This document shows positions 1 through 64,000 of a stretch of DNA of 64,000 bases, piece by piece. The translations under genes and the position numbers were made by a program. The stretch comes from Calothrix sp. PCC 7103 (GTDB lineage Bacteria > Cyanobacteriota > Cyanobacteriia > Cyanobacteriales > Nostocaceae). Each line of letters starts with the position of its first letter. Within the stretch, counting starts at the first letter, position 1. The notes under the pieces were generated by a model. The model was not told where the DNA came from, made no database searches, and saw nothing but the letters and a program-made list of their open reading frames with translations. The DNA is taken from the NCBI RefSeq assembly GCF_000331305.1, contig NZ_KB217478.1:5553595-5617594 (forward strand), given 5' to 3'.

Positions 1-77
1 TGGGAAATCTAAAATTTAAAATATTTGCTTTAAACTTAACCGAGAACGAAATCAACTATAGCTAAAAGGGGACAACG

Positions 78-1883
78 ATGCGACTGTCACAAATGTTATT
101 CGTCACGCTTAGAGATGACCCAGCGGATGCTGAGATTCCTAGTCATAAATTGTTACTTCGCGCAGGTTATATTCGTCGCATCGGTGCTGGACTTTATGCG
201 TACATGCCTTTGATGTGGCGGGTATTGCAAAAGGTTTCTCAGATAGTGCGCGAAGAAATGAATGCTACTGGCGCCCAAGAATGTCTTTTACCACAATTGC
301 AGCCTGCGGAATTGTGGAAAGAGTCGGGACGTTGGGATACATACACTAAAGCTGAGGGTATCATGTTTGCCCTTACCGATAGACGCGATAGTCAGGTAGC
401 TTTGGGTCCTACGCACGAAGAAGTTATTACGTATGTAGCGCGCGATATGATTCGTTCGTACCGTCAGTTACCTCAGCACCTTTATCAAATACAAACCAAG
501 TTCCGCGATGAAATTCGGCCTCGCTTTGGGTTAATGCGGGGACGCGAGTTTATTATGAAGGATGGCTACTCGTTCCATGCTGACGAGGAAAGTTTGAAAA
601 AAACCTACCAAGATATGTACCAAGCGTACAGTAATATGCTGCGTCGCTCTGGTTTGGCGTTTCGTCCAGTTGAAGCAGACTCAGGCGCCATTGGTGGAAG
701 TGGTTCAACCGAATTTATGGTACTCGCCGAAGCTGGAGAGGACGAAGTACTTTACACTGAAGATGGGCAATATGCTGCAAACGTTGAAAAAGCAGTTTCA
801 TTACCTGCCGATGCAGAACCTTCACCTTTTACAAGTTACGAAAAAGTTGAAACACCAGGAACCGAGACAATAGAAAAAATGTGTACGTTCCTCAAGTGTT
901 CTCCTACCAACGTCGTCAAAAACGTTTTATATCAAGCTTCTTACGACAACGGCATGACGGTACTGGTATTAGTAAATATCCGTGGCGACCAAGAAGTTAA
1001 CGAAGTAAAATTACAAAACGAATTAACCAAGGTTGCTTCCCAATATGGCGCCAGTGCATTATTAAAGCTAGTCGTTCCCGATGCCGACGCACAATCAAAA
1101 TGGGCGGCAAAAGCTTTACCATTGGGTTATATTGCACCTGATATAACAGACGACCATATAAAATCAGCTAAAGATATTGCGCCAAAGTTTTTACGCTTGG
1201 TCGATAAAACTGCTGTTGACTTGAAAAACTTTGCCACAGGCGCCGATACTGCTGGATACCATGTTGTTGGCGCCAATTGGAATCAGCAAATAAAATTACC
1301 AGACATCACCGTAGATGTGCGTAAAGCGAGACCAGGAGACAGGGCAGTACATAACCCACAGCAAATAATTCAAAGCGCAAGGGGTATCGAAGTAGGTCAT
1401 ATATTCCAACTAGGAACTAAGTACTCGCAAGCAATGGGCGCCACATATACCAACGAACAAGGAGAAGAAAAACCCCTTATTATGGGATGTTACGGTGTGG
1501 GAGTTTCCAGACTGGCACAATCAGCAGTTGAACAATCTTACGATAAAGACGGAATAATTTTCCCCGTAGCAATAGCACCTTATCACGCCATTATTTGCAT
1601 ACCCAACATCAGCGACGCCAAACAAGTCGAAGCAGCAGAACAACTCTACACAGAACTTAACCAAGCTGGTGTAGAAACATTGCTAGACGATAGAAACGAA
1701 CGCGCGGGTGTTAAATTCAAAGATGCCGATTTAATAGGCATACCTTTTAGAATAGTCACAGGTAAAGCATTAGCAAATGGCAAAGTTGAACTAGTGCAGC
1801 GCAAAACCAAAGAATCACAAGAAATAGCAGTTGAAGATGTCGTATCAACCTTAAAACAATGGGTTGAAGAAGCAATCAAATAA
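78..1883 (+). CDS. proS: Prolyl-tRNA synthetase
   Basis: Class II aminoacyl-tRNA synthetase that charges tRNA-Pro in the cytoplasm. The 601-residue protein has the bacterial-type layout: an N-terminal catalytic core with the GPTHEE signature near residue 113 and motif 2 ([17 protein letters not shown]) near 142-158, a long insertion/editing domain roughly 225-400, motif 3 ([14 protein letters not shown]) near 473-486, and the C-terminal anticodon-binding domain ending near 600. Length is normal for bacterial ProRS with an insertion domain. The ATG at 78 is preceded by an AAAGGGGA ribosome binding site. It is the only gene on its strand here and is followed at once by a dispersed hairpin repeat. 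Identification is secure. Confidence 0.98.
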
Positions 1884-1898
1884 CATCTTGTGAGATAT

Positions 1899-1974
1899 CT
1901 TGTGGAACAGGCATCCCTGCCTGTTTAATCTATTTTAATTTATAAGGGACGGGCAAGGATGCCCATCCCACAAG
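1899..1974. repeat. Dispersed hairpin repeat, family A, copy 1
   Basis: Two arms of about 26 bases (1899-1924 and 1948-1974) are imperfect inverted copies of each other, each built from CTTGTGG plus a GGCATCC(C/T)TGCC core, around an A/T-rich loop. Related copies lie at 14154-14248 and 26369-26454 with a half copy near 28259-28275. All are intergenic and just downstream of genes, so it may double as a transcription terminator or processing hairpin, or be a small mobile element. Confidence 0.8.
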
Positions 1975-1998
1975 ACACAAGAAATATTAACTTTGAAC

Positions 1999-2766
1999 TC
2001 AAAGAGAAACTATTACTCCTTGCACAACTACGGTCTTCGGTTGCACAAAGTCCGCTTCTTTAAGTTGACTGCTTGCAACATTTTGAAGCTCTGCTAACGG
2101 GTTGCCCTGATAGCTAATATAAGTATTTTGTCCAGTAGAAGTGAGAGTCAGTTCGTTAAAGTCAACTACTCTAAAAGAAGACGTGGCGCCTGTGGCAGAT
2201 TTTACAACAGTTGTTAACGTGGGCAACTGCAATTTGTCAGTTCCCAGTTGAAAATCCTGAATTAGGCTTTGCCCTTGTACCGCTTCATCATTACCAGAAG
2301 AAGACAAGTAAATCGGAGGTATTACAAACGTATCATTGCCACTGCCACCAATAAGGGTGTTATTGCCCTTAGCGCTAAGAATATCATTGCCTAAACCTCC
2401 AGTTAGAGTATTGCCATTTCCCACTACACTAAAGACATCGTTACCAGTCTCTCCAATTAATACATTATTATTACCCATCACACTCAAAATAGAGTCACCT
2501 GCTGCCGCATTTAGAGTGTTGCCATTTCCCACAACGCTGAGGATGTTTCCACTTAGAGTAGCATTGTCCGCAATTTTACTGGGCACATTTTTAAGAAAAG
2601 TGTACGAGTTATCCTGACTTTGGGAAGCACTCATGCGCGACAAGTTTGTCTCTTGCAGCAAACCTCGATCAGTGGCAGAAAGTAGAGGCGAATATAGTAA
2701 ATTAGTATCAATAAGTACGTTTGTTCGGTAGTTGCCGTAACCGGAATTGTAAGCGGTTAATTCCAT
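1999..2766 (-). CDS. RTX-like calcium-binding repeat protein
   Basis: A 255-residue protein whose middle (about residues 75-150) is a run of glycine/asparagine-rich repeats such as GETGNDVFSVVGNGNTL and GGLGNDILSAKGNNTL, followed by GGSGNDTFVIPP and a segment (IQDFQLGTDKLQLP) typical of the end of hemolysin-type (RTX) repeat blocks. These nonapeptide-like repeats normally bind Ca2+ in secreted or surface proteins of cyanobacteria. No signal peptide is visible at the N-terminus, which would fit C-terminal-signal type I export, but no export genes are adjacent. An AGGG lies a few bases before the ATG. The flanking domains are not recognised. The cellular role is unknown. Confidence 0.75.
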   Translation of the reverse strand: MELTAYNSGYGNYRTNVLIDTNLLYSPLLSATDRGLLQETNLSRMSASQSQDNSYTFLKNVPSKIADNATLSGNILSVVGNGNTLNAAAGDSILSVMGNNNVLIGETGNDVFSVVGNGNTLTGGLGNDILSAKGNNTLIGGSGNDTFVIPPIYLSSSGNDEAVQGQSLIQDFQLGTDKLQLPTLTTVVKSATGATSSFRVVDFNELTLTSTGQNTYISYQGNPLAELQNVASSQLKEADFVQPKTVVVQGVIVSL

Positions 2767-3101
2767 ATTAATTCCCTGGTTCGAGGTGTTGTTTAAGTGT
2801 CACCACCTGTAGTCAAGCACTTGTTGCGACTGTGTAATTCTTACGAAGTTTAGCATCCATTTACCACCGTAATTTTTCGTAGATATGCATGGTGGTTTGG
2901 TTCAAATCGCGCTAAGTCACTGTAGGCTTGTGTTATTCTTGGTTGAAGATAACGCACAAAGCAGTTATAGAGCATTTTGCTGACAAAATACGGTAATCAA
3001 TCTGCCAAATCAAATTCATCGTAGAAACATGGCAAAATTGTTAAAACGCACGGTAATAGTATTAGTTATATAATTATATAAAGGTAATATCAAAATAAAT
3101 A
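2767..3101. other. Intergenic region without a recognised gene
   Basis: These 335 bases separate the RTX-like gene from the small Gly/Ala-rich gene, both on the minus strand, so they should hold the promoter of the RTX-like gene. An imperfect ACCACC/GGTGGT inverted repeat lies near 2860-2896. No coding or RNA gene was recognised. Confidence 0.5.
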
Positions 3102-3359
3102 CTACACCATTTGAACGAAGAACGGCGCCATCATAACAGACATGGCGCCACCTATCATTTCCCCTGTTTTCACAGCAGCGTGCGCTACAGCTTGCCCAGT
3201 ATAAACGGCTGCTCCACCAACTGCCCCACCAACTCCAACTGCTGTTCCAACTACAGTTTCAGTAGCTTGTGATGCTGCATTACCAACTGCTTCCCCTGCC
3301 TGGGCTGCTGTTTTTGTAACAGATTCAAAGGCGCCTTGAGTTAATTTGAAAAAATCCAT
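3102..3359 (-). CDS. Small Gly/Ala/Val-rich hypothetical protein
   Basis: An 85-residue protein that I do not recognise. It has a short N-terminal segment (MDFFKLTQGAF), then a heptad-like alanine/threonine/glycine run (about residues 15-75) with repeated AVG-A-GGA patterns that could form amphipathic or membrane-associated helices, and a hydrophobic end (MMAPFFVQMV). Three GGCGCC palindromes lie inside it. It stands alone between the RTX-like gene and the amidase gene. The composition recalls small stress-associated or membrane-curvature proteins, but no family can be assigned from sequence alone. Confidence 0.55.
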   Translation of the reverse strand: MDFFKLTQGAFESVTKTAAQAGEAVGNAASQATETVVGTAVGVGGAVGGAAVYTGQAVAHAAVKTGEMIGGAMSVMMAPFFVQMV

Positions 3360-3547
3360 TGTTAATTACGAAGTAAAAACTTATGCTTTACTTACATGAT
3401 TCCCTTCAAAACAATAAAATTAATATAGTTCTGAAAATTATTACAATTACCGTAATCTTACTGTTTTATAAGTAAAATTACTAGCATTTATGGTAGATTA
3501 GGCAATTGATAATTGGTAAAAAATATAACACAAAATTCAGGTAAAGT

Positions 3548-4234
3548 TTATTTTTGAGCTTTGTTAAACCACTCTGTAATAGCAAGAGCCAAAGTCAAGG
3601 CTAATTTTTTTTGTTCATCAGTGTTTGTTATCCACTCGAATTCTTCAGGGTTGCTAAAAAAACCCAATTCTAGAACCACTGATGGCGCCACTTCTGGACG
3701 TGTAAGCGCTAAGTTATTCCAAAAAACACCACTATCCGAACGTCCGAGTTTGCGAGTCAGATAATTGTGGATAAAAACAGCTAAACTTTGCGATTGGGGA
3801 TGATACCAAAAAGCTCTTATTCCTTTAGCTTTTTCTGCATCCTGACCATCTTCTGCAAAAGTATAATGTATGGTAACAGCAATAGTGGGTTCTTCTTGAT
3901 TTATAATTGCTTGGCGCTCACTCAAAGATAAATCTCTATCATCATCCCTTGTCATCACTACTATCGCCCCACGCTTTTGTAACTCTACAGCTAATAGTTT
4001 TGACACTTTCAAATTTACGTTTTTGGCAAAATATCCATTTACACCTACGGCGCCTGTTTCTTGACCCCCATGCCCTGGATTGATTAGTATTTTTATACCA
4101 TATAAAGGTTTTTGGTTTTTGGCTTTTCTAACAGTTGCTGAAGCGATATTTGCTTCGTGTTGCTGTTGCACCAAAGTGAATGAGTTAAATAACAATAAGC
4201 TAACAGAGCATAGTAATAACGATACAAGTTTCAT
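3548..4234 (-). CDS. N-acetylmuramoyl-L-alanine amidase (Amidase_3)
   Basis: A zinc amidase that cleaves the amide bond between N-acetylmuramic acid and the peptide stem of peptidoglycan. The 228-residue protein starts with a signal peptide (residues 1-25, hydrophobic LVSLLLCSVSLLLF). Zinc ligands of the family are visible: His in ILINPGHGGQETG near residue 54, the Glu a few residues later, and His in VTIHYTF near 123. The catalytic Glu sits in VVLELGFFSN near 190. It acts in the periplasm. It starts directly after the stop codon of the TetR gene (TAA then ATG, no spacer), so the two are probably co-transcribed and translationally coupled. It is short, with no cell-wall binding domain. Confidence 0.9.
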   Translation of the reverse strand: MKLVSLLLCSVSLLLFNSFTLVQQQHEANIASATVRKAKNQKPLYGIKILINPGHGGQETGAVGVNGYFAKNVNLKVSKLLAVELQKRGAIVVMTRDDDRDLSLSERQAIINQEEPTIAVTIHYTFAEDGQDAEKAKGIRAFWYHPQSQSLAVFIHNYLTRKLGRSDSGVFWNNLALTRPEVAPSVVLELGFFSNPEEFEWITNTDEQKKLALTLALAITEWFNKAQK

Positions 4235-4825
4235 TTAAACCCCATTTATGCTTGTGTACTTTATACTCGCATCAATTAATACAGAAAGTACACTTTGAGC
4301 TTCGGTTGCACCATCAGGTGATTGCTCAATTGTTGCCATTAAACTGGCGCCACCAATTAAAAGTAGATACTGTCTAGAAAAAGCATCAGGATTTTGAATT
4401 CCTGTTTCTGCTGCCAAGCGCATAATAATTTGACGGATAGATTCGCGTAAATCTACTGAAATACGATGTGCTTTATGCGATGCGTTTGCAATTTCCAATA
4501 CTGCATTAATAAACGGACAACCACGAAACCCAGGTGATGCATACCACTCTCGCAGCACATCAAACGTTGCTAAGAGTCGATCTTTCGGTGTATTGCCACG
4601 TTCAGTTACTGCGTTTTCAAACCATTCAATCCAAGAAAGCGCGCGGTATTCCATTACAGATTCAATTAACTTGTCTTTAGAGGGAAACCAACGATATAGC
4701 GTTCGTTTGGCAACTCCAGACTCTGCGATAACTTCATTGATACCAACATGCTGAATCCCTTTTTGATAAAAGAGTTCAGACGCAGTTTCTAAAATTTTTA
4801 GTCGAGCAGCACTATTATCAGTCAT
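4235..4825 (-). CDS. TetR/AcrR family transcriptional regulator
   Basis: A 196-residue one-component repressor. The N-terminal helix-turn-helix (about residues 8-52) contains TASELFYQKGIQHVGINEVI followed by AKRTLYRWFPSKDKL, the classical TetR DNA-binding signature; the C-terminal half is the ligand/dimerisation domain. It is divergent from an AhpD-like gene and is joined without spacer to a downstream amidase gene. The 100-base divergent region holds two identical AGACAA-GT-TTGTCT palindromes that are the obvious operator candidates, so the protein probably represses both itself with the amidase gene and the AhpD-like gene. The ligand is unknown. Confidence 0.9.
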   Translation of the reverse strand: MTDNSAARLKILETASELFYQKGIQHVGINEVIAESGVAKRTLYRWFPSKDKLIESVMEYRALSWIEWFENAVTERGNTPKDRLLATFDVLREWYASPGFRGCPFINAVLEIANASHKAHRISVDLRESIRQIIMRLAAETGIQNPDAFSRQYLLLIGGASLMATIEQSPDGATEAQSVLSVLIDASIKYTSINGV

Positions 4826-4841
4826 ATTTTTTAATTCAGGT

Positions 4842-4855
4842 AGACAAGTTTGTCT
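4842..4855. promoter_or_regulatory. Candidate TetR operator, site 1
   Basis: The inverted repeat AGACAA-GT-TTGTCT lies about 17 bases before the TetR start codon. The same 14 bases recur at 4887-4900, 45 bases away centre to centre. For the minus strand it sits at or just after the expected transcription start. Confidence 0.7.
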
Positions 4856-4862
4856 CCATCTG

Positions 4863-4892
4863 TATATACTAGCATCTACTGCATGTAGACAA
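4863..4892 (-). promoter_or_regulatory. Candidate promoter of the TetR-amidase operon
   Basis: On the minus strand a TTGTCT (-35, at 4887-4892, inside operator site 2) is followed after 18 bases by TATATA (-10, at 4863-4868). Operator site 1 then overlaps the predicted start region. Both operators are therefore placed to block this promoter. Confidence 0.5.
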
Positions 4893-4900
4893 GTTTGTCT
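4887..4900. promoter_or_regulatory. Candidate TetR operator, site 2
   Basis: A second exact copy of AGACAA-GT-TTGTCT, located 30 bases before the ATG of the AhpD-like gene and overlapping the -35 element of the divergent TetR promoter. Confidence 0.7.
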
Positions 4901-4929
4901 CCCTGAAATTGAAAAGCGAGGAAAAACAC

Positions 4930-5487
4930 ATGGAATTTACAGTTCACACTATTGAGACGGCGCCAGAAGCATCCAAAGAAATGCTTGCTCACGCGAGAGC
5001 TACTTTTGGTTTAATTCCCAATCTTGAAGGAATTTTGGCTTCGGCACCCGCAGTGTTGAAAGGTGGAATGGTATTATGGGATTTATTCGAGACAACTAGC
5101 TTTACACCTATTGAGCGGCAAGTTATATATCTAACAGCTAATTACGTACATGAATGCCACTATTGTATGGCTGCACATTCTGCACTAGCTACTAGTTGTA
5201 TGTTACCGAGCGATATTGATTTACTTCGTGATGGTAAAATCTTAGAAAATCCGAAATTACAAGCTTTGCAGAAATTTACTCGGCGCCTAATTGAAGCACG
5301 AGGTTGGTTAGAAAATAAAGAGGTTGAAGAATTTATCAATGCTGGTTATACAAAACAGCAGGTTTTAGAAGTGATTTTAGGAATTGCCATCAAAGTTATC
5401 CATAATTATACAAATCATATAGCGAAAACTCCTTTAGATAAAGAGTTTCAGCCTTTTATATGGGATAATAGGGAAAAACATATGTAA
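4930..5487 (+). CDS. Carboxymuconolactone decarboxylase / AhpD-like family protein
   Basis: An AhpD-fold protein of 185 residues. It carries the redox motif CHYCMAAH (CxxCxxxH) near residue 73, typical of alkylhydroperoxidase-like proteins that relay electrons to peroxide reduction; the substrate is unknown. The open frame extends to a TTG at 4909, but the ATG at 4930 is preferred because a GCGAGG site lies 9 bases upstream and the family begins near this point. It is divergent from a TetR regulator and its promoter region holds two identical candidate operator palindromes, so expression is probably induced by a reactive compound sensed by that repressor. Confidence 0.88.
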   Translation: MEFTVHTIETAPEASKEMLAHARATFGLIPNLEGILASAPAVLKGGMVLWDLFETTSFTPIERQVIYLTANYVHECHYCMAAHSALATSCMLPSDIDLLRDGKILENPKLQALQKFTRRLIEARGWLENKEVEEFINAGYTKQQVLEVILGIAIKVIHNYTNHIAKTPLDKEFQPFIWDNREKHM

Positions 5488-5627
5488 CATAATTGATCCC
5501 CCTCAAATTCTGTGACAAATTCAAGAATAACAAAAATTTTTAGTACTTTTGCTCTGGAAGAATGAAGTCACCAGTACCTTTGATATGTTTATAAAACACC
5601 AATAAAAGGGCGAAACTTGAGAAAAAT

Positions 5628-5921
5628 ATGAAAACACCTGATGGATGCCAAAATATGAAGGATATTCGAGCAGAAATAGATACTATCGACCGTCAAGTTA
5701 TTAAACTGCTAGGTCAGCGTTTCGCTTATGTTAAAGCTGCATCTAAGTTTAAGACAAGTGAAACTAGCGTTAAGGCGCCTGAACGTTTCACCGCCATGTT
5801 ACAACAACGTCGTGTTTGGGCACAAGAAGAAGGTTTAAATGCTGACGTAATTGAGAAAATGTATACAGACTTGGTTAATTACTTCATCGAAGAAGAAATG
5901 AACCGTTGGCAAAATAAATAA
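5628..5921 (+). CDS. Isochorismate-pyruvate lyase / chorismate mutase type II (PchB-like)
   Basis: A 97-residue AroQ-fold protein. The beginning MKTPDGCQNMKDIRAEIDTI and the segment KAASKFKTSETSVKAPER follow the pattern of PchB, which turns isochorismate into salicylate and pyruvate in siderophore pathways; such enzymes also have weak chorismate mutase activity. The end (IEEEMNRWQNK) matches the third helix of the family. It stands alone between the AhpD-like gene and a hypothetical gene on the other strand, with no isochorismate synthase or salicylate-activating gene in the window. Whether it makes salicylate or works as a mutase cannot be decided by sequence. The first ATG is kept because it aligns with the start of the PchB family. 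Confidence 0.85.
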   Translation: MKTPDGCQNMKDIRAEIDTIDRQVIKLLGQRFAYVKAASKFKTSETSVKAPERFTAMLQQRRVWAQEEGLNADVIEKMYTDLVNYFIEEEMNRWQNK

Positions 5922-5969
5922 ATACTTCGCTATACACAAATTTATTAAAGAGTATACTTTGTCTTAAAA

Positions 5970-6659
5970 TTACTCTTCTCTCCACATTCGCCAGTCAATA
6001 TTGGGTGTTTCACAGGGTTGATAGAAATCAATATTACCAGTTGCCAAAACTTGAGCTATCATCTGCATTGACATGGCATCACTGGGTCTGAAATGCCTGT
6101 TGGCTTTTTGGTTCCATTGTAAAATATCAGGATGATACCAGTTATCAAGTAATATTATTTGTTCTAGTCCACTTGGCAGTATAGCTTGTATTTCGCTGTC
6201 TGTAGCGAGCATTGTATCACGATAAGTCGGTAATAGATGAACTAAAAAATTAAACCCTAAATTCCAATTACTATGCTTCTCAATTGAGTTATATTTGACT
6301 GTAACAAGTTCGCCGCGAATGGTTAAAAATAGTAAATTTTGATTGATTATTTTCTCATCTTCTAACTCCCATTCAGTTTGATTTTCAATTTCTACTGGAC
6401 AGAAACTTTCTTGAATCCAGTTTTGTTTATTTGAAAAACAGTTACCTATCGCATCTATTATAAGTATTGGTTGAATTCCCTCTGCTGCATAGCAGTTCAC
6501 AAGCTGCTCAAACAAAATTACCCAGGTAGTTTGACTACGAAAACCTCTTAACCTCGCAGTCACCATATTTATTTTAAAATTACTAAAAGCAGGAAAACCA
6601 CAATCTATATTTTGAGAATCTAAACATTTTAAAATGTCAGCAGATGTATATTTTGCCAT
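5970..6659 (-). CDS. Hypothetical protein, possibly DUF7003-like
   Basis: A soluble-looking protein of 229 residues with no membrane segment. The start (YTSADILKCLDSQNID), the middle (ITLL-free; ILIIDAIGNCFSN) and the end (HFRPSDAMSMQMIAQVL, then NIDWRMWREE) remind me of a family of bacterial proteins of unknown function listed as DUF7003; this is recall and should be treated as tentative. The frame is open upstream to a TTG at 6707, which has a GGAG nearby, but the ATG at 6659 fits the family start better. It is convergent with the pchB-like gene and divergent from the first toxin-antitoxin pair. Function unknown. Confidence 0.6.
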   Translation of the reverse strand: MAKYTSADILKCLDSQNIDCGFPAFSNFKINMVTARLRGFRSQTTWVILFEQLVNCYAAEGIQPILIIDAIGNCFSNKQNWIQESFCPVEIENQTEWELEDEKIINQNLLFLTIRGELVTVKYNSIEKHSNWNLGFNFLVHLLPTYRDTMLATDSEIQAILPSGLEQIILLDNWYHPDILQWNQKANRHFRPSDAMSMQMIAQVLATGNIDFYQPCETPNIDWRMWREE

Positions 6660-6756
6660 ATCGCTCAAGTGATAACAGTTTCGACTGCCTGATGGTAGAT
6701 TCGTCAAATTTCTCCATTTCTAAGGATAAATATGTTTTAATATTGAATTATGCCTT

Positions 6757-6772
6757 AATTTAGTACTAAATT
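6757..6772. promoter_or_regulatory. Perfect palindrome upstream of the Phd/YefM-ParE pair
   Basis: AATTTAGTACTAAATT is a perfect 16-base palindrome ending 12 bases before the antitoxin ATG at 6785. Toxin-antitoxin operons are usually autorepressed at such a site, so this is a candidate operator. Confidence 0.5.
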
Positions 6773-6784
6773 TAATACTTTTGT

Positions 6785-7135
6785 ATGATTAATTTAGAAA
6801 ATATTCATCCCATAACAGACTTTAAGCGTAATGTCAAGCAATTTATAGAGCGCACTAAGGCAACAAAATCCCCTCTTGTTCTCACGGTTAACGGCAAAGC
6901 AGAAATTGTTATTCAGGATGCAATTAGCTTTCAGGAAACTCAGAAGCGACTGGAGCAAGCAGAAGCAGAAGTACAGAAACTCAAGCTAGAAGCTTTGCAG
7001 CGTGATATTAACCTTGGGGCAGAACAATTACGCAATGGACAGTACACTCAATATAATGATGAAACTCTGCCTGATTTGCTACAAAAAATTAAAGAGCGAG
7101 GAGAACGTAGGTTGAATTCCCAGAAGATTAAATGA
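6785..7135 (+). CDS. Type II antitoxin, Phd/YefM family
   Basis: A 116-residue antitoxin. The first half (NIHPITDFKRNVKQFIERTKATKSPLVLTVNGKAEIVIQD, residues about 6-47) is the Phd/YefM DNA-binding dimer fold; the second half is a charged, probably coiled-coil tail (QKRLEQAEAEVQKLKLEALQ) that would wrap the toxin. It overlaps the following RelE/ParE-type toxin gene by four bases (ATGA), the usual translational coupling of such pairs. A perfect palindrome just upstream is a candidate operator. No clear ribosome binding site precedes the ATG. It presumably represses its own operon and neutralises the toxin. Confidence 0.9.
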   Translation: MINLENIHPITDFKRNVKQFIERTKATKSPLVLTVNGKAEIVIQDAISFQETQKRLEQAEAEVQKLKLEALQRDINLGAEQLRNGQYTQYNDETLPDLLQKIKERGERRLNSQKIK

Positions 7136-7428
7136 ATACCTATAGACTTTCCGAACTTGCCGAACAAGACCTTGAAGATATTTGGGTTTACATTACTGGA
7201 CAAAATCCACTTGCTTCTGACAAACAAATCGTTCAAATTCTTGACCGCTTGCCAATGTTAGCGCAATTTCCTGACATGGGCAAAAGCCAAGATGCGTTAC
7301 TTCAAGGACTCAGGAGTTTTCCTGTTAAGCCATATATTGTTTTTTACGTCAAAGTTGAAGATGGCATTGAGATATTACGAATTTTGCATCAATCAAGGGA
7401 TTATGAAAGTCAGTTTGGGAACGAATAA
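7132..7428 (+). CDS. Type II toxin, RelE/ParE family
   Basis: A 98-residue toxin of the ParE/RelE superfamily. The start MNTYRLSELAEQDLEDIWVYI and the later LRSFPVKPYIVFYVKVEDGIEILRILHQSRDYES show the fold core (helix-helix then a four-stranded sheet) with the conserved IV-FY and I-RI-H segments. ParE members poison DNA gyrase, RelE members cut mRNA on the ribosome; the LSELAEQDLEDIW start favours the ParE side, but the target is not certain. Its start codon overlaps the antitoxin stop (ATGA). No truncation is seen, so the pair appears intact. Confidence 0.9.
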   Translation: MNTYRLSELAEQDLEDIWVYITGQNPLASDKQIVQILDRLPMLAQFPDMGKSQDALLQGLRSFPVKPYIVFYVKVEDGIEILRILHQSRDYESQFGNE

Positions 7429-7592
7429 TTTGTAGTAAATTTCCATACATCTCTTATCACTTGCTCGGCGATGCGGTCTAAAAAGAGAATACAATTCGTA
7501 ATAGTCTAGATAACTCGCTTCAAATAAACATAGTCATAATGAGTTAATTTTAGTTGATTTTTGAAGGATTGCTAAATACGTTTACGGCTGTT

Positions 7593-7620
7593 ATACTTGT
7601 ACAATAAACTGTACAAGTAT
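7593..7620. promoter_or_regulatory. YefM-YoeB type operator (paired TGTACA motifs)
   Basis: ATACTTGTAC (7593-7602) and GTACAAGTAT (7611-7620) form a perfect 10-base inverted repeat with an 8-base spacer. Inside it lie two TGTACA hexamers (7598-7603 and 7610-7615) 12 bases apart centre to centre. The E. coli yefM-yoeB operator is known to use TGTACA cores with this spacing. The right arm overlaps the first possible ATG (7619) of the antitoxin gene. Confidence 0.75.
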
Positions 7621-7882
7621 GAAGCAGATGAAAGTTGTGTCTTTTAGTGAAGCGAGAAATAACCTCAAGGCTGTTTTAGACCAAGTAGCGGAAGATGCCG
7701 ACTATACAATCATCGCTAGAAGAGATGCGGCGGATTCTGTAGTAATGTCTCTAGATACATTTAATAGTTTGTTGGAGACAGTACATTTACTCAAATCTCC
7801 CGCCAATGCTGCCCATTTAGAGCGTTCTATTGCTCAGTTCAAACAGGGGAAAGTGGTGGAGCGAAATTTGTTGGATGAGTAG
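7619..7882 (+). CDS. yefM: Type II antitoxin YefM
   Basis: An 87-residue YefM/Phd antitoxin: the start KVVSFSEARNNLKAVLDQVAEDADYTIIARRDAADSVVMS is the classical family core that binds operator DNA and folds as a dimer, and the C-terminal half (AHLERSIAQFKQGKVVERNL) is the toxin-binding region. Two in-frame ATGs exist, 7619 and 7628; the first overlaps the operator arm, so either the message is nearly leaderless or the second is used. The YoeB gene starts eight bases before this stop codon. It lies 190 bases after another toxin-antitoxin pair, making a small tandem array. Confidence 0.93.
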   Translation: MKQMKVVSFSEARNNLKAVLDQVAEDADYTIIARRDAADSVVMSLDTFNSLLETVHLLKSPANAAHLERSIAQFKQGKVVERNLLDE

Positions 7883-8141
7883 AAAGTTAGCGTGGACAGA
7901 CGAAGCTTGGAAAGATTATCTATATTGGCAAGGGCAGGACAAAAAGACTTTAAAACGAATTAACAAGTTGATTGAGGCAACCATGCGACTACCGTTTGAG
8001 GGAATCGGGAAACCAGAAGCACTCAAAGAAAATCTAGCTGGTTTTTGGTCGCGCCGAATTGATGATACAAATCGGTTAGTTTATGTGGTGGATGATGAGT
8101 ATTTAACCATTATTGCTTGTCGATACCACTATTCTGAGTAA
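7875..8141 (+). CDS. yoeB: Type II toxin YoeB
   Basis: An 88-residue ribosome-dependent mRNA interferase of the YoeB/Txe family. The motif LAWTDEAWKDYLYWQGQDKK is diagnostic, as are KPEALKENLAGFWSRRIDD and the C-terminal CRYHYSE, which includes the catalytic-end His-Tyr residues of the family. The open frame extends further upstream to 7830, but that part is out of the family; the ATG at 7875 overlaps the yefM stop in ATGAGTAG. With the adjacent YefM and its TGTACA operator this looks like a complete, functional pair. Confidence 0.95.
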   Translation: MSRKLAWTDEAWKDYLYWQGQDKKTLKRINKLIEATMRLPFEGIGKPEALKENLAGFWSRRIDDTNRLVYVVDDEYLTIIACRYHYSE

Positions 8142-8155
8142 TGATTTCGTAAAAT

Positions 8156-9517
8156 TTATCTTTTACTCAGTTTCATTTTAATTCCGTGTTTAGGGCGAAG
8201 TGTAAAAGCAGGCCAAGGTGTAATATCTTGTCCCGGCGCCAATTCAAGGTGATACTTTTGGATAATAGTGGCTAATAGTAATACAGCTTCCATCATTGCA
8301 AAAGATTTACCAATACAAATTCTTGAACCTCCACCAAAGGGAAAATATGCAAATTTCGGTAGTTTTTTCGCAAAGTCTCCTTCCCAACGTTCGGGTTTAA
8401 ATGCTTCGGGGTCTTCAAAATAGCGCACGTCGCGTTGCGTTACCCATTGACTTACAATTACTGCATCTCCCGCACGCAAATTGTATCCACCTATTTCATA
8501 GTCTTGTAATGCTTGACGACCTATTGCCCATGCAGCAGGATATAAGCGCATTATTTCCATTATGACTTGTTCGGTGTAACGTAAAGCAGGTAAGTCAGTA
8601 AGAGTAGGCGCCTTTTCTCCCAATACTGCGTTAATTTCTTCAAGTAACTTTGCTTCAACTTCGGGATATTGCGATAGTAGATATAACCCCCACGATAAAG
8701 TTAAAGCTGTAGTCTCATGTCCCGCAAACATTAGCGTCATCACTTCGTCACGCAATTGTTTGTTTGTCATACGGGCGCCGTCTTCGTCTTGAATATGCAG
8801 TAACATTGATAGCAAATCGCCCTTATCTTGATTACTGACGCGACGTTGATTGATAATGGAGTAAAGCATTTCATCCATCTGCTGCATCGCGCGTATATAT
8901 GCTAGGTTTTTACGAGTGGGGAACCAATCAGGAAGTAAATACACTAATAGATTTGTATTGCGTACTTCATAATATTCAATGCTGGTTTCCAATGCTTTGC
9001 CTACAATTTCCACTTGCTGCTTAACATCAGCTTCAAATAGAGTCTTAGCAACAATTTCCAATGTTAACCCCATCATTTGATCATGAATATCACGCTCTTG
9101 ACCATCTTGCCAACTATTAAGCATAGCAAGAGCATAATCAACCATAACCTTGCCGTAACCAACAATCCTTTCTTGATGAAATGCTGGTTGTATCATTCTG
9201 CGTTGACGTTGCCAAAATTCACCTTCGCTACTTACTAACCCATTTCCAAGAAGTCGCTTGAATATATTTAAACTTTGATGTTTGCCAAATAAGTTACTTC
9301 TACTAACTAGTACTTCTTCGATATAATCAGGGTGGTTAAGTTGAAACGCACGAAATAACGGTCCCTGCCACAGCACGATATCACCGTATTCTTTAGCACA
9401 TCGGGTTGCAAACTCTAAGGCGCCGTCTCTATAATCTGGCAAAATACCAAATACAGGATGTCCTTTTGGTCCAGGTGGAAGATTAAGCCGTGTTTTTGGC
9501 TTTGTAATAGTAACCAT
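8156..9517 (-). CDS. Cytochrome P450 (CYP110-like)
   Basis: A 453-residue haem monooxygenase. The proline-rich start (LPPGPKGHPVFG) is followed by the oxygen-binding helix I motif AGHETTA near residue 267, the ExxR motif (EIMR) near 325 and the haem-ligand loop FGGGSRICIG with the cysteine near 402. No membrane anchor is visible, as in other soluble bacterial P450s. Overall character is that of the cyanobacterial CYP110 family, which oxidises fatty acids and some terpenes; the substrate here is unknown and no terpene synthase or ferredoxin partner lies beside it. It ends 15 bases from the convergent yoeB gene. Confidence 0.93.
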   Translation of the reverse strand: MVTITKPKTRLNLPPGPKGHPVFGILPDYRDGALEFATRCAKEYGDIVLWQGPLFRAFQLNHPDYIEEVLVSRSNLFGKHQSLNIFKRLLGNGLVSSEGEFWQRQRRMIQPAFHQERIVGYGKVMVDYALAMLNSWQDGQERDIHDQMMGLTLEIVAKTLFEADVKQQVEIVGKALETSIEYYEVRNTNLLVYLLPDWFPTRKNLAYIRAMQQMDEMLYSIINQRRVSNQDKGDLLSMLLHIQDEDGARMTNKQLRDEVMTLMFAGHETTALTLSWGLYLLSQYPEVEAKLLEEINAVLGEKAPTLTDLPALRYTEQVIMEIMRLYPAAWAIGRQALQDYEIGGYNLRAGDAVIVSQWVTQRDVRYFEDPEAFKPERWEGDFAKKLPKFAYFPFGGGSRICIGKSFAMMEAVLLLATIIQKYHLELAPGQDITPWPAFTLRPKHGIKMKLSKR

Positions 9518-9778
9518 AGCTAGATATAGATAATATAAAAAATTTTAGGATATTATAAGCATTTAGAAGAAGGCGCCGTTTAATGAAGTGATAGACCATA
9601 CCGCGTAGCGGTTGGTGTGGGAGACTTCACGAAAGGGTGTTGGGTTACGCAGAGCCTCCACCCAACCTACATCTATTGAAAATTATGAATATAAGTATAG
9701 TATCCGACACAGGTTTACGAGTAAATACTGGTAGATTTTGAAGTCTCAGTGGTATTTAGGGTGAAACTCACGAAATTT

Positions 9779-11386
9779 ATGAATATTACCTGGCAAGGCA
9801 TACTGGCACAAACACCACAACCGGATTTATCTGTTCAACCTACACAATCGCTAAATAATGGGGTGAACTATATGCAACAGTTGTTGGCACAATTGGTTAG
9901 TTTTTTACCAACATTGCTTGCGGCAGTAGCTATTTTATTAGTTGGTTTGTTAGTTGCTAAGGTTGCAAGTACTATTGTACGAAAACTTCTTAATCGTACT
10001 GATATCGATAATCGCATTGCTGCTGGTATTCTAGGTCGTACAGATGGAAGAGATTTACCTAAAGTTGAGAAAGCAATCTCAAGTTTTGTTTATTGGATTA
10101 TTCTTCTCTTTACTGTTGTTGCTGTTTTACAAACACTTAATTTACAGGTTGTTTCACAACCTTTAAATAGTTTACTTAATCAAGTACTTGGATATGTTCC
10201 TAAATTAGCAGGCGCCGCAGCTCTACTTGCAGTTGCTTGGGCAGTTGCAACTGTTGTCAAGCTAATAACAGTACAAGGACTACGTAGTTCAAGACTTGAT
10301 GAGCGTTTAAATTCACAGTTAGAAGATGGTGCATCGTCAAACCAGAAGCAATTATCTTTAAGTGAAACTATTGGTAATGCGCTTTACTGGTTTATCTTTT
10401 TATTATTTCTGTTGCCAATTCTGAATGCGCTAGAGTTAAATCAAGCATTGCTTCCGGTACAGACTTTAGTTACAGAGATAATTTCGATTGTTCCAAATAT
10501 TCTCGCTACGGTATTAATTGCCGCTGCGGGCTGGCTGCTTGCTACGATTGTCAAACGAATTGTTACTAATTTAATTGCGTCTGCTGGAGGTGACCGTTTA
10601 GGCGCCTCGTTTGGTTTGCGTTCAACTACAGGACAATCACTGTCGGCAATTGTTGGCACGGTTGTTTACATTCTGATATTAATTCCGGTTGCGATTGCAG
10701 CATTGAACGCTCTAAAAATAGATGCAATTTCTGTTCCAGCAGTTGCGATGCTGCAACTAATTCTCAATGCGATTCCTTTAATTTTCACTGCATCATTCAT
10801 ATTAGTAGCTTCTTACTTCTTAGCGCGCTTTGCTGCCGAACTCGTCACTAATATTCTTTCGAGCATTGGTTTCGATAATATCTTTTCTGTTCTGGGTATA
10901 TCTACTCAACAAAAGGCGCCTACAGAAACAACTAGTACCCGTACACCATCCCAAGTCATGGGTACTGTGGTAATCGTAGGTATCATGTTATTTGCTACGG
11001 TTGCGGCTGTTGATATCTTAAAAATTCCCGCACTAACAGCGTTAGTTACTGCTCTAACTGTTGTTTTTGGCAGAATTTTATCGGGGTTAGCAGTATTCGC
11101 CGTTGGATTATTTCTTGCAAATTTAGCTTTTAGTATTATTACCGCTTCTGGTAATGGTCAAGCTCAAATTTTAGGACAAATCGCGCGAGTGGCTATCATT
11201 GCTTTGGTTTCAGCAATGTCATTACAACAAATTGGTGTTGCTAGTGATATCGTTAATTTAGCTTTTGGGTTATTACTCGGCGCCATAGCTGTTGCAATTG
11301 CTCTTGCATTTGGCTTAGGTGCGCGTGAAGTTGCAGGTGAACAAGTAAAGGAATTTCTCGCCTCTTTCAAAGACAAACGCAATTAA
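9779..11386 (+). CDS. Mechanosensitive-channel-like protein with repeated conserved TM helices
   Basis: A membrane protein of about 535 residues made of several repeats of the conserved TM helix found in MscS-type proteins (LPTLLAAVAILLVGLLVAKVAS, VPKLAGAAALLAVAWAVATVVK, VPNILATVLIAAAGWLLATIVK, then two more). Each is followed by a basic stretch and a short loop. The beta domain of true MscS channels is missing, so whether it gates ions is open. The frame is open to a GTG at 9749, but the ATG at 9779 begins the family pattern (NITWQGILAQTP). The gene stands alone between the P450 gene and an ABC exporter gene of opposite strand. Confidence 0.82.
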   Translation: MNITWQGILAQTPQPDLSVQPTQSLNNGVNYMQQLLAQLVSFLPTLLAAVAILLVGLLVAKVASTIVRKLLNRTDIDNRIAAGILGRTDGRDLPKVEKAISSFVYWIILLFTVVAVLQTLNLQVVSQPLNSLLNQVLGYVPKLAGAAALLAVAWAVATVVKLITVQGLRSSRLDERLNSQLEDGASSNQKQLSLSETIGNALYWFIFLLFLLPILNALELNQALLPVQTLVTEIISIVPNILATVLIAAAGWLLATIVKRIVTNLIASAGGDRLGASFGLRSTTGQSLSAIVGTVVYILILIPVAIAALNALKIDAISVPAVAMLQLILNAIPLIFTASFILVASYFLARFAAELVTNILSSIGFDNIFSVLGISTQQKAPTETTSTRTPSQVMGTVVIVGIMLFATVAAVDILKIPALTALVTALTVVFGRILSGLAVFAVGLFLANLAFSIITASGNGQAQILGQIARVAIIALVSAMSLQQIGVASDIVNLAFGLLLGAIAVAIALAFGLGAREVAGEQVKEFLASFKDKRN

Positions 11387-11484
11387 CTATATCTAGTAAA
11401 TAACAGGACTTACGCAAGTGGCACATAAAAACCGTAGGGTGTGTGGCAGTATCGTAAGTCCTGAATCAAAAAACTTACCAATAT

Positions 11485-11512
11485 AAGCCTAGTTATCATA
11501 ACTAGGCTTTTT
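11485..11512 (+). terminator. Rho-independent-type terminator
   Basis: AAGCCTAGTTAT (11485-11496) and its exact inverse ATAACTAGGCTT (11498-11509) form a long stem followed directly by a T run. It lies about 100 bases after the channel-like gene. Confidence 0.7.
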
Positions 11513-11539
11513 GCTTGAGGGGACACCCGTTGTCTTCAA

Positions 11540-11700
11540 TCAAATAAATAACCCTGAGTCAACCTGAAAAAACTCACCCAAAGCTTTAGCTTGAGCTTTG
11601 CTAATCTCTCGCTTTCCATTCACAACTTCAGAAGTCACGCCACTCGAACCGATAATTCCAACTAAATCAAAGTGTATGTATTCTGATATGGTACAGTAAG
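11540..11700 (-). pseudogene. Remnant of a HigA-type XRE antitoxin
   Basis: Reading the minus strand from about 11690 to the TGA at 11540-11542 gives ...FDLVGIIGSSGVTSEVVNG, then KREISKAQAKALGEFFQVDS and GLFI. This is the C-terminal half of the helix-turn-helix domain of HigA-like antitoxins (SGVTSEVVNGKR is the recognition helix region). The N-terminal half and any start codon are missing, and no HigB toxin is adjacent, so it is a truncated relic. About 50 residues are recognisable. Confidence 0.7.
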
Positions 11701-11736
11701 ATTCCTGACTTATTAAAGAAGTTGGGAATCTTAAAT

Positions 11737-13524
11737 TTATGCTTGCAATGCTCTAAATTGTGCGTACATACTGTTAGAGTTTTGCATAAGCTGATGATGA
11801 TTACCAATTTCTACAATTTTTCCTTTCTCTAATACTACTATTCGGTCTGCTTTACGAATAGTTGAAAGTCGGTGAGCGACTACAAAGGTTGTCCGGTTTT
11901 TCATCAAGCGTTCAAGTGCTTGTTGAATTAATGCTTCGGTTGCGGTGTCTACTGATGCTGTTGCTTCATCTAATATTAATACTTTGGGGTTACGCATTAA
12001 CGCGCGTGCTATGGCTAGTCTTTGACGTTGACCTCCTGAAAGTTTAACGCCATTTTCACCAATAAGGGTATCTAACTGTTGCGGTAAATTAATAATAAAT
12101 TCTAATGCGTTGGCATCAATAAGGGTTTGTTCTAATTGCTTGTCACTAACTCCTTGTAACCCGTAAAGAATATTCTCGCGCACTGTGCCTTCAAAAAGTA
12201 TCGTTTCTTGAGGAACTATTGAGATAAACTGACGATAAGTTCTTAAGTCTAAGTCGCTCATGTCCTGCCCATCTAAATAAATTCTTCCTGCGGTTGGTCG
12301 TAAAAAACCAATTATGAGATTTAGCAAGGTTGACTTTCCGGCGCCGCTCGAACCGATAATAGCAATTGTCTCGTTAGTATTTACTTGAAGAGAAAGATTA
12401 TCAATCGCGTTATGGTAACAGTGTGGATAAGCAAAACTAACTGCGTCGAATAAAAACTCTCCTTGTACTTGGTCAACTATACGCTTACCTTGATTAAGTT
12501 CTATATCTGGACATTCTAATATTTCACCTATCGACCGAATTGACTCAAACCCCGTACCCATTTGCGGTAGCACTGTGAGTATTTGTACTACAGAGCCTGT
12601 AAGTGTATCAAAGTATCCTGCAAGTAACACTACATCACCTGCGGTAATTCCGGAGTAACCTGTATAAGCCAAATAACCTGATGTTACAAGACACACCGCA
12701 TGAAACAACCGCAATATTACCCAACTTGAGGCACCGGTAATTGCATTAATTCCATCTAACCGCATTGCAGCTTTTTTGACTGAGATTAAATGCGAACTTG
12801 TACGTTCCATCTCAGTTGCCTCTACTCCATGCGCGCGCGTCACAGGTACTAGCTTTATCATCTCTATTAGGTGCGCGGACATTACTTCGATTTTTCGCCG
12901 AAAATTATGGTTACGCTCAGTTATCGGCGCCTTCAATACCTGTACTAAACTTACTGCAATTGGAATTGTAATCACAAAGAATAACAAAAACCACGGCGCC
13001 CGCATCGCAGTAACTACCACAGAAACTAAAATCGTTAATAATGCCGCAGGTACAAGCTGAAAAATATAGTTGGTAAGTAATTGAATTTCTTCTACATCTC
13101 GCAAAAGCTTAGACTGCAATACACCAGTACTGCGTTGCTTATAAAATCCAATACTGAGTTGCTGTAATTGCTGTGTCAAACTATACCGTAAATTAACTTC
13201 CATTTGGCGAGTTGCTGCGCTCATTGCCATAATATGCCAGTAATGAGTTGGTATATTTTGAACAATAGATACAGCTAAAACGGCGCCGTTAAGCCAAAGC
13301 TCAGTTAACTCATGTTGTTGAGGTCGAGAGATAATATCAACAATATTGGCAAAAACGACAGGACGTATCCACTCTGGACTGTGCTTGATTACATAAAACA
13401 GTAGTGATAGTAAAAGCTTGTGCCAATCATGGCGATATAGTAGAAGTAAAGTTTTGAATGGTGCCTGACTACGGTAAAAGTCTAACGTTAGTGTTTTCCC
13501 GTTATTTTTGCGGTTTAATATCAT
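11737..13524 (-). CDS. ABC transporter, fused permease and ATP-binding protein
   Basis: A 595-residue half-exporter of the MsbA/multidrug class in the inner membrane. Residues about 25-320 form the six-helix membrane domain. The ATPase domain follows with Walker A GSSGAGKST near residue 390, the Q loop, the signature LSGGQRQR near 494, Walker B VLILDEAT near 515 and the switch His in VVAHRLSTI. It would work as a homodimer. The start (ATG at 13524) is only 8 bases from the start of a divergent GNAT gene, so each promoter would have to lie in the other gene. Substrate unknown; the Prosite-like features alone cannot tell lipid from drug export. Confidence 0.93.
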   Translation of the reverse strand: MILNRKNNGKTLTLDFYRSQAPFKTLLLLYRHDWHKLLLSLLFYVIKHSPEWIRPVVFANIVDIISRPQQHELTELWLNGAVLAVSIVQNIPTHYWHIMAMSAATRQMEVNLRYSLTQQLQQLSIGFYKQRSTGVLQSKLLRDVEEIQLLTNYIFQLVPAALLTILVSVVVTAMRAPWFLLFFVITIPIAVSLVQVLKAPITERNHNFRRKIEVMSAHLIEMIKLVPVTRAHGVEATEMERTSSHLISVKKAAMRLDGINAITGASSWVILRLFHAVCLVTSGYLAYTGYSGITAGDVVLLAGYFDTLTGSVVQILTVLPQMGTGFESIRSIGEILECPDIELNQGKRIVDQVQGEFLFDAVSFAYPHCYHNAIDNLSLQVNTNETIAIIGSSGAGKSTLLNLIIGFLRPTAGRIYLDGQDMSDLDLRTYRQFISIVPQETILFEGTVRENILYGLQGVSDKQLEQTLIDANALEFIINLPQQLDTLIGENGVKLSGGQRQRLAIARALMRNPKVLILDEATASVDTATEALIQQALERLMKNRTTFVVAHRLSTIRKADRIVVLEKGKIVEIGNHHQLMQNSNSMYAQFRALQA

Positions 13525-13532
13525 ATAACTGT

Positions 13533-14075
13533 ATGGAATGGATATTACGTCTAGCTACGCATCAGGATATCCCTGCTTTACATGAACTTATCCCTCACTC
13601 TGTTCACCAATTACAAAAAGATTATTATTCTCATAAGGTTCGAGAAGGCGCCTTGGGTTCTGTTTTTGGTGTTGACAGCCAGCTTATCAAAGATGGTACT
13701 TATTTTGTAGTAGAAAACAATACTAGTATAATTGGATGCGGTGGATGGAGTTATCGCAAATTACTATACGGTAGTGACCAACTCCATACTATAGATGAAT
13801 CTTGCTTACTGAACCCAAAACATGATGCAGCGAGGGTTCGTGCGTTTTTTGTAGACCCTAATTATGTTCGCAAAGGTATTGGTACTGCTATTTTAAAAGT
13901 TTGCGAAGAAGCTATTACTGTAAATGGTTATACCCGTGCTGAGTTGGCCGCTACGTTGACGGGTGAGCCTTTATATACATCATACGGCTATGTTGCTGTA
14001 GAACGCTATGAGATTGAATTAAAGAATAAGCTATTTTTGCCTGTTGTGCGAATGTTGAAAAGCTTTACCATGTGA
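13533..14075 (+). CDS. GNAT family N-acetyltransferase
   Basis: A 180-residue GNAT enzyme that transfers an acetyl group from acetyl-CoA to an unknown amine. Motif A is visible as VRAFFVDPNYVRKGIGTAIL (the V-P-Y-R-GIG-A pattern that binds the CoA pyrophosphate) near residues 97-116, and the end YTSYGYVAVERYEI matches motif B. The open frame extends upstream to 13458 inside the ABC gene; the ATG at 13533 starts the family (MEWILRLATHQDIPALHELI). Both genes would then start 8 bases apart in opposite directions, an unusual arrangement. Confidence 0.9.
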   Translation: MEWILRLATHQDIPALHELIPHSVHQLQKDYYSHKVREGALGSVFGVDSQLIKDGTYFVVENNTSIIGCGGWSYRKLLYGSDQLHTIDESCLLNPKHDAARVRAFFVDPNYVRKGIGTAILKVCEEAITVNGYTRAELAATLTGEPLYTSYGYVAVERYEIELKNKLFLPVVRMLKSFTM

Positions 14076-14153
14076 GCAATTTAAACTTATAGGCGCCGAA
14101 ATGTTCAAATACATACAAAAAACTCTGTGAGATAGCTTCTTGTGAAATAGCTT

Positions 14154-14248
14154 CTTGTGGGATGGGCATCCTTGCCTGTCCTGATCAAACTTATGGTTGT
14201 TGATGATCTGAAATTTTTTATGGGCGGGCATCCCTGCCCGCTCCACAA
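14154..14248. repeat. Dispersed hairpin repeat, family A, copy 2
   Basis: Arms at 14154-14180 and 14222-14248 repeat the CTTGTGGGATGGGCATCC / GCCCGCTCCACAAG pattern of the copy at 1899-1974, about 40 bases apart. A shortened direct duplication of the CTTGTGA outer arm precedes it near 14130-14150. Confidence 0.8.
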
Positions 14249-14418
14249 GATAAATATATTTTTATAGCCAATTGGGTTTGTTTGTTTACTACTTTATTCG
14301 GAATCAAGCTTAAACATAATGAAGTAGTATATATTCCCTCGCCTCAACTTGATATTTTAATTATTAGTGCTACTCTACTGGAGGCTATATGTAATAAAAA
14401 GCACGTGTTCACTGTTAT

Positions 14419-15216
14419 ATGGAATTGTTGACTATACTTTTGTCTGGGTTACTGGGTTTAATAACTCCTGTTGGACTTGTGGTTGACCGCACCGCAGAAA
14501 AGGCAATTCGTTCGCAGTTAACTTCTGGACAATTACAAGTGCGTGTGGACAATGCGCCAACGCATCAATTGCTACAAGGAAAAGTTAATCGCGTCAGAAT
14601 TGCTGGACGTTCGCTACAATTAAGGCGCCAGGATTTTCGCATCGCAGCGTTGGAGTTAGAAACCGACGCAATTAAATTTAATCTTCAAAGCAGAGGGAAA
14701 CGACCTTTTCTTAAGCAGCCTTTGCAAGCTGGTTTTAGGGTGGTTCTTACCGAAGTCGATGTCAATAAGCTTTTACAGTCAGAAACATTCTTATCGCGCA
14801 TTAGTAAACTGAACATAGCTTCTATGGGTTCAGTCAATACGGTATCGAACCCTATATACCGTATTGTTAATCCTAGAGTAAAATTTTTAGCCAATCAGCG
14901 TGTCAAGTTACAAGTAGAAATACTGGAGGAGGGTAACAATCAACCACTACTGGTAACAGTAGAAACAGGAATTACGGTAGCAGCAGGAAACATCCAGCTA
15001 ATTAATCCAGTTGCGCTCATGAACTCAGAACAAGTCCCAGCTCGATTTTTAAATGTTATAGTAAATAACCTTAACCAACGCTTAAACTTACGTAACTTGG
15101 AAGCTGACGGTTTAATAATGCGAATTCTGAAATTTAATATGAACGCTAGTGAGTTAGAAATAGGTGCTTTTGTAAGAATTGAACCTTCTTCAAAATGGTT
15201 GAATGTCAGGTTATAG
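14419..15216 (+). CDS. LmeA/DUF2993 family phospholipid-binding protein
   Basis: A 265-residue protein of the DUF2993 family (LmeA-like), widespread in cyanobacteria. The N-terminus (LLTILLSGLLGLITPVGLVV) is a membrane anchor or signal sequence, after which comes the family core: ATG-like repeats of the type AEKAIRSQLTSGQLQVRVDN and the final ...EIGAFVRIEPS. Mycobacterial LmeA binds phospholipids in lipomannan assembly; the cyanobacterial role is unknown. It lies 65 bases ahead of a GerMN protein gene on the same strand, and both products are predicted to be at the cell envelope, so they may be co-transcribed. Confidence 0.85.
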   Translation: MELLTILLSGLLGLITPVGLVVDRTAEKAIRSQLTSGQLQVRVDNAPTHQLLQGKVNRVRIAGRSLQLRRQDFRIAALELETDAIKFNLQSRGKRPFLKQPLQAGFRVVLTEVDVNKLLQSETFLSRISKLNIASMGSVNTVSNPIYRIVNPRVKFLANQRVKLQVEILEEGNNQPLLVTVETGITVAAGNIQLINPVALMNSEQVPARFLNVIVNNLNQRLNLRNLEADGLIMRILKFNMNASELEIGAFVRIEPSSKWLNVRL

Positions 15217-15280
15217 TTTCGTCTTCGTGCGGTAAATAGTCATTGTACTCATGGTTCAAAGCGACAAGGAAGGTAAAAAA

Positions 15281-15895
15281 ATGAGAGAACAGCCAAGAAA
15301 TAATCGTATCTCTTCTGGTGTAATTGCGGCAGCCTCCGCTGCGGTTGTAGCTGTCAGTTCTGGTGTAGCTTGGATAACATGGCAAGCTACAAATAATACC
15401 CAGCCTGTCAATCCTCCTAAAGAGAGAGTTAGCCAGAATAATACTAAACCGCCAGCGACAACAGGGCAAACTGCCGAAATTTACTTGCTTAGAGATACTG
15501 GTAAAAATTTAGAATTAGTACCAATACCTGTAAAGGTATCAGCATCTAAAGATAAACCGTCGGAATTTCTACAAGCTGCATTCAATGGTTTATTGACTGC
15601 AAAAAATGATGGAGACACTAGTAGCAGCATTCCATTGGGAACAAAAGTATTAGGAGTCAAAATAGAGAACGATGCTGTTCGGGTAAATTTATCTGAGGAA
15701 TTTACTAGTGGTGGTGGAAGCGCGTCGATGACAGGACGTGTGGGACAAGTTTTGTATACTGCCACTAGCCTGAACCCCAATGCTAAAGTCTACATTGATG
15801 TAAACGGCAAGCAATTGGATGTTCTAGGTGGGGAAGGTTTGGAATTAGGCCAGCCCTTGACTCGTGACAGCTTTGCTAAAAATTACCAGTTGTAA
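15281..15895 (+). CDS. GerMN domain-containing protein
   Basis: A 204-residue envelope protein. After a basic start (MREQPRNNRIS) there is one hydrophobic segment (SGVIAAASAAVVAVSSGVAW), a Pro/Asn/Thr-rich linker, and then a GerMN domain (about residues 65-195) with EIYLLRDTGKNLELVPIPV and the later LGTKVLGVKIENDAVRVNLS core. GerMN domains were first seen in sporulation protein GerM; in cyanobacteria their role is not known. The ATG at 15281 is preferred over 15251 because AAGGAAGG lies 7 bases upstream of it. A perfect 34-base palindrome follows the stop codon. Confidence 0.88.
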   Translation: MREQPRNNRISSGVIAAASAAVVAVSSGVAWITWQATNNTQPVNPPKERVSQNNTKPPATTGQTAEIYLLRDTGKNLELVPIPVKVSASKDKPSEFLQAAFNGLLTAKNDGDTSSSIPLGTKVLGVKIENDAVRVNLSEEFTSGGGSASMTGRVGQVLYTATSLNPNAKVYIDVNGKQLDVLGGEGLELGQPLTRDSFAKNYQL

Positions 15896-15896
15896 C

Positions 15897-15930
15897 TATG
15901 TAGAGACGTGACATGTCACGTCTCTACATA
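15897..15930. repeat. Perfect palindrome of the GTAGAGACG family, copy 1
   Basis: A perfect 34-base palindrome centred on CATG, with outer arms TATGTAGAGACGTGA. Related palindromes lie at 21272-21299 and 58821-58874. It falls between the convergent GerMN and ArsR genes and may act as a two-way terminator. Confidence 0.85.
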
Positions 15931-15949
15931 TACCTACACCCATAATTTT

Positions 15950-16294
15950 TCACTTTGTATTTAAGACGCGAAAGTTTTTGGCTTGCTGTTCGAGTCTGGT
16001 CGCAAGACGGTCACAGACTCGGTTGCAAAGTTCAAAAATCATTTCATCCTCTACCCGGTAGTAGGCACAGGTGCCTTCACTACGACGGCTAAGAATTCCG
16101 GCTTGCCACATCACCTTCAGGTGTTTTGAGACATTTGCCTGAGACGTCTGTGTTGCCTCCACCAATTCTTGTACGCATTTTTCTTCATCCCGCAATAGAT
16201 GCAACAACCTTAGCCGCATTGGTTCACTCAGCAAGCTGAAATATTCCGCGACTTGTTGCACAACTTCTGGCGGTACAGGCAACATTTGTTTCAT
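15950..16294 (-). CDS. ArsR/SmtB family winged-helix regulator
   Basis: A 114-residue dimeric repressor. The winged helix spans about residues 15-90: YFSLLSEPMRLRLLHLL is helix 1-2, CVQELVEATQTSQANVSKHL contains the recognition helix, and SRRSEGTCAYYRV is the wing. Cysteines occur at about residues 39, 83, 95 and 99 (ELCNRVCDRL), so metal or thiol sensing is possible, but the classical CxC/ELCV metal site of ArsR/SmtB is not evident. The gene lies downstream of accB on the same strand with 65 bases between; the gene controlled is not apparent, and no metal transporter is adjacent. Confidence 0.88.
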   Translation of the reverse strand: MKQMLPVPPEVVQQVAEYFSLLSEPMRLRLLHLLRDEEKCVQELVEATQTSQANVSKHLKVMWQAGILSRRSEGTCAYYRVEDEMIFELCNRVCDRLATRLEQQAKNFRVLNTK

Positions 16295-16359
16295 CAGGTT
16301 TGACCCGCAAGACTACACTGAATTAGTGAAAATTACATCTCCGTTATATAGATTAATAC

Positions 16360-16887
16360 CTAATCGGGATTTATTCGCACCAGAGGTTGACCATATTCTA
16401 CAGGTTCGCCATTTTGCACCAGAATTTCCATCACAGAGCCAGATATTTCGGCTTCGATTTCATTCATTAGCTTCATGGCTTCAATGATACAAACTGTATC
16501 ACCTTTACGTACTCGACCACCGACTTCGATGAAAGGAGCTTCCCCCGGTGCAGACGCGCGATAAAATGTGCCTACCATTGGGGATGTCACTTCAACAAGT
16601 TTGGAATCGTTGGACGGGAGTGGATTTGTTGGGGGTGCGGTTGCACCATCCACGCGATTAGCAACAGATTCTACCACAGGAGGTGACACTATTACCTGTG
16701 GTGTCGCTGCCTGTGAAATTAATCCTGTGCCGCCCAACCCTGCTGGACCTATCAACATTTGATGAGGAGTGCTAACAGCTTTACGTACTGTTATCTCAAA
16801 ATCGTCGCTTTTAAGCGTTACTTCGGCAATATCTGTTTGTGCAATAGTTGTTAATAATTGGCGGATTTCACTAAAGTCCAATGCCAC
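16360..16887 (-). CDS. accB: Biotin carboxyl carrier protein of acetyl-CoA carboxylase
   Basis: The 175-residue biotin carrier of acetyl-CoA carboxylase, first step of fatty acid synthesis. The end has the biotinylation motif [12 protein letters not shown] (Lys accepts biotin) inside a lipoyl/biotinyl fold, after a Pro/Thr-rich linker. The N-terminal part ([30 protein letters not shown]) matches cyanobacterial AccB. The frame is open to 17034, but that extension overlaps nothing known; the GTG at 16887 is chosen because cyanobacterial AccB begins here and a GAGG lies upstream. It follows efp on the same strand, the usual cyanobacterial order. Confidence 0.95.
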
Positions 16888-17094
16888 AGTTTTTATTACC
16901 TCATCTAAAATATTCTGTTTGAATGTAGAAATCGCATTTTGAAATGGCGCCATTCCAAATATGTATCGCCTGAAAGTGAGCGAAATTGCACAGACGGTAG
17001 GGAACCGTCCGGGCACATTCGCGGCTAGACACATAATAGGAGCGTACTAGAGTTGACCTATTTTTTAAATAGAATCTGTACTAAGGCATTTACC

Positions 17095-17652
17095 TTATTC
17101 TCTACCTAAGTACTTATCTTCGCGTGTATCAATGCGGATGCGCTCTCCTTGTGCAATAAACAAGGGAACCATTACCGTGGCGCCTGTTTCTAACTTTGCT
17201 GGTTTACTACCACCAGTAGCTGTATCACCTTTAACACCTGGGTCGGTTTCGATGACTTCGAGTACTACCGAGTTAGGAAGTTCAACATCAAGCACTTGCT
17301 CATTCCAACGCACAACATTCGCTTCCATACCTTCCTTAAGGTACTTGACTTTATCGCCAATTTGTTGTGCAGTTAATCTACCCTCTTCGTAGGTTTCCAT
17401 ATCCATAAACACGTACTCGTCACCCTCTTTATAGGTGTGCTGCATCGTGCTTTTTTCAAGGTTTGCCTGCGGTACGGTTTCACCAGCACGGAAGGTTCGT
17501 TCTACGGTGTTACCACTTTGAGCATTTTTGAGCTTAGTCCGTACAAAAGCGGCGCCTTTACCTGGTTTAACGTGGAGGAACTCCACAACCCGCCATACAG
17601 ACCCGTCTAATACAATTGAGACACCAGGGCGAAAATCGTTACTGGAAATCAT
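17095..17652 (-). CDS. efp: Elongation factor P
   Basis: Full-length 185-residue EF-P, which relieves ribosome stalling at polyproline. Three beta-barrel domains are visible: the KOW-like N-domain with the tip loop [15 protein letters not shown] (Lys near residue 32 in PGKG is the modification position in other bacteria), the middle domain and the C-terminal domain with [14 protein letters not shown]. It is followed by accB on the same strand, a conserved pairing. The ATG at 17652 aligns with known EF-P starts. Confidence 0.97.
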
Positions 17653-17754
17653 GAAACATTCAAATTTTCAAGACAATCGGCATTTATTGTACCCCTCATA
17701 AGGAGAAAATTGTTAATTAGTTGGCATCTTAGTACGAGAGTAAGGGGACTATCA

Positions 17755-17844
17755 TTAACTACGGCTAAAAAATACAGCAGCCAGGATAATCAAACTTAAT
17801 AGCACTAAAGGCGCCCATAGGTTGGGTACGTCAGATACAGTCAT
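17755..17844 (-). CDS. Possible 29-residue single-helix membrane peptide
   Basis: A short open frame reads MTVSDVPNLWAPLVLLSLII and then LAAVFFSRS. It has a polar start, one hydrophobic stretch (about residues 9-26) and a basic end, the shape of the small single-helix subunits of photosynthetic and NDH-1 complexes, and it contains a GGCGCC site. I do not recognise it as any named subunit and see no ribosome binding site before the ATG. It could be chance. Confidence 0.35.
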   Translation of the reverse strand: MTVSDVPNLWAPLVLLSLIILAAVFFSRS

Positions 17845-17890
17845 AAGGTAATAATTTTTACATCACACTTCAAAACGTATAATTATCTAG

Positions 17891-18031
17891 TGCCGAGGCT
17901 CAATTTGCAAAAATTTAGCTTTCTTAACGGCAAATATTTCAGTACCAAATATCACAGGATGGAAACCGGACAACCCAATTATTGAAGCAACGCAGTTAGT
18001 TAGAATGCCTAATCATAGGATTACATGGTAA
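17891..18031 (+). pseudogene. Possible coding remnant next to the IscB element
   Basis: Between TAG at 17888-17890 and TAA at 18029-18031 the plus strand encodes 46 residues with no start codon, ending in NIISV-free text as ITGWKPDNPIIEATQLVRMP then NHRITW. The composition looks protein-like and not random, and the frame stops right where the IscB element end begins. It may be the tail of a broken gene whose remainder is not seen. The family is not recognised. Confidence 0.3.
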
Positions 18032-18068
18032 GTGGGAAACCCAGAGACTTCAGTCCTGGGAGGGAAAC
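18031..18068 (-). mobile_element. IS200/IS605-type right end of the IscB element
   Basis: An imperfect stem-loop CCCAG-A-GACT-TC-AGTC-CTGGG (18040-18060) followed by GAGGGAAACG. Hairpins of this GACTTCAGTC type flank the 3' end of many IscB/TnpB-bearing IS200/IS605-like elements. It lies just downstream of the iscB stop codon on the minus strand. Confidence 0.6.
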
Positions 18069-18071
18069 GAC

Positions 18072-18449
18072 TCAAGCGATTTTAATCGCCGTGGATGTTC
18101 GCCATGAGTTGTAAGTTTTGAATTTACAATCAGATGGGACTGCATTTTGAGTTAACCGTTTACCAGTAGTTAAACTGTGTAAACTAATTGTTTTTCTGTT
18201 TGGGTCTTTTTTAGTTAGGTAAGTATGAGATTTTGACTTAATCGTAAAACCTTCACGCTTTGAACCTGGGTCTATTCCAACCGCAATGGGTTGATAATTC
18301 CTGTTGCTTGGCTCTACATTTAATCGAACACAAAATACTCCTTTTCTCCAAAATGGTGTAGCTTTTTTCTGCTTTATCCAACGCCTAGCCCTACTCGGAG
18401 TAGTTGGCATTAAGGGACGCTGATTTGAATCTACTACTGGAACAAACAT
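18072..18449 (-). CDS. Truncated IscB-like protein (PLMP domain plus RuvC-I only)
   Basis: A 125-residue fragment of an IscB RNA-guided nuclease. The first 45 residues form the PLMP (RRXRR) domain: QRPLMPTTPSRARRWIKQKK contains the eponymous PLMP. The first RuvC segment follows, VGIDPGSKREGFTIKS, with its catalytic Asp. The bridge helix, RuvC-II, HNH, RuvC-III and the P1-interacting domain are all missing; after about residue 100 the sequence (CKFKTYNSWRTSTAIKIA) is no longer IscB-like and runs into the element end. It is thus an internally or 3' deleted relic with no complete nuclease centre. Its noncoding RNA lies directly upstream and looks better preserved. Confidence 0.8.
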   Translation of the reverse strand: MFVPVVDSNQRPLMPTTPSRARRWIKQKKATPFWRKGVFCVRLNVEPSNRNYQPIAVGIDPGSKREGFTIKSKSHTYLTKKDPNRKTISLHSLTTGKRLTQNAVPSDCKFKTYNSWRTSTAIKIA

Positions 18450-18454
18450 GGTTT

Positions 18455-18690
18455 TAAATATAAATCAATCAGTATTGCTACTAATTGTGTGTACATCCCA
18501 TCGCTACTGACTGCCAGAGAGGTTAAAAACTTGGGAGGCATTCTTAACATCTTGTGGGCTACCACACCCAGGCAATTCAGTTCAGGTTGTTAACCTATAA
18601 GCTAGACACTGGTTTAACCCGCATTTAAAAAGTGGTTAGCTAATTTCAAAGCAAGCTCAATCCCTTAAGGGTTGAGTCAGTGACAAGCGT
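18455..18690 (-). ncRNA. Omega RNA (HEARO RNA) of the IscB element
   Basis: The ~240 bases before iscB are non-coding but strongly structured on the minus strand. Stems seen: CTCAA/TTGAG enclosing CCCTTAAGGG (18656-18676); AGGTT-AAC-AACCT (18584-18596); GTGG-TAGC-CCAC (18554-18565); GTTAAGAA with TTTTTAAC (18541-18548 and 18522-18529); and TGCC (18537-18540) that can pair across that hairpin with GGCA (18512-18515) as a pseudoknot. HEARO/omega RNAs are known to sit exactly here, upstream of IscB, with the guide at their 5' end outside the element. Boundaries are estimates. Confidence 0.65.
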
Positions 18691-18728
18691 TATATAATTT
18701 TTCTGATACACCAGCGCGCGAAAGCATT

Positions 18729-21248
18729 ATGATATCTCCTGATACAGCGATATGGTTACAGGAACGCACAGCTTTAGGTATTTTATCGTCTCCGGTATTG
18801 GATACTATTTCCGAAGTAATAGAAGAACAAGTTGTACCTGAACAAACCCAACTTGTAAAAGAAAGAACGGCACCGGATGCGTTGTACATTATTAAAGAAG
18901 GTCGTATTGAAACAAGCAGTACTTCTAACAATGCGGCGCCTTGTTGTGGTTTACTTCCTGGTACGGTTATTAATCTCAAAGAGTTTTTACTTCAACAAGA
19001 TGCCCAATACACAGTTACTACTCTAAGTGAATGTCATTTATGGGTAGTTCCAGGGGACAAATTCCGTGAAATTATTAATCAACATCCAGAAATTGCTCAA
19101 GCTGGAAATATATTACTTGCAGACGAATTAGCACAATTAGCTTCTGCTTTATCTTATGAACAGGAACGTTCGTTAGAATTGCGTCCATACTTAGTGACTA
19201 AAGCTAAACGTGGTATAGTTGGCGCCAGTAGATACGCAACAAAACTACGCTCCCAAATTCGTGAAGCTGCAAATAACCGTAAGTCGGTGTTAGTTTTTGG
19301 TGAACCTGGTTTAGAAAAAGATAACATTGCCGCTTTAATTCACTACGGTTCAAATTATCGCCGTGAGCCTATTATTAAAATTAATTGTGGTATTCTCCAA
19401 ACTAGCGGCGCCGATTTGTTTGGCAGGTATGTTGGTAAACCAGGACTATTAGAATATTTGGGTAATGGTACTTTAGTTCTAAATAATATTCAAGAATTAC
19501 CGAAAGAACTTTTTCCAAGTATAAATAATTTAATTAAGAATGGGACTTATAAACCTGTTAACCGCTCCGAAGATATAGAAATCGAATCTAGAGTCAGTAA
19601 TGCCCGCATTATTATTGTTTCAGAAAAATCATTACCGCAAGTTGAGCGCGCAGTTGAAACAATAATAAAAGTACCACCGTTACGGGTACGCAAAGCTGAT
19701 ATTAAAGCGCAGGTTGATTACTATATTAGTTTGTACACTATAGCACGGGGAATTCCTAAAGCGCGCGTTACACCCGAAGCATTGCGTCGGTTACAGTCAT
19801 ATGACTTTCCCGGCAATTTAAAAGAGTTAGAAAACTTGGTCGAACGGGCAATAGTTCAAGCACAAGAGCAAAATGAACTAACCGAAGAAATCTTTTGGTC
19901 AGCAGACACCAAGAAAAAACGCTTTCGAGTCAATCTATTAAATATATACCCGAATTTACGAAAATTCCTTCGCAGTGACTGGTACCCAGACCGAATCAAC
20001 TATGGTTTTACGACTTTTGTTTTTGCTTTTATCGTCCTGGTACTATTCCTCGGTCCACAAACACGCGATAAAAACTTTGTATTAAATTTATTCTGGTCAT
20101 GGTGGTGGATGGGGTTTTTGTTTTTATTCCCCTTCCTTGGACGTATATGGTGCGCGTTTTGCCCGTTCATGATTTACGGTGAAATTACGCAAAAACTCTC
20201 ACTAAAATTGTTTCCAAGGCAACTTAAAAAATGGCCACGTGAAAAAGCCGAGAAATGGGGAGGTTGGTTTCTATATGGTTTATTTACTCTCATATTTCTG
20301 TGGGAAGAACTTTGGCATTTAGAAAACACTGCTTATTTATCTGGGTGCTTGCTGCTACTTATTACTGCTGGCGCCATGATTTTTTCTGCTATTTTTGAAA
20401 GAAGGTTTTGGTGTCGCTATCTTTGTCCAATTGGAGGAATGAACGGGTTATTCGCAAAACTCTCCATGACCGAACTGCGCGCGCAACAAGGTATTTGTTC
20501 AGCAACTTGCACCACCTACCAATGCTATAAAGGTGGCCCACAAAAAGGTGAAGGAATGGAAACGAACGGTTGCCCGCTATATTCCCATCCTGCCCAACTC
20601 GAAGATAACCGTGACTGCGTTTTGTGCATGACTTGTTTAAAAGCATGTCCACACCGTTCAGTTGAATTTAACTTACGTCCTCCTGGTGTCGAACTATGGA
20701 CTTCTCACATTCCCCATACATATGAAGTCGCTTTGCTATTTTTAATGTTGAGTGGAGTTTATCTACACCGCTTACCGGAAATAGAAACAAAACTGGGATT
20801 AAATATTGACTTAAATAACTTTTGGCAACATCTAGGATTTTCACTACTAACTTTAATTGTGCCTGTATTAATCCCCTTTACAGCATACGGCATAATTAAA
20901 CTTCAAAAAATAATTAAAAATCGTAGATTTATCGAACTTGCATATGGATACCTACCATTAGTTCTCGCAGGCAACCTAGCACATTATCTACGCTTAGGTT
21001 TAGGAGAAGGTGGACGTATATTACCTGTAGCATTTGCAACGTTTGGATTAAACGGTGAATTTTTACCCGTTGTAGTCGCACATCCTGCGGTAATTGCTTT
21101 TTTACAAGGTTTCACATTAATATTAGGAGCATTCTTAACCTTTGTATTGACACAGAAAATAGGACGCCAACCCATACCAGTATTAATTTGGCAACATTTG
21201 GCAACAGTAATTTTAACGGCAAGCTTGTGGCAGATAATCGTGATGTGA
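18729..21248 (+). CDS. CNB-AAA+(sigma-54-activator-like)-polyferredoxin membrane fusion protein
   Basis: A large 839-residue fusion. Residues about 15-150 look like a cyclic-nucleotide-binding (CRP-type) domain. Residues about 155-385 resemble the AAA+ domain of sigma-54 activators (KINCGILQTSGADLFGRYVG; RLQSYDFPGNLKELENLVER), but Walker A is GEPGLEKD, Walker B is TLVLNNIQ with no acidic pair, and the GAFTGA loop is absent, so it is probably not an ATPase and cannot act on sigma-54, which cyanobacteria lack. From about 425 there are membrane helices and a NapH/NosR-like module with CAFCPF, YLCPIGG and a ferredoxin centre CVLCMTCLKACPHRS. It may couple a signal to membrane electron transfer. 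The IscB element sits directly upstream. Confidence 0.8.
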   Translation: MISPDTAIWLQERTALGILSSPVLDTISEVIEEQVVPEQTQLVKERTAPDALYIIKEGRIETSSTSNNAAPCCGLLPGTVINLKEFLLQQDAQYTVTTLSECHLWVVPGDKFREIINQHPEIAQAGNILLADELAQLASALSYEQERSLELRPYLVTKAKRGIVGASRYATKLRSQIREAANNRKSVLVFGEPGLEKDNIAALIHYGSNYRREPIIKINCGILQTSGADLFGRYVGKPGLLEYLGNGTLVLNNIQELPKELFPSINNLIKNGTYKPVNRSEDIEIESRVSNARIIIVSEKSLPQVERAVETIIKVPPLRVRKADIKAQVDYYISLYTIARGIPKARVTPEALRRLQSYDFPGNLKELENLVERAIVQAQEQNELTEEIFWSADTKKKRFRVNLLNIYPNLRKFLRSDWYPDRINYGFTTFVFAFIVLVLFLGPQTRDKNFVLNLFWSWWWMGFLFLFPFLGRIWCAFCPFMIYGEITQKLSLKLFPRQLKKWPREKAEKWGGWFLYGLFTLIFLWEELWHLENTAYLSGCLLLLITAGAMIFSAIFERRFWCRYLCPIGGMNGLFAKLSMTELRAQQGICSATCTTYQCYKGGPQKGEGMETNGCPLYSHPAQLEDNRDCVLCMTCLKACPHRSVEFNLRPPGVELWTSHIPHTYEVALLFLMLSGVYLHRLPEIETKLGLNIDLNNFWQHLGFSLLTLIVPVLIPFTAYGIIKLQKIIKNRRFIELAYGYLPLVLAGNLAHYLRLGLGEGGRILPVAFATFGLNGEFLPVVVAHPAVIAFLQGFTLILGAFLTFVLTQKIGRQPIPVLIWQHLATVILTASLWQIIVM

Positions 21249-21271
21249 TGTTTAACCTATAAACGTCATAT

Positions 21272-21299
21272 GTAGAGACGTTACATGTAACGTCTCTAC
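21272..21299. repeat. Perfect palindrome of the GTAGAGACG family, copy 2
   Basis: A perfect 28-base palindrome with arms GTAGAGACGTTACA around the same CATG centre as the copy at 15897-15930. It lies 23 bases after the stop codon of the large fusion gene and faces the endonuclease pseudogene, so it may terminate both. Confidence 0.85.
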
Positions 21300-21351
21300 G
21301 TAAACGTAAACAGGATGAGAAAATTAGCATTATTGTGCATCAACGTACTAT

Positions 21352-21885
21352 CTATTTAAAACAAGTATACAAACGGCTCCGTATAGGATTATCATATAGA
21401 GCGATGTTGGTAACTTTCTCGCTCTTAGAGATGCTTTCCGGCGCCACTAAACGATAATGCTTTTCAGTGACAATACTAATGCGGTCATTGTTTTGTTCAA
21501 ACTCGAATAGCGCAATTAAGCTATCATCCATAAACTGTGCTGCTATCGGACGGCAAATGAGTGAGGGAAATTTCGCTGCACATAAAGCAAAATCTTGTTC
21601 AATTTGAATAATGCTTAATCTATCTTTTTTGCCCTTTGCTTGTACGGGGAAAATGTAATGGGCACCTCTACGGTCAACTCCAACATATAGTTCATCTGTT
21701 TTTACTTACCCAACATTCGGTACAGCTGTTCGCAAATGGTTTTGTAGTGAATAGCAAGTAACAGCAGTAAAAATATCAATAAGGCGATTGTAACGTAACC
21801 TAGCTAATAAAGCTTGTTCGTCACTAAGTGCGTACATCATAACAATACCAGGTGTCGAATCTGGTATTTTTGTTTCAGACAACAT
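21352..21885 (-). pseudogene. Type II restriction endonuclease-like protein, broken by an in-frame stop
   Basis: The minus strand from the ATG at 21885 to the TAG at 21352-21354 is one frame of 178 codons interrupted only by TAA at 21706-21708 (codon 60). It reads ...NHLRTAVPNVG-stop-VKTDELYVGVDRRG, then HYIFPVQAKGKKDRLSIIQI and on to CFK. The DELYVGVD...VQAKG part fits a PD-(D/E)xK-like endonuclease core associated with DNA methylases. From memory relatives have Gln at the stop position, so CAA to TAA is the likely lesion. The usual N-terminal region is also missing. It lies 14 bases downstream of the truncated methylase gene. Confidence 0.7.
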
Positions 21886-21899
21886 CTGTGACGGGATAA

Positions 21900-22694
21900 T
21901 TATCGGGTATAATCCTTTTCATTAGGGTACGGTGGCGATGTAATTACTGCATCTACAGAATTTGCCATTAAACTCTTAGAGATATTTCGAGAATCAGCGT
22001 TTTGAACAATAGCTGGTGTAGAATGGCAAATTTGTAATTTACGCAGGTCTTCTACCATAACATTAACTAGAGAAAACCATGCTTCTACAACAGGAGCATC
22101 GTCTTTTAACTTCTTACTAACACAAACTTCTGGTCTAAACTTAAGATTACTAACGTTTGTAATTACAGATGACGCTAGCGCTAGTAATAAATGATTTAAA
22201 CAGGAATTATCGGCTAAATTTTGAATTTGCTCTAATAGCACTAAAGTTTTGTGAAGCGGTAAAGGACTAATAGAATTTTTTAAAAGAACTTTTTGACTTT
22301 CTGCTGGCAAAGTCAAGAGCGTTCGTTCATTCGCAATTACATGATTTGCTTTTTCTACAATTTGCATCGCATTTGAAAGAAGCTTATCTGGATTAACAGC
22401 CCAATCTAACTTAACTGAGGCAGCAAACCAAGCCATTGAATTTGCCTCAATACCAACGCTTTCAATCCCTAATTTCTTACATTCTACAACAGTTGTGCCT
22501 GTTCCGCAAAATGGGTCTAGCACTTTATGAGTATAATTAATGCCAAACTTCTTTATATAATCCTGTACTAAATGAGGTGGGTAGGAAAGAACAAAGCGAT
22601 ACCAAGCATGAACTGCGCTATCACAAGAACGCATTTGGTTTAACTTTGAGTTATTTAAATTTATTTCCTTGGTAACACCTAGTATAGTATCCAA
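21900..22694 (-). pseudogene. C-terminally truncated DNA N4/N6 methyltransferase
   Basis: A 264-residue piece of an amino-DNA methyltransferase. AdoMet-binding motif I is DPFCGTGTT near residue 60 and the catalytic motif is TSPPYPNEKDYTR, at the very end, directly followed by the stop codon; in relatives a long C-terminal part follows this motif. The endonuclease-like frame begins 14 bases later, without its own N-terminus, so one deletion may have removed both the methylase end and the endonuclease start. The first codon would be TTG at 22694; the next ATG is at 22631. With the catalytic Asp/Ser-Pro-Pro-Tyr present but the fold incomplete, activity is unlikely. Confidence 0.8.
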
Positions 22695-22788
22695 TGTAAT
22701 TAAAGGTTTTAAGACTATTGTTAATCAGCTAGCCACTGTAACTATAGTACATTAGTGATATATTTAGCAAGTACTAGTTGATTTTTGC

Positions 22789-23106
22789 TTACTCAGGTCT
22801 AATAATTCCCAACTCGTTTAATTTAGCTTTGACATCATAAGGATTCTCACCGCAGTAATAATATTGTTTGTCCAGAATATTAGCTAGATAATATCCTTCT
22901 TTTCCACCATTGATTCTAAAAAACTCTCTCGCAACCAAGGATAGAGAGGTTCCAAACCCTGCAAAGGTATCCTCAATTGAAAAGCGTGGTAAGTTGTAAT
23001 GATTGTAGAATGTGTCTCCATGTATAAAAGCCCACGATGACCCTTGGCGCCGAGCGACTTGATAGTAAATCGGCATTACAACAGAAGTGTCTAAATCTGC
23101 TAACAT
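22789..23106 (-). CDS. Hypothetical protein
   Basis: A 105-residue protein that I do not recognise. From the ATG at 23106 it reads MLADLDTSVVMPIYYQVARR, and later LPRFSIEDTFAGFGTSLSLV and KEGYYLANILDKQYYYCGEN, ending VKAKLNELGIIRPE. It has no membrane segment and no clear motif. The frame is open upstream to a TTG at 23178, directly after the stop codon of the preceding gene, but that extension is hydrophobic and unlikely to be translated. It lies between the methylase remnant and another small hypothetical gene on the same strand. A link to the decayed restriction system is possible but unsupported. Confidence 0.5.
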   Translation of the reverse strand: MLADLDTSVVMPIYYQVARRQGSSWAFIHGDTFYNHYNLPRFSIEDTFAGFGTSLSLVAREFFRINGGKEGYYLANILDKQYYYCGENPYDVKAKLNELGIIRPE

Positions 23107-23178
23107 AATTTTATATATTATGATTACAATGAGGAAACAGCCCCTAGCTGTAACTAGGGACTGCGAATAAACGCTCAA

Positions 23179-23367
23179 TTAGTTGTCTTGATTGTTAGAC
23201 TCAGGATTATCAAGCCTATCCTGTAAGTCTTCTTCGACGGTTTGGTCATCAACAATTGTTGTTTCACCATTTACTAAATTTCGTCGCTCCCAGTATCCCT
23301 GGATTAAACGAAGAAAAATTAGTACTGGGTCAAACAAGCGTCTACGACCATTGCCGTTTTGATTCAC
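23179..23367 (-). CDS. Small hypothetical protein with strong ribosome binding site
   Basis: A 62-residue protein starting at the GTG at 23367, chosen because a perfect AAGGAGG (23374-23380) lies 6 bases upstream; the open frame itself runs to 23418. It reads (M)NQNGNGRRRLFDPVLIFLRL, then IQGYWERRNLVNGETTIVDD and a very acidic, Asn/Asp/Glu-rich tail. The basic front and acidic end suggest a small soluble protein. No family is recognised. The strong ribosome binding site is the main argument that it is expressed. The following hypothetical gene begins on the same strand about 70 bases later. Confidence 0.55.
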   Translation of the reverse strand: MNQNGNGRRRLFDPVLIFLRLIQGYWERRNLVNGETTIVDDQTVEEDLQDRLDNPESNNQDN

Positions 23368-23418
23368 TTTGTACCTCCTTGATTTTTCAGAGTTGAATAT
23401 GGGGATATAAATCCCCAC

Positions 23419-23796
23419 ATTAATAATTTTAAGCTACTTTTTACTTTAAATATTTTAAGATTAGTATCAAAATAAATGTCCAGCTTAAGAGTAGTAAAGT
23501 AGCCAAATTTCCAGTAAAAAATCAACCAGAATATTAAGTAATTCAGGTGGAATTTGCTTGGAAAAAGTCAAATTCCCAGTTAATGTAAAAAAAATATGAA
23601 AATACTAATAATCAATAGGCAACGCAAAGCAAAGGTAAAAGCTTTGACCTCTATATGCCTACACAGATTAATAAATGTCTAACACCTTTAAATTGTAATG
23701 ATGCTATCATGGTTTTGTCAATACTAAAATCAATACGCTTGTCATTACTGCTAGAGATTGCTAGTTTGGGAGTAAACGGCATTGATGGTGTAAATT
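23419..23796. other. Intergenic region without a recognised gene
   Basis: These 378 A/T-rich bases lie between the divergent small hypothetical gene and the RHH-type gene and should hold both promoters. I see no convincing gene, RNA or repeat. Confidence 0.5.
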
Positions 23797-24060
23797 ATGG
23801 CAGGCAAAAAAGAGAGGATTTTTATCCAGGTTCAAATAGACCCAGCAGTAAAAAGTAAATTTGCAAGTAAGGTTGAGCAGGAAGGGAAAACAATCACGGA
23901 TGTTATCTTGAATTGGATTGATGATTACCTCAACGAAAACGAAAAAGTCGATGTGCTGGAATTGAAACACCGTGTAGATGCTTTGCAAGGTGTAGAACAT
24001 CGTGTAGAAGTTCTGGAACGTTTACTTAAAGATAATATGTTAGGAAAATTACATATCTGA
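23797..24060 (+). CDS. Ribbon-helix-helix-like small protein with coiled-coil tail
   Basis: An 87-residue protein. Residues 6-45 (RIFIQVQIDPAVKSKFASKV then TITDVILNWIDDYL) look like a ribbon-helix-helix DNA-binding dimer: one strand followed by two helices, as in plasmid partition, CopG or antitoxin proteins. Residues 48-82 are a heptad-like coiled coil with an internal near-repeat (ALQGVEHRVEVLERLLKD). No toxin gene follows; ltrA begins 84 bases later on the same strand. It could be an orphan antitoxin or a small regulator. The assignment rests on fold-like pattern only. Confidence 0.6.
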   Translation: MAGKKERIFIQVQIDPAVKSKFASKVEQEGKTITDVILNWIDDYLNENEKVDVLELKHRVDALQGVEHRVEVLERLLKDNMLGKLHI

Positions 24061-24143
24061 AGACAGTAGGAACGCAAGATGCGTTTTTCACGATTATTGT
24101 GTCTAAATGTTAAAACATAGTAAATTACTAACGATTTGGCACA

Positions 24144-25322
24144 ATGGCAAATATTCTACAACCACCGCGTTTGCGTACTAGCGAAGAAGAATCGGAACGA
24201 CGCGCGACTTGGCTCGAACTGTTCTATGATTTAGTTTTTGTAGTAGCAGTCTCACAGCTTGCTCACAATCTTAAAGAAGATATTTCAATATCGGGGTTTT
24301 TAGGATTTGTTTTTTTATTTATACCAGTGTGGTGGTCGTGGATAGGAACGACGATGTACGCGAATCGCTTTGATAGTGACGATATTGGGCGCCGTTTACT
24401 CGTTGGTTTACAAATGCTTACAGCCGCAGCGATGGCTGTAAATATACATCACGGGTTAAGTGAAAACTCGGCGGGATTTGCGATATCTTATGCTTTGAGT
24501 AGAATTGTACTTATAATCGAATATGTACGTGCGGGTAGTTACATACCAGAAGCGCGTCCTTTAACTACGCGGTATGCTATTGGGTTTATGATAGCTGCTG
24601 TTATTTGGTTAATTTCTGAATTTGTAGCTCTACCTTGGCGGTTTGCTGTTTGGGCTATAGGAATAATTGTAGACTTGGTGACACCTTTTACTGCGCGTCA
24701 ATATCAATTAAAGTTACTTCCCCATGCGTCACATTTACCTGAACGGTTTGGACTGTTTACAATGATTGTTTTAGGTGAAGCAATTATAGCAGTTATCGAT
24801 GGTGTTTCTGAGCAACGTTGGAATATTTACAGCACTATAGGCGCCATCTTGGCTTTGACTACTGCATTCAGTTTGTGGTGGGTTTACTTCGATAACCTTG
24901 GTGGTACTCCAATTGTTGCTGCTAAATCTGAAGGACGAATTCGGAAAATGTTATTGTGGCTGTACACGCATTTTCCGTTAGTAATTGGCATTGCATCTGC
25001 TGGTGTAGGTGTTGAAGAAATATTATTAAGCAAACAAACCCAACCTTTACCTGATAAAATTCGTTATTTAATGTGCGGTTCCATTGCTTTATGCTGGTTA
25101 GCACTAGCAATTTTGCACCGCACTGGAATTATTCGCTACTGTAAGATGCGCGCGAAATATCGACTTGGTGGCGCCGTTGCAGCAATTGCACTTTTATTTT
25201 TTGGTAAAGGTTTATCACCTGTTGCCGTAATTGCTATTATTACAGCAATCTCGATTTTTCAAGTAATGCAAGATTTAAGTGGTGCCCGTCCTACTACTCG
25301 TATTGCTGACGCTGATATTTAA
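24144..25322 (+). CDS. ltrA: Low temperature requirement protein A (LtrA)
   Basis: A 392-residue integral membrane protein of the LtrA family. The start (RRATWLELFYDLVFVVAVSQLAHNL) is the family signature, and about eleven hydrophobic helices follow, with the conserved HLPERFGLFTMIVLGEAI segment near residues 197-215. LtrA was named for low-temperature growth in Listeria; the biochemical function is unknown. The two-part hairpin just after the stop codon (25325-25357) is a likely terminator. The gene follows the RHH-like gene but probably has its own promoter. Confidence 0.92.
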   Translation: MANILQPPRLRTSEEESERRATWLELFYDLVFVVAVSQLAHNLKEDISISGFLGFVFLFIPVWWSWIGTTMYANRFDSDDIGRRLLVGLQMLTAAAMAVNIHHGLSENSAGFAISYALSRIVLIIEYVRAGSYIPEARPLTTRYAIGFMIAAVIWLISEFVALPWRFAVWAIGIIVDLVTPFTARQYQLKLLPHASHLPERFGLFTMIVLGEAIIAVIDGVSEQRWNIYSTIGAILALTTAFSLWWVYFDNLGGTPIVAAKSEGRIRKMLLWLYTHFPLVIGIASAGVGVEEILLSKQTQPLPDKIRYLMCGSIALCWLALAILHRTGIIRYCKMRAKYRLGGAVAAIALLFFGKGLSPVAVIAIITAISIFQVMQDLSGARPTTRIADADI

Positions 25323-25324
25323 TC

Positions 25325-25357
25325 CCCCTACCCCCTTGATAAGGGCAGGGGAGCTTT
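25325..25357 (+). terminator. Terminator after ltrA
   Basis: Nested stem CCCCT/AGGGG (25325-25329 with 25347-25351) and CCCTT/AAGGG (25333-25337 with 25341-25345), loop GAT, followed by AGCTTTT, directly after the ltrA stop codon. Confidence 0.65.
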
Positions 25358-25464
25358 TAAGCGTAGGTATTTCATCATAGGCGCCTGCTTCGGTAAAATA
25401 CCTATATAACGTGCATCTACAGAAATATGTACGGATACACACAATTTTAAAAGCCGAATTCCCG

Positions 25465-25493
25465 TTCTTGTTCGGGGAACAAGAATAGTTTTT
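25465..25493 (+). terminator. Second hairpin with T run downstream of ltrA
   Basis: TTCTTGTTC (25465-25473) and GAACAAGAA (25477-25485) pair around GGG and are followed by TAGTTTTT. The 480-base gap (25323-25802) between ltrA and the DUF2500 gene otherwise shows no gene. Confidence 0.55.
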
Positions 25494-25802
25494 ACAACAA
25501 ATAAATTTTCAAACAAATTATTTTATTGAAGAATGATAACACAAATTTATAATTAAAGTTATTCTTGAATCAAATATACCATACTTGTGAATCATCTCAA
25601 ATTTCGTTAGGAAAAATTTACTACTACAATTCAATAATCATTTTCATTATTAATGTACTGCGTAATTCCTTAAATTAAAGGGATTTGAGCAAATGAAACT
25701 TATTCTTAGGTGACGAGATACTAGTACTTTTATATACACGTTAATAAAATTCAAGAATAAAAACTTGAGGGGCCATTTGCATCGCTTTATTTTTGCATAC
25801 GT

Positions 25803-26291
25803 TTATTGACGTTTAAAGTCTTTGTACCATGTGCCTTGAGAATGAAGCGTTCCTTTATCACCTTCTGCAATTAATCCATATTGACGACTACTTAAACCAA
25901 ATTCTTCCCGACTGCCATCGGCAAATTCAAAAGTAATATAGTAACTAGTTGATGTACTGCTGTTTCCTCCTCCTCCCGAAACATGCTGACGTTTACTGAC
26001 AATTTTAGCTTCTCGATAAATAATTGGCTGTTTTCTATTATAGGCAGCAGTGGATATACCTTTAAAAATTGCATAACCAAACAGACCAAAAACTAAAACA
26101 AATATACTAACAACAAGTGCTGGGAAAATTAAAGAGAAATATGGAAGTATCTCAAAGTTAGGAGGTTGATTTGATTGTGTTTCTGGTGATATTTGTTGAG
26201 TATTTGCCTGGGAAAGTATAACTGTTTCTGTATTTGTTTGATTAGTAAAGATATACTGATTGTTATTATGTATCAATAATATATGTGGCAT
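25803..26291 (-). CDS. DUF2500-like membrane protein
   Basis: A 162-residue protein with one clear membrane segment (about residues 52-78, FSLIFPALVVSIFVLVFGLF) and a C-terminal domain reading EAKIVSKRQHVSGGGGNSST, TSYYITFEFADGSREEFGLS and EGDKGTLHSQGTWYKDFKRQ. This is the pattern of DUF2500, in which V-SKR...tYYvtFE-dG...EGD-G-L--QGT is conserved. The function is unknown; the domain probably lies at the membrane surface. It stands alone; the family A repeat and the channel gene lie beyond its start on the other strand. The N-terminal 50 residues are polar and not conserved as far as I can tell. Confidence 0.75.
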   Translation of the reverse strand: MPHILLIHNNNQYIFTNQTNTETVILSQANTQQISPETQSNQPPNFEILPYFSLIFPALVVSIFVLVFGLFGYAIFKGISTAAYNRKQPIIYREAKIVSKRQHVSGGGGNSSTSTSYYITFEFADGSREEFGLSSRQYGLIAEGDKGTLHSQGTWYKDFKRQ

Positions 26292-26368
26292 ATTGTTATG
26301 TGGTTATGTTAAAGGTGTTTAAGATTATACAAGGCGCCAAGAGTAAATTCCAGGTTAAATTAGATGCT

Positions 26369-26454
26369 CTTGTGGGGTGGACATCCTTGCGCTTTTGATC
26401 TAAACAGACAAGGCACCCTTTTAAAATAAACAGGCAGGGATGCCTGTTCCACAA
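26369..26454. repeat. Dispersed hairpin repeat, family A, copy 3
   Basis: Arms at 26369-26392 (CTTGTGGGGTGGACATCC...) and 26431-26454 (CAGGCAGGGATGCCTGTTCC...) resemble the copies at 1899-1974 and 14154-14248. A half copy, GCATCCTTGCCTGTG, follows the channel gene at 28261-28275. Confidence 0.75.
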
Positions 26455-26577
26455 TATTGCCCATTCCCCTTTCCCCTTTAAGTGTTTTCAGCTACAGTAA
26501 CCCTATTGCCAAGTGGGTAAGAATATTAATAATTAAATCTTTGAGAATGCAGCCTCTCTTTACTATGCTGCTGATTC

Positions 26578-28260
26578 ATGAAACCTCGTATAATTGTTTG
26601 TGGCTTAGGACGCACTGGCTATAAAGTGTTTCGTTTACTCCGTCAGCAGGGGGCAATGGTGGTGGGTATTCATCAGCGCTCTATCCCTGGTGAAACGGGA
26701 CATGATGTAATTATTGGTAATTTACATACTGCTGCGACGTTGAAAGCAGCGGGTATTGAAAGCGCACACACTTTGGTGATAGCTGGTCCTGATGATGCTA
26801 TTAATTTATCGGTTACTATGCAAGCGCGCGTTTTAAATCCTAATATTCGTATTATTAATCGCTTTTTTAATACTAGTTTGGGTGAACGTCTTGACCAAAC
26901 TTTGCCCAACCATATGAGTATGAGTGTCGCAGGTTTGGCGGCGCCTGTATTTGCTTTTACTGCATTAGGTAGTAAAACGGTTGGACATATCAAGCTGTTT
27001 GAACAAACTTGGCCTATTCACGAAGAAAATATCGATAACAAACATCCTTGGCACGGGCGCCAGATAGATGATTTGTGGGAAAATCGTTCGCGAATGCTAA
27101 TTTATTATCTGCCTGTAGATGGCGATAAAGATTTAGTTTCAGCAGTTTTAGAAAGACGACGTTTGCGCGAGGGGGACAGAATTATTGTTGGCACGAAACC
27201 AAAAGTACGCTCTACCCGCAGGTCAATAATTGCTAAATTTCTCAAAATCATCACTAACATACAGCGCTTCCAAGAACATGCTAGCCCGCTAATTGCTATG
27301 ACCGCAGCACTGGCAGCTATTGTTCTGTTTGCCACATTTATTTATACATACACAAGTACAAATGTTTCGATTGTTGATGCATTGTATTTTGCTGTTGGAA
27401 TGATAACAGGCGCCGGTGGTAACGATAAAGTTGTTGAACACGCTTCTATTAGCATTAAATTATTTACTGTAATTATGATGCTTGTAGGCGCCAGTGTAAT
27501 TGGTTTACTATACGCGCTTCTTAATGACTTTGTTTTGGGAACTAGGTTTCGAGAATTCTTAGATGCAGCGCGCGTACCTCCACGTAACCACTATATAGTT
27601 TGTGGACTCAGCGGTACTGGTATAAAAATTGTTCAAACTCTCCATGAAAGCGGACACGAAGTAGTTGTTATTGAACCCGACGCAAACAACCGCTTTGTTA
27701 ATAACGCTCGCAGATGGGGAATACCAGTAATTAACGGTGATGCAACTTTTCCAACAATGTTGCAAGGTGCCAATTTAGAAACAGCAGCAGCACTATTAGC
27801 AGTTAGTGGTAACGATGCCACTAATTTAGAAATAGCCCTAAATGCCAAAGGGATTAAACCAACTGCACCAATAATAGTTCGCTACGCAGACCCAGACTTT
27901 GCGAGAATGGCACAACAGGTATTTGACTTTGACGCAGTACTAAGTCCCGCAGAACTTGCTGCGCCTGCATTTGCTGCTGCTAGTTTGGGCGGACGTATAC
28001 TTGGTAATGGTATTACTGGAGATAGTCTTTGGGTAGCTTTAGCAACTTCGATATCTATTACACATCCCTTTTGCTGTCTAAAAGTTCAAGATGCTGCAAT
28101 GTTAGCCGACTGCGTACCTCTATACCTTGAAACCAATAATCAAACATTACATGGTTGGGATTTACTCAAAACCAATTTATGCCCAGGAGACATTCTATAC
28201 TTAACCATGCCCGCAAATAAATTACATATGCTCTGGCGCCATACCTCTTACGTAGCATAG
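26578..28260 (+). CDS. RCK-2TM-RCK ion channel / TrkA-N protein
   Basis: A 560-residue membrane protein with duplicated NAD-binding TrkA-N domains. The first (residues 3-130) starts IIVCGLGRTGYKVFRLLRQQ; the second (about 336-450) starts HYIVCGLSGTGIKIVQTLHE with GDAT later. Between them are two hydrophobic helices (about 242-262 and 300-320) with a pore-like loop VGMITGAGGND, in place of the TVGYGD filter of potassium channels. The architecture is that of RCK-regulated cation channels, but the filter is unusual, so ion selectivity cannot be predicted. It is convergent with the RDD-PDZ gene, 22 bases apart. Confidence 0.85.
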   Translation: MKPRIIVCGLGRTGYKVFRLLRQQGAMVVGIHQRSIPGETGHDVIIGNLHTAATLKAAGIESAHTLVIAGPDDAINLSVTMQARVLNPNIRIINRFFNTSLGERLDQTLPNHMSMSVAGLAAPVFAFTALGSKTVGHIKLFEQTWPIHEENIDNKHPWHGRQIDDLWENRSRMLIYYLPVDGDKDLVSAVLERRRLREGDRIIVGTKPKVRSTRRSIIAKFLKIITNIQRFQEHASPLIAMTAALAAIVLFATFIYTYTSTNVSIVDALYFAVGMITGAGGNDKVVEHASISIKLFTVIMMLVGASVIGLLYALLNDFVLGTRFREFLDAARVPPRNHYIVCGLSGTGIKIVQTLHESGHEVVVIEPDANNRFVNNARRWGIPVINGDATFPTMLQGANLETAAALLAVSGNDATNLEIALNAKGIKPTAPIIVRYADPDFARMAQQVFDFDAVLSPAELAAPAFAAASLGGRILGNGITGDSLWVALATSISITHPFCCLKVQDAAMLADCVPLYLETNNQTLHGWDLLKTNLCPGDILYLTMPANKLHMLWRHTSYVA

Positions 28261-28282
28261 GCATCCTTGCCTGTGCTTTATA

Positions 28283-29740
28283 TCATTTTTGTACTTTTTG
28301 CTGCGGATTATAACAGCATCCAACCGAAACATTCAAAGCCACACTCTCCCCCCCTCTGTCAACATTAAACTTCAACACCGAATCAAGGGCACTAGACTGA
28401 ATAGCATTTTGCACCTGCTTAACATTACTCACACTATTCTCATTAATACTAACTATCACATCTCCAGGCTTAACACCACTTCGCGAAGCTGTAGAATTAG
28501 CATTTACACTCAAAACCAAAACACCACTATCTCTAGTTACTTGAAAAGGTAAATTACTCTTTTGATTTATTTCATTTCGTTTCTCAGGTGTAAGTTCTAC
28601 CATATTAATACCTATAGAAGGATAACCAAGAAACTTTCTTTCAACAGGAGACTCAGTTAGTGATTTATTGGCGCCACTTAGCGAGTAATTACGCAGAATA
28701 ACCGAATTATCAGGTCGTGTGGCAATTAAAAAATTATCAGGTGCGTAAGTTGGACTGGGAGTATTAGTTTTAACATCAATTGGGTTATTACCTACTAAAA
28801 CTAATCCCTTCGCAGAAGACCAAAGCGTCATATTTTGTCGGACAGTCTGAGTTACACCGTTATCACCAGGAAACCTAACGGCCATTAAACCAGATGTACC
28901 GCGCATTGATAATAAAGCTTGATGTTGTACAACACCGTTGGCAAAGTTTAGCTCCCACACTCCGTATATAGTGGTGTTTGCAGGTAGTAGTTCTCCAAAA
29001 AGTTGATTTTGCTGATTATTGTTTTCGCTAAATATATTAGGTGATGGTGTTGGAGTATTTGTTGGCGCCGTTTGAGTGTTGGATGATATAGGAGATACAG
29101 TATTTATGGAAGCTATACCAGGTAATTGTCCAACCACAACACGGCCTAAAATAATGTAACCCACAGCTAGAGCAATTAAAGATTTCCAAGGTATGTTGAC
29201 TGGTTCTCCACCACCATTCACAACTACACATCGAGCAATCATATCGTGAAGCGCTTGCTTTTCTGGCGTGAAAAATGCCATTAAATAACCAACAAGAGCA
29301 ACACCGAGAGATACCAAAATTAACAATCCGGCAAAAGCTAAGTAAGCAGTGTTTGCTTTGCCTGCACTAATAGTTTGTGACCTAACGGCAACAATTAGTG
29401 CAAAAATAAAAATAATTAACCACAGAGATTTTCCCAAATATCTCAACGTCGCGCGACCAAAAGATATTTTTTTCCCATCCGTATCGGTGACAATAATCGA
29501 TAGCAAGCGTTTTCCAAAAGTTGCTTGCAGTGATGAACTTTCCATAACTGCAAAATATACCCAACCAATTAACGTTGCTAATACATTTGCGGCTATTCCC
29601 TTGGGTGTAGATAATTCTTCACCAATAGGTGGTTTACCATAAGCTACAAAAAACACTACTTGTAGTAAAAGACTATCGATTAATACAGCAACAAATCTTT
29701 TACCGATACTGGCATAGTGAGTTGTTGATATTGTAGTCAT
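28283..29740 (-). CDS. RDD family membrane protein with C-terminal PDZ domain
   Basis: A 485-residue membrane protein. Residues about 5-175 are an RDD domain (YASIGKRFVAVLIDSLLLQ; TFGKRLLSIIVTDTDGKKIS) with three to four helices, then a further helix (KSLIALAVGYIILGRVVVGQ), a low-complexity linker rich in Thr/Pro/Asn, an unknown domain, and a PDZ domain near the end (SGVLVLSVNANSTASRSGVK, then PGDVIVSINENSVSNVKQVQ). It overlaps the end of a kinase gene by four bases (ATGA), and that kinase itself carries an RDD domain. The two products probably act together at the membrane. Function unknown. Confidence 0.85.
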   Translation of the reverse strand: MTTISTTHYASIGKRFVAVLIDSLLLQVVFFVAYGKPPIGEELSTPKGIAANVLATLIGWVYFAVMESSSLQATFGKRLLSIIVTDTDGKKISFGRATLRYLGKSLWLIIFIFALIVAVRSQTISAGKANTAYLAFAGLLILVSLGVALVGYLMAFFTPEKQALHDMIARCVVVNGGGEPVNIPWKSLIALAVGYIILGRVVVGQLPGIASINTVSPISSNTQTAPTNTPTPSPNIFSENNNQQNQLFGELLPANTTIYGVWELNFANGVVQHQALLSMRGTSGLMAVRFPGDNGVTQTVRQNMTLWSSAKGLVLVGNNPIDVKTNTPSPTYAPDNFLIATRPDNSVILRNYSLSGANKSLTESPVERKFLGYPSIGINMVELTPEKRNEINQKSNLPFQVTRDSGVLVLSVNANSTASRSGVKPGDVIVSINENSVSNVKQVQNAIQSSALDSVLKFNVDRGGESVALNVSVGCCYNPQQKVQK

Positions 29741-31035
29741 CTTGATTTCCTAATTACTAAAGATTTGGAAACAATATCGTGTAAGGTTTGTTTTTTAGTC
29801 GTAAATCCAGCAATAAAAAAGCCAAACAAAAATGTTATATATGATAAAATTTTTGAGAAGTATCTTTTGGCTGATTGCTCAAAAGTAATTCTATTTCCCG
29901 AAGCATCTGTAACCGCAATACCCAAAAGCATTTTACCTACAGTTGCCTGAATTACAGAGCTTTCCATTACTGTTGCATAGACAAACCCAATAACTATATA
30001 GTAAAAAAATAATCTACCCCAAAAACCATTAGCATTTGCGGCGCCGTTTGTCATAAAATCAAACATAAAGCTGGCAATTATCAAAATTGTTTTATCGATA
30101 ATATCTGCGGCAAACCGCGTTGAAAAACCTGCATAGCGAATACTTGTATTAGTAGTTACTGATTGTGGTGGTGGAGTTTGTTTAACATTTGATGGTAAAA
30201 CTGTTTGCGTCAGTTCACGAATTGCCTGTAAAGCTTGAGTTGCGTTTTGATAGCGTTGCGACGGATGATAAGCTGTCATGGTACTTAAAACGCGCGCAAA
30301 ATCTTCTGATACCAATACTCGTGGGCGCCAAATTACTTCAAACGTGTTGGGGTCAGTACCTAACTCGTGCGGAAACACACCCGTTAATGCTTCAATTCCA
30401 ATCATCCCTACTGCGTATATATCACTACACAACATTGGATGTCCACGCATCTGTTCTATTGGCATGTAACCTTGTGTTCCCACAACATAAGTTGTTGATG
30501 CTACTTGCCCTTGAGTATTAAATACTTGCGTACTAATTTGTTTGACGGCGCCGAAGTCAATAAGAACTATTTGATTATTCGGCTTTTGGAGTATTAAATT
30601 ATCAGGTTTAATATCGCGATGCACGACTCCATGCTGATGAACGAATTCAAGAACTTCTAAAATATTTTGCAGTATAAAAATAACCCTGTTCTCATCCCAT
30701 TGTTGCCCACGTATTAAATGTGACCTAAGATTATCACCACTAATAAACTCTTGGACTAAAAAGAATTCCTGCTGTTCTTGAAAAAACCCTAACAAGTCAG
30801 GAATACGCGGATGTTTACCGAGTGCTTCTAACATCCGAGCTTCGCGTTCAAACGCCTGCTCTACCCACTGCATGGTAGATTGATTTTGAGGTTTAAGACG
30901 TTTAACTACACACTGCCGATTAAACTTAGATGTATCAATTGCGAGGAAAGTGTCGCCAAAACCACCACCTCCTAGTTGCGATATTACTTGGTAATGTCCC
31001 TGTAGTGTCTCTCCAACTAGGTTTTGCTGTAACAT
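29737..31035 (-). CDS. Serine/threonine protein kinase with C-terminal RDD membrane domain
   Basis: A 432-residue Hanks-type kinase. The Gly loop LGGGGFGDTFLAID (residues 20-33), VAIK-like Lys in CVVKRLKPQ, catalytic loop VHRDIKPDNLIL near 140 and IDFGAVKQ near 160 are all intact, so an active kinase is expected. After a linker (residues about 280-300) comes an RDD domain with hydrophobic helices (YAGFSTRFAADIIDKTILII, then VGKMLLGIAVTDASGNRI), anchoring it to the membrane. It overlaps the next gene, an RDD-PDZ protein, by four bases. The fusion of kinase with RDD is a cyanobacterial arrangement; substrates are unknown. Confidence 0.93.
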   Translation of the reverse strand: MLQQNLVGETLQGHYQVISQLGGGGFGDTFLAIDTSKFNRQCVVKRLKPQNQSTMQWVEQAFEREARMLEALGKHPRIPDLLGFFQEQQEFFLVQEFISGDNLRSHLIRGQQWDENRVIFILQNILEVLEFVHQHGVVHRDIKPDNLILQKPNNQIVLIDFGAVKQISTQVFNTQGQVASTTYVVGTQGYMPIEQMRGHPMLCSDIYAVGMIGIEALTGVFPHELGTDPNTFEVIWRPRVLVSEDFARVLSTMTAYHPSQRYQNATQALQAIRELTQTVLPSNVKQTPPPQSVTTNTSIRYAGFSTRFAADIIDKTILIIASFMFDFMTNGAANANGFWGRLFFYYIVIGFVYATVMESSVIQATVGKMLLGIAVTDASGNRITFEQSAKRYFSKILSYITFLFGFFIAGFTTKKQTLHDIVSKSLVIRKSR

Positions 31036-31187
31036 TTTTTTATAAAAGTCTAGATTCTGAGTTTATATTTTAAATACAACAAAAATACTAATACACAGAT
31101 AGTACCGTGTTTTTATCCAGATAATTGCTAAGTTTTTATAAATTGTTAATGTTGGTGTTAATGTTGGATTCCGTTCCGGAACCCAAC

Positions 31188-33392
31188 CTACACACGTTGT
31201 TGTATCGGCAAGCTAATAACAAACTCTGTATCTTGGTCTAAAGCAGAATGGCAACTAATTTGACCGTGATGTGCATCTGAAATGATTTTATAGCAAATCG
31301 ATAAACCTAAACCCGTTCCTTGACCTGGCGCCTTTGTTGTAAAAAATGGGTCAAATATTTTAGATATAATTTCTGATTTGATGATGGCGCCATTGTTAGA
31401 GATTCTAATCACACTATGTTGATTTGTAAGCTGTGTTATAATCCGAATACAAGGGTGTATACTTTGTAACTCTATATTGGTACTTTTTTTAATCTTTTCT
31501 TCAATAGCATCAATTGCGTTTGCAATTATGCTGATGAATACTTGGGTAATTTGACCTGGGTAGCATTCTACACTTGTGTTTAAATTGTATTCTTTAATTA
31601 TTTGAATAGATGGACGGTGTGATTGTGCTTGGAGACGATGTTGCAAAAGCTGTATTACGCTGTCAAGACTTTCATGTATATTAATTTTTTTATACTTAGG
31701 GCTGTCTGTGCTAGAAAAAGCCTGTAATAACTTAACTATTTTACTAATACGTTCGGCACCTTCTTGGATTGAACCAAGCAATTTTGGAAAATCTTGGCTG
31801 ATATATTCTAAATCTATTGCTGCCTGTTGTTGACTAATTTCTGGAACAGGCTCAGGATAGTGTAACTGATACTTTTTTACTAAGTTAAGAAGTTCTTGGG
31901 CATATTCATTTGCTGGTTGAATATTGGCATAGATAAAATTATTAGGGTTATTAATCTCGTGAGCAATACCTCCAACCATGCGACCTAAAGAAGCCATTTT
32001 TTCATCTAAGATTAATTTGACTTCTGCACGCTTAAGTTCGGTTAAAGCAACTTCGAGTTGTTGTGCTTTTTGACGTTCTTGAGTTTCACTAATTTGTAAA
32101 GCAACTTCAAGATATTTATGTCTGCTAATGTCGCGCGCTACCCATAAAACTTTATTTTCTGCAATTGGAGAAATATTTGCGCTAAACCACCTTTCACTGT
32201 TATCACACTCTAAGCTATAATCAAAATTAATAATTTGCTTTTTTCGTAATGCTTCCGAAACTTTCTCTAACCATAAAGGCGCCATTTGCTGTTTGTGAAA
32301 GCATTCAACCATTTCAGCAGCTAAATTAATTTTAAATTCTTCTTCATATCCGTAATAAGTTGGTAGTATTTGAACTGTTCCAACTTTAGCACCGTCAATA
32401 TTCACTAACAATATAATATCACTCATCGCCTCAAACAATGCCCGCATTTGCTCCTCAGAAGAGCGTAACTTAGCTTCATAAAGCTTGCGATGCTTAACTT
32501 CGCGCTGCAATTGTTTGTTTAATTTGTTTAATTCTGATGTTTGTTCTTCCACAATATCTTGTAATGTTTCTACTGTTTGTAAAAGTTCTACATAATTAAT
32601 CGCTTCTAATATTTGGGTTTGAGTAATGAGTCCAACCAAATAATTTTTGTCGTCTGTAACGATTAAGTGCTTAACTTGACGTGATTGCATAATTTGATTC
32701 GCATTCCACATTAAATCAAATGCTTTTATTTCGAGCAAGGGTTTATTTATCAGTGTTGATACTTTTGTCGTTAAATCTAATTTCTGATTACAAAACTCGA
32801 CAATATCCTGTTCGGTAACAATTCCAAGTGGAATTTTAGCAACTATATCCTCGACAATTACAACACAACAAACTTGTTGTTGAGCCATAATTTGTGTTAA
32901 TTGCAAAATAGAAGCATTTGCAGTTAAGCTAACTACATTGGGTGTCATCACTTCTGAAACCCGCTTTTGCCTAAGTAAATCGAGTGGTTGAATAATTTCT
33001 CGAATGCTTTGCGGGGTAATTACTCCGATTAAATTATTTTCGTTATCTACTACAGGAAGATGGTGAATTTTGTGGTTACGAAACTTAGTCAGCGCTATAA
33101 ATATATCTTGCGATTCTGTTTCTGTAATTGTGACTATATTTTGATTCATCACATTCTCAATTATAATGCTATTTAAATCAATTTGATTTGCAGCCAGTCT
33201 TACCAAATCGCTTTCTATAAATATTCCTATCAATTTTCCTGCCGATGCAGTGCTAGCTTTATTTTGATTAACTATAAATAAATAATCACTATGGTTATAG
33301 CTCATCAAACTCAGCGCTTCAAATACCGTAATATTTGGTCTAGCGGTGAGTACATGATGGTTAATAACCGAACGTTTTTCGTAACCTATCAT
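31188..33392 (-). CDS. Hybrid CBS-PAS sensor histidine kinase
   Basis: A 734-residue predicted cytoplasmic sensor kinase; no membrane helix is visible. Residues about 5-275 hold four CBS domains (for example IENVMNQNIVTITETESQDI and VSEVMTPNVVSLTANASILQ), which bind adenine nucleotides in other proteins. A coiled coil (about 280-325) and a PAS domain (about 325-435) follow. The kinase part has the H box GRMVGGIAHEINNPNNFI near residue 480, an N box IIANAIDAIEEKI near 610, and GTGLGLSICYKII near 695. The response regulator is not in the neighbourhood. It may report adenylate or energy status. Confidence 0.9.
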   Translation of the reverse strand: MIGYEKRSVINHHVLTARPNITVFEALSLMSYNHSDYLFIVNQNKASTASAGKLIGIFIESDLVRLAANQIDLNSIIIENVMNQNIVTITETESQDIFIALTKFRNHKIHHLPVVDNENNLIGVITPQSIREIIQPLDLLRQKRVSEVMTPNVVSLTANASILQLTQIMAQQQVCCVVIVEDIVAKIPLGIVTEQDIVEFCNQKLDLTTKVSTLINKPLLEIKAFDLMWNANQIMQSRQVKHLIVTDDKNYLVGLITQTQILEAINYVELLQTVETLQDIVEEQTSELNKLNKQLQREVKHRKLYEAKLRSSEEQMRALFEAMSDIILLVNIDGAKVGTVQILPTYYGYEEEFKINLAAEMVECFHKQQMAPLWLEKVSEALRKKQIINFDYSLECDNSERWFSANISPIAENKVLWVARDISRHKYLEVALQISETQERQKAQQLEVALTELKRAEVKLILDEKMASLGRMVGGIAHEINNPNNFIYANIQPANEYAQELLNLVKKYQLHYPEPVPEISQQQAAIDLEYISQDFPKLLGSIQEGAERISKIVKLLQAFSSTDSPKYKKINIHESLDSVIQLLQHRLQAQSHRPSIQIIKEYNLNTSVECYPGQITQVFISIIANAIDAIEEKIKKSTNIELQSIHPCIRIITQLTNQHSVIRISNNGAIIKSEIISKIFDPFFTTKAPGQGTGLGLSICYKIISDAHHGQISCHSALDQDTEFVISLPIQQRV

Positions 33393-33750
33393 AAAGCATT
33401 TATATCAATTTAATTTTATTTTTCAACGCACCCGAACTATTTCAGATAATTTGCGCTTTTAATGTTGATTTTATTACTTAATATACACAATTCTTATTAT
33501 CAAAATAAAGATTAATGGGAAACATCATATTTTAAATGTTTGTATAGCTTATCACAATATATAAAAATTATGTAAGCCGTTTCATCAAAAAAATATAATA
33601 TATCATTAATTATTTTAAGTAAGCGCCTATCTTAGGTCTCTCTTCTCTGTGCCCTCTGCGACTAATAAAGTAATAATCTTTACCGCTAAAAGGAATAATA
33701 CGATAAAGTAAGTTGGGTGAAAACCCAACTTACAAGCATTAAAGTGCTTA
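33393..33750. other. Intergenic region with a terminator-like hairpin
   Basis: The 358 bases between the MBL and histidine kinase genes are A/T-rich. TAAGTTGGGT (33709-33718) and ACCCAACTTA (33723-33732) form a perfect 10-base stem around GAAA, 19 bases after the MBL stop codon on the minus strand. A CTCTTCTCTGTGCCCTCTGCG fragment at 33644-33664 resembles a common cyanobacterial intergenic repeat. No gene seen. Confidence 0.5.
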
Positions 33751-34629
33751 TTACAATAGTGTTTCCATCCAGGTTAGGCATTTTTGCATCTGAGAAAGCA
33801 TTGTTTCTGGGTCTGCATGATACCTACGACCGTGACCAGGTAAAACCCATTCAAATGTATACTCAGCGACACGACGCATTGATTTAATTTGTTCTGAGTA
33901 CGAATACCAGCAGTAGTCACGAAAAACTATGAGTTGATGATTTGTTTCTGACCATGCTAGGTGGTCGCCAGTAAATAGAAATTTGTTCTTGTATAGTAAG
34001 ACTGTATGCCCTTTACTATGACCAGGTACAGGGATAATTAGTAAATCCTGCGGCGCCAATTCTATTGGTTCGGTACCTGTAAGCTGAATTTCCACATCCC
34101 TGGTATCGGATGTAATATCATCACTATGAAGAATTCGCTCACACTTGAAATGTTCGGCAAACTTTTTATGGTCAGCAACATCATCACGGTGTGTTAAATA
34201 CATGTAGCGAATTCCTCCAAGTTGCTCAAGTCGCTTGACTAACGGTGGAGTAAACCGAGGTGAGTCAACTAATATATTTCCCTCTGGTAAATAAATCAAG
34301 TAACTCGCGGCGCCGTAGGAATTTTCCGAATGATACCCACAATGGTAAACATTATCTTCTACAAGTATAGGAAAACTCTGTTGTGCCTCTTTAATATCTC
34401 GCGGTTTCTCTACAGTTCCTATCGAACCCGTAGGACAAGCTAACAAAGCCTGAAGCGCCATTCTTCTTTCAACTTCATCTTCGGGCTGATGATAAACAGC
34501 CGACTGTTCACCATCTTCCACAAATACACTTGGCGCCATCCACCTACAAGTATCACAATCAATGCAGCTAGTATCAACATAAAAATCACCACTGACATTT
34601 TGCGGGCGCCTTCCTTCCAAATGTGCCAT
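33751..34629 (-). CDS. Ferredoxin-MBL fold metallo-hydrolase fusion
   Basis: A 292-residue fusion. Residues about 15-80 resemble a small 3Fe-4S/4Fe-4S ferredoxin: DTSCIDCDTCRWMAPSVF and later LACPTGSIG supply the cluster cysteines. Residues about 95-285 form a metallo-beta-lactamase fold: THRDDVADHKKF (HxxxDH-type metal motif), then PGHSKGHTVLLY, LFTGDHLAW and LPGHGRRYH with the further ligands. The first metal motif is slightly unusual (HRDDVADH). The product is likely a cytoplasmic hydrolase or oxidoreductase with an attached electron-transfer domain. It is divergent from the cysteine desulfurase gene, which supplies sulfur for Fe-S clusters. Confidence 0.88.
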   Translation of the reverse strand: MAHLEGRRPQNVSGDFYVDTSCIDCDTCRWMAPSVFVEDGEQSAVYHQPEDEVERRMALQALLACPTGSIGTVEKPRDIKEAQQSFPILVEDNVYHCGYHSENSYGAASYLIYLPEGNILVDSPRFTPPLVKRLEQLGGIRYMYLTHRDDVADHKKFAEHFKCERILHSDDITSDTRDVEIQLTGTEPIELAPQDLLIIPVPGHSKGHTVLLYKNKFLFTGDHLAWSETNHQLIVFRDYCWYSYSEQIKSMRRVAEYTFEWVLPGHGRRYHADPETMLSQMQKCLTWMETLL

Positions 34630-34837
34630 CTCGGTATTAAGGACTTCAGTCCTTCCTTAAAAATCCATCCTAACAAAGCCAAACTCATAACGACTTTGAT
34701 TTGTTCCCAAAAAGAAAAAAATCTATCTAAAAGTACAGAGACAGCTACCCGTCATAGGCGAGCATTTGCAATACAGAACTATGTAGGCTGAAAATGAAAT
34801 TAGCTCGTTGCCAAAGAAAGTTAAAAATTGATTAAGT

Positions 34838-35980
34838 ATGCAAATTTATCTTGACTATAGTGCTACCACTCCGACTCGAATTGAAGTCATTACACTTATT
34901 CAATCTGTTTTAGCGCAACAGTGGGGCAATCCTTCCAGCTTACACGAATGGGGAGAGCGGGCTGCAACAGTAATGGAAACCGCGCGCTTACAAGTAGCCT
35001 CCTTAATAAATGCCACAGAAGCAGAGTCCATCGTATTTACATCAGGTGGAACAGAAGCCGATAATTTAGCAATAATGGGAGTAGCACGTTTATACAGCCA
35101 GCCTCAACACATAATAATTTCCAGCGTCGAACATTCAGCAATTACCGAACCAGCGCGCATGTTAGAACTATGGGGATGGCAAGTAACACGCTTAGGAGTT
35201 GACGCCAAAGGGCAAGTTAACCCCGAAGATTTGAAAGCAGCAATCAAAGAAAACACTATATTAATATCTATAGTTTACGGGCAAAGCGAAGTCGGAACCG
35301 TTCAACCAATAGCCCAATTAAGTCAAATTGCGCGTGAAAAAGGTGTATTATTTCATACCGATGCAGTGCAAGCCGCAGGTCGTTTACCAATTGATGTACA
35401 AGCAATGCCTATAGATTTACTTAGTTTATCTAGTCATAAAATATATGGTGCCCAAGGAGCAGGCGCCTTGTATATACGTCCAGGTGTAGAAATAGTGCCA
35501 CTAGTATTAGGTGGTGGACAAGAAACGCGACTACGTTCAGGAACACAAGCAGTTGCCATGATAGCTGGGTTTGGGTTAGCAGCATCACTTGCAGCAGAAG
35601 AAATTACCAAAGAGGTGCCGAGATTAGTAAAATTGCGTGATAGCTTATTTGCACAAGTTTTAGATATTCCTGGCTTAATGCCAACAGGAGATTTATTACA
35701 TCGTTTACCACATCACGTTAGCGTTTGTATAGAAACAGGAGATAAAGAAAAAACCAACGGAAGAAATTTAGTTAGACAAATGAACCTAGCAGGAATAGGA
35801 CTTAGCGCAGGTTCAGCATGTAGCAGCGGCAAAATCAGCCCAAGTCCGATACTTTTAGCAATGGGCTATTCAGAAAAAGCAGCTTCTTCTGGTATTAGAA
35901 TGACACTAGGAAAAGACACCACACAAAAAGACGTAGATTGGACAGCAATGGTATTAAAACAAATATTATCAAGACTCTAA
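34838..35980 (+). CDS. Cysteine desulfurase (NifS/IscS family)
   Basis: A 380-residue PLP enzyme that takes sulfur from L-cysteine for Fe-S cluster and thiocofactor synthesis. The N-terminus IYLDYSATTPTRIEV is typical. The PLP lysine lies in LSSHKIYGAQGAGALYI near residue 203 and the active cysteine in SAGSACSSGKISPSP near 328, on the flexible loop of group I (IscS/NifS) enzymes. Full length, no disruption. It stands alone, divergent from the ferredoxin-MBL gene and not with an iscU/iscA operon. A specific symbol (iscS versus nifS) cannot be assigned. Confidence 0.95.
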   Translation: MQIYLDYSATTPTRIEVITLIQSVLAQQWGNPSSLHEWGERAATVMETARLQVASLINATEAESIVFTSGGTEADNLAIMGVARLYSQPQHIIISSVEHSAITEPARMLELWGWQVTRLGVDAKGQVNPEDLKAAIKENTILISIVYGQSEVGTVQPIAQLSQIAREKGVLFHTDAVQAAGRLPIDVQAMPIDLLSLSSHKIYGAQGAGALYIRPGVEIVPLVLGGGQETRLRSGTQAVAMIAGFGLAASLAAEEITKEVPRLVKLRDSLFAQVLDIPGLMPTGDLLHRLPHHVSVCIETGDKEKTNGRNLVRQMNLAGIGLSAGSACSSGKISPSPILLAMGYSEKAASSGIRMTLGKDTTQKDVDWTAMVLKQILSRL

Positions 35981-36011
35981 AAATAATTAACACTGTACAC
36001 ATTTTACGCTA

Positions 36012-36125
36012 TTAACGCCAAACAGGTTCAGTTGGTACTGGCGCCAAATTTTTGCTATCTGCATCAGAACGAGTAGAAATTGACACAACTTTATTTGAAG
36101 AGCGCGGTTGAAATGATTTTAACAC
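36012..36125 (-). other. Possible short ORF or gene remnant
   Basis: On the minus strand a GTG at 36125 opens 37 codons that end at TAA 36012-36014, reading VLKSFQPRSSNKVVSISTRS then DADSKNLAPVPTEPVWR. The polar, proline-containing composition resembles the disordered end of a real protein. No family is recognised and no ribosome binding site is visible; it could be chance. Confidence 0.25.
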
Positions 36126-36217
36126 CCAGCATTATTTACAGATCAGGCGCCTGCCTTCAAGCTATAAAATAAAAAGTTGACGATTCAAATCTAAATATAG
36201 ATTCTTTTAAAAACAAA

Positions 36218-36958
36218 ATGGCACAATTACCAAAGACTTTAGAAGACGCTGTTATTCAAGCGCAGCAAGCAACTCAAGCTGCAATAGCCGATGGTCAGAC
36301 ACGCTTGCAGGTCGAGTTACTGTTTTCCGAACTCAAGTTTATGCCTGTAGCCGAGCAATTTATTCCAGGATTTGAATCTTACGGTGATAAACTCAAGGTC
36401 TTGTTCGCAGATGCAGGCGCCAGTGCGCTTGCGCGTCGTGATTGGGGAAGCGTACCATATAAAATTGAAGACATTGGTACAGGTAGAGCAGCTTCGCTTG
36501 AATCTAAAATTCAACCCGAAGATGAACTTTTCTTATTTATCTCCCCAACTACGCAAGAAGTACCCCAATTAGAACAGCTTTGTCAAATAATTGGTGACGC
36601 ACGTCCCTTTGTAATGTTAAACCCACGTCTCGAAGATGCAGGAACCGTAGGTATTGGCTACGCTGCCCGTCAAATTCGTGAAAGATTTATCAAAACTATC
36701 GAATCATGTTACTACCTGCGTCCAATTTTTGAAGAAGCAGCAGTCTTTCGATGCTATCCAGGAATGTGGGAAATATGGGTACAAAACAGCGGTAACTACG
36801 AAAAAGTTGCAGAATTACCCCAAAGACCCACGGGTGAAGAAATTGATGCAATTATTGCTAAAGGACAACGCAATACTGCCAACGGCGAAACGGCGCAGAA
36901 TAAAAAACCTAACATGTTTAGAGATTTACAACGGTTTTTAAAAGCTTTGAGTAGCTAG
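36218..36958 (+). CDS. DUF1995 family protein
   Basis: A 246-residue soluble protein of DUF1995, found in cyanobacteria and plant chloroplasts (related to LPA3, low PSII accumulation 3). The start PKTLEDAVIQAQQATQAAIA and the segment VELLFSELKFMPVAEQFIPG are the family signature, and the rest (PFVMLNPRLEDAGTVGIGYA; IWVQNSGNYEKVAELPQRPT) follows the family to the end. It probably supports photosystem assembly, by inference from plants. No membrane helix or signal peptide. The repeat family D hairpin begins just after its stop codon. Confidence 0.88.
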   Translation: MAQLPKTLEDAVIQAQQATQAAIADGQTRLQVELLFSELKFMPVAEQFIPGFESYGDKLKVLFADAGASALARRDWGSVPYKIEDIGTGRAASLESKIQPEDELFLFISPTTQEVPQLEQLCQIIGDARPFVMLNPRLEDAGTVGIGYAARQIRERFIKTIESCYYLRPIFEEAAVFRCYPGMWEIWVQNSGNYEKVAELPQRPTGEEIDAIIAKGQRNTANGETAQNKKPNMFRDLQRFLKALSS

Positions 36959-36961
36959 CTT

Positions 36962-37040
36962 GCAACGGATGGGAACAGATGTAACGGATGATTTATTAAT
37001 TAAAAATAACCCATCCGTTACATCCGTTGTATCCGTTGCC
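36962..37040. repeat. ACGGATG hairpin repeat, family D, copy 1
   Basis: Three iterated units of about 9-10 bases (CAACGGATG, GAACAGATG, TAACGGATG) are followed after an A/T-rich loop by three inverted units (CATCCGTTA, CATCCGTTG, TATCCGTTG). The same architecture recurs at 41549-41628. It is within 5 bases of the DUF1995 stop codon. Confidence 0.8.
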
Positions 37041-37468
37041 AGTAATTGTAAATAAATATTAATTATTCTCTGATTAAGTACTCATAGATATCTGCCTATG
37101 TGTTACATAGATTTAATATAATGTAATAATTACATTGTAAAAATAAATATTTGCCCGTACTACTAATATTTGCTACCGTTTTCTGACATTAAACGGGGAA
37201 CTAAATACCATCAAAATGAGAATTGTCTTTTATAAAACAATAATTACTTACGTGCCAATGTATTGATTTTTATATATAATTAAGTGATAGCACTTAGATA
37301 TAACGCTTAGTAAGCTTACTTAACAGTGTTATTACTTATTTTGATATCTGAAAAATGAACTATCCTTTTATGTATTACAGAGACATCTCGTTATAAAAAG
37401 GTTTTAACGAGCCAAATATTTCACAAGGTGCAGCTTTGTATAAATTTATATACAGTAGCTATAAACAA
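37041..37468. other. Upstream region of the signalling gene group
   Basis: About 430 A/T-rich bases precede the DUF4388 gene. Two small inverted repeats are present, TAAGTG/CACTTA at about 37281-37296 and the perfect palindrome AGTAAGCTTACT at 37309-37320. They may be regulator sites of the following gene group; nothing else is recognised. Confidence 0.4.
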
Positions 37469-38314
37469 ATGAGTCTATCTAGTTCTTTCACAGATTTTTC
37501 TTTAGCTGAACTATTTCAGTTGATTGACCAAGGAAAAAAGTCAGGTTGTTTGACGGTTTGTACTTTACCTAACTTGAAAGTTATTGGCTCAAAATCGCAG
37601 CATTACTATATCTGGTTTCGACAAGGAAATGTAGTTGCTGCGACAAGTAAATTAAATGGACTTGGGTTAGTCGAAAAGATTGTACAGCGAGGTTGGGTAA
37701 ACGAACGTACCTTAAAAAGACTTCGTTTGCAAGCAGCAACAGATACACCTTTAGGTTTATATCTTAAAACTTTAGAAATTTTAAGCGCAGAGCAGTTAAA
37801 CTTATTGTTTGCAAGTCAGTTACAGCAAGTCAGACAGTTATTTGAAATCCAAAAGGGTGTTTTTAAGCTTGATAGTAAAGCAATTTTACCTACGAGCGAA
37901 ATGACTGGGATAAGTTTACGCGCTACAGAAGTGGCTTTAATGGCTTTACGAGTAATTAAAAATTGGGCAGCTTTGGCTGATGCTCTACCCAACCCAACTT
38001 CGGCAATCGAAGGAATTACACCCGCTAAAACCCAACTTCATCTGCATCCCCTTGAATGGCAGTTATGGGAATTTGCTGACGGAAATGTTAGTTTAAACGC
38101 GCTTGCATCTCAACTTAACCAACCTATTGCTACTATCCAGCAAGTTGCTTTCCGATTGATGGTTGCTGGTTTGGTTGAAGAAATTCCGTTATCATCGCAT
38201 TCACAGAGCTTTGAGGGTTATATGTCCACTTACAGTCCTCAAAAGTCTCAACCGTTAAAGGTAAGTACTTCGTTTTTACAAAACCTAGTTGGTTTTCTAA
38301 AGAGTAAAGCTTAA
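37469..38314 (+). CDS. DUF4388 (PATAN-type) domain protein
   Basis: A 281-residue soluble protein. The N-terminal part (about residues 3-115; SSFTDFSLAELFQLIDQGKK, then GNVVAATSKLNGLGLVEKIV) is the DUF4388/PATAN fold found with signalling proteins in cyanobacteria and myxobacteria. Residues about 190-245 (ALASQLNQPIATIQQVAFRL then MVAGLVEEIP) look like a winged-helix module. The ATG at 37469 is preferred to a TTG at 37436. It is 21 bases from a Ras-like GTPase gene, and both belong to a group with Roadblock, globin and V4R genes. By analogy it should act as an adaptor for the GTPase. Confidence 0.75.
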   Translation: MSLSSSFTDFSLAELFQLIDQGKKSGCLTVCTLPNLKVIGSKSQHYYIWFRQGNVVAATSKLNGLGLVEKIVQRGWVNERTLKRLRLQAATDTPLGLYLKTLEILSAEQLNLLFASQLQQVRQLFEIQKGVFKLDSKAILPTSEMTGISLRATEVALMALRVIKNWAALADALPNPTSAIEGITPAKTQLHLHPLEWQLWEFADGNVSLNALASQLNQPIATIQQVAFRLMVAGLVEEIPLSSHSQSFEGYMSTYSPQKSQPLKVSTSFLQNLVGFLKSKA

Positions 38315-38335
38315 CGACTCTATAAATTCACTGTT

Positions 38336-38872
38336 ATGGAAATTCTACGGATTGTAGTCACAGGAAGTGTTGGTGCGGGAAAAACAAGTTTCATTCGCAC
38401 TATTAGCGAAATTGATGTTGTGGATACCGATAAGCGTGCAACTGATGAAATGGCAGAAATTAAAGCTAACACTACTGTCGCTTTAGACTTCGGGCGCCTA
38501 ACAATCAGTCCAAAACAATCGCTTCACTTATACGGTACACCCGGACAAGCTCGGTTCGATTTTATGTGGGATATTTTAATTCAGAAAGCCCATGCTTATA
38601 TTTTATTAATTGATGCTCATCGTCCCGAACATTTTCGCCACAACCGTAAAATTCTTCAGTTTTTTAAAAAAAGAGTTGATATACCTTATTTAATTGGCAT
38701 AACACATTCTGATTGCGAAGGCGCCTGGGAAGCGTCGGATATTGCCTTGAGTCTGGGAATGCTAGACGAACAACCAGCCATTGTAACTGTTAACGCAACA
38801 GAAATAACATCAGTCCGAGAAAGTTTAATTAATGTTGTTGAGCTATTGACAAATTGCTATCAACATCATTAG
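38336..38872 (+). CDS. Small Ras-like GTPase
   Basis: A 178-residue P-loop GTPase. The G1 loop is TGSVGAGKTSF (residues 9-19), G3 is LYGTPGQARFDFMW near 62-75 and G4 is GITHSDCEGAW near 121-131 (THSD in place of NKxD). This is the family of bacterial/archaeal Ras-like proteins that, with Roadblock/LC7 proteins, form MglA/MglB-like switches. No lipid anchor or membrane helix. It directly follows the DUF4388 gene and precedes a Roadblock gene. It is the likely molecular switch of the group; the pairing with the two Roadblock proteins is an inference from gene order. Confidence 0.88.
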   Translation: MEILRIVVTGSVGAGKTSFIRTISEIDVVDTDKRATDEMAEIKANTTVALDFGRLTISPKQSLHLYGTPGQARFDFMWDILIQKAHAYILLIDAHRPEHFRHNRKILQFFKKRVDIPYLIGITHSDCEGAWEASDIALSLGMLDEQPAIVTVNATEITSVRESLINVVELLTNCYQHH

Positions 38873-39046
38873 TACAAAAAATCATTGAAAACAAATTGTA
38901 ATATATAGCACATTCATTATTATTTCTTAAAGTAGTTTTCACCTTAATATTGTTGAGTTTTGCTCACTATATCGAGATAATACTGCTAATGTATATGTGG
39001 TGATAAAAACATCAGAAAGTCACAAAAAATCAGTACATAAACCGTT

Positions 39047-39613
39047 ATGGCTTTAGGCAGAATCCTGAAGCTACTCATGGGTGGGTTTCAGCAGTCTCCA
39101 TCTGAAATTTTGCCGGAGCCGCAGAAAACTGAGTCTGACATCAAATCAGACGAAGTAGAAGCAACCGTCATCCCAACTCCAGCCATTGAGTCACAATCGT
39201 TTGATTTAACAGCTATTGAATTACCAACTTCTCTAGGACAAGACATGATTAATATTTCGATGTTGCAACAAGAGTTGCAAAACTTTGTCACAGGTGCCTC
39301 AGATGTTCAAGGTGCTGCACTAGTAAGTCCAGATGGTCTTGCCTTAGCATCAGTACTTCCTGGTGGAATGGATGAAGAACGGACAGCCGCCATGTCAGCT
39401 TCAATGCTGTCACTTGGTGAGAGAATTGGGCGTGAGCTAGCACGCGGAAACGTTGAACGTATTGTAGTTGAAGGCGAAAAAGGTTACGGTGTTTTAATAG
39501 GATGCGGTAGTGAGGCTGTATTACTAGTGCTAGCAGGCGCCGCAGTCAAACAAGGAATTTTATTTTTGGAACTCAAACGGGTGGTGGCAAGAATAGCCCC
39601 TTTGTTGGCATAA
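39047..39613 (+). CDS. Roadblock/LC7 domain protein with N-terminal extension
   Basis: A 188-residue protein. Residues about 67-188 are a Roadblock/LC7 domain (FVTGASDVQGAALVSPDGLA and VERIVVEGEKGYGVLIGCGS), the fold of MglB-like GTPase regulators and dynein light chains. The first 66 residues are a proline/glutamate-rich, probably disordered extension. The domain is nearly the same as the entire 122-residue protein of the downstream Roadblock gene, so the two are recent duplicates. It sits between the GTPase gene and the globin gene. Confidence 0.9.
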   Translation: MALGRILKLLMGGFQQSPSEILPEPQKTESDIKSDEVEATVIPTPAIESQSFDLTAIELPTSLGQDMINISMLQQELQNFVTGASDVQGAALVSPDGLALASVLPGGMDEERTAAMSASMLSLGERIGRELARGNVERIVVEGEKGYGVLIGCGSEAVLLVLAGAAVKQGILFLELKRVVARIAPLLA

Positions 39614-39763
39614 CTAACAATCCTTACTCAGATACTTGGATTACTGAGTTTAAATGATGCTGACATCACATAAAAATATTAAAGGTTTATCAGAGGGAAG
39701 CATCGGGTAATTTAAACCACACAAACAATTTATTTTGATTAGCAGTCAGGAGTTTATTACATC

Positions 39764-40318
39764 ATGGCCTTAGACCCACATGTCTTTATGTCCACCCTTG
39801 AAAAGCGCGTTGGCTTAACTTCGGCTGACAAAGCTTTATTAAAATCTGAGGCAGAGTGGGGTGCAAAATTAGCTCCAGAGATGGCCGACCAATTTTATGC
39901 TTATCTTGGACGTGACCCAGAAATGAACAGCATACTTAATGATGGCAACGGACGAGTTCATCGTTTACATGAAACCTTCATTAACTGGTTCCAAGAAATG
40001 TTTACAGGTATGGACGGATGGGGTAATGCATACGCAGACCGTCGTTGGAGAATTGGTTTAGTTCACGTCCGTCTTGGTATTGGACCGCAGCATGTTGTTC
40101 CTGCAATGGCAACAGTTGTATACGAAGTTGGCAAACATCTCAAAGCTGATGGTAAAACTGAAGACCTCAAAGACGCACTAGGACGAATTTGTATGATTGA
40201 TTTAGCTTTTATCGAACAAGCATATGTAGAAGTTTCTTCCTCCGCAGTCCTTCAAGAAACTGGTTGGAGCGAAGGTTTGTTCAGACGCTTAATTGCTACT
40301 GGCGCCAAATCAATGTAA
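39764..40318 (+). CDS. Stand-alone sensor globin (protoglobin-like)
   Basis: A 184-residue haem globin of the sensor/protoglobin type. The motif WRIGLVHVRLGIGPQHVVPA near residues 97-116 includes the proximal His (HVRLG), as in HemAT and related globin sensors; FINWFQEMFTGMDGWGNAYA precedes it. No output domain is attached, so it likely signals by protein contact. It lies between two Roadblock genes and has its own gaps of about 150 and 370 bases. It probably binds O2, NO or CO. Its partner in the group is a matter of inference. Confidence 0.85.
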   Translation: MALDPHVFMSTLEKRVGLTSADKALLKSEAEWGAKLAPEMADQFYAYLGRDPEMNSILNDGNGRVHRLHETFINWFQEMFTGMDGWGNAYADRRWRIGLVHVRLGIGPQHVVPAMATVVYEVGKHLKADGKTEDLKDALGRICMIDLAFIEQAYVEVSSSAVLQETGWSEGLFRRLIATGAKSM

Positions 40319-40329
40319 TATTTACTTTC

Positions 40330-40347
40330 ATCCCCCTTATGGGGGAT
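40330..40347. terminator. Hairpin after the globin gene
   Basis: ATCCCCC (40330-40336) and GGGGGAT (40341-40347) form a perfect 7-base stem around TTAT, 12 bases after the globin stop codon. There is no T run, so termination is only possible. The rest of the 371-base gap to the Roadblock gene at 40690 shows nothing I can identify. Confidence 0.4.
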
Positions 40348-40689
40348 ATACACAATAATTCTGTTGAAAGATGTATCACAAGGTGGTAGTCAATTATTGA
40401 AATATATATAATTATTTATCTGTGATATAGGTAAAATCAAACAAGGGTAAAGATTTTAAAAGATAGATATTATATACACACTATATTTGTGTAAGCAGGA
40501 TGTATTTGCCAATATAGTTGGACTGAAGCATACAGATTCGCCTTCTCAAGAATTATCGGATATTTATGCTGTATTCGCTTTGGCGCCGATAGCTCTAGTC
40601 AATGTTACCGACCGAATTTAAATCAAGACTGTGCTAACCAAATTATTAGAGCAATTGTAATAACAAATAAATCGTGTGGGAGGATAATT

Positions 40690-41058
40690 ATGATTAATAC
40701 TTCAATGCTACAAGATGAAATACAAAACTTTGTTACTGGTGCATCGGATGTTCAAGGTGCAGCATTAGTAAGTCCAGATGGTTTAGCACTAGCATCAGTA
40801 CTACCAGGTTCAATGGATGAAGAACGCACAGCAGCAATGTCAGCGTCAATGCTTTCGCTTGGTGAACGCATTGGACGCGAACTCGCACGTGGTAGCATTG
40901 AACGTATCGTAGTGGAAGGTGAAAAAGGTTACGGTGTATTAGTTGGTTGCGGTAGTGAGGCCGTACTACTCGTGCTTGCTAGTGCAGAAGTTAAGCAAGG
41001 TATTTTATTTTTAGAAATCAAGCGAATTATTAGTAGACTGGTGCCGTTAATTGGATAA
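40690..41058 (+). CDS. Roadblock/LC7 domain protein
   Basis: A 122-residue single Roadblock/LC7 domain. It matches the domain of the protein at 39047 almost residue for residue (FVTGASDVQGAALVSPDGLA in both; SIERIVVEGEKGYGVLVGCG versus NVERIVVEGEKGYGVLIGCG), lacking only its N-terminal extension. A GGAGG lies about 8 bases before the ATG. The V4R gene starts 6 bases after its stop, so the two are co-transcribed. It may form hetero-oligomers with its longer copy to regulate the small GTPase. Confidence 0.92.
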   Translation: MINTSMLQDEIQNFVTGASDVQGAALVSPDGLALASVLPGSMDEERTAAMSASMLSLGERIGRELARGSIERIVVEGEKGYGVLVGCGSEAVLLVLASAEVKQGILFLEIKRIISRLVPLIG

Positions 41059-41064
41059 AAAATT

Positions 41065-41544
41065 TTGATAGGAGTCCAAATAATGTTACGTCCTAATTTA
41101 GGTGATTTTAGCAGTATTGTTTGCTTTAAAGCTGCTATTGTGGGAATGGAAGATGCTTTAGGAGACAAAGCAACCGCAATTGCTTTAACAACAGCAGGTC
41201 GCAGTCGCGGTAGACAGCTTGCAACTGAACTTGGTTTAAGTCGTTCAATGATGTCCCTTGATGATATCGCTTACAAACTTGGTTATGCCTTGGGTAAAAC
41301 CGGTACATGTTTATGTAGCGTAGAAAAAATTCTTTGCGAAGATGATGTCATTAAAGTCTACACCAGCGAAACTTTATGTTCAGCAGGAGAACCCCAAGGT
41401 TCTGAACGTAAATGTACATATACTCTTGGGGCTGTTTGGGGCGCCTTAGAACAAACTCTCGGTAAGCGCTTTCAAGGTAAACACACCGAGTCAGTGCTAC
41501 GTGGTGGCACTCATGATGTATTTGAATTTACTGAATTCAAATAA
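41065..41544 (+). CDS. V4R-domain protein (4-vinyl reductase type)
   Basis: A 159-residue protein with a V4R (4-vinyl reductase-type) small-molecule-binding domain. The N-terminal part (GDFSSIVCFKAAIVGMEDAL) and the C-terminal cysteine-rich core (TGTCLCSVEKILCEDDVIKV; CSAGEPQGSERKCTYTLGAV) are typical; the domain is known in bacteriochlorophyll and signalling proteins that bind tetrapyrroles, hydrocarbons or metals. Its four or five cysteines may bind a metal. The frame could begin at 41065 or at the later ATG at 41083. It is 6 bases from the second Roadblock gene, closing the signalling gene group. Confidence 0.8.
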   Translation: MIGVQIMLRPNLGDFSSIVCFKAAIVGMEDALGDKATAIALTTAGRSRGRQLATELGLSRSMMSLDDIAYKLGYALGKTGTCLCSVEKILCEDDVIKVYTSETLCSAGEPQGSERKCTYTLGAVWGALEQTLGKRFQGKHTESVLRGGTHDVFEFTEFK

Positions 41545-41548
41545 CCTT

Positions 41549-41628
41549 GGCAACGGATGATGAACGGATGAAACGGATGATTTGTTATTTAAAATCACTT
41601 ATCCGTTACATCCGTTATATCCGTTGCC
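41549..41628. repeat. ACGGATG hairpin repeat, family D, copy 2
   Basis: GGCAACGGATG, AACGGATG, AAACGGATG, then after an A/T-rich loop ATCCGTTACATCCGTTATAT and CCGTTGCC. It shares the three-unit inverted design of the copy at 36962-37040. It lies between convergent genes, directly after the V4R gene and ending at the stop codon of the next. Confidence 0.8.
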
Positions 41629-42032
41629 TAAAGCACAACAGGCGCCGTTTCCCATATTTCACCATACTCATCACGCAAAGCTTGCCAAGCTTCCACTTGT
41701 CCAGGTTCATATTCTCCTGGTTTGCCCCATTGTAAAAATAAGCTCAATGCTGACTCTTGCTTCTCATCTAAAAATCTAATTGCGTAGGTTGTAAAGTTAC
41801 CACGCTTCGCTTCACCTGTTTCAAACTTTACTTGCTTAATTAAGTCCATATTCAAATGAAACTCAAAACCTTCGGTGTGCATATTCGCGTATTTGCCCTT
41901 CGCCAACTCCGCATAGAATATTTTCTCGACTTTTCCGCGCGCTTCTAATACCGCTGCACTACTTGTAACAATTAAACGCAAAGTACCTAAGCTGTCGCAA
42001 GCTTCCAAAAACTCTTTTAACGGTTTAGCCAT
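41628..42032 (-). CDS. Small ChuX/HutX-like haem-related protein
   Basis: A 134-residue soluble protein. The sequence LKEFLEACDSLGTLRLIVTS, KYANMHTEGFEFHLNMDLIK and AIRFLDEKQESALSLFLQWG corresponds to a small cyanobacterial family that I recall being named ChuX/HutX-like haem-binding; this is recall and not verified. HEARO-free and single-domain, about a third the size of HemS. It is convergent with the V4R gene across the family D repeat. A haem-handling role would fit the nearby globin gene. Start at the ATG at 42032. Confidence 0.65.
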   Translation of the reverse strand: MAKPLKEFLEACDSLGTLRLIVTSSAAVLEARGKVEKIFYAELAKGKYANMHTEGFEFHLNMDLIKQVKFETGEAKRGNFTTYAIRFLDEKQESALSLFLQWGKPGEYEPGQVEAWQALRDEYGEIWETAPVVL

Positions 42033-42172
42033 TTTTCAATAGTCCTTTTTATAAAACTGCCATCTTTACAATACCGGGTTTACTGTACTTATTGAAGAAA
42101 TGTAACGAAATGAATAAATCTCAACACTTACATTTGTAATAGATATGTAATACCTTAAAAGTCGGCGTAACA

Positions 42173-43308
42173 ATGGCAGATCAACTTTTAACTGATGCGA
42201 ACCAAAAGCTGCACGACCGTTACATCGTAATTAGAAAAATCGCAGAAAACGGAGGCCGACGCACAATAATGTTGGGGATGTATATTTAGTTGATTTTGGT
42301 TCTGTACAAACTAGCATTAAAGCACGTGGTACCAGGACTGTAGTTGGTACTTATGGCTACATGCCACCTGAACAGTTTGGTGGAAGAGCTTTTCCTGGGT
42401 CTGACTTATATAGTTTGGGAATGACATTAATTTACTTAGCTACCAAAAAACACCCCTCTGAATTACTCGGTGATGATTTAAATATTAAATTTGAGCAAAT
42501 ACCAAATATCAGTGCTGAGTTGAAAGCTTGGTTGAATATTATGATACAACCTAGTATTAACAGTCGTTTTGACTCAACAACCGCAGCATTACATGCTCTA
42601 GATAATTTATCTAATATACTATCAAATGATGAATATAATTTGTACTACAGAGATATTAATTTCTCAAAATTGAAAAAACCATCACATAGTAAAATTAAAA
42701 TCAAGAAAACCATAAATAAGTTAGAAATTATATTCCCAACAAAGACAACAAAGCAAATTATTGGTAATGTAGTCGGTGCAATAATACCAAGTGCAATTAT
42801 ATTATATGTAGGATATTATGTATTATATGACCTCGCTAAATACATAATTGAATTTTTGCTGCAAATATTTATAATTAATTACATAGTCATATTTTTATAC
42901 ACTTCGCTGGTTTTATTCTTAAGTTCATGCCTACTAATTCACTTATTCGGCAGAACAAAATTAGTAATTGACGAAAAGCTTTTAATCATAATAACAGAGG
43001 TATTTGGCAGTCAAGCATTAGCAGGTGCCCCGCGAAAAATTATTGCTAGAGAGCATATCTGGAAGCTAATATGCAGCGCAAAAGAATATAAATTAGTTAA
43101 CTTAAAAAATGATACTGAAAAAACAGTCAAACCTCCAAGTTTAATTATATGGGAAGGTACATTTAGCAATCATGATTTGAGTCAATATTTAAATCAACCT
43201 TTAACCTTCAATAAAAATAATCAATGTAGAAACGCTACTTTTCGTATTTTTCATACGCAGCAACAATTCGCTGTACTAAAGAATGGCGTACAACATCTTT
43301 TTGCGTAA
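42173..43308 (+). pseudogene. Serine/threonine kinase with internal deletion and frameshift
   Basis: From the ATG at 42173 the frame reads MADQLLTDANQKLHDRYIVI then RKIAENGGRR and soon stops at TAG 42287-42289. The next frame resumes at NNVGDVYLVDFGSVQTS and continues TRTVVGTYGYMPPEQFGGR through a C-lobe and a membrane helix to TAA at 43308. The Gly loop, the VAIK lysine and the HRD loop between them are lost, so a deletion of about 100 codons plus frameshift removed the active site. The last 24 codons lie antisense to phoH, showing that the native stop is gone as well. A dead remnant. Confidence 0.85.
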
Positions 43309-44188
43309 ATTCACTGAATGCAATTCCTTCAACGTCTTTTAAAATACGTAATGCGACAGCTAGTCCCGATTGTTGACTAGGTAATAAATCTGTCTGCGTC
43401 ATATCTCCTGTAATTACCATGCGGGAACGGAAACCCAAGCGCGTTAACACCATTTTCATTTGCGCTGGTGTTGTATTTTGAGCCTCATCTACTATTACAA
43501 AAGCGTTATTAAGAGTTCGTCCTCGCATGTAAGCAAGAGGCGCCACTTCAATAATACCCCGTTCAATCAAACCAGGTACTTTCTCAGAATCAATAAATTC
43601 ATTAATTGCATCATAAAGTGGACGCAAGTAAGGATTGACTTTTTGCTGCAAATCCCCAGGTAAAAAACCAAGCTTTTCACCAGCTTCTACTGCTGGACGA
43701 GTTAAAATTATTTTCTCAAATTGATTGGCTAGTAATGCCTGTACTGCAACAACAACTGCCAAAAATGTTTTACCAGTACCCGCAGGTCCAGTACAAAATA
43801 TTAAATCATCAGTACGTAACGCTTGAATATACTGCCGTTGACGAAACGTTTTAGCTCGAATTTCTTCACCACGACGAGTTTTTGCAACAGTCTCGCGCTG
43901 TAATTCGTGCAAATCATTCTCACGGTGTGTATTTACTGCTTGAATTGCAGCTTGTATATCTGTACTGTACACATTTTTACCATGACCCCATAACTCTTCT
44001 AAAGAGTGAACTATTTGTGAGGCACGGTCAACTTGATTTGGTGTACCAGAAATTAGTAACTCTTGCCCACGCAGGGCAACACTTGCTCCTGTATGGCGCC
44101 CAATTAGTTTAAGATTTTCTTCATAGTTACCCGCAAGTGCGAGTGCGCTTTCAATACTGGGCAGTTGAATTAGAGAGGCGCCTGCCAT
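43235..44188 (-). CDS. phoH: PhoH family protein
   Basis: A 317-residue PhoH-type P-loop protein. The Walker A motif GPAGTGKTF lies near residue 140 and Walker B VIVDEAQN near 232, in an ATPase domain of the RecB/helicase-like group; the N-terminal part (residues about 15-95) is a KH-like domain. PhoH proteins are linked to RNA metabolism and phosphate stress in other bacteria. It is the last of the minus-strand cluster ffh-rpsP-khpA-rpsU-phoH. Its last 74 bases lie antisense to the end of a kinase pseudogene, so the two genes overlap tail to tail. Confidence 0.93.
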   Translation of the reverse strand: MAGASLIQLPSIESALALAGNYEENLKLIGRHTGASVALRGQELLISGTPNQVDRASQIVHSLEELWGHGKNVYSTDIQAAIQAVNTHRENDLHELQRETVAKTRRGEEIRAKTFRQRQYIQALRTDDLIFCTGPAGTGKTFLAVVVAVQALLANQFEKIILTRPAVEAGEKLGFLPGDLQQKVNPYLRPLYDAINEFIDSEKVPGLIERGIIEVAPLAYMRGRTLNNAFVIVDEAQNTTPAQMKMVLTRLGFRSRMVITGDMTQTDLLPSQQSGLAVALRILKDVEGIAFSEFTQKDVVRHSLVQRIVAAYEKYEK

Positions 44189-44271
44189 AATTAATTTTAA
44201 AAATAAATCATAAAAAATTGAAAGCAGAGACGCAATTAACGCCTCTACTTACTTCAAATTAATCAATCCTA

Positions 44272-44337
44272 GAAACCGGGTTTCTTGGTGGATAACTTGT
44301 AATAATCACGATGATTGTAAATAGAAACCCGGTTTCT
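44272..44337. repeat. AGAAACC repeat, family C, copy 1
   Basis: Two palindromes, AGAAACCGGTTTCT (44272-44285) and AGAAACCCGGTTTCT (44323-44337), 51 bases apart. The stretch between them shares CTTGTAAT and CGAT blocks with the unit at 45460-45525, so both are copies of one repeat of about 66-70 bases. It lies between rpsU and phoH. Confidence 0.8.
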
Positions 44338-44401
44338 TCTACAGAACAGATCGTAAAAATGAAACGCAACGACTAGTAATATATGTAAGAAATATATCTA
44401 G

Positions 44402-44581
44402 TTAGGCAATGCGTCCACTTTTACGTGCGGCTTCCGCTTTGAGCTTACGGCGCAAACTGGGTTTTTCATAACGTTCTCGGCGCCGGACTTCAGATAAAAT
44501 TCCAGCTTTCTGAATTTTTTTCTTAAAACGTCTTAACGCGGAGTCAATTGTTTCATTTTCACCCAAACGGATTTCAGCCAC
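44402..44581 (-). CDS. rpsU: 30S ribosomal protein S21
   Basis: A 59-residue ribosomal protein too short for a normal open-frame list. It reads [20 protein letters not shown] then [39 protein letters not shown] from a GTG at 44581 to TAA at 44402-44404; the basic C-terminus and [14 protein letters not shown] are diagnostic of S21. A strong AAGGAGG (44594-44600) lies 12 bases upstream of the GTG, a slightly long spacing. It lies between khpA and phoH in the translation-related minus-strand cluster. Confidence 0.95.
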
Positions 44582-44678
44582 TTTCTGCTTTCACCTCCTT
44601 GAAGTTAAACTTAATTGAATCAAAATTTAATCGAGATTGAATTAATTAACTATCACGGTTTCTCAAAACTAAATTTAA

Positions 44679-45134
44679 CTAAACCTGGCGAGAGCGAGGT
44701 TTAATGAAGGGGCGCTGCCCATTAGTGCCGCTGCTACTACTGCTGCTATTGGTGCTAATAGTACGTCTATCTCTTGTATCTCTTGAGCGAGGGGGTGCAT
44801 ATCGCTCTTCGTTGTCTTCATCAAAGGAAATTTCGTCACGACTACCACCGCTACCAAAAATATCTAAGTAAACGGATTGTCCAGTTAATTGGGCAAAAGA
44901 CATTAGACACGTGCGAATCGCTTGAATATTGCGTCCACCTCGTCCAAATACTTTCCCTTTGTCTGCACTTGAGAAGGCGACACGAATCCAAATTCGATTA
45001 CGGTTACTAGACAGTTCGCAATCGATACTCAAAGACTCAGGAGACTCTAAAAACGGTTCTATGAGATACCTGACTAAATCAGTATAGTCAGGAGCGCTTG
45101 AATTAATTGCTACGTTATGACGCGGGTTTTGCAC
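44679..45134 (-). CDS. khpA: KH-domain RNA-binding protein
   Basis: A 151-residue protein with a single KH domain at residues about 10-95: [20 protein letters not shown], then [20 protein letters not shown] containing the GxxG loop (GRGGRN). The C-terminal 50 residues are low-complexity, rich in Arg/Ser/Pro ([20 protein letters not shown]). KhpA with KhpB is known to bind RNA widely in bacteria and affects cell division; the cyanobacterial protein has not been studied as far as I know. It overlaps rpsP by 20 bases and is in the ffh-rpsP-khpA-rpsU cluster, which indicates a role in translation. Confidence 0.92.
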
Positions 45135-45375
45135 TGACCTTTTCCAAGACGTTAGCTTTCTCTAAAATGTAACGCACAGTATCTGTAGGTTGGGCGCCTT
45201 GCTGTAAGCGCCTGCGGATTCCATCTTCATCCAATTTTACTTCTTTGGTTCTGGGGTTGTAAAATCCCAATTCTTCTAATGGTCGTCCATCGCGACGGGA
45301 CAAACTATTCATGGCGACAATACGGAAAGAAGCTTCCCTCTTTTTACCGAATCGCTTCAAGCGCAATTTAATCAT
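45115..45375 (-). CDS. rpsP: 30S ribosomal protein S16
   Basis: An 86-residue ribosomal protein. From the ATG at 45375 it reads [20 protein letters not shown] then [20 protein letters not shown], the standard S16 start and core. The frame is open upstream to 45429, but that extension is not S16. The C-terminal 20 bases of the gene overlap the start of khpA, so the two are translationally coupled. It directly follows ffh on the minus strand. Confidence 0.97.
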
Positions 45376-45459
45376 AGCTGAGGTTTTGTCGTTTGCAGTT
45401 ATTTGATACTGAAATGCTAATTTTAGCATTGGATATGGATTATTGGGTACCGAAATGCT

Positions 45460-45525
45460 AGAAACCTGGTTTCTTATTCAAATCTTGTAATGAAAATAGC
45501 GATTTTGCGTAGAAGCCTGGTTTCT
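45460..45525. repeat. AGAAACC repeat, family C, copy 2
   Basis: Palindromes AGAAACCTGGTTTCT (45460-45474) and AGAAGCCTGGTTTCT (45511-45525) with 51 bases between starts, the same arrangement as 44272-44337. It lies between ffh and rpsP and may process or attenuate the shared transcript. Confidence 0.8.
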
Positions 45526-45534
45526 TCGGTTTAT

Positions 45535-47004
45535 TTAAAGCGTTCCAAAACCCTTTTTCTTTTTATCCTTTTTCTGTTTCTTTTTGCCAGCGGCACCACC
45601 ATTATACCCACGCCATCCAGGTGCTGCTGGACGACCACCTGCTGCATATGGGTCTGGCATACCAGCACCCATACCGCCAAACATTCCTCCGGGCATTCCA
45701 GGAAACTTTCCTTGACCCATTTGCTGCATCATCGAGCGCATTCGCTGAAAATCACTGACTAATTTACTCACATCAGGTTCTTTATACCCCGAACCACCCG
45801 CAACACGGCGCCGACGACTAGGAGAACTCGCAAGTAAATCTGGGTCACGACGTTCTTTAGGGGTCATTGAATTTATCATCGCTTCGCAGCGCTTCAACTG
45901 AACTTCACCCTGTTTAAGCTGGTCGTCGCTTATTTTACCCATACCGGGAAGCATTTTCATAATTCCCCCCAGCGACCCCATATTCTTCAACAAACGTAAC
46001 TGTTTGAGAAAGTCGGTAAAATCAAACTTAGCACTGAGAATTTTTTCTTGCATTTTCTCAGCGTCAGCGAGGTCAATTTCTTCCTGCGCTTTTTCCACCA
46101 GCGTTAAAACGTCACCCATTCCCAAGATTCGCGATGCCATCCGGTCAGGATAAAATGGCTGTAACGCTTCGACTTTTTCCCCTACACCAATAAACTTAAT
46201 CGGCTGTCCAGAAATTCGCCGTACCGACAAAGCCGCACCACCACGGCTATCACCATCCATCTTGGTTAAAATGGCGCCAGTTATCCCAATTTGTTCGTGG
46301 AAGGTACGAGTTAAAGAAGCAGCTTCTTGCCCCGTCATCGCGTCCACGACTAATAAAACTTCGTCGGGTTTGACGGTTTCTTTAATACTGGCAAGTTCCG
46401 CCATCATATCCTCGTCAATAAACAGGCGCCCAGCAGTATCTACAATTACAGTATCAATACCTTCAGCAGACGCTCGCTCAACACCTTGACGCGCAATTTC
46501 TACGGGGTTACCATCGCTACCCATATCAAATACGGGCACATCGATTTGCTTACCCAAAGTTATTAACTGGTCAATCGCGGCAGGACGATAAACGTCGGTC
46601 GCCACCATCATACAAGTACGATTGATTTTACGTAAATGCAACGCTAACTTTGCCGTGGCTGTGGTTTTACCAGTACCTTGTAACCCAGCCATTAACACTA
46701 CTGTCGGAGCAGAAGACGCCTGTGCCAAAGGAACATTTTCTTCCCCCATGACCGCGAGCAGTTCGTCGTAAACAATCTTAATAAACTGCTGGTCGGGCTT
46801 AACACCAGAAATAACTTCGGCGCCTTGCGCTTTTGTTTCAACGTCGTTAATAAAGTCCTTGACAACCTGGAGGTTAACATCAGCTTCCAACAACGCGCGG
46901 CGCACTTCCCGCAAAGCATCTTGAATATTCGATTGAGAGATTTTATCTTGACCTCGAAGTTTCTTCCAGGCTGATTCTAAACGGTCTGATAGTGCGTCAA
47001 ACAT
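45535..47004 (-). CDS. ffh: Signal recognition particle protein Ffh
   Basis: The 489-residue GTPase subunit of SRP that targets membrane proteins with FtsY. N-domain at the start (MFDALSDRLESAWKKLRG), G1 GLQGTGKTTATAKLA near residue 108, DTAGRLFIDEDMM near 190, TKMDGDSRGGAALSVR near 248, and the M domain with SRRRRVAGGSG at 395 and a Met/Gly/Pro-rich end (KFPGMPGGMFGGMGAGMPDP) ending in KKKGFGTL. It leads the minus-strand cluster with rpsP. Length and motifs are normal for a cyanobacterial Ffh. Confidence 0.98.
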   Translation of the reverse strand: MFDALSDRLESAWKKLRGQDKISQSNIQDALREVRRALLEADVNLQVVKDFINDVETKAQGAEVISGVKPDQQFIKIVYDELLAVMGEENVPLAQASSAPTVVLMAGLQGTGKTTATAKLALHLRKINRTCMMVATDVYRPAAIDQLITLGKQIDVPVFDMGSDGNPVEIARQGVERASAEGIDTVIVDTAGRLFIDEDMMAELASIKETVKPDEVLLVVDAMTGQEAASLTRTFHEQIGITGAILTKMDGDSRGGAALSVRRISGQPIKFIGVGEKVEALQPFYPDRMASRILGMGDVLTLVEKAQEEIDLADAEKMQEKILSAKFDFTDFLKQLRLLKNMGSLGGIMKMLPGMGKISDDQLKQGEVQLKRCEAMINSMTPKERRDPDLLASSPSRRRRVAGGSGYKEPDVSKLVSDFQRMRSMMQQMGQGKFPGMPGGMFGGMGAGMPDPYAAGGRPAAPGWRGYNGGAAGKKKQKKDKKKKGFGTL

Positions 47005-47225
47005 ACAAGGATTTTTACAAGTAGGCTATATACCAGCTTAGTAGTTTTTGAGCCAGACTGTCATATCTCACAACGCTCAGACCCATCGCAAACCACCAAT
47101 ATACTCTTAACTCTCGACATCAAAAGATTCATCAAATTTAGCTTAAGATGCTTTGTTTGGACATAATCTCGGAATTTCGGAAGAAATGAAGCTTGATTAA
47201 TAGAGCGTGGAGCAATTTTTGGGTA

Positions 47226-48560
47226 TTAAAGTTTTTTAGGTAAAATTGAGATACTACCTTTTATAAATATTACACTCATCAATATCATTGACCCTAGCAT
47301 GATAAACTCACCAACTTGGATTTCGTGTGGCAGCCAAGCGAACATTCCATTTAGGGTTAAAAAACCAATAAACATTAACATAGTGCAGCTTAACATTTGA
47401 GTATTAAATGGGTTCATGTTTTTTAACAACAAGATTAAAGGAATCAGATAAAAAACGTTGTTATAAACATGTCTAGGTGCAGGTATTAAATAATCAACGA
47501 TTAAAACATTTATTATACTAATAAAAAACAATAAATCTATTTCTTGAATATTGGTTTTGTTATTATTGTGATTACGATATTGATAAACTATAAAACTATA
47601 TATTAATAATATTGTGGCAATAATTATGACAAAATATTTGCTTTCTAGTTGTAAAGATAAGTTGTCTTTTAAGAAAAATTGCAGTGATGAATTAGAATTA
47701 GGTATTCCTCCATTAAAGTCTTGTAAATTATTCATTCCTTCAACAATTTTAGGAAAAATCTTTTTGACATCAACTCCCTGTACTTTCAGAGATTCTATAT
47801 TAAGTTTGCCATTAGTTGCCATTGCCGAAAAATAATTCTGCCAAACTGGTAAACCTGTAAATAGTACAGATACTACTAAGCAAAAGAAAAAACTCAGCAG
47901 TGTAGCTGTTAACATTTTAACCTTTTTGAAAATTATCATTGGTAGCACCATGATAATAAGAGGAAATCGAAAGCAGGCAGCTAGACCAATGCAAAAGCCT
48001 CCTAAAGCATTACCATATTTTATTTTTGGACTGGAAAAATGATAAGCTAAAGCTAATAAGAAAACAAGAATAATATAAAATTGCCCAACATCAACGTGTA
48101 TTCTCCAGATTGAACTGCCACATATAAATATTAAAATGCTAATTAGTATTGATTTTGTTCGTAAATCATGTAAATGATTTTTTATAAATATAAATACGGA
48201 TGCTATTAAACAAAACCACTGTATCACAAACCAAATTATTCTTTGAGGAAAGTAAGGTAAATTTGCAAAAAGCGAGTGAAATAATAATACACTAGGATTA
48301 ACAGTAGTCCTTGTCACAGGTATAGTTGGCCAATCTAATGGGTCAAGCAATCTTTGGTCATCACCTGGAGTCCACTTAAAATGATATGGGTCTAACCCTT
48401 TGGTTAAAAGTCTTGCTCCTACAACTCGATTTCTTAAGTCGATTCCCCCAAATTTGAATGTATTTCGTATATCTATTCCCAAACCAAGTAATGCAATTAT
48501 CAGTGCAAAAACAAGTAATATGTTTACGAATTTGTTTAAATGTTTTTGGTTAATCTGCAT
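47226..48560 (-). CDS. GT87-like membrane glycosyltransferase (DUF2029)
   Basis: A 444-residue integral membrane protein with about ten helices (for example FVNILLVFALIIALLGLGID at the start). The first periplasmic loop has the acidic region GDDQRLLDPLDWP, and the pattern resembles the GT87/DUF2029 polyprenol-phosphate-sugar-using transferases. It is the last gene of the exopolysaccharide operon, after the FAD oxidoreductase. The ATG at 48560 is chosen because the first helix starts there; the frame is open to 48620. It may transfer a sugar outside the membrane or act in polymerisation. Confidence 0.7.
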   Translation of the reverse strand: MQINQKHLNKFVNILLVFALIIALLGLGIDIRNTFKFGGIDLRNRVVGARLLTKGLDPYHFKWTPGDDQRLLDPLDWPTIPVTRTTVNPSVLLFHSLFANLPYFPQRIIWFVIQWFCLIASVFIFIKNHLHDLRTKSILISILIFICGSSIWRIHVDVGQFYIILVFLLALAYHFSSPKIKYGNALGGFCIGLAACFRFPLIIMVLPMIIFKKVKMLTATLLSFFFCLVVSVLFTGLPVWQNYFSAMATNGKLNIESLKVQGVDVKKIFPKIVEGMNNLQDFNGGIPNSNSSLQFFLKDNLSLQLESKYFVIIIATILLIYSFIVYQYRNHNNNKTNIQEIDLLFFISIINVLIVDYLIPAPRHVYNNVFYLIPLILLLKNMNPFNTQMLSCTMLMFIGFLTLNGMFAWLPHEIQVGEFIMLGSMILMSVIFIKGSISILPKKL

Positions 48561-48652
48561 GTTTTTTCTACGAAATTTAATTATATAATTGCTGCTTATG
48601 TAAGTAGGGCATAGCCCCACCTACTTTGTAGGCAATGCCCACCTTTGTAATT

Positions 48653-50107
48653 CTATTTTGCCAAAGCTTGAGCTTTTTGCTTTGATTCCTCTACTGTAAA
48701 CTCTTCATGGTAAGAGCGTTCGGTATTAACATTCCACAAATCGTGGTTTTCTCCCAAAATATTTTTGACTGCTAACATACCTGTCAGCATTGAGTGGTCT
48801 TGATTATTGTATCGATGCATCCCATTTCTACCAACTGTTTGAAGATTTTCAAACCCTTCTAGATAAGTTTGAATAACTTTCAAATGCTTTTGGTATTCAC
48901 CATCGTATACTGGGTACGCTTTATACTGTCTAATCACAGTACCATCTTCAATTTTGTTTATATTGCCGACTAAACCAAGGTTGACAACTTCACGACTAGC
49001 AAGTTCTATTAACTTAGAGTCAGACATTTCCCAAAGTTCATCTCCCTGACTGCAAAAGTATTCCATCCCTAAACAAGTATAAGAAGCATCAGGTACCATT
49101 GCCGGACTCCAATTCTTAAAGTTTTGAATCCTTCCTACTTTGAACTCTGGACTGTGGATATAAATCCAGTTGTCAGGAAATAAATCTTTTTCATCAATGA
49201 TTAGTGACACTATTAAGAAGTCTCGGTACTTCAGACTGCGCGCTGCTTCTAATATATGTTCAGGAGGTTGAGGGTCTAATCGATGCAGCAGTGCGGTTAC
49301 TGGCATGGTAGAAATAAAGTTGGCGCCTGTAATTTGGATTGTTTTATCTGCTTGTAATGCAGTAATACTTTTAATCCGATTTCCCTCACGCTCAATACGA
49401 GTCACCTGTGTTTTCATTAATACAGGAGAACCTTGGTTTTCCACCTTCTCTTGAAATCGTTCCCACATCATTCCCGGTCCCAAAAGCGGGTAATCGAATT
49501 CTTTGATTAGGCTTTTAGCATTTTGACTACCAAACAAAGCATTAATAACAGCCCTCTTGAGTGACATACCTTGAATACGCTGTGCTGCCCAGTCTGCACG
49601 AATTTGAGTACAAGGAATTCCCCAGACTTTTTCGGTGTAGGTTTTGAAAAAAGTCTCATACAGACGACTGCCAAAACGGTCTGTTACCCATTCTTCAAAG
49701 TTTTCTGCTTCCCAATTGGTTCGCATTCTTGCTTGTACCTTTGCTTTAAAATAACTTAATAAGATTAAAGCACTGTTGACAATACCAATGTTCTGAAGCG
49801 TATTAAACAGAGTCAGTGGGTAGTTAAAAAATTTACCTCTGTAATAGATTCGTGACATCCGTGGTACTTTGATGAATTCATCTCCCATTACTTCATACCA
49901 AAGTTGCTCAACTTCAGTAACTTTAGTGAAGAAGCGATGACCACCAATGTCAAAACGATAACCTTTGTATGTCTCTGTACGAGATATTCCTCCAACTTTA
50001 TCGGATTGCTCCAAAACAATAGATTTTATGTTCTCCTTCATTAATTTATAAGCAGCAGTAAGACCGGCTGGTCCAGCACCTATGATTACTACAGGATATT
50101 TTTGCAT
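48653..50107 (-). CDS. NAD(P)/FAD-dependent oxidoreductase (amine-oxidase/UGM-like)
   Basis: A 484-residue flavoprotein. The N-terminus PVVIIGAGPAGLTAAYKLMK is a Rossmann dinucleotide-binding motif (GxGxxG) with the FAD-contacting Glu further on, then KVGGISRTETYKGYRFDIGG. It resembles UDP-galactopyranose-mutase-like and protoporphyrinogen-oxidase-like enzymes encoded in polysaccharide loci; the exact reaction is not certain. The start ATG at 50107 is chosen over a TTG at 50122. It lies within the glycan operon, so a role in making a furanose or dehydrogenated sugar is plausible. Confidence 0.82.
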   Translation of the reverse strand: MQKYPVVIIGAGPAGLTAAYKLMKENIKSIVLEQSDKVGGISRTETYKGYRFDIGGHRFFTKVTEVEQLWYEVMGDEFIKVPRMSRIYYRGKFFNYPLTLFNTLQNIGIVNSALILLSYFKAKVQARMRTNWEAENFEEWVTDRFGSRLYETFFKTYTEKVWGIPCTQIRADWAAQRIQGMSLKRAVINALFGSQNAKSLIKEFDYPLLGPGMMWERFQEKVENQGSPVLMKTQVTRIEREGNRIKSITALQADKTIQITGANFISTMPVTALLHRLDPQPPEHILEAARSLKYRDFLIVSLIIDEKDLFPDNWIYIHSPEFKVGRIQNFKNWSPAMVPDASYTCLGMEYFCSQGDELWEMSDSKLIELASREVVNLGLVGNINKIEDGTVIRQYKAYPVYDGEYQKHLKVIQTYLEGFENLQTVGRNGMHRYNNQDHSMLTGMLAVKNILGENHDLWNVNTERSYHEEFTVEESKQKAQALAK

Positions 50108-50166
50108 TGTTTGAATTCCCAATTATATTTGCTAAGACTATTTAGTTGAATGAAAACTTGAATTAA

Positions 50167-51237
50167 TTACAGTGAAGTATTGGGGGGATTAATGATATTG
50201 GGTTTAAAAAATCTATTTTGATGCCACAAATGATGAAGTGTCCCTAGAATGACAGCTAAACCACCGTATAAGTAATAAAACCAATGCCAAGGTATTACAC
50301 ACAGTGCAAACCAAAACCCACGTTTTTCTGAAAAAAATCTGTAGACAGGTAGATTTAAAGCGAGAAGAAGTAAACTCAATCCAAAAGCTAATATTAAAAA
50401 TTGATGCAACCACAAACTTGCTATTAAAGCTATGGTAAGAGTATAAACTGCAATAACGCTCAAGCGACTTTTAATACCTAAATTCAAATCATTTTTCGCG
50501 CCATCACGCAATATTAATTCAACCCAAGGTAACGCGCGGTAGAAAAACTCTGCTTTCAATAAACCAATTGGAGACCAATGCTTTAAATGTTTAACTTGTA
50601 AATCTTTACACAGCCGAATTTTATATCCTGCCTTTTTCAACCGATAACCTAATTCTATATCTTCAATGCTTGGTCGGCGATAGCTTTCATCAAAACCACC
50701 AACAGTAAAAAACACGTCACGACGTATTGCACCACAGGCGCCCCAAAAAGTAAATGCTTCGTCGCTACTTGTTTGATGTGTATAGTGGTGAAAAAGATTT
50801 TTGTACTGCGATAAAAAGTTGGGTTCCCCAGGTACATCATCGTAAGAGCCAATAATAGCAGCGAGTTCTGGCTTGTCTATAAATATTTTTTCTACCCGCT
50901 CAATAATATCTGGGTAAACAGTCACATCAGCATCAATAAAAAATAAAATATCGCCTTTTGCAGCTTGCGCTCCTGTATTACGTGCTTTTGCCGGACCATT
51001 ACATGTTGTAAGCCTCAACACCTTGGCGCCGAATTGTTGGGCAACCAACCATGAATCATCAGTATCGCCATCAGAAACAACAATTATTTCGCATGGAGGT
51101 GGCATCGTAAATTCCAAATTAGACAAGCAGCTTTTGAAACTACTCCCACCATTGAATACTGGAATAATCACTGATATTTCCAATTTCTTAGATGAAGTAC
51201 TTGAAGCCATATTTGAATGCTGTATATTATCAGTCAT
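50167..51237 (-). CDS. Glycosyltransferase family 2
   Basis: A 356-residue GT-A enzyme. LEISVIIPVFNGGSSFKSCL begins the Rossmann-like donor-binding half; the metal-binding DxD region is IDADVTVYPD near residue 97; the acceptor region GGFDESYRRPSIEDIELGYRL is near 185. Two to three hydrophobic helices at the C-terminus (for example LSLLLLALNLPVYRFF) anchor it to the membrane. It is one of three GT2 enzymes in this operon. Sugar specificity cannot be read from sequence. Confidence 0.9.
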   Translation of the reverse strand: MTDNIQHSNMASSTSSKKLEISVIIPVFNGGSSFKSCLSNLEFTMPPPCEIIVVSDGDTDDSWLVAQQFGAKVLRLTTCNGPAKARNTGAQAAKGDILFFIDADVTVYPDIIERVEKIFIDKPELAAIIGSYDDVPGEPNFLSQYKNLFHHYTHQTSSDEAFTFWGACGAIRRDVFFTVGGFDESYRRPSIEDIELGYRLKKAGYKIRLCKDLQVKHLKHWSPIGLLKAEFFYRALPWVELILRDGAKNDLNLGIKSRLSVIAVYTLTIALIASLWLHQFLILAFGLSLLLLALNLPVYRFFSEKRGFWFALCVIPWHWFYYLYGGLAVILGTLHHLWHQNRFFKPNIINPPNTSL

Positions 51238-51292
51238 AATAACCTTTATTAGTAATAAGTTTCATGAGAATATTCTCATCAAAATACTAAAT

Positions 51293-52192
51293 TCAATTCA
51301 CAGTTGATGGGCTGTGGTTCCGTTCCCAAAAAAAGCCGGCTACATTTGCTACCTGTGATATAAAAATTAAGGCTGTTACCAACACTCCGATTTTGTTTGA
51401 TAATCGTGAAACCGGATAAGTCAGCAAATCTAGATAAAACGATAAAGGTTCTACCTTCATAGATTGATTAATTCTGTTTGACCTGATTTTGTGATAGCAA
51501 AAAGCACCACGACCATAGTTAAAGTGCTGGTGCCATAATTTACGCAAAGTCAATTCATGAGTATGATAAACTTGTACTTCTGGTGCATAAACCATTGTGT
51601 ACCCTTTATATAACCAACGGTCACAAAATTCTCTGTCTTCCGCAGCAGCGAGAGGAAAGCTGGTATCAAAACCACCTAATAAGCGAAAAGTTTCGGCAGG
51701 TAGAGCTATATTATTCGAGGCAAAGAAGTTGGGTTGTACGGAATTTTTATTGTAGTATTCATACAAGTAGTCTATCAGTGTTTGACTAGCAATAGAATAT
51801 ATATTTTCTTTCAAAGCATTGATAGTATGACCACCAATCATGGAAGAAGGCGCCGTTGAAAACCTAGCTGCGAGTTTTGAAAGCCAATCGGATGCAGGAG
51901 TGCAGTCATCATCGGTAAAAACTAAATATTTACCTTGTGCTTTGAAGGCGCCAGCGTTTCTAGCAGTAGCAGGTCCTGCATTAGTTTGTCTAACGAACGT
52001 CAAGTTAAGTTTATCTTTTACTGCCGCAACCACAGGTTCTAGAGACATCTTGCTACCATCATCAACTACGACCACCTCAAAGTCAGCGCGCGGGTAATCA
52101 AGTCGTGTTAATGACTCAAGACAATTTGATAATCGCTCTGGACGGTTGTAAGTAGGGATGATAATTGAGAAAAAATATTGTTGCTGTACCAT
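51293..52192 (-). CDS. Glycosyltransferase family 2
   Basis: A 299-residue GT2 enzyme. YFFSIIIPTYNRPERLSNCL is the nucleotide-sugar-binding start, FTDDDCTPASDWLSKL near residue 92 is the DxD region, and LGGFDTSFPLAAAEDREFCD near 175 the acceptor/catalytic region. There is one C-terminal hydrophobic segment (VLVTALIFISQVANVAGFFW). It lies between the FkbM methyltransferase and another GT2 gene, on the minus strand with about 100 bases to the FkbM gene. It should add one sugar of the polysaccharide repeating unit. Confidence 0.9.
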   Translation of the reverse strand: MVQQQYFFSIIIPTYNRPERLSNCLESLTRLDYPRADFEVVVVDDGSKMSLEPVVAAVKDKLNLTFVRQTNAGPATARNAGAFKAQGKYLVFTDDDCTPASDWLSKLAARFSTAPSSMIGGHTINALKENIYSIASQTLIDYLYEYYNKNSVQPNFFASNNIALPAETFRLLGGFDTSFPLAAAEDREFCDRWLYKGYTMVYAPEVQVYHTHELTLRKLWHQHFNYGRGAFCYHKIRSNRINQSMKVEPLSFYLDLLTYPVSRLSNKIGVLVTALIFISQVANVAGFFWERNHSPSTVN

Positions 52193-52292
52193 AAGTATTT
52201 GGAAGATTTTAAAGTTTTTGTTGAGGGGATGTTTGGAAAGTGATGACTGTTACCTAATGCTCGATAATCAATAACCACTTTCCAAACATCCG

Positions 52293-53120
52293 CTATACTT
52301 TTGCTCTATCGTTTGCCCAAAGTGTTTCAAGCGATTCTTGCGGCTCACAAGTAGCTAATAAGACTGGATTAGGAGAGCGACTGGGCACTTTATACAAAAA
52401 ATCGAATTTCTGCCGCAGTACTTTCTCGACTCGTTGCTGATTAATACGAGCAGGATGGATTTGTATAATTAGATGTTTGACACACGACAATAGCGACTCA
52501 CTCGCGCAGATAACTTCCTCTTCTGCTCCTTCAATGTCCATTTTGAGGATATCGACTTTACCTTGTAATTTATTTAATAGTTGTTTAAGGGTGATAGCAT
52601 TGACAACTTCATCACCTTGCTGGCTCACCGCTCCTAGGGTACTAATCTGCTTACTAGTTTGGAATCGTATTTCACTATTGCTGCTCCAAACCGCAGCTTG
52701 ATGTACATGCCAATTAAGACTTGAATTTGTTTTACAATTTTGCTCCAAAATTGAGTAAACATCAGCACTAGCTTCGACGGAGTGGCAAATAGCAGACGGA
52801 TAAATATCAAAAACAAACAGTGAAAAAGCACCAATGTTTGCTCCTAAGTCTAAAACGTTTGGGTGTTGGTTATCTTTGAGCAAATGCTTTACAAACTCGT
52901 ACTCTCTTTCTAAAAGTACTGTATTTATTGAACCCCAATCTGCACGACGTGCGAAAAAATTAAAATTCTGCCACCGAAATTGGCATACAGATTTTACTTG
53001 CGATAAGAAACGCTCTGGAATTAGAAAACAAAGACTTGTTGCCAAGGGATTTACAGCTATGTAACTGCTCTTTTGAGTGGCATTAATGGCATAAAGTAAT
53101 CGAGCAAAAAAGTTTATCAT
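52293..53120 (-). CDS. FkbM family methyltransferase
   Basis: A 275-residue SAM-dependent O-methyltransferase. Residues about 90-230 show the FkbM pattern: VLDLGANIGAFSLFVFDIYP (AdoMet motif I), then HSVEASADVYSILEQN and DILKMDIEGAEEEVICASES near 185. Such enzymes methylate sugars or other hydroxyls in glycan and natural product pathways, which fits its place in the exopolysaccharide operon, between a GT2 gene and the flippase gene. No membrane helix. Confidence 0.92.
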   Translation of the reverse strand: MINFFARLLYAINATQKSSYIAVNPLATSLCFLIPERFLSQVKSVCQFRWQNFNFFARRADWGSINTVLLEREYEFVKHLLKDNQHPNVLDLGANIGAFSLFVFDIYPSAICHSVEASADVYSILEQNCKTNSSLNWHVHQAAVWSSNSEIRFQTSKQISTLGAVSQQGDEVVNAITLKQLLNKLQGKVDILKMDIEGAEEEVICASESLLSCVKHLIIQIHPARINQQRVEKVLRQKFDFLYKVPSRSPNPVLLATCEPQESLETLWANDRAKV

Positions 53121-53131
53121 TCAACACCCTT

Positions 53132-54652
53132 TTATTTGTTAGTGCGAATACTTAATAATTCTTTGGTTATATTTCTACCACCTGGAATAAGAATCCAAAC
53201 TAGTAGATAAGTCAAACCAAAAACTGCAAATTGAACTAGTAGATTTAAGACAATAATATTGGTAGTTGGCAACACAAATTTGATTACAAATAGCAGACCT
53301 GCTGACAATAGCGACGCAAGCACAGGGCGCCAAACAGTATTAAAGAAATTCCCAAGCGACAAAGGCGAAGTTAAGAGACAATAAGCAACGCTCGGATAAC
53401 TTATTAAGCAAGTTGCCAATGTATACCCAATTGCAACTCCTTTAGCTCCCCAAATTGAACCGATAGCAATGCCCGTAATCATTACAGAAGTATAAACGAA
53501 TCCCCAGCGGAACTGTCTTTGAGTCTGACCAGATGAAACATAGAGCCACTTAGTTACCCGATACAAACTCGTAAAAAACACACCTACCGTCAACACTTGG
53601 AATAATGGCACAATCTCTAGCCATTGTTTTCCCAGTAGTAGCAATAATAAATCGCGCGCTGCAATAAACGAGAAAGTAAGAGCAGGCATAACTAAGCTAA
53701 AAAGCAAGGTTAAGCTACGGCGCCCATAATTCTTGTAAGATTCTGGTTGCTGATAAACGCGACTGAGAGTAGACACAGAAACATCGAATAAGGGAAAGTA
53801 AATTTGCTCAAAGCTAAAATAAGCCCATTTATAGGCGACTTGATATAGTCCAAGCGTTGTAGGTCCACCAATGTAACCAATTAAAATTCGGTCTAACTGC
53901 ATTCCAATCCGAGTCAAGAATCGAAAGCCAGTTAGGTGTGTGCCAAAATTTAGCATCTCTCGAAGCTGCGGCTGTACTGTTGTTATACCTTGGAAATACG
54001 TTTCAGGGCGCCAAGGGCAAAATAACCAGTAGGCAATGCTTTGAGCAAACTGCATAACGACAACTTGCAGTACTAGTGCCCAATAACCCCAACCCAGTAG
54101 TGCCACTACCACAGCACTTACTCCACCTGCAAGTAATGCACTAACCTCAATTAGTGTAAGCGTACCAAAGCACATTTGTCGCTTGAGTAAAGATTGATGC
54201 TGGTAAGATACGCACAAACTCAAAACACCAAGTGCTAACACTAAGGTAATTGCATTTAACTCACTACGCTTGAAGAACGAAGCAACTACAGGCGCCATCA
54301 ACACCATTAGACCAATAACTAAGGTGTTTATTCGTAAAGATAACCAAAAAACAGCGCTCATTAATTGGTGGTCTAATTTGTCCTGCTTAATGGTCGCTGT
54401 TTCTAAACCCAAATTAGTCAAACTATCTGCAAGCAACAACAGAGGAGATACCATCGCTAGCAAACCAAAATCAGCAGGTGTCAGCAAACGTGCCAGTATA
54501 GCTGTTGACCCAATACCAATAGCCAATTTTATTGGTTGGGCACCAAAAGCGATTAACCCAGACCGTAGCGACTTCTGTTTGAGGTCAGAGTTTGAGGCAT
54601 CATTATCGACATACTGATGTTGATTAACTTTTGATTTCGGGTTTATGTCCAT
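53132..54652 (-). CDS. Wzx-type polysaccharide flippase / oligosaccharide exporter
   Basis: A 506-residue multi-helix (about 12-14 helices) protein of the MOP superfamily. The early helix (LIAFGAQPIKLAIGIGSTAI, then LLTPADFGLLAMVSPLLLLA) and the later PTTLGLYQVAYKWAYFSFEQ fit lipopolysaccharide O-antigen flippase relatives, which move lipid-linked repeating units across the membrane. It lies in the glycan operon and overlaps the GT4 gene upstream by ten bases. No wzy polymerase or wzc kinase is in the operon as far as I see, so export may involve other loci. Confidence 0.9.
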   Translation of the reverse strand: MDINPKSKVNQHQYVDNDASNSDLKQKSLRSGLIAFGAQPIKLAIGIGSTAILARLLTPADFGLLAMVSPLLLLADSLTNLGLETATIKQDKLDHQLMSAVFWLSLRINTLVIGLMVLMAPVVASFFKRSELNAITLVLALGVLSLCVSYQHQSLLKRQMCFGTLTLIEVSALLAGGVSAVVVALLGWGYWALVLQVVVMQFAQSIAYWLFCPWRPETYFQGITTVQPQLREMLNFGTHLTGFRFLTRIGMQLDRILIGYIGGPTTLGLYQVAYKWAYFSFEQIYFPLFDVSVSTLSRVYQQPESYKNYGRRSLTLLFSLVMPALTFSFIAARDLLLLLLGKQWLEIVPLFQVLTVGVFFTSLYRVTKWLYVSSGQTQRQFRWGFVYTSVMITGIAIGSIWGAKGVAIGYTLATCLISYPSVAYCLLTSPLSLGNFFNTVWRPVLASLLSAGLLFVIKFVLPTTNIIVLNLLVQFAVFGLTYLLVWILIPGGRNITKELLSIRTNK

Positions 54653-55848
54653 CCCAGTTGGTATTGGTATTTTGCTCGCAGTTCTTCGTAAATTGCCAAA
54701 AAGTTCTCAGTACGACGGTCTTCACTGAAGTAAGTAGAAGCTCTTTGATGTCCCGCTTGCCCCATTTGTTCTGAATCGTTTTGGTTTAGTAACAAACGCA
54801 ACAACCCTACCGTTAATGCGGATACATCATTCGGCGCCACTAAAAAGCCTGTTTTACCCTCACTTATTATTTCTGGCTGGGCACCAACAGCGCTGGCAAT
54901 TACCGCAGTACCTCGCATCATTGCCTCGGTTGTGACATTTCCAAATGGTTCTTCCCAAAGTGATGGCACTACCTGCACCCAAGCTCCATCAAAATACCGC
55001 TCCATTTCTTCTCTTCGTACATGACCTAACCATGAAATGTTTTCTAATATACCTAGCTCAGAAGCAAGTATCCTTAAAGCGCCTTCCTCTGAACCTTGAC
55101 CTGCAATCAGTAACCTAGCTTGAGGAACTTGTGCCACAACTGGTGCAAATGCTCTTAATAAAAAATCTACTCCTTTCTCTGGCACCAGGCGCCCTGCAAA
55201 AGCAACCGTTGGCGGTGTAGAAAGAGGTGGACGCATCGGTCGCGCGGGTACACCGTTGTAAACAACTTCAACTGGTGAAATTCCCTCGGCTTCTAGCTTC
55301 GCTTTCATACCATAACTAAGGGCAACTAGCGAATCTATTGCCGAACGCCAGTGTAGCCAAAGCTGTCGCTGGAGCATGAGTACAGCCCAAGATTGAGGTG
55401 TCATACAGCCAGAACGCAAACAAGCGATTCCAGCTTTACTTTTGCACTCACTTCCATCAGGCAGCGTTTTGGTTCCTTTCGGACAAATTGCTCTGTACAT
55501 TGCCATTTGGTAAAGGCAAGGTACATCTTGGAGTAAAGGTAGAATAAGGGGTGAGATTTGCCCCATAAAGATTCTTATATGTACAACATCGGGCTGAAAG
55601 TCTTGCAAAATGCGACGTAGAGTCAGATATGCTGAAGGATTAGCAGTTTGAGTTAGCACCTGTAACTTAGTATTAGTGCCAAAACAACTGTAATCAGCTA
55701 AAAATTCACTATTTGCAACTGGTATTAAACTGCTGGCAAATAAGCGAACATCATGACCTCGTGCGCGCAATCCTTGACGTAGAGAAAGCATTTGTAGCTC
55801 TGCTCCTCCAGTAGCTGCACCAATATCATTGATAAGCAGAATCTTCAT
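54643..55848 (-). CDS. Glycosyltransferase family 4
   Basis: A 401-residue GT-B enzyme. MKILLINDIGAATGGAELQM is the N-terminal GT4 domain start with the GGAE motif; PTVAFAGRLVPEKGVDFLLR near residue 218 and the C-terminal VVPSLWEEPFGNVTTEAMMR (E-x7-E) near 303-322 are the donor-binding signature. It is retaining by family. Its end overlaps the flippase gene by ten bases and it follows the leading GT2 gene by eight bases, so all are one transcript. Confidence 0.93.
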   Translation of the reverse strand: MKILLINDIGAATGGAELQMLSLRQGLRARGHDVRLFASSLIPVANSEFLADYSCFGTNTKLQVLTQTANPSAYLTLRRILQDFQPDVVHIRIFMGQISPLILPLLQDVPCLYQMAMYRAICPKGTKTLPDGSECKSKAGIACLRSGCMTPQSWAVLMLQRQLWLHWRSAIDSLVALSYGMKAKLEAEGISPVEVVYNGVPARPMRPPLSTPPTVAFAGRLVPEKGVDFLLRAFAPVVAQVPQARLLIAGQGSEEGALRILASELGILENISWLGHVRREEMERYFDGAWVQVVPSLWEEPFGNVTTEAMMRGTAVIASAVGAQPEIISEGKTGFLVAPNDVSALTVGLLRLLLNQNDSEQMGQAGHQRASTYFSEDRRTENFLAIYEELRAKYQYQLGWT

Positions 55849-55856
55849 GCTTTACC

Positions 55857-56909
55857 TTAAACTTTCAATACAGCAGTTTCTGGTAGCTGAGTTGGTACAC
55901 TAGAAATAGCAGTCTGTTTTCGCCGCACAATTCTGGCATGACGAGCAGTAAGAAAGCGATTGAGGACTTTTTCGACTATTGCTAAACTAAACACCCAACC
56001 TTTTTCTACCAAGCTATTTTCCCAACCAAAGGCGAGCTTGCGTGCCAATGGTCGTATAATTGTATTTTTACGTCTCCAACCTAAAATTTTGTACTTGTGT
56101 TGGAAATATCCATCCTCTGCCACATTCCATTTTTCGCGCAAGCGACTTAAAGAAGCTAGTTCCCAGGCATCACTCCAACGTAACATATAAAAATGTAAGT
56201 CTGTCCACTCTAAAGGGGGACCTGGCACATAAGTAACAAGACTTTCTGGCTCAAAGTACACAGTTTCTCCGGCTTGAATTACATTCATACAGAAGTCTAA
56301 ATGCTCTTTAGTATTAAGCATTCCTTCATCAAACATACCAAGCCGTTCAAATATTTGAGTGCGGACAAACATACAGTGAAACTCGCACAATTCTGTTTGC
56401 TTACGTTCCATCTGAGGAAGAACCTTTGCAACTTTGTGTCCTTGTTTATACATTTTTTCTCGCAATCGGCGCCTACCCGTTGCATCAACAACTATGTGTG
56501 TTTCACCACCTGCACAGTGAACGACTTCGTGTACTGGTTCCTCATGACACATCAGAGGACCAATCACTGTGGCGCCTGTTTCTTCAGCACATTGCACTAA
56601 AGCTTCTAACCAATTTGGTGAAACAATGACATCGTTATCAACAAAGACAACATATTTTGTACTAACCCGCGCCAAACCCATATTCCGGGCATGATTTGGT
56701 GAAAGATAGTAATCTGTCCGAACTAACTCAAAATTCTTTTCTTGTGCTTGCTCTTGCAAGTATTGATGTACCTTCGCAGGCGAATTACCATCTACGTAAA
56801 TCAACTTAAAAGGTACTGTTGTATATTCATAAATACTTTCAAGTGATTGACGAGTATAGCTGAAACGCTCACGCGGCACTACTACAATAGTAACTTGTGG
56901 ATCTGTCAT
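55857..56909 (-). CDS. Glycosyltransferase family 2
   Basis: A 350-residue GT2 enzyme, first gene of the operon. VTIVVVPRERFSYTRQSLES begins the domain, FVDNDVIVSPNWLEALVQCA near residue 91 has the DxD (DND) motif, and LGMFDEGMLNTKEHLDFCMN near 191 the acceptor region. A C-terminal basic tail (RHARIVRRKQTAISS) follows, with no membrane helix. A long 505-base A/T-rich upstream region probably holds the operon promoter. Confidence 0.88.
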   Translation of the reverse strand: MTDPQVTIVVVPRERFSYTRQSLESIYEYTTVPFKLIYVDGNSPAKVHQYLQEQAQEKNFELVRTDYYLSPNHARNMGLARVSTKYVVFVDNDVIVSPNWLEALVQCAEETGATVIGPLMCHEEPVHEVVHCAGGETHIVVDATGRRRLREKMYKQGHKVAKVLPQMERKQTELCEFHCMFVRTQIFERLGMFDEGMLNTKEHLDFCMNVIQAGETVYFEPESLVTYVPGPPLEWTDLHFYMLRWSDAWELASLSRLREKWNVAEDGYFQHKYKILGWRRKNTIIRPLARKLAFGWENSLVEKGWVFSLAIVEKVLNRFLTARHARIVRRKQTAISSVPTQLPETAVLKV

Positions 56910-57414
56910 GAGTATTCAGTAAATATTGTACTTATACAGTGAAACTAGCTTAACCATCCGTTAGCCAAAGCAAAATCACTGTTTGCCATAACTGCAAATT
57001 CCTCGCAAATGGCGTAGCATTATTTAGTTTATACGAACGTTGCGTGAACAAAGCAAGGAGCTTTGACTAGCCAAATTGAAGCTCATAGTTTTCTACTATA
57101 CTATCAATTTTTTTTGATTGAGAATATTTACAACAACTTTACCAATTCTTCATCAATGAATATTGTTGCTTTATATTAAAAATATTTTTGCTTGGCTGAA
57201 TTTAAGTAATTTTTCTCAAACAAAATCTATCGAAATGAATATGATTTTATTTAATATTTATATATATTAACCTAATTCTAAATATTATATTTTCCAGCCA
57301 TAAGTCTTCCCTCTAAAGATAGATTAATTAGATGTTTTGTTGTAGCGGTGCCTATCTCCCGATTCAGCACCAGTTACAAGTACTTATTATTTACCAGCTT
57401 AAAAGGTAGGTTTA
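56910..57414. other. Upstream region of the exopolysaccharide operon
   Basis: 505 mostly A/T-rich bases between the operon's first gene and the aminopeptidase gene, both on the minus strand. It contains a hairpin CAAAGC-AAGGA-GCTTTG at 57049-57065. No gene was recognised. The promoter of the operon is expected here; a specific site cannot be fixed. Confidence 0.45.
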
Positions 57415-58785
57415 CTAAAACCCGTTTCCCCGAACGAGTTCTTCAATTTCTGGGGTGGTAGTAGGTAATGCTTTTGTTAAAACATCGGTGCCTGTATCTG
57501 TAACTAGTACATCATCTTCAATGCGGATTCCTCGGACATCAGCAAACTGTTCCAAACGCTCCCAGTTAATTAAATACTGGTATTGTTCGCGTGCAGAATT
57601 TAAAATTGCTGGCACTTGGTAAAATCCAGGTTCGATGGTTACTAACATTCCCGGACGTAGGGGACGACTTAACCTGAGATACCCCAAACCGAACCGTGCG
57701 CTTCTTTCTCTCCCTTCTTCATATCCCGCTAAATCTCCTAAATCTTCCATATCATGCACGTCTAACCCTAGTAAATGTCCTATACCATGAGGGAAAAACA
57801 CCGCATGAACATCTTTTTCGACTAAATCATCAGGTTTACCCTGTAAAATTCCCAAATCTACCAACCCTTCGGCAATTGTTTTACAAGCTAAAAGGTGAAT
57901 ATCAGCATATTCTACACCTGGGCGTATAGCAGCAATACAAGCATCGTGCGCCGCTAGCACTACATTATATATATCGAGTTGGGTAGAAGAAAATTTTCCA
58001 GACACAGGAAAAGTACGAGTGATATCAGCTGCCCACCCGTTTCGAGTTTCGGCACCAACGTCAGCTAACAGTAAATCACCTGGTTGAATGGTATTATGAT
58101 ACTCTTCGTTATGTAAAACTTCACCATGAACAGTAACAATACTGTTGTAAGAAGTTTGGCAGTTATGGGCAATAATGACAGATTCCATTGCCGCTCGAAC
58201 TTCGGCTTCGGTTTTAGCCCTCTTTACTGCTGCCATTCCCGCTTCATGTGCCTTTACACTAACAGCAGCAGCAGAACGTAATTCATTTAAGGCGCCTTCA
58301 TCATGAGTCAAGCGCAATTTAATAACAGCTTTAGCTAATTCTAAATCAATACCTTGCGGTGGTAATTGCGGCAAAACCATCCGGTCGAATATTTGTGTTT
58401 GACTAGTCCATGTTGCAGCATCTTGCACAGCAATAGTAGCTGCACCTTCAACTCGATAAACTAATTCTGCCATTGGGTATGCAGCATCCGCACCAATTTG
58501 CAAAGCTATTTCATCGCGCGATGGTGTTACACCATGCCAAAGTGCGCTGCTTGGTTTGGGGTCATCAATAAAAAGTTCCAGCTTACCTGCTTCCAGACGA
58601 ATTACTGCATTCAGTAAAGGCAACCCAGCAAAGTATAGAAAATGACTACTTGCACGGAAAGGAAAGACATTGGCAGGAAAATTGCGAGGACTGCTGTTTC
58701 CTGCCCAAAGTATTGCTGGAAAATCAATTAAGTCAGCAAGACGCTGGCGCCTATGTCTTAGAGTGTCAATTAAAGATAGAGTCAT
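57415..58785 (-). CDS. Aminopeptidase P family (Xaa-Pro aminopeptidase)
   Basis: A 456-residue M24B metallopeptidase that removes the first residue of peptides with proline second. The dinuclear metal ligands are visible: Asp in LLADVGAE near 246, Asp in WAADITRT near 257, His in HGIGHLLGLDVHD near 335, Glu in TIEPGFYQ near 389 and Glu in IRIEDDVLV near 430. The N-terminal domain (residues 1-170) is the creatinase-N-type fold. No signal peptide, so cytoplasmic. It stands alone. Confidence 0.93.
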   Translation of the reverse strand: MTLSLIDTLRHRRQRLADLIDFPAILWAGNSSPRNFPANVFPFRASSHFLYFAGLPLLNAVIRLEAGKLELFIDDPKPSSALWHGVTPSRDEIALQIGADAAYPMAELVYRVEGAATIAVQDAATWTSQTQIFDRMVLPQLPPQGIDLELAKAVIKLRLTHDEGALNELRSAAAVSVKAHEAGMAAVKRAKTEAEVRAAMESVIIAHNCQTSYNSIVTVHGEVLHNEEYHNTIQPGDLLLADVGAETRNGWAADITRTFPVSGKFSSTQLDIYNVVLAAHDACIAAIRPGVEYADIHLLACKTIAEGLVDLGILQGKPDDLVEKDVHAVFFPHGIGHLLGLDVHDMEDLGDLAGYEEGRERSARFGLGYLRLSRPLRPGMLVTIEPGFYQVPAILNSAREQYQYLINWERLEQFADVRGIRIEDDVLVTDTGTDVLTKALPTTTPEIEELVRGNGF

Positions 58786-58820
58786 AATAGTTTAATGTTT
58801 ATCCTGATATATTTTTTTAC

Positions 58821-58874
58821 CGTAGAGACGCATAAACCGGAGGTTTTCCCGTAGGGATTTATCGCGTCTCTACG
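58821..58874. repeat. GTAGAGACG-family hairpin, copy 3
   Basis: CGTAGAGACGC (58821-58831) and GCGTCTCTACG (58864-58874) are perfect inverse arms separated by 32 bases that form a smaller internal stem (AAACC...GGTTTT region). It belongs with the palindromes at 15897 and 21272 but has a longer loop. Confidence 0.8.
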
Positions 58875-58910
58875 CAGGTTTATGTTGGGTTGTGCAAAGC
58901 CGCATCAATA

Positions 58911-60233
58911 TTACTTGTGAGCGTGAATATAATCGACGAAGTAAAATTTAGGTTCTAGCCATAATTTTAGTCCTGCGTAAGCTCCTAAACCCAAAAGTGC
59001 CACAATTATCAGGGGGATACCGAATGTCTGTCGAGAAGCATCTGGAAGCACTGAAACAATTGATACTGAAATTGCAAAGTAGGCTAAAAGAAAAATTTGT
59101 AAACGTTGGATATTTTTTAAGGCGCCTCTACAGCTACTACAATTTTGAGTATGTTGCGTATAACGATTGAGAATTTCTTGCCGATTAATATTAATACTCG
59201 TATTTTCCAATGGTTTGATTCCGACTTGCTCCCAAGGTAATTTGCCTTGACAATAATTATCAAACCAATTACGAAATTCTATCACTAAGCGGTCTGCGCT
59301 GGTTGGCATTTTGTAAGCACTTTTCCAACTTTCAGGATTCTGCTTTAGTAAATACTCTTGAGTTTGTAAAAGCACCATATCACCGTCCAGAATTTGGTTG
59401 CGTTCCGTAATATGGTTCCACCAGCGAGGTGTAATTTTGTGAAGCGTTGGAGCAAAATTTCGTGCAAATAAAGCGACAATGCGCGACTTACCAGGACTAA
59501 CAGGAATACAGTAAGTTATTAACCCTAATTGTTTGCCTTCACCAAACGGAATTGCATATTCTAACCGACAAGGCGCCTCAAATGTAATTTTAGTCTTAAA
59601 ACCGCTTTCAAGAGTCGCCTCAATTAAGTCAGGCGTACTAGTAGCAATTTTGATTGGAACAGGAACAGCTTTGTCGCGGTTTCCTTGCACACCATGATGA
59701 GCAAAAGGTACATGACTAGGGTCTGCAACATTTTCGATTAAAGTTTGCCAATCATATTCCAAATCGCGCACCATTGAACTCCAAAAGAAGCCCTTGCTCG
59801 TGTCAGCATAAGGCGATATTGGTAATGGAGTATTATCTGCCAACTCTCTATTATTTGCATCAAGCCATACCCAAAGTAAATCGGTTGCTTGACGAACTGG
59901 TAAAGATACAACACAAAAATTGTCTTTATTTTTACTAACTATATCAGTATTTTCTTCTTGAGGAATATTAGTGCAAATGCCATGCTCATCAAATTGCCAA
60001 CCGTGGTAACTGCACATTAAGTTCCCAGTTTTATCATCAATTCTACCTTCACTTAAAGGCGCCAGACGGTGAGGACATTGGTCTAAAAACACCTGGTATG
60101 TATCAGATGCTTTAGGTTTCCAAATTACAAGTCGAATACCTAGAACAGTAACAGGAGTAGGGCATTTAGAGTCTAAGTCTTCGACTGGAGTTAATGGATA
60201 CCAGTGCTGAAAAAAGTTAAATTCTGATGACAT
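58911..60233 (-). CDS. Rieske oxygenase, pheophorbide-a-oxygenase (PaO)-like
   Basis: A 440-residue Rieske non-haem iron oxygenase. The Rieske 2Fe-2S centre is QCPHRLAPLSEG then NLMCSYHGWQF (CxH..CxxH) near residues 47-79. The mononuclear iron site is IENVADPSHVPFAHHG near 163-178. The C-terminal PaO domain carries CSSCRGAL near 366 (a CxxC redox motif of the plant proteins) and two terminal membrane helices (FLLAYFAISVSIVSVLPDAS). Plant relatives (PaO, Tic55, Cao) act in chlorophyll breakdown or import redox; the cyanobacterial substrate is unknown. It is convergent with nothing close and starts at the ATG at 60233. Confidence 0.92.
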   Translation of the reverse strand: MSSEFNFFQHWYPLTPVEDLDSKCPTPVTVLGIRLVIWKPKASDTYQVFLDQCPHRLAPLSEGRIDDKTGNLMCSYHGWQFDEHGICTNIPQEENTDIVSKNKDNFCVVSLPVRQATDLLWVWLDANNRELADNTPLPISPYADTSKGFFWSSMVRDLEYDWQTLIENVADPSHVPFAHHGVQGNRDKAVPVPIKIATSTPDLIEATLESGFKTKITFEAPCRLEYAIPFGEGKQLGLITYCIPVSPGKSRIVALFARNFAPTLHKITPRWWNHITERNQILDGDMVLLQTQEYLLKQNPESWKSAYKMPTSADRLVIEFRNWFDNYCQGKLPWEQVGIKPLENTSININRQEILNRYTQHTQNCSSCRGALKNIQRLQIFLLAYFAISVSIVSVLPDASRQTFGIPLIIVALLGLGAYAGLKLWLEPKFYFVDYIHAHK

Positions 60234-60418
60234 TGCTTACACCGACTCTTTAATTATGAATATTAGAAACAGTTATAAAAGTTAACACATTATTAATATA
60301 CTATTCAAATTCAGCGATGAAATGGTTTATATTTATCCAAATCATCAAAACTATAAAATTGCATTCTGCTATTTACTTGCCACAATAGTAAAAAGAGTGT
60401 TTATTTGAGCTTTATAAA

Positions 60419-60868
60419 ATGACTGTGCAAAAACAAACCAGGATGAGCCGTATCTCGTCTTGCAATTGGTCAGTTGAAGAATTACCAGGGTTAAGCGAAC
60501 AAGATAAATTACAACTACAAAACTGTGGAATACACAGTACAAGAGAACTTGTAAAAGAAGGTAAAACCTTGCAAACGAGGACAGAGCTAGCAAGCAAACT
60601 ACAAATGCATCTAACTTATATAAACAAGTGGATAGCTTTAGCTGACTTAGCACGTGTACCAAGCATTGGAACACAGTACTGCGGGTTACTGCTTCATGCA
60701 GGTGTTGGTTCGGTAGTACAGTTAGCACAAATACCCACACCCCGTCTTCATAAACAAATTTTGCGGTTACAGGTAGCTACCATGCAACGAAGTGATTTAT
60801 GTCCTGCTGTTGATATAGTCCAACAATGGATTCAAGAAGCAAAAGTAGTGCAGAGTGAAAAGTGCTGA
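60419..60868 (+). CDS. DUF4332 (helix-hairpin-helix-like) protein
   Basis: A 149-residue protein. NWSVEELPGLSEQDKLQLQN and CGIHSTRELVKEGKTLQTRT, then LADLARVPSIGTQYCGLLLH and AGVGSVVQLAQIPTPRLHKQ, show two helix-hairpin-helix-like units of the DUF4332 type, in which -G(V/I)-S---L- turns follow conserved Leu-Pro segments. Such repeats often bind DNA. It is divergent from the Rieske gene (185 bases) and convergent with a TetR gene. Function unknown; a second possible start is the ATG at 60443. Confidence 0.78.
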   Translation: MTVQKQTRMSRISSCNWSVEELPGLSEQDKLQLQNCGIHSTRELVKEGKTLQTRTELASKLQMHLTYINKWIALADLARVPSIGTQYCGLLLHAGVGSVVQLAQIPTPRLHKQILRLQVATMQRSDLCPAVDIVQQWIQEAKVVQSEKC

Positions 60869-60887
60869 AGATTCAGCACTAAATTAT

Positions 60888-61499
60888 TTATTTTGCCAGT
60901 ACACCATTTAAGAAAATGTCAGCTAAACCTTCAGCCATTGATTGCATTTCTTGAGGTGAGGCATTAGGTGATGCAATTGTTTCGTTTGAGAAGCCTGCAA
61001 CTGCAAACATTCCCAGAAATACCTTCGCAACTAAATTGGCATCCATCTTGCGATAGATTCCTTTATCCATTGCTTCTTGAAAAAATGCTTCAGCAACACC
61101 AGTCATTTTCTCAATGACTTCTTGCTGAATTCTTTCGCGTAAGTCAGGATGAAATTGTGCCTCCATAAAGCAAACTCGCATCATGTCAGCATTCTTACGC
61201 ATGTTCCACATTCGACGCTTCATGACTTGAGCCACAGCTTTGTAGCTACCCATTTCGCTCAACTCGGTTAGTAAATCAGTAAGAATTTCTACCCATCCTT
61301 GGGTTGCGACTTCGACTAAAATAGCTTTTTTATTGGAAAAATGACGAAATAAGGTTCCTTCTGCAACTCCTGCGGACTGCGCTAAGTCGCGCGTTGTGGT
61401 ACCGTCGAAACCTTGGGCAGCAAACAAACGTTGCGCTGCTTGTAAAATACGATCACGAGTTTGTGCTTCAGAAGATGGGGGGGAATTGAACACGCGCAT
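60888..61499 (-). CDS. TetR family transcriptional regulator
   Basis: A 203-residue TetR regulator. RDRILQAAQRLFAAQGFDGT, TTRDLAQSAGVAEGTLFRHF and SNKKAILVEVA give the full N-terminal helix-turn-helix (residues about 14-60); the C-terminal domain holds the unknown ligand. It lies 205 bases from a divergent M16 peptidase gene, so control of that operon and of itself is possible. A candidate inverted repeat, CTTAAT-ACAAG-ATTAAG, lies at 61575-61591 in the intervening region. It is unrelated in sequence to the TetR protein at 4235. Confidence 0.9.
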   Translation of the reverse strand: MRVFNSPPSSEAQTRDRILQAAQRLFAAQGFDGTTTRDLAQSAGVAEGTLFRHFSNKKAILVEVATQGWVEILTDLLTELSEMGSYKAVAQVMKRRMWNMRKNADMMRVCFMEAQFHPDLRERIQQEVIEKMTGVAEAFFQEAMDKGIYRKMDANLVAKVFLGMFAVAGFSNETIASPNASPQEMQSMAEGLADIFLNGVLAK

Positions 61500-61704
61500 A
61501 GAAGTTATCGTAATATTTTCGGAACTGGATGTGTAGCATTATTGTCTAACGATAAAAAGCGAAAGCCGAGAAAGCTTAATACAAGATTAAGGCTCTAGCT
61601 GTGCAAAACGTGATTTTCGTAAGGAGGTTTTCATTTTTTGATGAGTAATAACGCAGTAATGCAATTGCAAATTGGTTTAATGTCTTAACGATTAGAGAAC
61701 AGTT

Positions 61705-63339
61705 ATGAACCGAATAAATGGCTTCCGGCTAAATATGAGTTTTCAGAAGGCGCTTATTATTAATGGGATATTCGCAAGGATAAACCAATTATTGAAGCAG
61801 CGACAGCAGTTACTGTTAATTTTTGTAACTGTCATCTTTTTTTCCTGGGGATTTTTACCCGAAATTGCCCTTGCCAAAACGGCGCCACCAAAAGGTGCAA
61901 ATTCAGCTTCAATTCAGCCATATTTAGACCGGGTAGTTAAAAACCTTACCGAGTTTCGTCTCGACAATGGCTTGAAGTTTATTGTTTTGGAGCGTCATCA
62001 GGCGCCTGTAGTTTCATTTCTAACTTATGCTGATGTCGGTGGTGTCGATGAACCAAATGGACAAACTGGTGTAGCACACTTTTTAGAACACTTGGCATTT
62101 AAAGGCACAACACGTATTGGTACAATCGACTACAAAGCCGAAAAACCGCTACTTGATAAATTAGAACAGCTAGACTCACAAATCCGTGCGGCAAAAGCTG
62201 CGAAAAAAACGGATGAGGTGGAAAAACTACAAGCACAGTTCAACTCTGTAGAGTCACAAGCAGTTAAACTCGTTAAGCAAAACGAATTAGGGCAAATAGT
62301 TGAACAAGCAGGTGGAGTTGGTTTAAATGCCAATACCTCTACCGAAGCAACTCGTTATTTATACAGCTTTCCTGCAAATAAATTAGAGTTGTGGATGTCG
62401 TTAGAGTCAGAAAGATTTTTAGAACCTGTACTCGGTCGCGAATTTTACAAGGAGAAACAGGTAATTTTAGAAGAACGTCGGTTACGGGTAGAGAATTCAC
62501 CTATCGGGTTAATGATAGAGAAATTCGTTGACGCAGCGTATAAGGTTCATCCTTATCGGCGCCCTGTAATTGGTTATGACGAAGATATTCGCAATTTAAC
62601 ACCTGCTAATATTAGAGATTTCTTTGCAACATATTATGTGCCAAGTAATTTGACAATAGCTGTGGTTGGTGATGTTAACCCAGCACAGGTAAAACAACTT
62701 GCACAAATTTACTTTGGACGCTATAAGTCTAGCCCTAAACCAAAGTCTAAAATTGCTGCTGAACCGAAACAAAGCCAAACACGCGAAGTAACAGTCAATT
62801 TCCCCTCACAACCTTGGTATTTAGAAGGATATCATCGTCCAGCTATTACGCACCCTGATGAAGCGGTATATAACATTATTGGCAGGTTGTTAAGTGATGG
62901 ACGCACTTCAAGGTTGTATAAATCTTTGGTTGAGGAGAAAAGGTTAGCGCTTGCGGCACAAGGTTTTAGCGGTTTCCCTGGCGATAAATACCCAAATTTG
63001 ATGTTATTTTACGCGCTTACTGCTCCTGGACGTTCGGTTGATGAGGTTGCGACTTCGTTAAGGGCAGAAATTGAGCGTTTGAAAACTGAACCTGTAACTG
63101 AAGCTGAGTTAAAGCGGGTGAAAACTCAAGCGCGTGCTGAGTTGATAGAGGCGCTTGATTCTAATATGGGTATGGCGCAACAGTTGTTGGAGTATGAGGT
63201 CAAGACTGGTTCGTGGCGAAATTTGTTTAAACAGTTGGGACGGTTGGAAGCTGTAGGTGCTAGGGATGTGCAGAGAGTTGCGAGAGCTACTTTTACACCG
63301 CAGAACCGAACTATTGGTAAGTTGTTACCAAAAAGTTAG
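61705..63339 (+). CDS. M16 family zinc peptidase (catalytic subunit)
   Basis: A 544-residue secreted processing-type peptidase. A signal/anchor segment (LLLIFVTVIFFSWGFLPEIA, residues about 34-55) precedes the domain. The zinc motif HXXEH is HFLEH in VAHFLEHLAFKG near residue 127, and the third ligand Glu follows about 75 residues later in LNANTSTEATRYLYS-like context. The end has the second M16 domain (VNFPSQPWYLEGYHRPAITH). Its partner M16 gene follows 46 bases downstream; the two probably form a heterodimer, the other lacking the zinc site. Confidence 0.92.
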   Translation: MNRINGFRLNMSFQKALIINGIFARINQLLKQRQQLLLIFVTVIFFSWGFLPEIALAKTAPPKGANSASIQPYLDRVVKNLTEFRLDNGLKFIVLERHQAPVVSFLTYADVGGVDEPNGQTGVAHFLEHLAFKGTTRIGTIDYKAEKPLLDKLEQLDSQIRAAKAAKKTDEVEKLQAQFNSVESQAVKLVKQNELGQIVEQAGGVGLNANTSTEATRYLYSFPANKLELWMSLESERFLEPVLGREFYKEKQVILEERRLRVENSPIGLMIEKFVDAAYKVHPYRRPVIGYDEDIRNLTPANIRDFFATYYVPSNLTIAVVGDVNPAQVKQLAQIYFGRYKSSPKPKSKIAAEPKQSQTREVTVNFPSQPWYLEGYHRPAITHPDEAVYNIIGRLLSDGRTSRLYKSLVEEKRLALAAQGFSGFPGDKYPNLMLFYALTAPGRSVDEVATSLRAEIERLKTEPVTEAELKRVKTQARAELIEALDSNMGMAQQLLEYEVKTGSWRNLFKQLGRLEAVGARDVQRVARATFTPQNRTIGKLLPKS

Positions 63340-63351
63340 TAGGAAGAAAAC

Positions 63352-63384
63352 GAACCGCAAAGTACGCAAAGGACGCAAAGGAAG
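63352..63384 (+). repeat. Short CGCAAAG tandem repeat before the second M16 gene
   Basis: Three tandem units of about 9 bases (CGCAAAGTA, CGCAAAGGA, CGCAAAGGA) run into the GGAAG ribosome binding site of the next gene. This CGCAAAG motif occurs as a dispersed element in cyanobacterial intergenic DNA. Confidence 0.6.
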
Positions 63385-64000
63385 ATGAGGTTGAAGAAGA
63401 GTTTTGTTTATACGTTGGTTTTGACTTTTAGCTTTTTGCTTTTGACTTTTAATTATTCTTGGGCAGCGAGTGGAGAGGCGAAGCATTATACTGATTTGCA
63501 GTTACCACCGTTGCCGGAGGTGAAGTTACCAAAGTATGAGCGGTATGTTTTGAGTAATGGCATGGTTGTTTATTTGATGGAAGACCATGAGTTACCTTTA
63601 GTTAGTGGGACTGCGGCAATTAGAACTGGGGATAGGTTTGAACCAGCAGAAAAGGTTGGGTTAGCTCAATTTGTTGGCACTGTGATGCGAACAGGGGGGA
63701 CGAAAGAACATACTCCTGACCAGCTTAACGAACTACTCGAAGCGCGTGCTGCTCAGGTAGAAACGGGTATTGGTGAGAGTATGGGAACTGCTAATTTCCA
63801 AAGTTTGAGCGAAGATTTAGAATCTGTGTTTGGGTTATATGCTGAGGTGTTGCGAACTCCTGTTTTTGCTCCTGAAAAGTTAGAGTTAGCAAAAACTCAA
63901 GAAAGTGGTAGTATTTCTCGTCGTAATGATAGCCCAGATGAAATTGCCCAACGCGAGTTTAAGAAGATAGTTTACGGTAAAACTAGTCCTTACGCGCGCA
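63385..64000 (+). CDS. M16 family peptidase-like protein, inactive-type subunit (3' end beyond window)
   Basis: A gene starting at the ATG at 63385 (preceded by AAAGGAAG) and still open at the window end; 205 residues are visible. A signal peptide (LVLTFSFLLLTFNYSWAASG) is followed by the M16 fold start LPPLPEVKLPKYERYVLSNG then MVVYLMEDHELPLVSGTAAI. At the HXXEH position the sequence is GLAQFVGTV, so the zinc site is missing. Such non-catalytic M16 subunits pair with an active one, here the gene directly upstream. The 3' part cannot be judged. Confidence 0.88.
   Translation, partial: MRLKKSFVYTLVLTFSFLLLTFNYSWAASGEAKHYTDLQLPPLPEVKLPKYERYVLSNGMVVYLMEDHELPLVSGTAAIRTGDRFEPAEKVGLAQFVGTVMRTGGTKEHTPDQLNELLEARAAQVETGIGESMGTANFQSLSEDLESVFGLYAEVLRTPVFAPEKLELAKTQESGSISRRNDSPDEIAQREFKKIVYGKTSPYAR

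Follow-up and report, generated by a model that had tools for sequence, protein, structure and literature searches.

A cyanobacterial gene group joining globin and V4R-fold genes to Roadblock and MglA-type GTPase genes: a candidate signalling module

What joins a globin, a V4R-fold protein and two Roadblock proteins to a Ras-like GTPase in one row of cyanobacterial genes? The row occupies positions 37469-41544 of a 64,000-nt window (the whole stretch of DNA analyzed) from Calothrix sp. PCC 7103 (contig NZ_KB217478.1, GCF_000331305.1). MglA, the best-studied bacterial small GTPase, is described in the available part of PMC4316618 as a polarity switch linked to a chemosensory system. Judged from its sequences, the present group suggests an unstudied bacterial route from a chemical signal to a Ras-like switch; an operon in which such a switch is coupled to a carotenoid protein, a V4R-type protein or a haem globin would amount to signalling without a kinase in the group.

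Composition of the gene group

The first-pass annotation had read this region as five plus-strand genes. The strand, the span and every gene that it named were confirmed, by Pfam or, for the V4R protein, by predicted fold, whereas the count is six: PATAN/DUF4388, MglA-type GTPase, Roadblock 1, protoglobin-family globin, Roadblock 2 and V4R-fold protein, in that order. Intergenic distances are 21 bp (PATAN-GTPase), then 174, 150 and 371 bp (the last holding a GTPase remnant) and 24 bp (Roadblock 2-V4R).

36961..37042, no strand assigned: upstream hairpin element, after a DUF1995 gene (-40.2 kcal/mol, z -9.1)
37469..38314, plus strand: PATAN/DUF4388 protein, 281 aa, proposed effector (Pfam DUF4388, 2.6e-24)
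38336..38872, plus strand: MglA-type small GTPase, 178 aa (Pfam P-loop GTPase; G1 and G3 motifs, 31-row alignment)
39047..39613, plus strand: Roadblock 1, 188 aa, with an N-terminal extension (Pfam Robl_LC7, 1e-17)
39764..40318, plus strand: single-domain globin of protoglobin/globin-coupled-sensor type, 184 aa (Pfam Protoglobin, 2.7e-21)
40514..40657, plus strand: remnant of a second MglA-type GTPase, equivalent to the last 48 residues of an intact gene (tblastn)
40690..41058, plus strand: Roadblock 2, 122 aa (Pfam Robl_LC7, 2.8e-17)
41083..41544, plus strand: V4R-fold protein, 153 aa, proposed small-molecule-binding partner (AF2 model and Foldseek)
41547..41630, no strand assigned: downstream hairpin element, just past the V4R-type stop (-42.8 kcal/mol, z -10.0)

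The GTPase matches ATP_bind_1 best (1.2e-12), followed by Roc (2.1e-6) and Ras (4e-5). The available part of PMC4316618 defines MglA Groups 2-5 by a GxxxxGK[TS] P-loop, a GTPGQ G3 motif and a G2 threonine, all of which the window protein contains (GSVGAGKT, YGTPGQ and NTTVA, respectively), in agreement with its first-pass description as MglA-like. Across 31 aligned rows, G10, G15, K16, T46, T47, G67, P69 and G70 are invariant, and T68 and Q71 are conserved in at least 90%. Cyanobacteria are listed there in Group 5, whose G4 motif is [NT]KxD; the window GTPase and the alignment consensus instead have THxD, and therefore its guanine specificity is not assured and its group assignment is left open. 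The Roadblock gene downstream of the GTPase recurs in this arrangement among loci, as in the MglA family. In its own genome, the GTPase alignment matches one gene at E ≤ 0.001. The remnant, which the first-pass annotation lacked, is 81-85% identical to the intact genes found between the globin and Roadblock genes of four close relatives (L140-L143) and 56% identical to that in L144 (tblastn); a second GTPase, kept by relatives, was evidently lost in the window.

Both Roadblock proteins, recognized as such in the first pass, score well above the Robl_LC7 cut-off (64.1 and 62.6 bits vs 23), and Roadblock 2 shares 87% identity with the core of Roadblock 1. The Asp-Gly pair of Group 2-5 MglB proteins is invariant as D30 G31 in 32/32 rows, and the genome's two Roadblock genes both lie inside the gene group. 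The extension of Roadblock 1 begins with an amphipathic-helix-like stretch (MALGRILKLLMGGF), and relatives have similar extensions. The locus thus resembles MglA-MglB of Myxococcus and Thermus (Groups 1-5) in placing a Ras-like GTPase gene beside a Roadblock gene, in the motifs of Groups 2-5, and in that PATAN genes occasionally lie near MglA of Groups 1 and 5 (available part of PMC4316618). It differs in its G4 motif and its two Roadblocks; moreover, the word globin is absent from PMC4316618 (word count 0), the available part of which notes no V4R, carotenoid-protein or hemerythrin partners for MglA.

We placed the PATAN start at ATG 37469, although the open reading frame list extends to TTG 37436. 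The protein matches DUF4388 at 86 bits (cut-off 25) and comprises a PATAN domain, a winged-helix-like C-terminal part, a low-confidence linker and a conserved C-terminal helix (AF2 pLDDT 84.4; residues 244-265 below 50). In this helix, L273, F276 and L277 are invariant in 13/13 rows; in 24 rows, L277 remains invariant and L273 and F276 are conserved in at least 90%. Pfam detects no receiver domain in the window PATAN protein. It shares its PATAN domain and cyanobacterial origin with the Synechocystis phototaxis regulators PixE and PixG, but these are, in the available parts of PMC9090330 and PMC12288463, photoreceptor-fed PATAN-receiver response regulators, whereas the window protein lacks a receiver and is encoded beside a GTPase.

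The globin scores 76.7 bits against the Protoglobin profile (cut-off 25). His101, which we take to be the proximal haem ligand, and Tyr45 are invariant in 21/21 alignment rows. Both align with their counterparts in 2w31, 5ohe (AfGcHK) and 1or4 (HemAT), and the protein is a close homolog of the solved Tlr1989 (8h17; E 1.6e-93 using the family profile). It thereby shares the family profile of globin-coupled sensors and protoglobins, but has no fused output, its proposed output running in trans via Roadblock and GTPase; the first-pass statement that no output domain is present holds by Pfam, with the candidate haem-ligand histidine retained.

The first-pass annotation also proposed a tetrapyrrole-like ligand; a tetrapyrrole/bilin link such as that of BBAG-V4R clusters is not supported. 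The slr0144-slr0152 type BBAG-V4R-FeS clusters also encode globin-superfamily and V4R proteins together in cyanobacteria (available parts of PMC10151467 and PMC13174344), but their globins are phycobiliprotein paralogs that sit with an Fe-S protein; BBAG-1 and BBAG-3 carry a CXRD motif and are clustered with an Fe-S protein and two V4R proteins (PMC10151467, available part). The window globin sequence contains no C-x-R-D, Pfam finds no Fe-S, HO or bilin reductase (FDBR) gene within 37469-41544, and the word Roadblock does not occur in PMC10151467 (word count 0). The nearest Fe-S gene (ferredoxin-domain/metallo-beta-lactamase, 33751-34629) is on the opposite strand. The lack of a CXRD motif and of Fe-S, HO and FDBR genes also weighs against the globin, the V4R type and a neighboring ChuX/HutX-like gene (41628-42032, minus strand; Pfam 1.8e-10) handling haem or its breakdown products with GTPase and Roadblock as bystanders. 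The ChuX-like gene adjoins the window group and many related loci, and the available part of PMC10151467 has V4R proteins clustering with bilin-binding globins elsewhere; yet this gene lies on the opposite strand past a hairpin and persists in loci that have neither globin nor V4R type (L179, L181). Conversely, globin, Roadblock and GTPase genes stay linked in L248-L252, where it is not among the listed neighbors. We regard such a metabolic role as highly unlikely.

The V4R-type gene start was corrected to ATG 41083. The protein has no Pfam match at E ≤ 1, and the V4R profile (PF02830) has no match in the whole genome at E ≤ 0.1. Its AF2 model (mean pLDDT 89.8) nevertheless matches the MopR V4R sensor domain (Foldseek 7.1e-6), mouse TRAPP Bet3 (2.5e-5) and Thorarchaeota TRAPPC3 (1.2e-3), with probability 1.00 and TMq of 0.70 to MopR and 0.64 to Bet3. 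The V4R fold named in the first pass is therefore borne out by predicted structure despite the missing Pfam match. The protein resembles the sensor domains of MopR and PoxR and the TRAPP subunits in predicted fold, but stands alone and is encoded with Roadblock and an MglA-type GTPase.

Recurrence of the group and exchange of partners

Absence of co-occurrence in other genomes, named in the first-pass annotation as grounds for rejecting the group, is not what we found. Strong matches among 386 genomes of the phylum place the globin in 32, this Roadblock subfamily in 36 and both in 31, the window genome included (Fisher 2e-39, with relatedness ignored). In all 31, a globin lies within 5 kb of a Roadblock. 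By locus, a Roadblock starts within 5 kb of the globin in 32/39, with at least one such locus in 31/32 genomes; the seven others are six second copies and the G344 locus. Within the order (148 genomes), all 17 globin genomes are among the 33 Roadblock genomes. The gene grouping is not due to chance.

Among 77 named Roadblock loci, a globin and/or V4R type occurs within 6 kb in 66, a carotenoid protein in one and none of these in ten. In these ten, no gene for a recognized input protein shares the strand over that distance, and four of them are at contig ends. GTPase and PATAN are both present in 56/77; for the 67 Roadblock ORFs with full context, a GTPase (58) and a PATAN gene (53) were counted in the same orientation up to 6 kb away. 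Some globin loci (e.g., L055, L056, L058, L064 and L065) have no PATAN gene nearby, so PATAN may not be the sole effector. A carotenoid-protein gene lies 300-2300 bp upstream of Roadblock in 5/16 loci that were fetched because no globin adjoined them (Pfam in 3 of 5), and hemerythrin is added in four small-genome loci. One genome of 2,593,857 bp, which encodes a protein 100% identical to Tlr1989, has a compact globin-Roadblock-GTPase-PATAN-hemerythrin version with neighbors at most 72 bp apart; this Thermosynechococcus-type genome, with its five-gene version and solved globin structure, suits testing. The linkage proposed in the first pass hence stands but its fixed set does not: by gene neighborhood, Roadblock and GTPase form the core of the recurrent group, PATAN usually accompanies them, and the other members are exchangeable proteins of haem-, small-molecule-, carotenoid- or di-iron-binding families.

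Could the globin be merely co-operonic with a polarity GTPase, as an O2/NO-detoxifying or storage protein? Binding or storing O2 is within the capacity of single-domain globins and hemerythrin, the window globin has no output domain, and six genomes have a second globin with no Roadblock nearby. Against this, a V4R-type or carotenoid protein replaces the globin beside Roadblock, and most tandem loci have one Roadblock per partner: of 19 loci with two Roadblocks, 12 place one beside the globin and the other beside the V4R type, and a further three have two V4R genes alternating with two Roadblock genes. Replacement and pairing point to a functional globin-Roadblock link, and we consider the storage or detoxification reading unlikely.

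A second alternative makes the V4R-type protein a structural partner of Roadblock, the two forming an exchange-factor-like GTPase platform as Bet3-type and longin/Roadblock-type subunits of eukaryotic TRAPP do for Rab. The fold classes (V4R/Bet3, Roadblock and Ras-like GTPase) do share one gene group, V4R has been proposed as the ancestor of Bet3 (PMC2253512), and three locus sets, the third chosen by Roadblock, show 17/21, 6/6 and 42/43 of their full-context V4R-type ORFs with a same-strand Roadblock at no more than 6 kb. However, many loci retain Roadblock and GTPase but not the V4R type (15 loci with globin but no V4R type, plus the ten without input, of 77), and 4 of the 24 genomes of the order with the V4R type have no Roadblock match (G014, G019, G045 and G070), which speaks against an obligate scaffold. 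The ligand-binding V4R domains of MopR and PoxR are no poorer matches than Bet3, and the available part of PMC4316618 places MglA apart from the Rup/eukaryotic branch. A TRAPP-like role is doubtful on this evidence.

A proposed path from sensor to switch

On balance, we lean towards the group being a small-GTPase signalling module, in which exchangeable sensors act via Roadblock on an MglA-type switch with a likely PATAN output. The globin, with O2 or NO at its haem, and the V4R-type protein, with a hydrophobic or aromatic ligand, would be alternative inputs, each working through its own adjacent Roadblock dimer. This dimer would bind the GTPase and shift its GTP/GDP state in the manner of a GAP, a GEF or a platform, as MglB does for MglA, and the GTP form would engage the PATAN protein. 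Roadblock 1 may anchor the module at the membrane by its amphipathic-looking N-terminus. Because the second GTPase decayed, both Roadblocks of the window strain would share one GTPase. The first-pass interpretation is upheld in part: gene linkage, MglA/Roadblock motifs, the lack of a globin output domain and the V4R fold support it.

The PATAN target would most likely be the type IV pilus motor PilB, and surface motility or adhesion would in this way be adjusted to oxygen or metabolic state; in Synechocystis, PilB1 is an interaction partner of PATAN-type regulators (available parts of PMC9090330 and PMC12288463). By word counts, globin is absent from a T. vulcanus phototaxis study, and globin, MglA, GTPase and Roadblock from a cyanobacterial pilus review, so the literature searched does not tie the locus to motility. 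In its AF2 model, the winged-helix-like part of PATAN also allows DNA or another target. A transcriptional output, through this part or a linked two-component system acting on promoters, would recall the actinobacterial conservon CvnA-D, a conserved gene group that likewise contains Roadblock and an MglA-family GTPase (PMC4316618, available part). PATAN residues 194-239 follow a winged-helix helix-strand pattern in our reading of the model, HTH profiles match weakly (E 0.026-0.052), histidine-kinase and LuxR-type regulator genes lie upstream of Roadblock in 10 loci (Pfam on L263), and L131 encodes a receiver-Roadblock fusion (Response_reg 3.4e-25, Robl_LC7 5.4e-17). The HTH matches are well under Pfam cut-offs, though, the two-component genes were seen in those 10 loci only and, unlike the conservon, the six window genes include no histidine kinase (Pfam); we judge this output possible but rather improbable.

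PATAN near MglA/MglB is already in print (PMC4316618, available part), whereas the literature searched contains no description of globin, V4R, carotenoid-protein or hemerythrin links to a Roadblock-GTPase group. More speculatively, and with low expectation, the module may represent a general cyanobacterial sensor-to-Ras-like-GTPase pathway in which globin, V4R, helical carotenoid protein and hemerythrin are interchangeable on Roadblock platforms, with V4R-Roadblock-GTPase a bacterial parallel or distant forerunner of TRAPP-Rab. If true, helical carotenoid proteins would gain a signalling role; if coupled, the TRAPP-Rab fold classes would sit in one bacterial unit.

Flanking hairpins

Hairpins of approximately 80 nt flank the gene group on either side. 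The downstream element contains two direct-repeat blocks that are 88% identical to the upstream hairpin. Motifs related to the upstream hairpin occur at the same place in L140, L142, L143 and L144, and those related to the downstream hairpin in L140, L143 and L144.

The gene group and the motifs of its products

On the plus strand of the window, positions 37469-41544 encode, in order, a PATAN/DUF4388 protein, an MglA-type small GTPase, an N-terminally extended Roadblock/LC7 protein (RB1), a single-domain globin, another Roadblock/LC7 protein (RB2), and a 153-residue protein. Pfam bore out the names given in the first-pass annotation to PATAN/DUF4388, the GTPase, both Roadblocks, and the globin; the exception was the 153-residue protein, labelled V4R, which had no Pfam match at E ≤ 1. 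An AlphaFold2 model of this protein (28-row alignment; mean pLDDT 89.8) matched the V4R sensor domain of MopR (7.1e-6), PoxR (1.1e-5), and mouse Bet3 (2.5e-5), followed by Thorarchaeota TRAPPC3 (1.2e-3) and, at a like level, a Nostoc H-NOX domain (1.3e-3). A sequence search of its alignment against the PDB gave three matches that are not meaningful (E 0.5-0.8). Because the model matches the V4R domains of MopR and PoxR as well as Bet3, the V4R label is correct at the level of predicted fold.

The GTPase carries the G1 motif GSVGAGKT, a pair of Thr residues in G2, and the G3 motif YGTPGQ, as do MglA Groups 2-5; its G4 motif is THxD, where Groups 1, 4, and 5 have [NT]KxD (groups as they appear in the relevant passages of PMC4316618). 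All 32 aligned Roadblocks share an invariant Asp-Gly pair, which the same passages list as a feature of MglB in Groups 2-5. All 21 aligned globin rows keep His101 and Tyr45, which line up with one His and one Tyr in structures 2w31, 5ohe, and 1or4. We take His101 to be the proximal ligand and Tyr45 to be the distal tyrosine of oxygen-sensing globins.

The N-terminal stretch of RB1, MALGRILKLLMGGF, resembles an amphipathic helix and is followed by a variable linker. LGxIxKLL-like N-termini occur in many relatives among the matches listed, and in the named locus set (best 80 of 255 matches; starts called mechanically) 45 of 89 Roadblock ORFs have at least 160 residues. In the PATAN model, a conserved helix forms the C-terminal end beyond a low-confidence linker; L273, F276, and L277 are invariant across all 13 aligned rows. 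Both elements are candidate membrane or docking motifs. A fold search of the PATAN model against the PDB returned nothing at E ≤ 0.001; matches to KICSTOR-GATOR1 (E 0.058, TM 0.27) were taken as noise. Separately, PATAN residues 71-117 (window 37679-37819) gave a sub-cut-off match to an MshE-type c-di-GMP domain (NCBIfam E 0.033, 14 vs 38 bits), and MshE structure 5htl was a weak match in the fold search (E 0.89).

The 371 bases separating globin and RB2 hold a counterpart of the C-terminal 48 residues of a second GTPase. This remnant is 81-85% identical to an intact gene in the same place in four loci from other cyanobacteria (L140-L143: three Calothrix genomes and Dulcicalothrix desertica PCC 7102); identity to the intact copy in L144 is 56%. 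The gene order in all five is PATAN-GTPase-RB1-globin-GTPase-RB2-V4R. Judged by its closest named relatives, the window probably derives from a Calothrix-like cyanobacterium.

Recurrence of the core and exchange of its partners

The globin and Roadblock genes co-occur across the phylum. Within one draw of 386 genomes, the window's included, strong globin matches (E ≤ 1e-50; query Tlr1989, a close homolog of the window globin with solved structure 8h17) were found in 32 genomes, strong matches to the Roadblock subfamily (E ≤ 1e-30) in 36, and both in 31 (Fisher p 2e-39, relatedness ignored). These cut-offs exclude four of the 36 genomes with globins at E ≤ 0.001 (G012, G225, G150, G179) and 15 of the 51 with Roadblocks at that threshold; genes with an internal stop were counted (G476 globin and adjoining Roadblock; G426 globin). 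By coordinates, a Roadblock started within 5 kb of 32 of the 39 strong globin loci, and 31 of the 32 globin genomes had at least one such pair; gene context was fetched for 20 of the 39. The seven remaining loci comprised the G344 globin and six second-copy globins, which have no Roadblock of the subfamily nearby (contigs G128:C188, G201:C4, G203:C1, and G263:C139; positions G195:C1:4753025 and G330:C1:991414). Among 148 genomes of the order (E ≤ 0.001), globin occurred in 17, the V4R type in 24, and Roadblock in 33; all 17 globin genomes fall within the 33, and four V4R-type genomes lie outside them (G014, G019, G045, G070). The 11.58-Mb genome of the window itself has two genes matching the Roadblock profile and one matching the GTPase alignment, all in the group.

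Searching with the Roadblock alignment yielded 78 named loci, which lean to the window's relatives because they were drawn from the best 80 of 255 matches; exclusion of L204, with no Roadblock ORF above 45% identity, left 77. Genes were called as greedy longest ORFs and assigned by blastp (E ≤ 1e-3 in some sets, E ≤ 1e-5 in later ones); the ORF script overlooked the L262 Roadblock (present at G379:C45:7752-8111) and the L087 V4R-type gene. Named and unnamed sets overlap (e.g., L149/L254, L176/L256, L161/L257, L203/L073), and their counts are therefore not to be summed. Within 6 kb and on the same strand as the Roadblock, globin and V4R type were both present in 25 of the 77 loci (best 80 of 255); 26 had only the V4R type, 15 only the globin, one a carotenoid protein, and ten none of the three. 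Four of these ten lie at contig ends, and one of the four, L192, carries an opposite-strand globin. GTPase and PATAN were both present in 56 of the 77, contig ends included, and the 67 full-context Roadblock ORFs of this set (again best 80 of 255) were accompanied by GTPase in 58 cases and a PATAN gene in 53.

Other partner genes occur in loci without a globin. Sixteen Roadblock loci of the order set without an adjoining globin were fetched: one (L139) held the V4R type, and five (L124-L128) held a gene for an OCP N-terminal carotenoid-binding domain 300 to 2300 bp upstream of the Roadblock on the same strand, identified by the Pfam Carot_N family (L124 1.7e-59, L125 3.6e-59, L127 1.2e-60) or by blastp (L126, L128). 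L214 is a sixth locus with such a gene near Roadblock. A signalling role for these proteins is possible.

Helical-carotenoid-protein-type genes (OCP N-terminal domain) near Roadblock
L124:5823-6350, carotenoid-protein gene
L125:7769-8299, carotenoid-protein gene
L126:7738-8268, carotenoid-protein gene
L127:11832-12359, carotenoid-protein gene
L128:11806-12333, carotenoid-protein gene
L214:7855-8637, carotenoid-protein gene

The Tlr1989 sequence is encoded, at 100% identity, in a genome of 2,593,857 bp, where the order is globin-Roadblock-GTPase-PATAN-hemerythrin, with successive stop-to-called-start gaps of about 72, 34, 24, and 13 bp. A hemerythrin gene lies directly 3' of PATAN in four loci, all compact operons of small genomes. 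One of these genomes has a second locus, L251, in which no hemerythrin gene follows PATAN.

Hemerythrin genes directly 3' of PATAN
L248:12044-12451, hemerythrin (Pfam 2.1e-14)
L249:12194-12616, hemerythrin (Pfam 2e-14)
L250:7386-7796, hemerythrin (Pfam 2.5e-14)
L252:12069-12533, hemerythrin (Pfam 9.2e-13)

Further arrangements were seen in individual loci. At L081:9294-9842, a carotenoid-protein gene sits immediately 5' of a V4R-type gene, with no Roadblock of the subfamily nearby. L131:4410-5210 encodes a receiver-Roadblock fusion (Response_reg 3.4e-25, Robl_LC7 5.4e-17), possibly a phosphorelay input. Genes for a histidine kinase and a LuxR-type response regulator lie upstream of Roadblock at L263:4287-6157 (confirmed by Pfam) and in nine more loci. 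A ParA/MinD-type ATPase gene lies immediately 5' of PATAN-GTPase-Roadblock at L200:6599-7411 (Pfam) and L201:6467-7267, and in L200 a HisKA protein follows these three genes.

According to the relevant passages of the sources, the proximity of PATAN genes to MglB and to MglA Groups 1 and 5 is already published (PMC4316618, citing Makarova 2006), as is V4R as the ancestor of Bet3 (PMC2253512), and Asgard archaea have small GTPases, Roadblock, and TRAPPC3, generally outside operons (PMC10933270). Among top-ranked results in the open-access literature searched, we found no description of a globin, V4R, carotenoid, or hemerythrin link to the Roadblock-GTPase core; the same literature yielded no paper combining Roadblock, V4R, and cyanobacteria, none combining helical carotenoid protein and Roadblock, and none on Tlr1989.

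Tandem Roadblocks and a possible signalling route

Nineteen compared loci, from seventeen genomes, contain two Roadblock ORFs. In twelve (the window, L055, L056, L140-L144, L163, L169, L171, L264), one Roadblock lies by the globin and the other by the V4R type, and in three (L091, L092, L199) two V4R genes alternate with two Roadblocks. The other four fit less well, with one globin and two Roadblocks (L069, L177) or three V4R-type ORFs and two Roadblocks (L196, L206). For Roadblocks of the window's clade, the best match is the relatives' copy adjoining the same partner (94-100%); the pair within a single genome reaches 87-88%, and the pairs in L169 and L171 about 90%. The tandem copies may have arisen by repeated duplication or by gene conversion; both are compatible with the Roadblock being the sensor's direct partner.

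The sequences establish the gene set, how it recurs, the exchange of its partners, and the family motifs. We propose that a haem ligand or small molecule would alter the state of the globin or V4R-type protein, that each of these would act on its neighbouring Roadblock dimer, that the Roadblock would set the nucleotide state of the GTPase, and that the GTPase would work through PATAN. Confidence is lowest for the output. In Synechocystis, the pilus motor PilB1 has PATAN-type regulators among its interaction partners (PMC9090330 and PMC12288463, in passages), and in Myxococcus pili are under MglA control (passages of PMC11580455); surface motility is therefore the first guess, with transcription as the main alternative.

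A bilin/BBAG reading was entertained, since globins and V4R proteins are also found clustered with bilin enzymes, and was dismissed: the globin is without a CXRD motif, and the group is without Fe-S, HO, or FDBR genes. The cyanobacterial BBAG-V4R-FeS clusters, as portrayed in parts of PMC10151467 and PMC13174344, are another gene set.

Flanking sequences

Two similar hairpins of about 80 nt bracket the group, immediately 3' of the stop codons of a DUF1995 gene (upstream, window 36961-37042) and of the V4R-type gene (downstream, window 41547-41630). One exact hairpin-derived pattern occurs three times in the genome, including once at each of the two hairpins, and related motifs lie on both flanks of the group in L140, L143, and L144. 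They may be terminators or mobile repeats. A promoter/terminator scan gave counts near those of shuffled sequences (15 vs 14.1 and 4 vs 3.1), and we therefore drew no operon boundary from it.

A ChuX/HutX haem-utilisation-like gene (window 41628-42032, minus strand) keeps its position in many related loci, also in those without globin or V4R type (L179, L181); a link to the group was dismissed as syntenic background. At window 42173-43308, a protein-kinase gene is broken: the frame from 42173 begins like its 495-aa counterpart in L140 (Pkinase 6e-34) and stops after 38 residues, with a separate 315-aa ORF next.
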